From a virus: a stretch of 24,972 nt of DNA. Position numbers and translations under genes: made by a program. Where the stretch lies: the IMG/VR virus record IMGVR_UViG_3300025736_000185, positions 1-24,972 of that record; one strand, given 5' to 3'. This document shows positions 1 through 24,972 of the stretch, in pieces; position 1 is the first letter of the stretch, and each line of letters begins with the position of its first letter. The notes beneath the pieces were generated by a model. That model was not told the origin of the DNA, made no database searches, and was given only the letters and a program-made list of their open reading frames with translations.

Positions 1-575
1 CTGTTGTTGAGCTTCTTCCGCCGGGTGCCCCTAAGAGACTCTGTGCACGGATTACTGTTGTTGAGCTTTTGCCTCCACGTACCGTCTAAGTCTTCTGCGT
101 CTCCCCGGAACACATCCAGGTCCCCGTTGCTCTCGGCAAGGGCATCCGCTTTGATAGGGCATGCGCACCACGATCCACCGAGCCAGTTATTCATACCCCA
201 CACCCACCAACCCGCCAGTTGTGGGTCACACACCTCTATGCCTGTACGTAGCGTCTCCCGTAGAGAAGGCATGGCATGATACAGATAATCATGTATCATG
301 TGCAGGTCTATCTCGAGACGGGGATGGGCGGCGTACTGTACTACTTCCTCCGGATGGTATCGCACGGATCGTAGGACGTTGGCTATGTGACAGTCGTAGT
401 CGTTGAGATACCAGTTCTTTACGTTGTGCCAGTCAGGCCTGTTAAGAGATACCACAGCTGTCCCGGCGAAGGCCTCAGAAACCAGAGTTGTCTCCGGACC
501 CCAGGCCTGCCACACGAGGTCTATGACTTTTCGTTTACACCCGAAGTAGGTGTACAACTGGAGCGGCTTGCTCAT
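1..575 (-). CDS. D12-class DNA adenine N6-methyltransferase, 3' end outside window
   Basis: The minus-strand frame is open for 191 codons from an ATG at 575 to the window edge, so the C-terminal part is missing. Visible family features are FGCKRK (residues 11-16, in the place of the usual FxGGK), EAFAG (34-38, the AdoMet-binding motif I region), and NDYD followed by IANV (58-66, the NDxDxxxxN signature). A GWWVWG stretch (122-127) is, as I recall, also common in phage Dam-like enzymes. Such enzymes transfer a methyl group from AdoMet to N6 of adenine in a short DNA site, often to evade restriction. The DPPY-type catalytic motif would lie beyond the edge, so activity cannot be judged. AGGAG sits 7 bases before the start. 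The ATG overlaps the upstream gene's TGA (ATGA), so translation is probably coupled. The family call is fairly secure; the target site is unknown. Confidence 0.82.
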   Translation of the reverse strand, partial: MSKPLQLYTYFGCKRKVIDLVWQAWGPETTLVSEAFAGTAVVSLNRPDWHNVKNWYLNDYDCHIANVLRSVRYHPEEVVQYAAHPRLEIDLHMIHDYLYHAMPSLRETLRTGIEVCDPQLAGWWVWGMNNWLGGSWCACPIKADALAESNGDLDVFRGDAEDLDGTWRQKLNNSNPCTESLRGTRRKKLNN

Positions 576-868
576 GCAGGCTCCTGTCGGTTGTCGATGG
601 CCTCACGTATCAACGACACCACTCTGTCTTCATCCGGGTCTCTGTCCGTGAATTTCAGGTTCACATAGTGACAGTCGGATTCCCGTGTGTACGCAGTGAC
701 AGGGCTGTAGTCTTTTGTGCACCGGACACTCACGTACTTTGGGAAGTCTTCTATGTCGAAGTTGGGGTCGTTGCAGGGGAAGCACCACCATTCAGGTATG
801 ACCCCGCGTTCTGCGTACAGCACACAGTCTCTATCTATGTTCTTCTTCAGCACGTCGTCTCGAGGCAT
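572..868 (-). CDS. Hypothetical 98-aa protein
   Basis: I do not recognise this protein. It is acidic and rich in Asp and Glu, with a CFPC pair (C29-C32) after a tryptophan pair, and no membrane segment or signal peptide. AAGGAG lies just before the ATG, within the last codons of the upstream gene. Its stop overlaps the start of the methyltransferase gene by ATGA, so it belongs to the leftward operon and is probably translated together with that enzyme. A small accessory or early protein is likely, but no function can be inferred from sequence alone. Confidence 0.75.
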   Translation of the reverse strand: MPRDDVLKKNIDRDCVLYAERGVIPEWWCFPCNDPNFDIEDFPKYVSVRCTKDYSPVTAYTRESDCHYVNLKFTDRDPDEDRVVSLIREAIDNRQEPA

Positions 869-869
869 A

Positions 870-1205
870 TTAGCTCTCCTTTGGGGCCTGGTATTCGCTG
901 CGGGCTTTGTCTATCGCGGCCCGGACGTCATTGAATGCGTGCTGGAGTAGGGACTCTGTGAAGTCCTCGTAGGGTTTCTTGAGACGCAGAGCAAACTCCA
1001 TGCACTCCTGAAGGCTCTCTTCCTCTGCTTCGAAGGAGTCTGCCAGTGGACTGCCGTCCTTCGTAAACACGCCCTTGACACCCGGTTCATCCTCAGAGCA
1101 GGGGCTGTCTGTCACTATCCCGATGTACCCCACACCCGGACGATCGATGAGTTTGAGGATGTCGGGACGGGCATCTCGTGCTTCAGTGTCGAGCTTGACT
1201 TTCAT
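870..1205 (-). CDS. Hypothetical 111-aa protein, first gene of leftward operon
   Basis: The open frame could start at 1259, but the ATG at 1205 is chosen because GGAG sits 6 bases before it and the upstream 18 codons have no ribosome site. The product starts MKVKLDTEARD and carries an N-terminal half with short strand-like segments (GVGYIGIVTD) and a helical C-terminal half rich in Glu, Lys and Gln. It has no recognisable catalytic motif, signal peptide or membrane segment. It is followed after one base by the 98-aa gene and then the methyltransferase. I cannot assign a function. Confidence 0.75.
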   Translation of the reverse strand: MKVKLDTEARDARPDILKLIDRPGVGYIGIVTDSPCSEDEPGVKGVFTKDGSPLADSFEAEEESLQECMEFALRLKKPYEDFTESLLQHAFNDVRAAIDKARSEYQAPKES

Positions 1206-1291
1206 TCTGTCTCCATTTGTGTTACAACGTGATACAAAGCACGCCAGGGGCCCCAGCATGATAGAGCTCGGCTATGATATTGATTTGGATG

Positions 1292-1331
1292 TAAGTAGAG
1301 GTTTCAGCTGATGCTTAAGTAGAGGTTCAGC
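1292..1331. repeat. Imperfect direct repeat TAAGTAGAGGTTYCAGC-type, 24-base period
   Basis: TAAGTAGAGGTTTCAGC (1292-1308) recurs as TAAGTAGAGGTTCAGC (1316-1331), followed by a partial third copy, GAGGTTTCATCAG, at 1333-1345. It lies in the leader of the leftward operon, 90-140 bases before the 111-aa gene. The spacing is close to two helical turns plus a few bases, so a protein-binding site is possible. Function is unproven. Confidence 0.45.
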
Positions 1332-1467
1332 GAGGTTTCATCAGTAGCAGATTCTTATCTTCGGGGCCGTCTACGATGCCGCGGATCCAGTGGCGCTTTG
1401 CCGGTGTCCGCCTCTCGCCTGTCGGTCTTATGTCAAGCCTTCCCCGGGTCTCATCCCGGCTGGGCAT
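1327..1467 (-). CDS. Possible small gene, 46-aa basic protein
   Basis: ATG at 1467 to TGA at 1327 gives a 46-residue basic protein (starts MPSRDETRGR, ends LLLMKPR). The central part is rich in Arg and Lys, including RRTPAKRHWIRG. The composition looks protein-like and the frame stays open upstream to about 1548, but there is no ribosome site before the ATG and no ATG or GTG further upstream. It lies between the leftward promoter candidate and the first confident leftward gene, so it would be transcribed. It could equally be an untranslated leader with a chance open frame. Confidence 0.3.
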   Translation of the reverse strand: MPSRDETRGRLDIRPTGERRTPAKRHWIRGIVDGPEDKNLLLMKPR

Positions 1468-1571
1468 TGATATCAAGTGGGCGGCTCTGAGTGACAGGAG
1501 CGCCAAGCCTATAACCAGACGATCATGTGCGCGTCCCTCCTGGGGGGCCTATGACCGACACACTCACACCC

Positions 1572-1600
1572 AATATACGCCTATTCATTAAAAAAGTAAA
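1572..1600 (-). promoter_or_regulatory. Leftward sigma70-type promoter candidate
   Basis: Read on the minus strand: TTTACT (1600-1595, 4 of 6 matches to TTGACA), 17 bases, then TATATT (1577-1572, 5 of 6 matches to TATAAT). An AT-rich tract (1601-1620) lies upstream, as in an UP element. Start of transcription would be near 1565, giving a leader of about 360 bases before the 111-aa gene. It is the best leftward match I found in the divergent region, but the -35 is weak. Confidence 0.4.
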
Positions 1601-1774
1601 CATTAATATTAATCTTTTTTGGCTGTACACACAGAGGCCTGTAAGAGTTGATCTGAGGGACCCTGTACACTCAGGGTATCCTGATTGGGGTCGGGGGTGT
1701 AAGAGTCTCGAGAGGGCCCTTAACGGCAGCCGTATGGGAATCCTCGTGCTATTTCATCATGTGATACACAGGCC

Positions 1775-1825
1775 TATAAGAAACTGCAAATAAGTATTGA
1801 TATTTATGTTTTATTGATATATACT
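1775..1825 (+). promoter_or_regulatory. Rightward promoter P1 with upstream element
   Basis: TTGATA (1797-1802), a 17-base spacer, and TATACT (1820-1825): a strong sigma70-type match, with transcription expected to start near 1832, just 22 bases before the first ATG. The 28 bases 1775-1802 match 3976-4003 before promoter P2 at 22 positions, with the -35 at the same place. TGAT/ATCA half sites (1815-1818, 1827-1830) flank the -10 and could be an operator. Confidence 0.8.
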
Positions 1826-1853
1826 AATCACTGGATAACGAAAGGAACCCCTC

Positions 1854-2036
1854 ATGGGACGTAAGAAGAAAGACACTGTACCGGTAACATTCAGACTGCC
1901 AGAGGATCTCGTTGAGGCCTACAAGGAATTCGTAGACCATAACGGTCTTGATTGGAATGTGTACACAGGTCTGCTGCTCAGTAAGGCGGTAGCCGACTAC
2001 TATGTGCCCGTAAGTGACTGTGCTGCTTCAGTTTAG
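1854..2036 (+). CDS. Ribbon-helix-helix (CopG/Arc-like) DNA-binding protein
   Basis: A 60-aa protein with a ribbon-helix-helix layout: a basic N-terminus (GRKKK), a predicted strand VPVTFRL (residues 9-15), helix A from about 16 to 29 (PEDLVEAYKEFVDH), a turn with GLDW, and helix B from about 34 to 49. Proteins of this type dimerise, insert the paired strands in the major groove and usually repress transcription. It is the first gene after promoter P1, with AAAGGA 7 bases before the ATG, so self-regulation is likely. The sequence is divergent, so the family call rests on pattern rather than a strong motif. An early-gene repressor or copy-control type role is an inference. Confidence 0.6.
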   Translation: MGRKKKDTVPVTFRLPEDLVEAYKEFVDHNGLDWNVYTGLLLSKAVADYYVPVSDCAASV

Positions 2037-2057
2037 CAGTAGCTTATGAACAGAAAG

Positions 2058-2101
2058 ATAGAGAGAGAGGATCATATTATATAGTATATCTCTCTCTCTA
2101 T
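2058..2101. repeat. 12-bp perfect inverted repeat of GA/CT repeats with AT-rich loop
   Basis: ATAGAGAGAGAG (2058-2069) and its exact complement (2090-2101) enclose a 20-base AT-rich loop. It lies between the RHH gene and the 324-aa gene. There is no U-tract after it, so it is not a standard intrinsic terminator. An mRNA processing or stability hairpin, an attenuator, or an operator are all possible. Confidence 0.6.
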
Positions 2102-2137
2102 ACCTCTATGTGGGATGGTGGTGAAGGAGGAAACCCG

Positions 2138-3112
2138 ATGGCAGAACACTGGCGGATACAACGTTACAAGACGGACGACGACAACGACGTCCTGATCTTA
2201 ACAGTTATCCCGGACAGCCGTTACCAGCAAGAGAAGCGAGGTGACCCGAGCGCGAAGGTCAAGAAGACCTTTGCCGTATGTGACAACATCCCCCTTGAGT
2301 GGATATCAGACTTCCTTACACGGATGGGGTTCGAGGGAGCAGATAGGCCACAGGACCTTGTTGGGCGCAGCGTCCTGGCTGACATCAGTCGAAACGCTGC
2401 TGGCTGGCAGGCCTCAAACCTACACAAGTTTGAAGAGGACGATAAGTGGGTGCGGGCGTTTCAGAGTTCAACGAACCTACATGTTCACACGCAGCTGCTT
2501 GACCTGTACGATGTTGACTACGAGTGGGACCCCGAGTACAAGTGTCCCTCGTGCAACAACACCGGGCGAGTCCAGATTACGGAGATGCAGGCTCAGATGC
2601 TGGAGAGTAAGCGGATGGCGGTTGATGAATGTCTGGACTGGACGTGCCGAAATTACCGGTTCCGGCGCACGTTCACAGCCTACAAGGATGCTCCCTTTCT
2701 CAATCCGCCACCAGACCAGATGCTCAAGGACCTCAAAGGCAACGTCATCTTTTCGTGCCCCACTACCGTTTTCCATCGGTACATCCAGCTGTTCTGTATA
2801 GGCTGTTTTCACTACAAACCGAGCAGCATCATCCGCGTCATGTCCTTTATCAACCAGCAGATTATGGCTCCCGACCTGAATGAGCGGGTGACCTATGCGG
2901 CGCTCAACGGCTACCCCTGGGTGGGATTGTATGTTGATACCTCACAGCACATGAAAGCCGTAGCTGCCCATCTACCTGAGATCATGCGGGAGCGCTCTCT
3001 CGCCGACAACGCTTTGCACACATGGGTGAACATACCGTCCTATAAGAGTTCTCCACACCGAAATACAGATATTGACGAACTGATTGATACCGGTGTTTAC
3101 CGTCTATTCTAA
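2138..3112 (+). CDS. Hypothetical cysteine-rich 324-aa protein, probable zinc site
   Basis: The frame is open from 2108, but the ATG at 2138 is chosen because AAGGAGG lies 7 bases before it. I do not recognise the family. It has CPSC (C136-C139), CLDWTC (C165, C170) and CIGC (C220-C223), a set of cysteine pairs that could hold a zinc ion. The N-terminal part has a DDDNDV run and strand-like segments; no membrane helix or signal is visible. It is the largest gene of the plus-strand operon, followed 9 bases later by the KilA-C-like gene. Position suggests an early host-interaction or DNA-associated role, but that is inference only. Confidence 0.75.
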   Translation: MAEHWRIQRYKTDDDNDVLILTVIPDSRYQQEKRGDPSAKVKKTFAVCDNIPLEWISDFLTRMGFEGADRPQDLVGRSVLADISRNAAGWQASNLHKFEEDDKWVRAFQSSTNLHVHTQLLDLYDVDYEWDPEYKCPSCNNTGRVQITEMQAQMLESKRMAVDECLDWTCRNYRFRRTFTAYKDAPFLNPPPDQMLKDLKGNVIFSCPTTVFHRYIQLFCIGCFHYKPSSIIRVMSFINQQIMAPDLNERVTYAALNGYPWVGLYVDTSQHMKAVAAHLPEIMRERSLADNALHTWVNIPSYKSSPHRNTDIDELIDTGVYRLF

Positions 3113-3121
3113 GGAGCAGAC

Positions 3122-3433
3122 ATGTACGAAGATGCTTACGGAAGAACGCTCTGGAACAACAAGGGAGCCGCGGCGCTATGTCATGTGGGCCCCAACCTAA
3201 TGTTGAGGTGGCTTCGAGAGAAGAACATCTACACCCCTCAGAACGTGCCAAAGCGTGCACTCGAGAGCTACGGATATTGGGTCGTGAAGATGGGTGAGCG
3301 TCACCCAGTGCCCACCACATACTGGACGGAGAGCGGTTTGACGTGGTTGCGCGATATGACGACCCTGGCGATTCAACAGGGGACACTAAAAGAGATTCCG
3401 TTCAAACCCGGTGACGATATGGAGGTGATATAG
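3122..3433 (+). CDS. Stand-alone KilA-C (antirepressor C-terminal) domain-like protein
   Basis: A 103-aa protein that reads like the KilA-C DNA-binding domain found at the C-terminus of phage antirepressors. It has a helix-turn-helix-like region AAALCHVGPNLMLRWLREK (about residues 16-34), a NIY step, an N-x-P-x-x-x-AxxxGY-type middle (PQNVPKRALESYGYW), and a late TESGLTWL element near residue 70 that matches the usual T-x-x-G-x-x-WL ending. The N-terminal antirepressor (Bro-N/AntA-type) part is absent, so the domain stands alone. AAGGAG lies 5 bases before the ATG. A role in early gene regulation is likely; the family call is from pattern memory. Confidence 0.55.
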   Translation: MYEDAYGRTLWNNKGAAALCHVGPNLMLRWLREKNIYTPQNVPKRALESYGYWVVKMGERHPVPTTYWTESGLTWLRDMTTLAIQQGTLKEIPFKPGDDMEVI

Positions 3434-3615
3434 TGACCGATGCTGATTACGGGATTTTCCGGGAATACCTCAGGACCGCACCCACCGACGACACGATAGA
3501 AGTTGTTGAGTCCGTGGTGTGGACGACAAAATGGGAAAACCTGCCCTTGTACATCAGCCACCCACGTAACGCTATCCGACGGTTCGTTGCATTTCGACTG
3601 GAGGTTGGGGTATGA
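3433..3615 (+). CDS. Small 60-aa protein with C-terminal LPLYIS...RLEVGV motif
   Basis: A GTG start at 3433 is supported by GGAGG 7 bases upstream; the GTG shares its G with the TAG stop of the gene before. The last 27 residues align without gaps to the end of the next protein, with 11 identities including LPL, IS, RL and the final GV. The pattern HPRNAIRRFVAFRL resembles one unit of a HEAT-type helical repeat. I cannot assign a function. Protein-protein contact would fit a HEAT-like unit. Confidence 0.7.
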   Translation: MTDADYGIFREYLRTAPTDDTIEVVESVVWTTKWENLPLYISHPRNAIRRFVAFRLEVGV

Positions 3616-3980
3616 TGACCTCGAAGACAGTCACCGTGGGTGAGCCAGATGAGTACACTTACCAGTTTGATTACTCTACGCACTCGGACGGGACGGTGCT
3701 GTATGAGGATTATCACTCCTGCCTGGAACCCGAAGTACTGGATTTTCTTACACCGGTGCCGGACGCACTATTGTCCCAAGAGTTTGATACACCAATAGTG
3801 CGGCGCTCTTTCGCCACGACACTACTCTTATACACCGCCGCGGGTGGCTCGTCGTGGGAAGACTCTATACTACTCAATCACTTATATACCGTCCCCGTTG
3901 AAGAGCTGCCCCTGTGGATCTCGGATGAGAGTCCTTGGGTTCAGTGGCTGGTTGAGAAGCGGCTGAAGGAGGGGGTGTAA
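3612..3980 (+). CDS. 122-aa protein related to its upstream neighbour at the C-terminus
   Basis: The ATG at 3612 overlaps the TGA of the previous gene, with GGAGG 7 bases before it; a second ATG at 3615 is less well spaced. The C-terminal 27 residues (EELPLWIS ... RLKEGV) match the end of the 60-aa neighbour, and a middle segment PIVRRSFATTL resembles the same helical unit, so the protein may hold two HEAT-like units. The N-terminal third is acidic and rich in Tyr and Asp. It ends just before promoter P2. The function is unknown; duplication of part of a neighbouring gene is the best reading of the pair. Confidence 0.72.
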   Translation: MMTSKTVTVGEPDEYTYQFDYSTHSDGTVLYEDYHSCLEPEVLDFLTPVPDALLSQEFDTPIVRRSFATTLLLYTAAGGSSWEDSILLNHLYTVPVEELPLWISDESPWVQWLVEKRLKEGV

Positions 3981-4026
3981 GAAAGTGAAGATAAGTGTTG
4001 ACACGTGCGCACGTATGTGGTATACT
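3976..4026 (+). promoter_or_regulatory. Rightward promoter P2 with palindromic spacer
   Basis: TTGACA (3998-4003), a 17-base spacer and TATACT (4021-4026): a near-consensus sigma70 promoter, with start expected near 4033. The preceding 22 bases plus the -35 match promoter P1 (22 of 28 positions). It lies between the first and second plus-strand gene groups and gives the RHH/winged-helix group its own transcript. Confidence 0.85.
4003..4014. promoter_or_regulatory. Operator candidate: 12-bp palindrome in the P2 spacer
   Basis: ACGTGCGCACGT is a perfect self-complementary dodecamer. It starts at the last base of the -35 and fills most of the spacer of P2. A dimeric repressor bound here would block RNA polymerase. 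The next gene encodes an RHH-type protein, the simplest candidate ligand; P1 lacks this palindrome. Confidence 0.5.
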
Positions 4027-4048
4027 ATGAACATGAAAGGAGCAACAC

Positions 4049-4249
4049 ATGAAAAAACTCAACACCTATCTACACGATGCAACACACGCTGAGCTCGCCG
4101 AGATGCACCGGTCAGGGTTCAGCTACCGCCTCATCCTACAGGCCGCCGTTCGCCACTTCCGGGAGCAGTCGACGAAGCAACAGATCGGCTGTCTCCTCGA
4201 AGAGATGAGCCAGGACAGAGAGGACAAGGAGGCTTCCAATGGCAACTAA
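4049..4249 (+). CDS. Ribbon-helix-helix-like small protein
   Basis: A 66-aa protein with a short N-terminal strand KLNTYLH (residues 3-9), helix A at about 11-21 (ATHAELAEMHR), a turn SGFS, and helix B at about 25-39 (SYRLILQAAVRHF), the usual RHH spacing. The C-terminal part is charged and helical. AAAGGAG lies 6 bases before the ATG, about 20 bases after P2. It overlaps the next gene by 11 bases. By position it is a candidate self-repressor of P2 through the palindrome in the spacer, parallel to the RHH gene behind P1. The two RHH proteins are not close in sequence. Confidence 0.6.
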   Translation: MKKLNTYLHDATHAELAEMHRSGFSYRLILQAAVRHFREQSTKQQIGCLLEEMSQDREDKEASNGN

Positions 4250-4595
4250 GACCTTAACTGACCAAGCCCGTGCTGCTGTGCTCGGCGTCATCAAGGATCA
4301 CCCGTACGGGAAGCCCATCTCTCAGAAGGAAATCACCGATATAACTGGTGTGTCCGACGCGGGTATCAGAACCATCGTCAACGAAGCCCGACGCAATGAA
4401 CGGCCCATCTGCAGCAGCGGCCGCGGATACAGCTGGGCGACACACCCGGCGCATCTCCACGCTACACAAGACCTACTGGAATCACACAGGGATGGCACCA
4501 TCGCGGCTCTTGAAGGTCTGAACCGTGCAGAGAAGCAACTACGTATCGACCAGATTCCGGATGAAGACATCGACATCGAGGAGATACTCAGATGA
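4239..4595 (+). CDS. Winged helix-turn-helix DNA-binding protein
   Basis: A 118-aa protein. Helices are predicted at about residues 5-20, 28-36 (SQKEITDIT) and 40-53 (DAGIRTIVNEARRN, recognition helix), followed by a wing with PICSSGRGYSWAT (56-68). The pattern of a selector helix, NEARRN, PICS-G-GY and WAT is common in small phage wHTH proteins. The C-terminal half is helical and acidic at the end. AAGGAGG lies 6 bases before the ATG, inside the end of the RHH gene. Its stop overlaps the start of a 28-aa membrane peptide (ATGA). It is likely a regulator or DNA-associated early protein; the target is unknown. Confidence 0.72.
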   Translation: MATKTLTDQARAAVLGVIKDHPYGKPISQKEITDITGVSDAGIRTIVNEARRNERPICSSGRGYSWATHPAHLHATQDLLESHRDGTIAALEGLNRAEKQLRIDQIPDEDIDIEEILR

Positions 4596-4678
4596 GCAAC
4601 AAACACAAATGTTACGTAGGGTTGGGTGTGATGTATCTTACAGTGGTCGTCTTCCTCATCGGACTGATAGCAATATGA
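4592..4678 (+). CDS. 28-aa single-pass membrane peptide
   Basis: ATG at 4592 overlaps the stop of the wHTH gene (ATGA), and its TGA at 4676-4678 overlaps the ATG of the next gene. GAGGAG lies 9 bases before the start. The product has a short basic head (MSNKHKCY) and then a run of about 20 hydrophobic residues to the C-terminus (VGLGVMYLTVV, FLIGLIAI), so it should lie in the inner membrane with the head in the cytoplasm. The overlaps on both sides, the membrane pattern and the ribosome site support a real gene despite its size. Its function is unknown; a role in envelope change or exclusion of other phages is possible. Confidence 0.62.
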   Translation: MSNKHKCYVGLGVMYLTVVVFLIGLIAI

Positions 4679-4992
4679 AAGACTTAGCGAGAGTAAAGGT
4701 CGCAGGTGTGTACAAGCACGACGTAGCAGTCCGGCGTCTGGCCCGTAAGTTTGGGCTGCCGGACCTTGTCGGGGACTGCCCCGATCAGGAAGCTTGGGGT
4801 GAGAGTCTCCGTTACCGGTTCCTGATGGCATGGAGCGGGATGCTGAAGAAGGTTCCGACGGGAGAACAGAAGCAGGTGAAGGTGGCTCTCACTGAAGTCC
4901 TTGTCCATGAGACGCACGCGGCATACTGGATAGAAAACAGAGGGCTGCCGAAGAAGGCCCTCAAACCATACTTAACGAAGGAGGCTGTATGA
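4675..4992 (+). CDS. Hypothetical 105-aa basic protein
   Basis: The open frame extends upstream to 4525, but that part overlaps the wHTH and membrane peptide genes. The ATG at 4675 gives ATGA coupling to the peptide's stop and is chosen, though it has no clear ribosome site of its own. The protein is basic and helical (KDLARVKVAGVYKHD, RRLARKFGLPDLVGDCPD), without a membrane segment. Its stop overlaps the lipoprotein start (ATGA). I do not recognise the family. Confidence 0.7.
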   Translation: MKDLARVKVAGVYKHDVAVRRLARKFGLPDLVGDCPDQEAWGESLRYRFLMAWSGMLKKVPTGEQKQVKVALTEVLVHETHAAYWIENRGLPKKALKPYLTKEAV

Positions 4993-5294
4993 AGACCCTT
5001 ATCGTAGTTGCTGTAGCTCTGACCCTGCTGGGCTGTTCGGAGGATGTCCCCATTGAAGTCTCTGTGCAAGGCCCGAGTACTGCGTCACATTACATAGACT
5101 ACAGTAACTGCAAGGTGTACGCAGAAGGGAAGCTACTGGATCTGCTCAGTTCCGGAGAGACAAAGACCATGGTGTGCTTTGAGGGTGACGACCTGGAAGC
5201 TACGTTCGTAAAAACGCACAGAACCGGCGCAAAGAAGTGTACGGATGAGGAGACCGCCACCGACGGCCTTGTCTGGCGTATTTCAGAATATTAG
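4989..5294 (+). CDS. Small lipoprotein
   Basis: A 101-aa protein with a classic lipoprotein signal: MKT, a hydrophobic core (LIVVAVALTL) and a lipobox LLGC with Cys16. After processing, the lipidated Cys is followed by SED. The mature part has four more or less regularly spaced cysteines (near 37, 58, 77 and others), so disulphides are possible. AAGGAGG lies 6 bases before the ATG, which overlaps the previous stop. In phages, small lipoproteins made early are known to block receptors or DNA entry of rival phages; others act in lysis. No lysis genes are nearby, so an exclusion role is the better guess. It ends tail to tail (4-base overlap) with the glycosyltransferase gene. Confidence 0.75.
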   Translation: MKTLIVVAVALTLLGCSEDVPIEVSVQGPSTASHYIDYSNCKVYAEGKLLDLLSSGETKTMVCFEGDDLEATFVKTHRTGAKKCTDEETATDGLVWRISEY

Positions 5295-6031
5295 AGTTTC
5301 GTCGCAACCATAGCGCCGCCGCCGATATCGAAGTGCGTCACAGGAGGTGTCATCCTTAGGGGTGGCACCTCGAAATCTACATGGTGTTGCACGATGGTGT
5401 CACAGTCCAGATAGACCTTGAGCCCCGCAGCCTGTGCGACCGCGCAGAACCCACAGTCCTCGTTCACCTCCGCTTGATGTTGCACCAATCCCTCCGGAGT
5501 TTCCTCTACGTGCTGGATAAGCATGTGCCTGAACCACGGATATTCCATGCGTTCCAAGGCCGACCGACGCACCAGCATGAACCCGCCCCCACACCAGTCG
5601 ACCTCACAGAGGCCCGTAGACTGCGTTGAAGCGAGGTTACCGGGGTTACCGGCAGCAAGAGCCCACTGACCCGCCTGATAGCACCCTGGGCTTGTACGGG
5701 CCCTGTAAGCGCCACTGACGATATCTACGTTACGCCGCAGGAGGCGCTCGATGTGCTCCGGTACCCAACTGATATCCGCATCGATGAACAAATAATGCGT
5801 GAACCTCGAGTCAAGCATCTGCCGTAGCCGTGTGGAGGCACCGTTGTTGACCCCTGTGTTGCGTGCGAGAGCCAACATTGCACTCTGAACGGCGACATAC
5901 TCTACATTGAGCCCCGCTTTTTCAGTGTCGATGAGCGATATCTTGTGCTCATCGCACTGTTCGGTGTACATTGGGGTCACGATTTTGATGCGGTGCTGCG
6001 GGTACTGTGGCCCGGTCTCTCCCTGATACAT
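5291..6031 (-). CDS. GT-A-type (GT2-like) glycosyltransferase
   Basis: A 246-aa protein. KIVTPMYTE (16-23) opens the nucleotide-sugar fold. A DAD motif at 84-86 in YLFIDADISW is the metal/sugar-nucleotide site. WCGGGFMLVRR (146-156) and NEDCGFCAVAQAAG (190-203), with a late HH pair (216-217), match the acceptor/catalytic segment typical of small GT2-like enzymes. It probably moves a sugar from a nucleotide donor to a phage or host acceptor in the cytoplasm. It is the last gene of the tail operon, 12 bases after the 392-aa fibre-like gene, with AGGAG 5 bases before the ATG. Co-transcription with fibre genes points to sugar modification of a tail protein; surface polysaccharide or DNA base modification are alternatives. 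Confidence 0.78.
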   Translation of the reverse strand: MYQGETGPQYPQHRIKIVTPMYTEQCDEHKISLIDTEKAGLNVEYVAVQSAMLALARNTGVNNGASTRLRQMLDSRFTHYLFIDADISWVPEHIERLLRRNVDIVSGAYRARTSPGCYQAGQWALAAGNPGNLASTQSTGLCEVDWCGGGFMLVRRSALERMEYPWFRHMLIQHVEETPEGLVQHQAEVNEDCGFCAVAQAAGLKVYLDCDTIVQHHVDFEVPPLRMTPPVTHFDIGGGAMVATKL

Positions 6032-6043
6032 GCTATCTCCTGG

Positions 6044-7222
6044 TTATGCGTTGACTCTCCACATCAGTGTTTGCTGTGGCCATCCCTTCGTGCCCGTCAC
6101 GCCAAAGGTAGCCCCGGCGAACTCTTGTTCACCGCTTGCGACGTTCTCCTGCAGCGTCTGAAATGCCGCTGTCCCGTTGGCTGGCACATACATGCGGCCC
6201 GGACGTACGTTGTTGTTGGCGTTGAGAAAGTCGTACACCTGGCATAAGACACTCTCAGTGCCAACGGGGGCTTGAATCTCCGCAGGCAGGCCACTGATTA
6301 TGAACCCTGTACCATCACTGTTGGCCTGTAAATCGGAGAAATGTGCGATGACGACATCTCCCTGGATGGAGTAATCGACATAAGAAAATGTCTCGACGTC
6401 CATGTAGCTGTCGGAGATAACCGCAGTGAATCCTGCACTCTTATACCTCTGGGCTGTGTCGCTCTCGCCCTGGACCACACCACCGTTCTCATCCGTGTAG
6501 AGATCCCTGAACTTACCCGCCGCTGCCACATTGTACTGTGCCCCTTCACCGTCGTATCCTGTAAGCGTGATGCCGTTCTCGGCACTGACTGCTGCCCCTG
6601 TCGTCAACTTGAGCTTGCCGTAGGACGCCTGAAGAAGGAGGTGTGCCGTGCCGCCCCCACCGTTGTTAGACCGGAGGTGGAGCTCGGCGTCATTGACCGC
6701 GTTCGTACCTGTGTAGCCGAAGGAACTATAGTCAGAGGCGTCTCCGCCGTCTATCACGAACTTGACTGGGTCGGCGATCGGGATGGGGTTGATGACGAAC
6801 TTACATCCTGCCAGCGTCGCAGCGCCTGTCAGGCCCTGCTCACCCATGAAGTACACATGCCCGTCCTCGGAGTAGACAGCGCTACCCTGCTGTGTGAGGA
6901 AGGTGTCCACGATCCCGTCTCCGAGATGTGGTATGCCTGTCACGCCAGTGTCCACGAAGTACCCTGTGTTGGAGCTGAGCGTCGTGTTGAGAGCGTCCGC
7001 TACATTCGCGATAGATGGATACGACGTGTTGGTATAGAACACACCTGAGGCACCTATCGTGCGGGACTCGTCCGGAGTCCATTTGAAGTACTCGTTGTTG
7101 TTGAACTTCCGCACCATCTTGTGCGAGTCGGTTGCGAAGCCCAGCTGTCCGGAGCGGAGGATACCGGTAAGACCGGCCTCCGTGCTCTCTGCTCGCAGTA
7201 CATCCTTATACTCGTTAGGCAT
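6044..7222 (-). CDS. Tail fibre-like/appendage protein, 392 aa
   Basis: The N-terminus (about residues 20-40, LRSGQLGFATDSHKMVRK) resembles the start of many phage fibre or neck-appendage proteins that begin with a 'GELGxATD' segment. The remainder is rich in Gly, Thr, Ser and Asn with many beta-type segments, and ends in GTKGWPQQTLMWRVNA. There are no membrane segments. AGGAG lies 7 bases before the ATG, and the start overlaps the stop of the 1011-aa gene (TAATG). It lies downstream of the tail tip gene and before the glycosyltransferase. Receptor contact or a decoration at the tail tip is likely; the exact family is not recognised. Confidence 0.6.
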   Translation of the reverse strand: MPNEYKDVLRAESTEAGLTGILRSGQLGFATDSHKMVRKFNNNEYFKWTPDESRTIGASGVFYTNTSYPSIANVADALNTTLSSNTGYFVDTGVTGIPHLGDGIVDTFLTQQGSAVYSEDGHVYFMGEQGLTGAATLAGCKFVINPIPIADPVKFVIDGGDASDYSSFGYTGTNAVNDAELHLRSNNGGGGTAHLLLQASYGKLKLTTGAAVSAENGITLTGYDGEGAQYNVAAAGKFRDLYTDENGGVVQGESDTAQRYKSAGFTAVISDSYMDVETFSYVDYSIQGDVVIAHFSDLQANSDGTGFIISGLPAEIQAPVGTESVLCQVYDFLNANNNVRPGRMYVPANGTAAFQTLQENVASGEQEFAGATFGVTGTKGWPQQTLMWRVNA

Positions 7223-10200
7223 TAGACAACTCCTGTCTCTGTTATTGTATCATCACCTTGGTCGGCACGCTCAGTTATTGTGTCAACGTTGAGCAGTTTG
7301 CCGCGCTCTATGATCAGCCCATCAGTGAGCTCGACGTAGTCATACGGTTTGAGCAGCACCTTGAGCTGGATGCGGTTCTTGTTGAGGTCGCTCGTGATCT
7401 TCGTGATGTATCCTTCGCGTGGTCCATCAGTGAGGACGGCATCCTCGACCGTTACCGGATCCAGCAGCTCCAGTTGTGTGTTCGCCACACTCATAGGCAC
7501 GCTGAAGGTAGCGATCGACTTCTGGAGAGAGCACCAGTTCACGAGCTCCCACAGGTATAGCCGTGCTGCGTTGGTTTGCCCATTGTACGCTTTGTTGCGT
7601 GTGAGGTTGTACACATCCGAGTTTCGTGGATACCACTTCAATTCTGTGTACGCCACAGGAGGTGACTGCAAACTCTTCATGCGTAGATAGCCCTGGTGGG
7701 CGCGGCCCCACAGGTCTTTGGCATCTGCGTATTCAGAGCCACTAAACCCGCCAACATACTTTCGCCAATCTTCATCCAGCGCCGGGAATGCATCTTCGTC
7801 CGTGCGTTGTATTGTGTACTGGTTATTAATCATAGGCCCGCGATGTCCGCCGGAGTCGGTGTAGTTGAACGTTACGATGTAGTTCGTGTACGCCTTATTC
7901 ATCGGTGTGTACTTCAAAGCCTTGAGTGTACCGCGTACGATGTTGCTCTCATCAAAGGCGGCTACCGTAGTGACATCATCGAGCCACGCAGTGAGACGTC
8001 GCTTACCTGTCCGAAGCGGTATGATGGAGACGTAGCTGTGCCGACACAATTCCTTCAGATAATTGTAGGAGTTCTGCACCTGTGTGACGTTGCGACTGGT
8101 GAGCCACGTCGAGCGTGCAGACTCCAGATTGTGGTAGTCAATGTCAGCCGCGTCGATGCCGTCATATGCCTCGAGGATGTGTCTGAAGACGCCGTAGACG
8201 TTCTGTGTGTTGTATTCTCCGCTGTCGGTGTCGTACTCTCCTGTTGCGGCCACGTATAGATTTTCATCCGTGAGAGGAATCTTTGAGACACCATACATGG
8301 CAAACTGTTTAATAGCCCACGACGTGGTTGTGTTCTCGCCCTCGATACCAACCATCAGCTCCACCTGCAGAGACATCGCTATGCCGTCTTGGAGAGAGTC
8401 AAGAATAGAATCTGGGATAGTCAGTCCTTCAAAGATGCGTACGGTTTCGTCGTCTGCGTCATCAATTGCGTATGTCCCATTGTGATTCGAGAAGGAATTG
8501 GTGTACTGGAAGAACATGCTATCCTCACCATTGGTCCTGTCCCCTGTGTTTGGGAAGTTATGTGTGAAGACAACCTCGGTGTAGTACTGATTTGGCAGGA
8601 AGTTCACATAGTCACCCTCCTGCGTGAAGGACCTGCTCTGCGGATACACGAGCTCAACAGGCGGAATTGCAATCCCCTCGTCGTCCTTATCAGCGATAAG
8701 GTTCCCAAGGGCGTCCACCACACTCATCCTAATCTTGAATTTGTAACCCGTCGCCTCTCTCAGAAAGGTATTTGACACGTCGATTCCCACTTGAATGCTG
8801 TCGTATGCGCCGTAGTCGTAGCCATAGTCCGCGAACGCTATCGTCCAGGTCGCGAGGTCGTAATAAGCCAGATCACCAGGGGATGCATTTATAAGGCCTG
8901 TACGGTAGCTTGTTCGACGGTCGTAGTCGATCGTATGCTCTGGATCACCTTCGCTGAAAAGACTGGCTGTAAAGCTCTGTACGGAGAACGGCACTGCGGA
9001 GACGGTGTACACCTCTGTATCTACACCCATGTTAGTCGCACTCCACAACTTGAGTGTGCCCCTGTCTGGGTCGTACGATCTCAGTATCTGGGGTGTGTCA
9101 AATTTCACAAGATCTAAACCATACGGACCATTGTAGTACAAGATTGGATAGCCGTCTTCAGTGAGGTCAATCAATTGTAGCACCTCATCGGAGAGTTGAT
9201 ATTCTACAGACACATTCGCGGCACGCACCCACCAGTATGTGTCTGCCAACGGGAAGTTCTCGTCGATCAACGGCTCTACGATGCGACTCACAGGATACGC
9301 AGCATCGCGGCCTTCCGTGATAGAGGAGATGTTATTCTCTCCAGCAGGTAGTCCGATGTTCCCATCGAGGATCAGATCCGCAAATCGCCCATCAAGGCTG
9401 CCGAACTTTGACGGGAACTGTACGCGGTTGATTCTTATACCCACGTCGGCTCTGTCTTCACTTTTAAGGGAGAACAGAAACTTGCCAACAAGATTGCTGA
9501 GATCACCCTTGAAACGGTTGTCCATTTGAAGCTGCCCAATATAGATTACAGCCCGATTGTCTGTGGGGTCCCACAGCACAAGAGGGGCTGCTCTTAGCGC
9601 GTGGTTGTACCCATACATAAACGCTGAGCTGATAGGAAGCCATTGCGGATCTTCAGATATTCCCTGAAGCTTTATTGCATTCATACTCCCGAAGACCAGA
9701 GGCAGCACACTACCCAAATAGTTGGGATCGATGTTAGGGTTGTCAGCGTCGTTTAGTGTCGATGGGGGCATGTCCCTGTGTATCTTACGGAACTGATCGT
9801 CGCACGCGAAGCGGTGCTCGGTGTCTGTAGTCGGGTTGTTGGAGACAACGCCGTTCCACAGGTAATAAAACACGCCGTCAATCACCGTGAAGACCTGTAC
9901 CGCGCGGCCCACCAGGTAGATGGAGTTGTCCTCCAAGAACTGCCAGAACTCGTCTGTGCCCTTGCTACCGAGGATGTTGAAGTCGAATCCGCTCAGGTTG
10001 CCGTAGTCTCCGGAGACGGTGACGTCGATGGTACGCTTGGGCTTACCCAAACCATCCGCGGTGATCCACCCCTCGTACCACACGGCCTCGAGGACATCAC
10101 TACCTATGCCAGCCTCACCGGTCGGATAAGTGGGTGAGCCGTCATACGAGGGTCTGCCCGTTATGAAACGGAAGACTCCACTCTGCAGGCCGTACGTAGC

Positions 10201-10257
10201 ATCCGAGAGGGCTGTCTCGTCCGTGGTTACCTGTATCGCATAGTTGATTGTTGCCAT
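7222..10257 (-). CDS. Large tail tip/hub protein, 1011 aa
   Basis: It reads through from an ATG one base after the stop of the previous gene, with GGAG about 10 bases upstream. The N-terminal 160 residues (YEGWITADGLGK, FWQFLEDNSIYLVGRAVQV, WNGVVSN) look like a tail hub/baseplate domain, followed by LGSVLPLVFGSMN (181-193), which resembles the 'PxVFG/YG' segment seen in tail tip proteins. The middle is beta-rich and Tyr/Asp-rich; a late region (YVSIIPLRTGKRRLTAWLDD) resembles hub domains of Tal/J-type proteins. By size, order and composition it should form the tail tip or central hub. No peptidase motif was seen. The call is by context. Confidence 0.55.
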   Translation of the reverse strand: MATINYAIQVTTDETALSDATYGLQSGVFRFITGRPSYDGSPTYPTGEAGIGSDVLEAVWYEGWITADGLGKPKRTIDVTVSGDYGNLSGFDFNILGSKGTDEFWQFLEDNSIYLVGRAVQVFTVIDGVFYYLWNGVVSNNPTTDTEHRFACDDQFRKIHRDMPPSTLNDADNPNIDPNYLGSVLPLVFGSMNAIKLQGISEDPQWLPISSAFMYGYNHALRAAPLVLWDPTDNRAVIYIGQLQMDNRFKGDLSNLVGKFLFSLKSEDRADVGIRINRVQFPSKFGSLDGRFADLILDGNIGLPAGENNISSITEGRDAAYPVSRIVEPLIDENFPLADTYWWVRAANVSVEYQLSDEVLQLIDLTEDGYPILYYNGPYGLDLVKFDTPQILRSYDPDRGTLKLWSATNMGVDTEVYTVSAVPFSVQSFTASLFSEGDPEHTIDYDRRTSYRTGLINASPGDLAYYDLATWTIAFADYGYDYGAYDSIQVGIDVSNTFLREATGYKFKIRMSVVDALGNLIADKDDEGIAIPPVELVYPQSRSFTQEGDYVNFLPNQYYTEVVFTHNFPNTGDRTNGEDSMFFQYTNSFSNHNGTYAIDDADDETVRIFEGLTIPDSILDSLQDGIAMSLQVELMVGIEGENTTTSWAIKQFAMYGVSKIPLTDENLYVAATGEYDTDSGEYNTQNVYGVFRHILEAYDGIDAADIDYHNLESARSTWLTSRNVTQVQNSYNYLKELCRHSYVSIIPLRTGKRRLTAWLDDVTTVAAFDESNIVRGTLKALKYTPMNKAYTNYIVTFNYTDSGGHRGPMINNQYTIQRTDEDAFPALDEDWRKYVGGFSGSEYADAKDLWGRAHQGYLRMKSLQSPPVAYTELKWYPRNSDVYNLTRNKAYNGQTNAARLYLWELVNWCSLQKSIATFSVPMSVANTQLELLDPVTVEDAVLTDGPREGYITKITSDLNKNRIQLKVLLKPYDYVELTDGLIIERGKLLNVDTITERADQGDDTITETGVV

Positions 10258-10258
10258 T

Positions 10259-10630
10259 TTACAGCTCCAGGAAATCCTTCAAGACCGTGAGGTCCCTTAC
10301 CGATATGTTCGTGCCTTCGGGCAAGGCCATGGGCTCGAACTCTACCTCGAACTCCTCGTTGACCAGCTCGTTGAACTTGGCGATGAACGCTTCTTCCTTC
10401 GTGGCGTCAGCGCCCTCTGCGTACTCGATCCCTTTGGGGCCGATGCTCGTGACCCCGAACTCCACGAACACCTTGTCCTTCACGCTGTGCGTGATATCAG
10501 TCTCTTCGCCTATCTTCGTTATGAGCTTCATCAGCCGGACGGCATCCTTCACCGGGATCGGCAGAGCAGCTATCTTGCCCAATGCTTCCAAGAACACAGG
10601 GTTCAGCGTTGTACCTCTCGTCAGTTTCAT
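10259..10630 (-). CDS. 123-aa phage tail-region protein (DUF1617-like pattern)
   Basis: A small protein with an N-terminal helical half (FLEALGKIAALPIPVKDAVRLMKLITKIGEE) and a C-terminal acidic half ending in a leucine-rich tail (VLKDFLEL). The segment with LPIPVKDAVRLMKL followed by a long helix and a late NEEFEVEFEP is like that of DUF1617-type small phage proteins, as far as I recall. GGAGG lies 5 bases before the ATG. It sits between the collagen-like fibre and the tail tip gene. It may be a chaperone or connector for one of them; the function is not established. Confidence 0.6.
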   Translation of the reverse strand: MKLTRGTTLNPVFLEALGKIAALPIPVKDAVRLMKLITKIGEETDITHSVKDKVFVEFGVTSIGPKGIEYAEGADATKEEAFIAKFNELVNEEFEVEFEPMALPEGTNISVRDLTVLKDFLEL

Positions 10631-10641
10631 ACCGACCTCCC

Positions 10642-13600
10642 TTATGGTGCTGATAGTAGTCCATTTGCATCCGCGACCACGGTTCGTGATCCTGATCCTG
10701 CCAGGCCTGGCATAGTAATCCCCAGGTCACTGCCGACCCTGAGCGCCAATACGTGGTTTCCTGCATCGTTTTTAAGTCTGAACGCGAAAGCTCCACCATG
10801 TTCACTATCAACAATTTGGACATAGTTAATTGAACCTATGGCATTCTTTGTTCCTGCATTTTGTGTAACTCTGAATGAAAGGTTTGCGAAGGCTCCGTGG
10901 GCAGTTCCGTCTCCCTTGTTGTAGATCCATATACCTTGATACGTGTCGTTCGTAGGATTGAACACTGTATCAGAATCGAGTTGCATATCCAGAAGCGTGA
11001 CAGCGGGAGTAACGCCAATACCAACGCCACCAGCAAAGGTAGCATCCTGAGAAGCATCAAGCGTAATGGCAGCCGATCCACCCGTTTTTAGGCTGAGGGT
11101 GGAACCGTCAATCGTCAGTGGCAAACGAGTGCTTCCGTCTGTTGCTATAGCACCAATAGCCACCGCACTACTGATTACTACTCTGAATGTAGGATAGGTG
11201 GTGTTTTGTGTCAACCTCGCGGTGTCAGCAATACTGAACTGTCGATTAGTAGTTCTGTTCACATGAAGCAATAATGCTATTCCCTCAGTATCCGTGTTTC
11301 CGCCCGCATAAAACTCTTGACCAGATAAGCGTATTTTTTCTACCACTTGAACAGAGTCAGACGCGGTCAATTTTGTTGTCTGAGCAGTCCCAGCAAACTG
11401 TGCACTTTTATCACCAGCAAGATATAGAGCATCACCAAGAACTCCGTTGAGCATTGTCTGAAATCCAAGGCCAGCATCTCGAACGGCGTGTGTGACATCT
11501 TCCGCCTTGTGATATATTGTCGAGGTAAGCGCACTGGCTGTAGTATCAGAATCACTATAAATTTTGAATTCAACTTTGTCATTGTCGGCTACGTTTCCTG
11601 TGCCGCGATTATGATAAAGTCTAAACATCGACGCGGTAGCAATATTTCTTGTCGATGCAGCACGAAACACATCATCACTGGTTGAAGTAATATCTAATGC
11701 ATATGAGGGCGCTTTTCCAATGCCAACATTAGCATCGAACTGAACGGTACTCGAAGTATAGTGAACCAGGTCAACGAATGACCCAGTTGAATCATTCTGT
11801 ATGACAAACTCACCGCCATCCTCTGCTCTAAGTCTCCAGCCATCTCCATTATCCTGACCAGCATCTGCAAGAAGTTGTATATATGCGGGACCTGTATTTT
11901 CTCCTATTAGAGTTAGACTGGTCGACGTTCCTGTGTGCGCGAGAGCAGCTTTTAGTACTCCAGCGTGATAGTAGTTCATCGTGCCGACTTTGTTATAAAT
12001 CTCAAATATAGATTGGCTTATGCCAAATCCAGTTATATCTCCACCTTCATCATCATAGAGTATAAACTTAGCTTTAGTTTGGTCTCCTGCAGCGTTGGCA
12101 TATGTTCCACCAAGATTGAGGGTCAAGGGAGCGGCTACTGATGACGCGACGGCTGCTCCAAGAGATAGCGTAGATCCTGCTATAAGGGCAGCGGTTAATC
12201 CAAGAGAAGCGAACTGCACAGCACTACCTGTAGTAAGTCCTTGATCTAATGCTCCTAAATAACCCCACTGAGTGGCACTTATTGTCACCGCTCCTATGTT
12301 CTCAAGCTGACCGACTTCACCAGCAGTTAGATTCTTTAGCGCGTCTGGGAACCCATCTACATCGCCTTGGACTGTTGCCGCGGCACCTACCAAATCATAC
12401 AGTCCTGCATGGTTGCCCCATCCATATGCCGTATCGTAGTGCGCGTGGTCATAGGCACTCAAGTGAGCTGCTACAGCCGTCGCGGCTGTGCCTGCTGCTT
12501 CAATCCCTGCTGTGGCCAGCGTAGCCCATGCAACGTCTGTACCGTCTGTGTGCAGGATTGTTCCTGCACCACCCACCACAAGTTCTGCCCATTTAGGCGT
12601 AGCGTTTGCATAAATGATAGATCCCTGTGACACACCAGCGGCAAGGGTGTCACTATGGGTATCACTTAGTATAGCATGCGTGCCTGCGGCTCCTGTCTCT
12701 CCCTGACTACCTGTCTCTCCCTGTATACCGGTGTCTCCCTGATCTCCTTGGGCCCCGACACCAGTGTCGCCTTGGTCTCCTGCTACACCCTGTACACCAG
12801 TATCTCCCTGGATCCCCTGGACACCCGTCTCACCTTGATCTCCTGCTACACCCTGGACACCAGTATCTCCTTGAACACCCTGGACACCAGTATCACCTTG
12901 AATACCCTGAACACCTTGGACTCCGGTGTCACCTTGGATCCCTTGGACTCCAGTATCTCCTTGAATACCCTGAACACCAGTATCTCCTTGGATCCCTTGG
13001 ACTCCAGTATCTCCTTGAGTGCCCTGTACCCCTGTATCACCTTGAGTGCCCTGAACCCCCGTGTCTCCTTGAACGCCTTGAACTCCAGTACCACCTTGGA
13101 TCCCTTGAACTCCAGTATCACCTTGGATCCCTTGTACCCCTGTATCACCTTGGATCCCTTGTACCCCTGTATCACCTTGGACCCCTTGAACTCCCGTGTC
13201 TCCCTGCGCACCAGTATTCCCCTGGGTCCCCTGTACTCCCGTGTCTCCTTGGATACCTTGGACTCCAGTATCTCCCTGTATACCAGTGTCTCCTTGTTCT
13301 CCCTGTGTACCTTGAACACCAGTGTCGCCCTGATCACCTTGAGATCCAGTGTCACCCTGTGATCCCGTCTCTCCTTGAACGCCTGTATCTCCTGTCAACC
13401 CTGTTTCACCCTGAGCACCTACAGCCCCAACGGTAATCGGTGAGTGAATGTGAGAGGCATTAACAGCACCGTCGTAATAAAATGAACACGTGACGTCGGA
13501 AGACCGCGTGGTCTGGAAGTAGGCTTTGACAACGAGTCTGTCTGTCTCCAAAAGAGATATCGCCGTAGACTGTGTCAGCAATAGTGTCGACACCTCTACA

Positions 13601-15747
13601 GTTGTGTTATTGATATCAGCAGAGGTAACGGTGAACAGAAGCGTCTCAGCTCCTGCCAGATTCCTTTTGTACCCCTTAAAAACGATGTTGCTGTCACCCG
13701 TAGCGTTATCCACTTTGGCATAGAGGTGACCCAGCCACTCCCCCGTAGGAATTTCCTGAACACCAGGCGACCCTTCTGACGTTATCCACTGATAAGTATC
13801 GGTGAAGGGAATCTCACCATCAGTGTTCTTACCTGTTGCAGTGACGATCTTCTCAGTACCGACAGGCTCAGTTCTCCGCCACTTCTGGTAATCTGCTATG
13901 GTTCCGTCAGCTACATCATGCCAGTATAGATCTAACCCTGCAGCTGCGAGGCCTGTCTCTCCCTGAGACCCTGTCTCACCCTGGACGCCTGTCTCACCCT
14001 GTGATCCAGTATCTCCCTGCGAACCTGTCTCACCCTGCGAACCTGTCTCACCTTGACTCCCAGTCTCTCCCTGTGTGCCCTGAACTCCAGTATCGCCCTG
14101 TGTACCCTGTACGCCAGTGTCTCCTTGGATCCCCTGGACTCCTGTATCTCCTTGCTCGCCCTGGACTCCTGTGTCTCCTTGGACACCTTGAACACCAGTG
14201 TCTCCCTGGATCCCCTGTACGCCAGTATCGCCTTGGACACCAGTATCGCCCTGTACGCCTTGAACGCCAGTCTCTCCCTGAACCCCTGTGTCGCCCTGTA
14301 TACCCTGTGTGCCGGTATCACCCTGCGTACCCTGCACCCCGGTGGCTCCCTGGGCTCCTGTGTCTCCCTGGACCCCTTGTGTGCCAGTCTCGCCCTGTAC
14401 TCCTGTGTCTCCCTGGATGCCCTGTACTCCGGTGTCACCTTGGATCCCTTGGACCCCGGTGTCTCCTTGTGAGCCAGTATCCCCTCGAATACCCTGTACA
14501 CCTGTGTCTCCCTGGATCCCCTGTGAGCCAGTCTCACCTTGGACACCAGTATCACCCTGGACTCCTGTGTTTCCCTGTGAGCCAGTCTCGCCCTGGTCGC
14601 CCACATCTCCTGTTTCACCCTGGGAACCTGTGTCCCCCTGTGCGCCTACACCAGTATCTCCTTGAACGCCGGTTACACCCAGGTCACCTACGTCTCCAGT
14701 CTCTCCCTGAGAGCCCGTGTCGCCCTGTGAACCTGTAACGCCCTGTGAACCCTGTGCTCCTGTCTCTCCGGTTGCGCCCGTGATGCCCACGAACGAACCG
14801 CCTGCGACACCTGTGTACCCAGTAATGTCCAGGTCGTTGAAGATCCTGAAGATTACATCAGGCTTCAGCTGTTGTATAGTGGCCCCATCGCCCGCATTCA
14901 CGTAGAAGCTGACCCCGTAATACTGGCCATGTGCCACGGCCGGGGTGACGACGCTCGGGTCGAACCTGAATGTGATGCCCGGATTGCCGTTGTAGTTGTC
15001 TGTCGTGGAGAAGTCGACCATATCCGCAGTCCACAGATCCGTGCCCACCTTGCTCCAGCGTTCCTCAGACTCCGTAGGCGCTACGGTCCTGTAGACCGAG
15101 GCCGTGGATGTGACTATGCCAGTCAGACCGCGGAACTCAATGGAGCCCTCTGCGGTGCTGTCAGAGTTTACGTCGACCACCGGTATCGGGTCCAACTCAA
15201 CGCGCTTCTCATAGATATCCAGAGCCATCGAAGCCGTCTTGGAGCCTTCCGGGGAGTAGGGTGTCACGGTGTAGTAGTCATCGGGGAGGACGGATGCAGG
15301 GGCTCCTGTGATGCCCGTGTCGTCCAACCCGTTATAGATCTCAGCCACGACGTCCGGACGATACTGAGCCACGGCGGCATTGTCTTGAGCGTTGGCGTAG
15401 AAGGAGATCCCGTAGTACTGCCCGTGCTCGACGCCCGTTACACCGGACGGATCGAAGCGCCATGACAGGTTCTGATTGCCTGAGTAGACTTCCTCGGATG
15501 AGAAGTCAAGGACGGTGCCTGTGTAGAAGTCGGGGCCTATCTGGCTCCAGCGTTCCTCAACGGATGTAGGTGCGACCACACGGTAAACAGTGGCCGTAGC
15601 ATCGGCCAGACCGGTAACGCCAGACATCTTGAACTCGATGTCTCCCTCGACGGTCGAGTCCTGGTTGAGACGCACGACCGGGGTGTCGGTTGCATTGAGG
15701 TTGTTGCCGTATACACTGTACGAAATGGGCACTATCTTGGATGCCAT
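10642..15747 (-). CDS. Collagen-like tail fibre protein, 1701 aa
   Basis: Regions in order: two related N-terminal domains (about 20-165 and 186-320); collagen-like Gly-X-Y block 1 (about 321-600); a globular beta-rich insert (601-776); Gly-X-Y block 2 (about 777-1022); and a 680-residue C-terminal part. That part has two VGIG..P...LD motifs (FDANVGIGKAPSYALD, AGGVGIGVTPAVTLLD) and the end RTVVADANGLLSAP. The triplets are mostly GVQ, GIQ, GDT, GET and GSQ with almost no proline. Blocks of this type form trimeric triple helices in phage fibres. There is no C-terminal S74-type chaperone peptidase. GAGGAG lies 7 bases before the ATG. Receptor binding at the tail is likely. Confidence 0.85.
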   Translation of the reverse strand: MASKIVPISYSVYGNNLNATDTPVVRLNQDSTVEGDIEFKMSGVTGLADATATVYRVVAPTSVEERWSQIGPDFYTGTVLDFSSEEVYSGNQNLSWRFDPSGVTGVEHGQYYGISFYANAQDNAAVAQYRPDVVAEIYNGLDDTGITGAPASVLPDDYYTVTPYSPEGSKTASMALDIYEKRVELDPIPVVDVNSDSTAEGSIEFRGLTGIVTSTASVYRTVAPTESEERWSKVGTDLWTADMVDFSTTDNYNGNPGITFRFDPSVVTPAVAHGQYYGVSFYVNAGDGATIQQLKPDVIFRIFNDLDITGYTGVAGGSFVGITGATGETGAQGSQGVTGSQGDTGSQGETGDVGDLGVTGVQGDTGVGAQGDTGSQGETGDVGDQGETGSQGNTGVQGDTGVQGETGSQGIQGDTGVQGIRGDTGSQGDTGVQGIQGDTGVQGIQGDTGVQGETGTQGVQGDTGAQGATGVQGTQGDTGTQGIQGDTGVQGETGVQGVQGDTGVQGDTGVQGIQGDTGVQGVQGDTGVQGEQGDTGVQGIQGDTGVQGTQGDTGVQGTQGETGSQGETGSQGETGSQGDTGSQGETGVQGETGSQGETGLAAAGLDLYWHDVADGTIADYQKWRRTEPVGTEKIVTATGKNTDGEIPFTDTYQWITSEGSPGVQEIPTGEWLGHLYAKVDNATGDSNIVFKGYKRNLAGAETLLFTVTSADINNTTVEVSTLLLTQSTAISLLETDRLVVKAYFQTTRSSDVTCSFYYDGAVNASHIHSPITVGAVGAQGETGLTGDTGVQGETGSQGDTGSQGDQGDTGVQGTQGEQGDTGIQGDTGVQGIQGDTGVQGTQGNTGAQGDTGVQGVQGDTGVQGIQGDTGVQGIQGDTGVQGIQGGTGVQGVQGDTGVQGTQGDTGVQGTQGDTGVQGIQGDTGVQGIQGDTGVQGIQGDTGVQGVQGIQGDTGVQGVQGDTGVQGVAGDQGETGVQGIQGDTGVQGVAGDQGDTGVGAQGDQGDTGIQGETGSQGETGAAGTHAILSDTHSDTLAAGVSQGSIIYANATPKWAELVVGGAGTILHTDGTDVAWATLATAGIEAAGTAATAVAAHLSAYDHAHYDTAYGWGNHAGLYDLVGAAATVQGDVDGFPDALKNLTAGEVGQLENIGAVTISATQWGYLGALDQGLTTGSAVQFASLGLTAALIAGSTLSLGAAVASSVAAPLTLNLGGTYANAAGDQTKAKFILYDDEGGDITGFGISQSIFEIYNKVGTMNYYHAGVLKAALAHTGTSTSLTLIGENTGPAYIQLLADAGQDNGDGWRLRAEDGGEFVIQNDSTGSFVDLVHYTSSTVQFDANVGIGKAPSYALDITSTSDDVFRAASTRNIATASMFRLYHNRGTGNVADNDKVEFKIYSDSDTTASALTSTIYHKAEDVTHAVRDAGLGFQTMLNGVLGDALYLAGDKSAQFAGTAQTTKLTASDSVQVVEKIRLSGQEFYAGGNTDTEGIALLLHVNRTTNRQFSIADTARLTQNTTYPTFRVVISSAVAIGAIATDGSTRLPLTIDGSTLSLKTGGSAAITLDASQDATFAGGVGIGVTPAVTLLDMQLDSDTVFNPTNDTYQGIWIYNKGDGTAHGAFANLSFRVTQNAGTKNAIGSINYVQIVDSEHGGAFAFRLKNDAGNHVLALRVGSDLGITMPGLAGSGSRTVVADANGLLSAP
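12682..13419 (-). repeat. Collagen-like repeat block 2
   Basis: About 80 Gly-X-Y triplets, mainly in an 18-base unit that encodes GVQGIQ/GDT or GVQGVQ/GDT. Many copies are near-identical at DNA level, so copy number could change by recombination or slippage. A shortened step GV-GAQ lies near the C-terminal end of the block. Confidence 0.85.
13948..14787 (-). repeat. Collagen-like repeat block 1
   Basis: About 93 Gly-X-Y triplets beginning after the second N-terminal domain. They are more varied than in block 2, with more GSQ, GET and GAQ. One GV-GAQ shortened step at residues 366-370 breaks the register near its N-terminal end, the mirror position of the one in block 2. Confidence 0.85.
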
Positions 15748-15766
15748 GTAATTGCTCCTCGTGTTC

Positions 15767-16543
15767 CTATATCACCTCAGCCAGGGTGAGCTCCAGATGC
15801 CAGTAGTTCAGGTCTCTTATACCCTTGTCCTTCCACTCGATGACCTTCACCGAGAGGGGATAAGAGGCCGGGGCGCTGCGGTTGGGCCCATAAGGGTACT
15901 CCACTCCGGCGATGTCAGGGATGCTGATTGTCGCTCCCCTCTGTTCCGCCAGGTACCGTCTCATCTTGCCCATGTTCGCGTTCGAGAGAAGCACCACGCC
16001 CTTCCACTTACCGGCGTCGTAGTTCTCATCGATGTATGTAAACGTCCCATCGTAGCTGTCATACTTCACGACCGTGACTGAAGAGTCGCCAACGTATCCG
16101 CGGTTGACGTACTGCAGGGCGGGGAGGGATGCTGTGGATAAGAACGTGGGAGACAGAGCCTGCAGTGTAAGCTTCGTCTCGAACCCCTTCCAACTCTTCT
16201 GTTTGCGTTTGTCGTACTTCACTATCGTAGCGTTGATCGTACCCGTGTAATCCAGGTCCTCACCGAAGATGTGCTCGTTCGAGGCGAAGTTCGAGAGCTG
16301 CAGTATGTGGCTGTCAGCGGCCCTGTTCGCCTCTATCTCCGTGAGCATCGTGTTGATGTCTACCTCGTGCTGGTGTACGGTGAACGTCGTCTCGTACACG
16401 TCGTTGGTTGCGCCGCGGTCCGTGGCTATCCAGTTCCCGTCGGCACCCTCACGCCACTTGATGGCCAGGTTCGTCTCAACCTTGTACTTATCCAAGATCT
16501 TGATCTCAGTATCCGTCGTAATGCCAGTGCCGTTCAGCCACAT
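15767..16543 (-). CDS. Distal tail (Dit-like) protein, 258 aa
   Basis: The gene follows the tape measure gene directly, with its ATG sharing the A of the TAA stop (TAATG), which points to coupled translation. Position after the tape measure protein and before the fibre/hub genes is that of the distal tail protein, which forms a ring that links the tube to the tip. The sequence is mostly beta-type, with a charged loop (KYDKRKQKSWKGFETKL) in the middle and a C-terminal segment (SYPLSVKVIEWKDKGIRDL, WHLELTLAEV) of the kind seen at the end of Dit-like or tail tube-like domains. No other family was recognised; the call is mainly by position. Confidence 0.5.
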   Translation of the reverse strand: MWLNGTGITTDTEIKILDKYKVETNLAIKWREGADGNWIATDRGATNDVYETTFTVHQHEVDINTMLTEIEANRAADSHILQLSNFASNEHIFGEDLDYTGTINATIVKYDKRKQKSWKGFETKLTLQALSPTFLSTASLPALQYVNRGYVGDSSVTVVKYDSYDGTFTYIDENYDAGKWKGVVLLSNANMGKMRRYLAEQRGATISIPDIAGVEYPYGPNRSAPASYPLSVKVIEWKDKGIRDLNYWHLELTLAEVI

Positions 16544-18570
16544 TAGAGGACCACCTCGGCTATCTGACCCTGGTATGCTGCCTCTGCGAGCGCCTCTGTT
16601 ATCATCTCTACCTGCTCGATACGTGTGGACTGCAGCGCTGCGATAGCTGACTCATCCGCTCCGCCTTGAATGATGATTGTGTCGCCACCAAGGTTGATTT
16701 GAGGGGACGTTCCTGCACCAGTGCGGCCTTCTGCGATGGATAGCAGACGGTTCTGTTGCATCGGGTTCAGGATAAGCTCACCGGCGTTCGCACGTACAAG
16801 GGTGTTGTCCCCCGTGGTGCTTGCGCCCTGTACGATACCACCCTCAGCGAAGCTCTGTGAGGCGATGAGCGCTATCTGTACAGCACCCAGTACACCTACG
16901 ATGGCAGCCAGAACGATGGAAGCCGGGGGCGGTCCACTACCGAGAGCCGCCGTGATACCGAGGGCTGTGTTGATTACGGCATTGACTATGGCGATACCCT
17001 TGTTAACGCCAGCGATGCGCTTCTGCTCAGCCTCCGCTTCCTTGTTGATCTTCTCTATGGCCTTCTGCTTCTCCTTGGCGGACTTATTCGAATTCTTAAC
17101 GCGCTCGATATCCTTCTTCTGTTGGTCCTTCACACTGTCAGACCACGCCTTGGTGATCGATGAGAAGGTGGCCGAGATCTTACTGGCGACCCCGAGGAAG
17201 ACGTTGACGCGGTTGAGGTTCGTCTGCTTCTCTTTCTCTGCGGCAGCTGCAGACTGCTCCGCATCCACCTCGTCGAACTCAGCGTTGATCTCTGACCGGC
17301 GTTCACGGGCGACAAGCATGAGCTCTTCCTGCCCCACGAGGTTGGCCCCGATTATCTCGGACTGACTCTCCACCCAACGGTTGATGTCGTCCAGCTCCCG
17401 CTCACGATCGCTCATACGCAGCTGCTGGAACGCCATGTGGATGCTCTGGATAGCGGCGAGGGCGGCCTCTATCTTTGACTGGTCTGGTGTAGGTGTCTCA
17501 GCGGCAACATCATCGGGCGTTTCAGCCACTACATCAGCTATAGCTTCCTTAGCTTTGCGGGCTTCACCTCCGGTTTTGGTGAAGGCCTCTCCGATGTCGC
17601 CGAGTGTCCCGAGGAAGTCGGACGCCATATCTACGGATGCCGCCGCCGTCACCTCACCAAATTCTCTTAAGCCTGTCTCGGCGCTCCTCAAGCCTACGAT
17701 CCAGCTATCCGGCACAAGACTGTCTGGCAGCATCTCAAGGACGGACGCTACGGAGCCTACCATCTTCTCAAGTGCCGTTGCTACTCCAGCCACGGCAAGT
17801 CCGATGACAGTAGCAACGCCCTGGAAGATACCCTTAAGTGTCATCGCGATAATCGATGCGAACCGCATGATGGCGTCTGCGATTGCGCTGATGAGCGGCA
17901 TGTTGTCCGTCACCCACACACTGAACTTGTTTATCGCGGGTAGAAGGTTTGCTCCAACCTCCTCGGTGATGTCACCGAGAGCGTTCATCATCTGCTTGAA
18001 GGGTCCCAATCCGGCCTGCGCGGCTGCCTCTGCGGACCCACCGAACTGTGTCTCGAGTTCTCCAAGGATGACCGTCTGTGCCTTAGCGGTCTGACCCGTC
18101 TCCACGAAACTCTTAATCAAATCCTTATTGGTGTCGGAGACCTTGACACCAACCCTTGACAGAGCACTCAAACCCACGATGGGATCGTTCAGGGCTTTAC
18201 CTACGAGGATTGTGGCACTCTTGAGGTCGGTTCCCATCTTCGTAGCCAGGTTCTGCGTGGCCTTGATAGCGTCGGGGAAGACTTCCTTGCCCACCTTGGT
18301 GAACGTCAGCATCATACTCTGAGCTTGTATGGTGGCTTCATCGCCGAATAGCGTGACCTTCTGCAGGTCTGCTGCCATCTTCTTCAGCTCTTTACCGGTA
18401 AGCCCTGCTGCGTTCTTCGTTGATTTGAGGGAAGCCGCGAGCTGGGCCTCTGCCTGTGCCTGCCTGTCTGCGGCGACAGTGGCTTCCTTCAGGAACTTGA
18501 TAACAGCCAGAGCGGCTGCTGCACCACCCAATGCTTTGAGGTCAATACCAACGGTAATGTTCTTAGCCAT
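16543..18570 (-). CDS. Tail tape measure protein, 675 aa
   Basis: It has the usual tape measure layout: a long helical, Ala/Lys/Glu-rich protein; hydrophobic segments at about 226-268 and 524-570; a charged coiled-coil stretch at about 380-520; and a C-terminal FAEGGIV (574-580) followed by GDNTLVRANAGELILNP (587-603). These end motifs are common in tape measure proteins of phages with non-contractile tails. It sets tail length and is ejected with DNA. At about 1.5 angstrom per residue the tail would be close to 100 nm long, if the whole protein spans the tube. AGAGGA lies before the ATG; it overlaps the upstream chaperone frame by 8 bases. Confidence 0.9.
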   Translation of the reverse strand: MAKNITVGIDLKALGGAAAALAVIKFLKEATVAADRQAQAEAQLAASLKSTKNAAGLTGKELKKMAADLQKVTLFGDEATIQAQSMMLTFTKVGKEVFPDAIKATQNLATKMGTDLKSATILVGKALNDPIVGLSALSRVGVKVSDTNKDLIKSFVETGQTAKAQTVILGELETQFGGSAEAAAQAGLGPFKQMMNALGDITEEVGANLLPAINKFSVWVTDNMPLISAIADAIMRFASIIAMTLKGIFQGVATVIGLAVAGVATALEKMVGSVASVLEMLPDSLVPDSWIVGLRSAETGLREFGEVTAAASVDMASDFLGTLGDIGEAFTKTGGEARKAKEAIADVVAETPDDVAAETPTPDQSKIEAALAAIQSIHMAFQQLRMSDRERELDDINRWVESQSEIIGANLVGQEELMLVARERRSEINAEFDEVDAEQSAAAAEKEKQTNLNRVNVFLGVASKISATFSSITKAWSDSVKDQQKKDIERVKNSNKSAKEKQKAIEKINKEAEAEQKRIAGVNKGIAIVNAVINTALGITAALGSGPPPASIVLAAIVGVLGAVQIALIASQSFAEGGIVQGASTTGDNTLVRANAGELILNPMQQNRLLSIAEGRTGAGTSPQINLGGDTIIIQGGADESAIAALQSTRIEQVEMITEALAEAAYQGQIAEVVL

Positions 18571-18916
18571 CTTGTTTCCTCTGGGCTACGGTCTGACGAA
18601 AGACATCAAGATTCGATGCCTGCTTGTCCTTATTGGGGCGGAGTGCTTCTGTGTATCTACGGAAGGCCAACCGATATATCCCTATGGCCTCTATGAACCT
18701 GGGCGTCTGCTCTGCGTACGGCGGTGCTGAGCCCGGACACTCCTTGTAATAGCTGTACTCGTCGTACCATTCTAAGACTACATCGGGGATGAACCTCAAT
18801 GGACAATTGTAGAATACCTCTCCATCCTGGTCATCCCAGACCGCCGTCTGTGTGGGTTCTACACATCCCCACTCTGTTGCATAAGTGGGGTCATCCTTGC
18901 ATACCTGACATGACAT
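18563..18916 (-). CDS. Tail assembly chaperone, downstream frame (gpT-like part)
   Basis: The 117-residue frame can begin at an ATG at 18916, but it is open without a stop upstream to the slippery site at 18949-18958. Slipping by -1 there would join 182 residues of the first frame, 11 bridging residues and this frame into a fusion of about 310 aa. That is the known arrangement of the G and GT tail assembly chaperones of lambda and many siphophages. There is no good ribosome site before 18916. It is rich in Cys, Tyr and Trp at the N-terminus. It overlaps the tape measure gene by 8 bases, the expected place. Confidence 0.75.
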   Translation of the reverse strand: MSCQVCKDDPTYATEWGCVEPTQTAVWDDQDGEVFYNCPLRFIPDVVLEWYDEYSYYKECPGSAPPYAEQTPRFIEAIGIYRLAFRRYTEALRPNKDKQASNLDVFRQTVAQRKQDG

Positions 18917-18942
18917 CGGGCAGAGGCCTGAATGGACAGCGG

Positions 18943-19494
18943 CTAAGACTTTAAACCCGTTTTACTCGGACTCAGGATCCCTGAAGCGATGCTCGTGTAG
19001 TTGAGAAGGTCTGCCATGATGGCCTGTGGTACGAGTTGAAAGACGTCCTTGTCACAGCCACCGGATGGGTCCGCCTTGTATTCCACGAACTTGAGCTCTT
19101 CAAGCTCGTCAGGCTCGTCCGACCCTTCCTCTGAAACCTTCGCAGCCTTCGAAGAGATATCCAGCATCTTTTCCCAGCCCATAATGGCCACGCGCAGATA
19201 CTCTGTGAGTTCCGTGCCAAGCTTGTTGTGGGCAGCCAGGTCTGTGTCATCCAGGGCACTTACCTGCATGACCAGCTGTCTGATCTCTTTGGACTCTTTG
19301 GTGTTGAACGGGCGCAGTTTGAACACCGGGCGCAGGGCCTGGGGCACTACAAACTCCGTGGTCTGCTTACCCTCTTCGTCTCGTTTGAGGGCCAGGTACA
19401 ACTTCGGTGTGTACACGATCGTCGCATCCTTGGAGAATGGGACCAACCCCATGAGCTGGTTCCGCACCTCTTCAGTCAATACATGATCAGCCAT
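18943..19494 (-). CDS. Tail assembly chaperone, upstream frame (gpG-like)
   Basis: A 183-aa, mixed alpha-beta, charged protein between the tail tube and tape measure genes, the invariable place of the gpG-type chaperone. AGGAGG lies 5 bases before the ATG. The end reads SPSKTGLKS-stop, with the final codons ACG GGT TTA AAG forming two overlapping -1 slippery heptamers. Chaperones of this kind bind the tape measure protein and guide tube assembly. The primary sequence itself is not a recognised motif, so the call rests on position plus the frameshift. Confidence 0.78.
   Translation of the reverse strand: MADHVLTEEVRNQLMGLVPFSKDATIVYTPKLYLALKRDEEGKQTTEFVVPQALRPVFKLRPFNTKESKEIRQLVMQVSALDDTDLAAHNKLGTELTEYLRVAIMGWEKMLDISSKAAKVSEEGSDEPDELEELKFVEYKADPSGGCDKDVFQLVPQAIMADLLNYTSIASGILSPSKTGLKS
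18949..18958 (-). promoter_or_regulatory. Programmed -1 ribosomal frameshift site GGGTTTAAAG
   Basis: In the zero frame the codons are ACG GGT TTA AAG TCT TAG. Both G GGT TTA and T TTA AAG fit X XXY YYZ and are in the right register. After a -1 slip the reading continues GTC TTA GCC GCT and reaches the ATG of the downstream frame with no stop in between. The stop of the zero frame follows the second heptamer by just one codon. Confidence 0.85.
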
Positions 19495-19555
19495 CTCAAC
19501 CTCCTGGGTTCTGTGGGCTTCTACTCACATATAGCCGCGAAGGGCGCGTGAGACA

Positions 19556-19580
19556 ACAATATCCTTGCGTATTAATGAAT
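19556..19580 (-). promoter_or_regulatory. Promoter-like motif before chaperone genes (ATTCATTAATAC N7 TATTGT)
   Basis: On the minus strand ATTCATTAATAC is followed 7 bases later by TATTGT. Before the scaffold gene ATTCACTAATAC is followed 7 bases later by TATAAT. The first block matches at 11 of 12 bases. If the second is a -10, transcription would start near 19549, about 55 bases before the ATG. A late promoter that uses a phage factor is the guess. Confidence 0.35.
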
Positions 19581-19626
19581 ACTACTACAAAGGGCGAGCA
19601 ACCCTTTACGGCTACCCGCCCCTTTG

Positions 19627-19656
19627 CCTGTTCAGACTCCGCGTCCGGAGAACAGG
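19627..19656 (-). terminator. Hairpin after tail tube gene (attenuator or mRNA end)
   Basis: A two-part stem: CCTGTT/AACAGG (6 bp) outside and CTCCG/CGGAG (5 bp) inside, with a four-base loop and an internal bulge on one side. It lies 5 bases after the TAA of the tail tube gene. It lacks a U-tract, so it may stabilise or process the mRNA rather than stop transcription. Confidence 0.45.
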
Positions 19657-19661
19657 TCTTC

Positions 19662-20693
19662 TTACGAGCGTGCTCCTTGAAGCAGCTCCCACGTTACTTC
19701 CTCAGCCAGGCTCGGATCGGCAATCGCTCCTGTAACGCCGTTCGGGAGCAGCTTGTAGTTCTGGTCCCAGTTCACACTACGCTCACGAGTTGCTACCGCG
19801 GCACTCAGCAACTGGCCCTTCGGTATGATGAGCATGAACTTGTTGTCCAGGCCTGTGTCCCCTACGCCCATTGCGTACGTATCCAGGCAACCGGTCAGTC
19901 CGCTGGTTAGCTTACCCCAGACGTCGTCTTCAGCCACCTCCTTCATGAGCGGGTTCGTGGCGAATCTCGGAGCACGTGAGCCGATTACGTAATGGCTGTA
20001 ACCCGTTGATTCTGACTGGTCTATGATGGGCTGGATCTCGTTCCCAGTATCCAGGGTGAAGTTGGAGATGCGCTGGGTAACGTCGTTGATGAGCATGGTG
20101 TTGTTCAGCATCTTGTCGCTGCATGTCGTGTCCAGATCCTGCGGCACGGGGACGGAACCATTGGCGATATCGACCACGTCTACGAGCTTACCGGTAAACG
20201 TGTACATGGCCATCCATGGCTTTCCTACACCATCAGCGCCGAAGGTCTGTGTACCCTTGCATCCAGCGAACTGGAAGCACAGGCCAGCAGGAGTCGCTCC
20301 ACGCTGTATCGCGTACACCCAGATCGTCATGGTCTTCTCGTCGTTCTCCATCCTTGGCTGCAGTCCCAGACCGGTACCGGCATAGGTAATGACCTTTGAG
20401 CCTGCGCCCTTAGCCCACTTCCACCAGTTCGGTTCGGTCGTGACGGCCCCACCCCACAGCATCTTGATGCCGAAGGCAATGGTACCGCTCTGTGCGCCCA
20501 TGATAGAAGCATCTTCTCCATGGTCACCTCGGGCCCAGCGACTCGCCTCATCATCAATCTCGATAATGGGTGTCACCTGGGGGTCTCTGATACGCGCGTC
20601 GAAGTCTGCAGAGGTAAGCGTCTCCATCGTACCCGGAGTCGTCTCCTCTTTGCCGACGGCAATTGTCTTATTGTCTGCGAACTGGTTGGCCAT
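19662..20693 (-). CDS. Major tail (tube) protein, 343 aa
   Basis: By position, before the chaperone pair, it is the tail tube protein, which polymerises into the tube. The N-terminus (MANQFADNKTIAVGKEETT, then a 'PGT' at 20-22) resembles the start of many tail tube/major tail proteins, and the C-terminal end has WDQNYKLLPNGVTGAIADP followed by EEVTWELL, typical of this class. It is larger than a minimal tube protein (about 150-250 aa), so an extra surface domain is likely in the middle (about 110-230). AAGGAG lies 6 bases before the ATG, inside the end of the upstream gene. Confidence 0.8.
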   Translation of the reverse strand: MANQFADNKTIAVGKEETTPGTMETLTSADFDARIRDPQVTPIIEIDDEASRWARGDHGEDASIMGAQSGTIAFGIKMLWGGAVTTEPNWWKWAKGAGSKVITYAGTGLGLQPRMENDEKTMTIWVYAIQRGATPAGLCFQFAGCKGTQTFGADGVGKPWMAMYTFTGKLVDVVDIANGSVPVPQDLDTTCSDKMLNNTMLINDVTQRISNFTLDTGNEIQPIIDQSESTGYSHYVIGSRAPRFATNPLMKEVAEDDVWGKLTSGLTGCLDTYAMGVGDTGLDNKFMLIIPKGQLLSAAVATRERSVNWDQNYKLLPNGVTGAIADPSLAEEVTWELLQGARS

Positions 20694-20695
20694 CT

Positions 20696-20914
20696 CTAAC
20701 TCCTTAGGTTTCTACTTTGTTTCCGTCGTGGGTGTGTGGTCTCCGCGGGTACGGGTACCTCTTCCACCAGGCTCTCTACTGCTGCAGGCACCTCCTTGGG
20801 TACCGGCTTCTTAATCTCTGCAGGCGGGGTGTATCCAGGTACACGCTCTCCTGCTCCATATATTCGAGTCTTCCAAACAACTTGCTTTTTCGGTGGGACT
20901 ATATAATCCGACAT
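20696..20914 (-). CDS. Hypothetical 72-aa Pro/Glu-rich protein
   Basis: The frame is open from 20965, but the ATG at 20914 has GGAG 7 bases before it and is chosen; the extra 17 residues lie within the upstream gene. The N-terminus (MSDYIVPPKKQVVWKT) is followed by a Pro/Glu/Val-rich stretch and a basic end (RRKQSRNLRS). It looks partly disordered. It sits between the tail completion and tail tube genes. Small, rarely annotated tail-region proteins are common there; I cannot assign a function. Confidence 0.65.
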   Translation of the reverse strand: MSDYIVPPKKQVVWKTRIYGAGERVPGYTPPAEIKKPVPKEVPAAVESLVEEVPVPAETTHPRRKQSRNLRS

Positions 20915-20915
20915 G

Positions 20916-21413
20916 TTAGTCTCCGTTCTGTGTGGGCGTCTGGCGGTCCTGAGTGTACTGAACATACCATCGGGTCAGCAACCTCTTTGGTCTGTAGGCG
21001 TCTCCGTTGGGCTCTACAACCCTCTCTGCGCCACGGTACATCACGACGTCACACCCAGCCACTGCTACTGAATCGTTGATGCCAAACAGCTTCTTAAGGT
21101 CATCCAGTGCCAGATTCAGCAATGGGTTGATCTCGTAGTAGGGGATGGTCTCCTCTTCAGAGAGGCTGTGGCGTATAAGGATCTCAAAGATGACTTCATT
21201 CGAATACGAATTCGCGTCTGTGCCACCCTGGTCGTCTGTGTTGAGCTCTTCCCTGAGCATTATCTCGGCACTCGGGAAAGTCTGTTGCCCCTCGTCTGGC
21301 TGGTTCACGGTACCCCAGGTGAAGTTGTACGCACCCTCACGCATGCCAAGGATGAGCTCTTTCATGCCATCTTCGATGCGTGTGAGAATCGGGGCTGTTG
21401 CCAGTACGGTCAT
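20916..21413 (-). CDS. Tail terminator/completion protein, 165 aa (by position)
   Basis: The gene lies directly before the tail tube module, where the tail terminator is usually found. The layout fits: an N-terminal helix (ILTRIEDGMKELILGM), a beta-rich middle with PSAEIMLREE and VIFEILIRHS, and a helix at YEINPLLNLALDDLKKLFG. Such proteins cap the tube and join it to the head. GGAG lies 8 bases before the ATG, which shares its A with the stop of the membrane protein gene (TAATG). The family was not recognised with certainty. Confidence 0.6.
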   Translation of the reverse strand: MTVLATAPILTRIEDGMKELILGMREGAYNFTWGTVNQPDEGQQTFPSAEIMLREELNTDDQGGTDANSYSNEVIFEILIRHSLSEEETIPYYEINPLLNLALDDLKKLFGINDSVAVAGCDVVMYRGAERVVEPNGDAYRPKRLLTRWYVQYTQDRQTPTQNGD

Positions 21414-21667
21414 TACTTCTTCTCCACGGCCACGAGAATCTTGTCGAGCTTACCGTTAAATGTCGCCTTCATCTCGGTGATCTGCTTCGTATTGCCCTTG
21501 ATCTGCTCTGTCTGCTTTGCCTGTGTACCCTCGACGTGCAGGCTCCACCCGAAGACGCTGCCTACGAGTATGAAGCCGCCGATCACTACTGTCCGCCAGC
21601 TAATGAACCTACTCTTACAGTCCTTCTTCTCGGTCTCGATGATCTCTCTCATAGTGTGCTCATTCAT
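21413..21667 (-). CDS. Small single-span membrane protein in neck cluster, 84 aa
   Basis: N-terminal charged segment (MNEHTMREIIETEKKDCKSR), one membrane span at about residues 26-44 (VVIGGFILVGSVFGWSL), and a C-terminal helical, Lys/Gln-rich tail (about 48-84). The ATG has no clear ribosome site and lies after the stop of the previous gene, so translation is probably coupled. A membrane protein among head-tail joining genes is unexpected. It could be a holin-like or XhlA-like protein, a DNA-entry factor in the virion, or a late exclusion factor. I cannot decide among them. Confidence 0.65.
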   Translation of the reverse strand: MNEHTMREIIETEKKDCKSRFISWRTVVIGGFILVGSVFGWSLHVEGTQAKQTEQIKGNTKQITEMKATFNGKLDKILVAVEKK

Positions 21668-21669
21668 GG

Positions 21670-22059
21670 TTATCCCGGGAAGATGATTGCCGTCATGTTG
21701 TTCGCACGGTCTCGTGTCTCGTCTACAGAGCCGGTTATCATCTCTTTGCTGATCTGGCCCTTCACCTCTTTGTACAAATCGCGGTTCATGTTCCAGCCCA
21801 CGAAGTACTTGTTTTCGGCGGTCGGTCCGGAGTTGTTGAGACCGTACAGGTTCTCACAGATACGCATGTAAATGAAGACCACACCAAACCGTCTGAGCTT
21901 GTTGTGGATCGGGTCCGTCTCGATGTTATCGGGGTCTCTTACACCCAGCTGCTCAGCCAGGTCCTCGATCTCCTTGTCGGCCTCTTTGATGTAGTTCGTG
22001 AGGTTGGTGTTCCCGACGATACCCTTGTTGTCTAAGTCGGCGACGGTGATGTATGACAT
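21670..22059 (-). CDS. Head-tail connector (adaptor-type) protein, 129 aa
   Basis: The sequence starts with MSYITVADL, followed by NYIKEADKEIEDLAEQLG, a long-helix pattern of the gp6/gp15-type adaptors that bind the portal. The later helical region (HNKLRRFGVVFIYMRICENLYG) and position after the capsid genes fit. AAGGAG lies 5 bases before the ATG. It would sit on the portal ring and link it to the tail completion proteins. The call is by fold-like pattern and position. Confidence 0.6.
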   Translation of the reverse strand: MSYITVADLDNKGIVGNTNLTNYIKEADKEIEDLAEQLGVRDPDNIETDPIHNKLRRFGVVFIYMRICENLYGLNNSGPTAENKYFVGWNMNRDLYKEVKGQISKEMITGSVDETRDRANNMTAIIFPG

Positions 22060-22068
22060 GGGTGCTCC

Positions 22069-22449
22069 TTAATCTGCGAATCCTGAACGCACGATAACGT
22101 CGTCGATGGCTTCCTCTATCGCTCTGTACGTCTCTTCTTCCCTACGTGATGCCGCCTGCTCGAGGAATGGATCCGCTGCCCAGGACCCAAAGCCGTCGTG
22201 AATAGGCTCAGCGTACTTCGCTATAGCGCTATCCAGGAAGACCTGTGCCCCCGAGGGTGTGTCCATCTTCGTTACTGAGCTGGCAAGCGTACCGGTACGA
22301 GACTGGAACCTGTGGTTCGATGCGGCGTCCTGCGCTATCAGGTCAGCCTGTTTCTGCGCTTCTTCCTTCGCAGCGGCTTCGATAGCAGGCATGAGCTTAG
22401 TCAAACCGGCGGCTACTTCCTTCGCTCCTGTTACTTCTATGAGAGGCAT
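22069..22449 (-). CDS. HK97 gp10-like tail-completion protein, 126 aa
   Basis: An N-terminal helix rich in Ala and Glu (AIEAAAKEEAQKQADLIAQ) is followed by a RFQSRTGTLASSV segment (about 47-59) and a late EPIHDGFGSWAADPFLEQAA (81-100). This order (R-G-x-L, then Y/x-x-G, then PFL.x.A) is that of the HK97 gp10/minor tail completion family. The product acts at the head-tail joint. The gene follows the hairpin at 22462-22499; the ribosome site is weak (GGA only). Confidence 0.72.
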   Translation of the reverse strand: MPLIEVTGAKEVAAGLTKLMPAIEAAAKEEAQKQADLIAQDAASNHRFQSRTGTLASSVTKMDTPSGAQVFLDSAIAKYAEPIHDGFGSWAADPFLEQAASRREEETYRAIEEAIDDVIVRSGFAD

Positions 22450-22461
22450 ATAAAGTCCAAA

Positions 22462-22499
22462 GGGCGCACTACACCCCTGATAGGTAGTGTGGTGCGCCC
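22462..22499 (-). terminator. Strong hairpin after capsid/decoration genes
   Basis: GGGCGCAC pairs with GTGCGCCC (8 bp); after a one-base mismatch, ACAC pairs with GTGT and then CC with GG. It lies 10 bases after the stop of the decoration-type gene. The T-rich stretch after it on the minus strand (TTTGGACTTT) is imperfect, so it is probably a partial terminator or stabiliser that lowers expression of the neck genes compared with the capsid genes. Confidence 0.65.
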
Positions 22500-22509
22500 G
22501 GGAAGTTCC

Positions 22510-22863
22510 TTACGGAGTCTTCGTTGCGGCGATTGTTCCTGTGACACCCCAGTCGACTGAGAACGTGCCGTCGTCCTGCTTGAACCTTGCGCCTTCAAGC
22601 GGGCCAATAACGCGAGCTGTGGTTCCACCGATCTGTACAGTCAGGTTGCCCTGACCCGCAGCGTCGAAGTCTCCGGCGAGAATAGTCACAGGACCTGTAA
22701 CAGACCCCGTATTCTCAACACGGATGGTAAAGCGCTCGTCCACGTCGCAGTTGTCTACCTTCAGCCCAGACGTACCGGTAAGGCCTGAAGCCCGTACCGT
22801 TTGCGTCTCAGTCGCAGCAGAGTTGCGAACGCAGGTTGTGATGTCAATTGTATCTCTGGCCAT
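22510..22863 (-). CDS. Probable head decoration protein, 117 aa
   Basis: A beta-rich, Thr/Val/Gly-rich protein (RFTIRVENTGSVTGPVTILAG, TVQIGGTTARVIGPLEG, DWGVTGTIAAT) without helices or membrane segments, compatible with an Ig-like or jelly-roll surface protein. It is the first gene after the major capsid gene, in the usual place of decoration or head-fibre proteins. GGAGG lies 5 bases before the start, after a hairpin. It is bracketed by hairpins on both sides, so its mRNA level may be set with that of the capsid gene. The call is by position and composition. Confidence 0.55.
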   Translation of the reverse strand: MARDTIDITTCVRNSAATETQTVRASGLTGTSGLKVDNCDVDERFTIRVENTGSVTGPVTILAGDFDAAGQGNLTVQIGGTTARVIGPLEGARFKQDDGTFSVDWGVTGTIAATKTP

Positions 22864-22885
22864 TGTTATCCTCCAAAGGATGAGT

Positions 22886-22907
22886 GGGAGGGCCCTACGA
22901 CCCTCCC
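22886..22907 (-). terminator. Hairpin after major capsid gene
   Basis: CCCTCCC and GGGAGGG form a 7-bp GC stem around an 8-base loop, starting 18 bases after the major capsid stop. There is no U-tract. It probably protects the abundant capsid mRNA from 3' decay or acts as a weak terminator. Confidence 0.5.
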
Positions 22908-22924
22908 GGGATTACGTGGTTGGC

Positions 22925-23767
22925 TTACGATTCGTCTGCAGCCTTGCAGGACAGAACAGCCAGGTTAGCCGGACGCTCGACCAGTGCGCCGTAGACGTGC
23001 TGTCCACGGAGTCCGTCACCGATCTTGTCGATGAGACGGAGGGCTTCGATGTCTGCGATCTGCTCTGCGTACGTGATAGCACGCAGAGTTCCGGCAGTCA
23101 CCTTGTAGGCGTCGCCATCGGTCGGTACGTTGTTGCTCACGAAGATGTCGAAGTCCATGATTCTTGTCACGGCACCGTCGATGAGGGCCGCGTTGGTCGT
23201 TGACTCAAGCGGGATCTTCGCGAGACGCAGCTTGAGCTGGAACCACGCCGGGATGACCATGTAACGGCCGTCGGGCTCGCAGTTAGCTTCCGTCAGAGCA
23301 GCAGAGACTTCACCCATGTACTCAAGGACGTTGTCTGAGTTGATCTCGATCGGGGTGTCGGTCGTGCCGAGTCCGTCGAAAACGCCTGCGCCTGTGTACA
23401 GACCAGCGATGTACTGGTCGGCAACGTCACTGAAACCGTACGCAGCCTCTGAGGATGCGGCGGTCATGAGGTCGACGTTCGCCTGGGCCTTGTCGATGTC
23501 TTCAATGTAGATGCTGAAGCTCTTCGACTGGTCGATCGGCAGGTACTTCGCAGCCGATTCGAGCTGGTCGTACGTCAGGGTCGTGGAATTCTTGTCGTAA
23601 TCGCTGATCGAGACCGCACCGATTTGGTTGATCTTGACCCGGTCCCCGCCTGCGGCGAGCTGCGATTCGTACACACGGTTGGTAATGTTCGCGTATACCT
23701 GCTGCTTCCGGTTCGCAACGAACACTTCTGCAGACCATAGTTGGGGGATGAAGTTGTCAACTGACAT
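22925..23767 (-). CDS. Major capsid protein, 280 aa
   Basis: The N-terminus VDNFIPQLWSAEV (2-14) is typical of a group of HK97-fold capsid proteins related to the P22 coat protein. It is followed by a helix region, a strand-rich middle (ITNRVYESQLAAGGDRVKI) and ends with ALVERPANLAVLSCK, a late segment common in this group. It is preceded by a scaffold gene, the usual order. The product builds the icosahedral shell. AAGGAG lies 6 bases before the ATG. No separate protease gene was seen between portal and capsid genes in the window; a scaffold that is released rather than cut is likely. Confidence 0.87.
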   Translation of the reverse strand: MSVDNFIPQLWSAEVFVANRKQQVYANITNRVYESQLAAGGDRVKINQIGAVSISDYDKNSTTLTYDQLESAAKYLPIDQSKSFSIYIEDIDKAQANVDLMTAASSEAAYGFSDVADQYIAGLYTGAGVFDGLGTTDTPIEINSDNVLEYMGEVSAALTEANCEPDGRYMVIPAWFQLKLRLAKIPLESTTNAALIDGAVTRIMDFDIFVSNNVPTDGDAYKVTAGTLRAITYAEQIADIEALRLIDKIGDGLRGQHVYGALVERPANLAVLSCKAADES

Positions 23768-23777
23768 GTAAAGCTCC

Positions 23778-24500
23778 TTAGGTGGTTCCCTGAGCCTTAA
23801 GGTCTGCCCTTATAGCCGGGAGATTGGCGGCGATGTCTTCCTGGCTCATACGCTTAACCTTCTCAGGTGTGTATGACTCGCCAGTCGCCGTTGTATTCTG
23901 CGACGTGCTTCGCCCTCCGGGAGCTTGTGTGTTCTTAATCGTCTCAGGATGTGCTTCGTAGAACTTCTTACACCCTGTCTCGAAATCGATGATGTTGTCA
24001 CCATCCTTGAATACTACGACGTCGTCATCCTCCAGGGCGACGAGACCGTTGTTGATGAGACTCTCTGCCACGTACTCCGCACTCAACACCTTCTTACCGA
24101 AATCGCTGGTAAGCAGTTTAGCCCGGATGGTCTTCCGACCGGCCTTCGCCTCTATTGCCGTGGCTCTTTCAGTCGCGGCGATCCCGTCCTTCTGGGATTT
24201 CTCGAAGTCCTTGCGCAGCTTGATAAGCTCAGGGCTGGGTCCGTCCTTCGTTGGCGGTGCAGCGGGCGTCTTCAGTGTCTCGAGGAAATCCTCAAGCTCT
24301 GATTCTCCGTCGTAACCGAGTGCCTCTACTGCCGCCTTGTACACACGGAGCCCCTCGGCTTCCTTGTTCACTTTGTGCTTTGCTGTGACTCCACGGCTCT
24401 TTTCAGATTCAACAGCCTGGGTGTGAAAACTGATTAGGTCGTCGGCGTCGTCTAGTTTTGATACTGCTGCCCGGAATTCCTCCAGGGACTCGATAGGCAT
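23778..24500 (-). CDS. Scaffold protein, 240 aa
   Basis: The frame is open from 24521, but the ATG at 24500 has AAGGAGG 6 bases before it and the longer start has none, so 24500 is chosen. The protein is helical and charged: EEFRAAVSKLDDADD, LIKLRKDFEKSQKDG, ATERATAIEAKAGRKT. Its C-terminus (PEKVKRMSQEDIAANLPAIRADLKAQ) is short and basic-acidic, as in scaffold proteins that bind the coat at their C-terminal end. It is the gene before the major capsid gene, its standard place. Proteins of this class fill the procapsid and leave on maturation. Confidence 0.8.
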   Translation of the reverse strand: MPIESLEEFRAAVSKLDDADDLISFHTQAVESEKSRGVTAKHKVNKEAEGLRVYKAAVEALGYDGESELEDFLETLKTPAAPPTKDGPSPELIKLRKDFEKSQKDGIAATERATAIEAKAGRKTIRAKLLTSDFGKKVLSAEYVAESLINNGLVALEDDDVVVFKDGDNIIDFETGCKKFYEAHPETIKNTQAPGGRSTSQNTTATGESYTPEKVKRMSQEDIAANLPAIRADLKAQGTT

Positions 24501-24519
24501 AGCAAACCTCCTTGGGTTC

Positions 24520-24544
24520 ATTATAGAACGGTGTATTAGTGAAT
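24520..24544 (-). promoter_or_regulatory. Promoter-like motif before scaffold gene (ATTCACTAATAC N7 TATAAT)
   Basis: A perfect TATAAT on the minus strand follows ATTCACTAATAC by 7 bases. The same block with one change, and the same spacing, occurs before the chaperone genes (19556-19580). There is no -35 at the usual distance. A start near 24513 would fall on the ribosome site, so the leader would be very short. Confidence 0.4.
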
Positions 24545-24546
24545 TC

Positions 24547-24836
24547 TTACATGCTCACAAGGCCGTCGATTACCAGGGGTGCTCCATTGTGAGAGAAGGC
24601 CTCTGAACTCTCTTCTGTCTTGAAGTACTGTAGCACGCCACCCTGTATCGACTTTACGAGCTGTTCCGAGGGCGAGAAGGTAAAGCTATCTCCCCAGGTC
24701 AGCTGCATCCCGTTAAGTGGTGGACCATCCACCGAGCCCCCGTCCGGGGCATCACATCGACATCAGTCAGGATTATGCGCCCGACGTTCGTACCTGAGTA
24801 GTTGATCCTGACGCTGTGTACCAGGGTGATATCCAT
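24547..24836 (-). CDS. Small head-region gene in two frames, joined by a -1 shift
   Basis: The ATG at 24836 (AAGGAG 6 bases before it) starts MDITLVHSVRINYSG and reads a coherent protein to about residue 33 (ILTDVDVMPRTG), then runs to a stop at 24699. The second frame is open downstream from about 24755 to its stop at 24547 and continues the protein-like sequence (GGSVDGPPLNGMQ, WGDSFTF, VLQYFKTEE). A -1 shift at the GGGGG run (near 24737-24741 on the minus strand) would join them into about 96 residues. The second frame alone has only a GTG at 24732 without a ribosome site. It may be a single missing base in the sequence, a mutation or a programmed shift. The function is unknown; position is between the portal-like end and the scaffold. 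Confidence 0.6.
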
Positions 24837-24872
24837 CTTTGACTCCTTACTCCTCCGTGGGAGGGTCTACTA

Positions 24873-24972
24873 TTAGAGTGCCGGAGCGGTGCCCTGCGCC
24901 GGTAGTATCCTGTCTGCCTGTTCACGTGACACACCGAACGAGACCTGGGCTATCTCAAGGGCACTGTCTCTC
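24873..24972 (-). CDS. C-terminal end of a gene upstream of scaffold, possibly portal
   Basis: The last 32 codons of a gene that begins beyond the right edge, ending with a stop and two further in-frame-like stops nearby (TAATAGTAG). The visible part (SALEIAQVSFGVSREQADRI then a Pro/Ala-rich end) looks like a short helix with a small tail. Position just before the small gene, the scaffold and the major capsid protein makes a portal protein likely, and portal proteins often end with such an 'A-x-x-x-x-G-x-S' helix. This is inference, since only the end is visible. Confidence 0.45.
   Translation of the reverse strand, partial: RDSALEIAQVSFGVSREQADRILPAQGTAPAL

What the first reader, a model, noticed from the sequence alone, without database searches (positions are those of the whole stretch)
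5291..15747. Collagen-like fibre with Thr in the Y position plus a co-transcribed glycosyltransferase: a possible sugar-coated triple helix
The 1701-aa fibre has two Gly-X-Y blocks in which GDT and GET triplets recur constantly, so Thr occupies many Y positions. Proline is nearly absent, so the triple helix lacks its usual stabiliser. The same operon ends in a 246-aa GT-A-type glycosyltransferase with a DAD motif. Thr glycosylation of bacterial collagen-like proteins such as BclA is established, and phage-encoded glycosyltransferases are known to modify virion proteins in some phages. Linking this enzyme with the fibre is inference: the acceptor might be another tail protein or a host glycan.
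Basis: partly seen in the sequence, partly recalled or inferred. Interest (0 to 1): 0.65.

Follow-up and report, generated by a model that had tools for sequence, protein, structure and literature searches.

The report
Phage tail-fibre operon with sugar-adding enzyme
A virus of bacteria carries a very long collagen-like tail fibre and, in the same run of tail genes, an intact sugar-adding enzyme; related viruses keep the two together, so the enzyme probably decorates a tail protein, but whether the sugar lands on the collagen part is unproven and the fibre's composition by itself is ordinary.

Summary
The 1701-aa fibre has two Gly-X-Y blocks (about 174 triplets) with no proline. The 246-aa enzyme has a GT-A fold with its catalytic positions intact and is the last gene of a tightly packed tail operon. 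The proposed link is partly supported. For it: a 37-kb relative (about 50% identical) keeps fibre, next tail genes and enzyme in order; six of seven members of the enzyme's own clade lie in genomes with Thr-rich Gly-X-Y proteins (three of them found through a Gly-X-Y scan, so biased); Gly-X-Y records carry the enzyme family more often than controls (12/82 vs 2/98). Against it: Thr/Gln at Y is normal for phage and bacterial collagens and needs no sugar; Thr content does not differ between records with and without the enzyme; 0/80 loci of the wider family have collagen nearby; the enzyme directly follows a different, non-collagen fibre-like gene. Best reading: a tail-module glycosyltransferase acting on a virion tail protein, the Gly-X-Y fibre or adjacent P0002. 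Host-glycan modification is a real rival; DNA modification is unlikely.

The parts
5291..6031 (-). 246-aa GT-A-type glycosyltransferase, last gene of the tail operon
   Evidence: phrog_1574 E=1.8e-23, PF13506 marginal 21.8 vs 21.7 bits; AlphaFold2 and Foldseek; no membrane segment
5774..5782 (-). DAD motif (D84-A85-D86), metal and nucleotide-sugar site
   Evidence: D84 and D86 invariant in 57 family members
5456..5461 (-). E191-D192, probable catalytic base region
   Evidence: D192 invariant, E191 nearly invariant
5384..5386 (-). H216, probable metal/nucleotide ligand
   Evidence: invariant in 57 members; role inferred
6044..7222 (-). P0002, 392-aa fibre-like tail protein directly before the enzyme (12-base gap); alternative acceptor
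   Evidence: 48% identical homolog directly before the enzyme in G062; no Pfam family
7222..10257 (-). 1011-aa hub-like tail protein
   Evidence: 34% identical homolog in G062; function from position only
10259..10630 (-). 123-aa protein of the operon
   Evidence: phrog_1401, unknown function, E=9e-4
10642..15747 (-). 1701-aa collagen-like tail fibre
   Evidence: PF01391 E=6.7e-78, many tail-fibre PHROGs
15304..15747 (-). fibre N-terminal domain (aa 1-148), shared with fibres of three other phages
   Evidence: blastp and alignment; four records in the viral collection
13945..14787 (-). Gly-X-Y block 1 (aa 321-601)
   Evidence: triplet counts
13429..13944 (-). non-collagen domain between the blocks (aa 602-773)
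   Evidence: 35-40% identical domains in L182, L350 and L168 fibres
12676..13428 (-). Gly-X-Y block 2 (aa 774-1024)
   Evidence: triplet counts

Best explanation
The 246-aa protein is a soluble, probably metal-dependent GT-A glycosyltransferase made with the tail proteins. In the host cytoplasm it most likely transfers a sugar from a host nucleotide-sugar onto a virion tail protein before or during tail assembly. The two candidate acceptors are the Thr-rich Gly-X-Y fibre and the adjacent fibre-like protein P0002. Shown: fold, intact catalytic positions, tail-operon position, conserved synteny, clade-level association with collagen-fibre phages. Inferred: activity, donor, acceptor and purpose. 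Within this reading I give the Gly-X-Y threonines about 0.2 in absolute terms.
For: Conserved catalytic residues and GT-A model. Only convincing profile match among solved structures is STIV A197 (1.9e-8), an essential viral enzyme suspected of glycosylating the viral coat protein (PMC10551542). Enzyme is the last gene of the tail operon and this order is kept at about 50% identity in G062. In its clade it directly follows a fibre or tail gene in the window, G062, L348, L349 and L350. Six of seven clade members are in collagen-bearing records. Family is commoner in Gly-X-Y records than in controls, 12/82 vs 2/98, p=0.0017.
Against: No activity, donor or acceptor is shown. The wider family sits in mixed places, including replication regions, so it has no single role. 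Three of the six collagen-bearing clade members were found through a Gly-X-Y scan, and habitat was not matched in the controls.
Confidence: 0.5

Rival explanations
1. The reader's specific version, nested inside the best explanation: the enzyme O-glycosylates Thr at the Y position of the Gly-X-Y blocks and so stabilises or shields a proline-free triple helix.
For: Enzyme clade and Thr-rich collagen fibres go together; Y stays Thr/Gln in G062 while X has changed; fold matches include collagen glycosyltransferases LH3 and mimivirus R699 (R699 activity: PMC9546862).
Against: Thr fraction at Y does not differ between enzyme-positive and enzyme-negative records (0.33 vs 0.24, p=0.31; clade vs enzyme-negative p=0.07). 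Thr/Gln at Y is ordinary. 0 of 80 family loci have collagen nearby. LH3/R699 matches are at GT-A-fold level only and act on hydroxylysine, not Thr.
Confidence: 0.2
2. The enzyme modifies a host surface glycan, for instance to block superinfection or change the receptor after infection.
For: This role is proposed for glycosyltransferases in phage host-recognition regions (PMC7029224) and for those of freshwater actinophages (PMC10202952). Bacterial relatives are found, mostly in Bradyrhizobium.
Against: No membrane segment (maximum 19-residue hydropathy 1.06), and no GtrA/GtrB-like partner was noticed in the window, twin contig or G062. The gene is locked to the tail module rather than to an early or lysogeny region.
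Confidence: 0.25
3. The enzyme glycosylates phage DNA to protect it from nucleases.
For: Phage glycosyltransferases that hypermodify DNA exist (cited in PMC12619734), and family members elsewhere lie near replication genes.
Against: No thymidylate-synthase-like hydroxymethylase (PF00303) in nine records of the clade, though all are or may be partial. Tail-operon position. Best-known T4 DNA glucosyltransferases are GT-B (own knowledge), this is GT-A.
Confidence: 0.05
4. The enzyme is an accessory cargo gene with no link to the fibre; its place at the end of the tail operon is only a common landing site, and collagen co-occurrence reflects shared aquatic phage pools.
For: The wider family is scattered across many genome positions; in some Gly-X-Y records the enzyme is far from the collagen gene.
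Against: Synteny is kept with G062 at about 50% identity and catalytic residues are intact; unrelated phages L349 and L350 also have it beside tail or Gly-X-Y genes.
Confidence: 0.18

Closest known systems
STIV A197 (PDB 2c0n), GT-A glycosyltransferase of an archaeal virus
   Same: Only convincing sequence-profile match in the PDB (1.9e-8) and best fold match (2.5e-9); small single-domain viral GT-A enzyme
   Different: Different virus type (no tail); its presumed target is a coat protein; donor and acceptor of A197 are themselves unproven (PMC10551542)
Mimivirus R699 and human LH3, collagen glucosyltransferases
   Same: GT-A fold matches 1.5e-7 to 3e-7; virus-encoded collagen modification in the case of R699 (PMC9546862)
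   Different: No sequence-profile match; they act on galactosyl-hydroxylysine, whereas the fibre blocks hold no lysine
Mycobacteriophage virion-protein glycosyltransferases (Che8 and relatives)
   Same: Phage-encoded enzymes with glycans on capsid and tail-tube proteins (Freeman et al. 2023, as cited in PMC11256854 and PMC12619734)
   Different: Targets are capsid and tail tube, not a collagen fibre; no sequence match to mycobacteriophage records
EPclA/EPclB collagen-like side-tail proteins of E. coli prophages
   Same: Trimeric phage fibres with Gly-X-Y stalks between globular domains; Gln and Thr favoured at Y (PMC3368898)
   Different: About 48% Pro and many charged residues at X and Lys/Arg at Y; no glycan on the recombinant protein
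BclA of the Bacillus anthracis exosporium
   Same: Thr-rich Gly-X-Y region; glycosylation reported (PMC8968730)
   Different: Cellular spore protein with Gly-Pro-Thr triplets (own knowledge); not a phage fibre; here proline is absent and glycosylation is not shown

Membership tests
Collagen-like phage tail fibre (Pfam PF01391) | Long Gly-X-Y tracts over the family cut-off | tested here: met
   256.8 bits vs cut-off 27.2; 78-triplet run vs 8 in shuffles
Collagen-like phage tail fibre (Pfam PF01391) | Gene in a tail module between tape measure and hub-like genes | tested here: met
Collagen-like phage tail fibre (Pfam PF01391) | Forms a trimeric triple helix | not testable with these tools
   Needs circular dichroism or electron microscopy
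GT-A glycosyltransferase (phrog_1574-type) | GT-A fold | tested here: met
   AlphaFold2 pTM 0.80; solved GT-A enzymes dominate the fold matches
GT-A glycosyltransferase (phrog_1574-type) | DxD metal site and downstream acidic and His residues intact | tested here: met
   D84, D86, D192, H216 invariant in 57 members
GT-A glycosyltransferase (phrog_1574-type) | Sugar transfer activity | not testable with these tools
   Needs an enzyme assay
Phage virion-protein glycosylation system | Phage-encoded transferase linked to structural genes | tested here: met
   Tail operon position and synteny
Phage virion-protein glycosylation system | Glycan on a virion protein | not testable with these tools
   Needs mass spectrometry of virions
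Collagen-Thr glycosylation (BclA-like) | Higher Thr at Y when the enzyme is present | tested here: not met
   Median 0.33 vs 0.24, p=0.31; clade only, p=0.07
Collagen glycosyltransferase (LH3/R699/COLGALT) | Sequence homology to the collagen enzymes | tested here: not met
   Profile search of PDB chains finds A197, GlfT2 and Mnn9 only
Phage DNA-glycosylation system | Partner base-hydroxymethylating enzyme of the thymidylate-synthase type | tested here: inconclusive
   No PF00303 in nine clade records, but the records are or may be partial
GtrABC-type O-antigen conversion | Membrane segments / lipid-carrier partners | tested here: not met
   No membrane segment in the enzyme; no such partners noticed in the window ORFs

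The most novel reading that the evidence does not exclude
A phage-encoded, single-domain GT-A enzyme that O-glycosylates threonine at the Y position of a proline-free collagen-like tail fibre: a minimal prokaryotic collagen-glycosylation pair that travels between unrelated phages.
Probability: 0.2. Interest if true: 0.7.

Novelty: new member of a known kind. Interest (0 to 1): 0.42.

Why it matters
If the enzyme glycosylates the fibre, it would be a simple route to a glycosylated, proline-free triple helix made in bacteria, and a new way for phages to tune adsorption or shielding. Even if not, the analysis names a small enzyme clade tied to tail-fibre genes, so the acceptor question becomes testable with one virion proteomics run on a related isolate. 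The fibre composition alone is ordinary.

Tried and rejected
P0001, P0002 and P0003 as single queries find only the near-identical twin contig IMGVR_UViG_3300005935_000091, which is not independent evidence. P0003 has no match in 50,697 phage records. phmmer of the enzyme against the PDB gave only noise. AlphaFold of P0002 failed (pLDDT 30), so its fold was not searched. Recent repeat expansion as the cause of the Thr pattern is rejected by codon diversity. Thr content as a marker of enzyme presence is not supported. A 2OG oxygenase (PF13759) partner in the clade was sought and not found. Other sugar genes were looked for by eye in the ORFs of the twin contig and G062 without finding any.

Full report
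What is there. The window is a 24,972-base fragment of a tailed-phage genome. Its minus strand runs major capsid protein, tail genes, tape measure, a 258-aa protein, the 1701-aa fibre, a 123-aa protein, a 1011-aa hub-like protein, P0002 (392 aa) and the 246-aa enzyme. From tape measure to enzyme the gaps are -1, 19, 11, 1, -1 and 12 bases, so one transcript is likely; promoter and terminator scans add nothing above chance.

The fibre. Gly-X-Y blocks lie at aa 321-601 and 774-1024. The longest run is 78 triplets against at most 8 in shuffles, and Pfam Collagen scores 257 bits. Y is Gln 55%, Thr 39%; X is mostly Asp, Val, Glu and Ile; there is no proline. Synonymous codons are well mixed (41 GDT triplets in 17 DNA forms), so the protein pattern is old and maintained. 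It is not rare: of 82 other Gly-X-Y loci found with a GDTGVQG pattern, 20 have 1% proline-containing triplets or less and 34 have Thr at Y of 38% or more (the pattern itself favours such sequences). Published tables give Gram-positive collagens 48% Thr and 18% Gln at Y, and a phage collagen (proline-rich) melts at 42 C without glycans (PMC3368898). Thr at Y therefore does not by itself point to sugar.

The enzyme. It matches phrog_1574 (no assigned function) and, marginally, PF13506. Across 57 family members D84, D86, D192 and H216 are invariant and R57 and E191 nearly so. AlphaFold2 gives a confident GT-A core. The best fold match is STIV A197, followed by human LH3, mimivirus R699, Mnn9, GalNAc-T2 and PBCV-1 capsid enzymes. 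By sequence profile only A197 (1.9e-8) is convincing. A197 is essential and thought to act on the STIV coat protein, donor and acceptor unproven (PMC10551542). The collagen-enzyme matches are suggestive but only at the level of the GT-A fold.

Relatives. A colinear phage, G062 (IMGVR_UViG_3300009168_000077), keeps fibre N-terminus (51%), hub (34%), P0002 (48%) and enzyme (49%) in order. Its main fibre has 191 triplets with Thr 90 and Gln 86 at Y, while X has shifted from Asp/Val to Ala/Leu. A tree of 122 enzymes puts the window in a clade of seven (support 100/96) with G062, L342, L348, L349, L350 and L351; the place of L342, a long branch, is unsure. Six of seven lie in records with Gly-X-Y proteins. 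Three of these (G062, L350, L342) were first found through the Gly-X-Y scan, so they are biased; of the independently found ones, L349 and L351 are positive and L348 (22 kb, partial) is negative. L354, a second contig with the L351 enzyme, is also negative (24.7 kb). Outside the clade, 0 of 42 whole records of the first set pass the Pfam cut-off, and in the second set only two jumbo genomes do besides clade members. The fibre's N-terminal domain was found in four records of the viral collection, the twin contig included; all four have Gly-X-Y and a member of the enzyme family.

Co-occurrence. Searching whole records with the family profile, 12 of 82 Gly-X-Y records and 2 of 98 controls carry the enzyme family (twin and one 16-bit match left out): Fisher p=0.0017, or 3.0 vs 0.37 per megabase; without the two clade relatives first found there (L134, L190), p=0.006. 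One further control locus (L304) had a 62-bit match locally but was not in the whole-record scan. Habitat was not matched, and in some records (L398, L399) the enzyme lies among replication or other non-tail genes far from the collagen gene, so part of the signal is not functional. Thr content does not differ between enzyme-positive and enzyme-negative collagens (p=0.31).

Neighbour of the enzyme. In this clade the enzyme usually directly follows a fibre or tail gene: P0002 (window, G062), a 698-aa tail protein (L348), a 387-aa ORF with a short Gly-X-Y stretch (L349), a 266-aa putative fibre ORF (L350); a bacterial relative at 34% identity also follows a fibre-like ORF in a Chitinispirillia contig. 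This ties it to the tail module more firmly than to collagen as such. In the wider family the upstream gene is mixed: oxygenase/endonuclease-like proteins, single-strand binding protein, tail fibre, cytidyltransferase.

Mechanism. Most likely the enzyme is made with the tail proteins and adds a sugar from a host nucleotide-sugar to a tail protein in the cytoplasm. It has no membrane segment, and no lipid-carrier partners were noticed, which counts against classical O-antigen conversion but does not exclude surface-glycan modification. No hydroxymethylase-type gene was found, against DNA glycosylation (partial records). Activity, donor, acceptor and purpose are all inferred.

Verdict. Observation confirmed, with the correction that Gln outnumbers Thr at Y. 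Interpretation partly supported: a lineage-level link between this enzyme clade and collagen-fibre phages, but no evidence that Gly-X-Y threonines are the acceptor.

Noticed in passing
L141:868-6776 (IMGVR_UViG_3300030708_003833): A 1548-aa Gly-X-Y fibre, a 2OG-Fe(II) oxygenase (PF13759, 7e-28) and a member of the enzyme family follow each other on one strand; a possible hydroxylase-plus-glycosyltransferase cassette beside a collagen fibre.
   Followed up: partly
L412:2-2239 (Chitinispirillia MAG WRCH01000046.1): A 34% identical enzyme follows a fibre-like ORF at a contig end, next to bacterial genes; looks like the edge of a prophage.
   Followed up: partly
L413-L491 (mostly Bradyrhizobium): Distant members of the enzyme family are widespread in Bradyrhizobium genomes, none with a Gly-X-Y ORF in the fetched region.
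   Followed up: no
G242 and G246 (518 kb and 453 kb viral records): Two jumbo viral genomes carry dozens of collagen-repeat matches plus a member of the enzyme family.
   Followed up: no
L346:13959-16444 (G062): Three small methyltransferase-like genes and an HNH endonuclease gene near the right end of the colinear relative.
   Followed up: no
L351:7755-8528: A second, 257-aa glycosyltransferase-like ORF lies between the head genes and the clade enzyme in this record.
   Followed up: no
window 3-575: Partial D12-type adenine methyltransferase running off the left end of the window, weak Pfam score of 14.7 bits.
   Followed up: no
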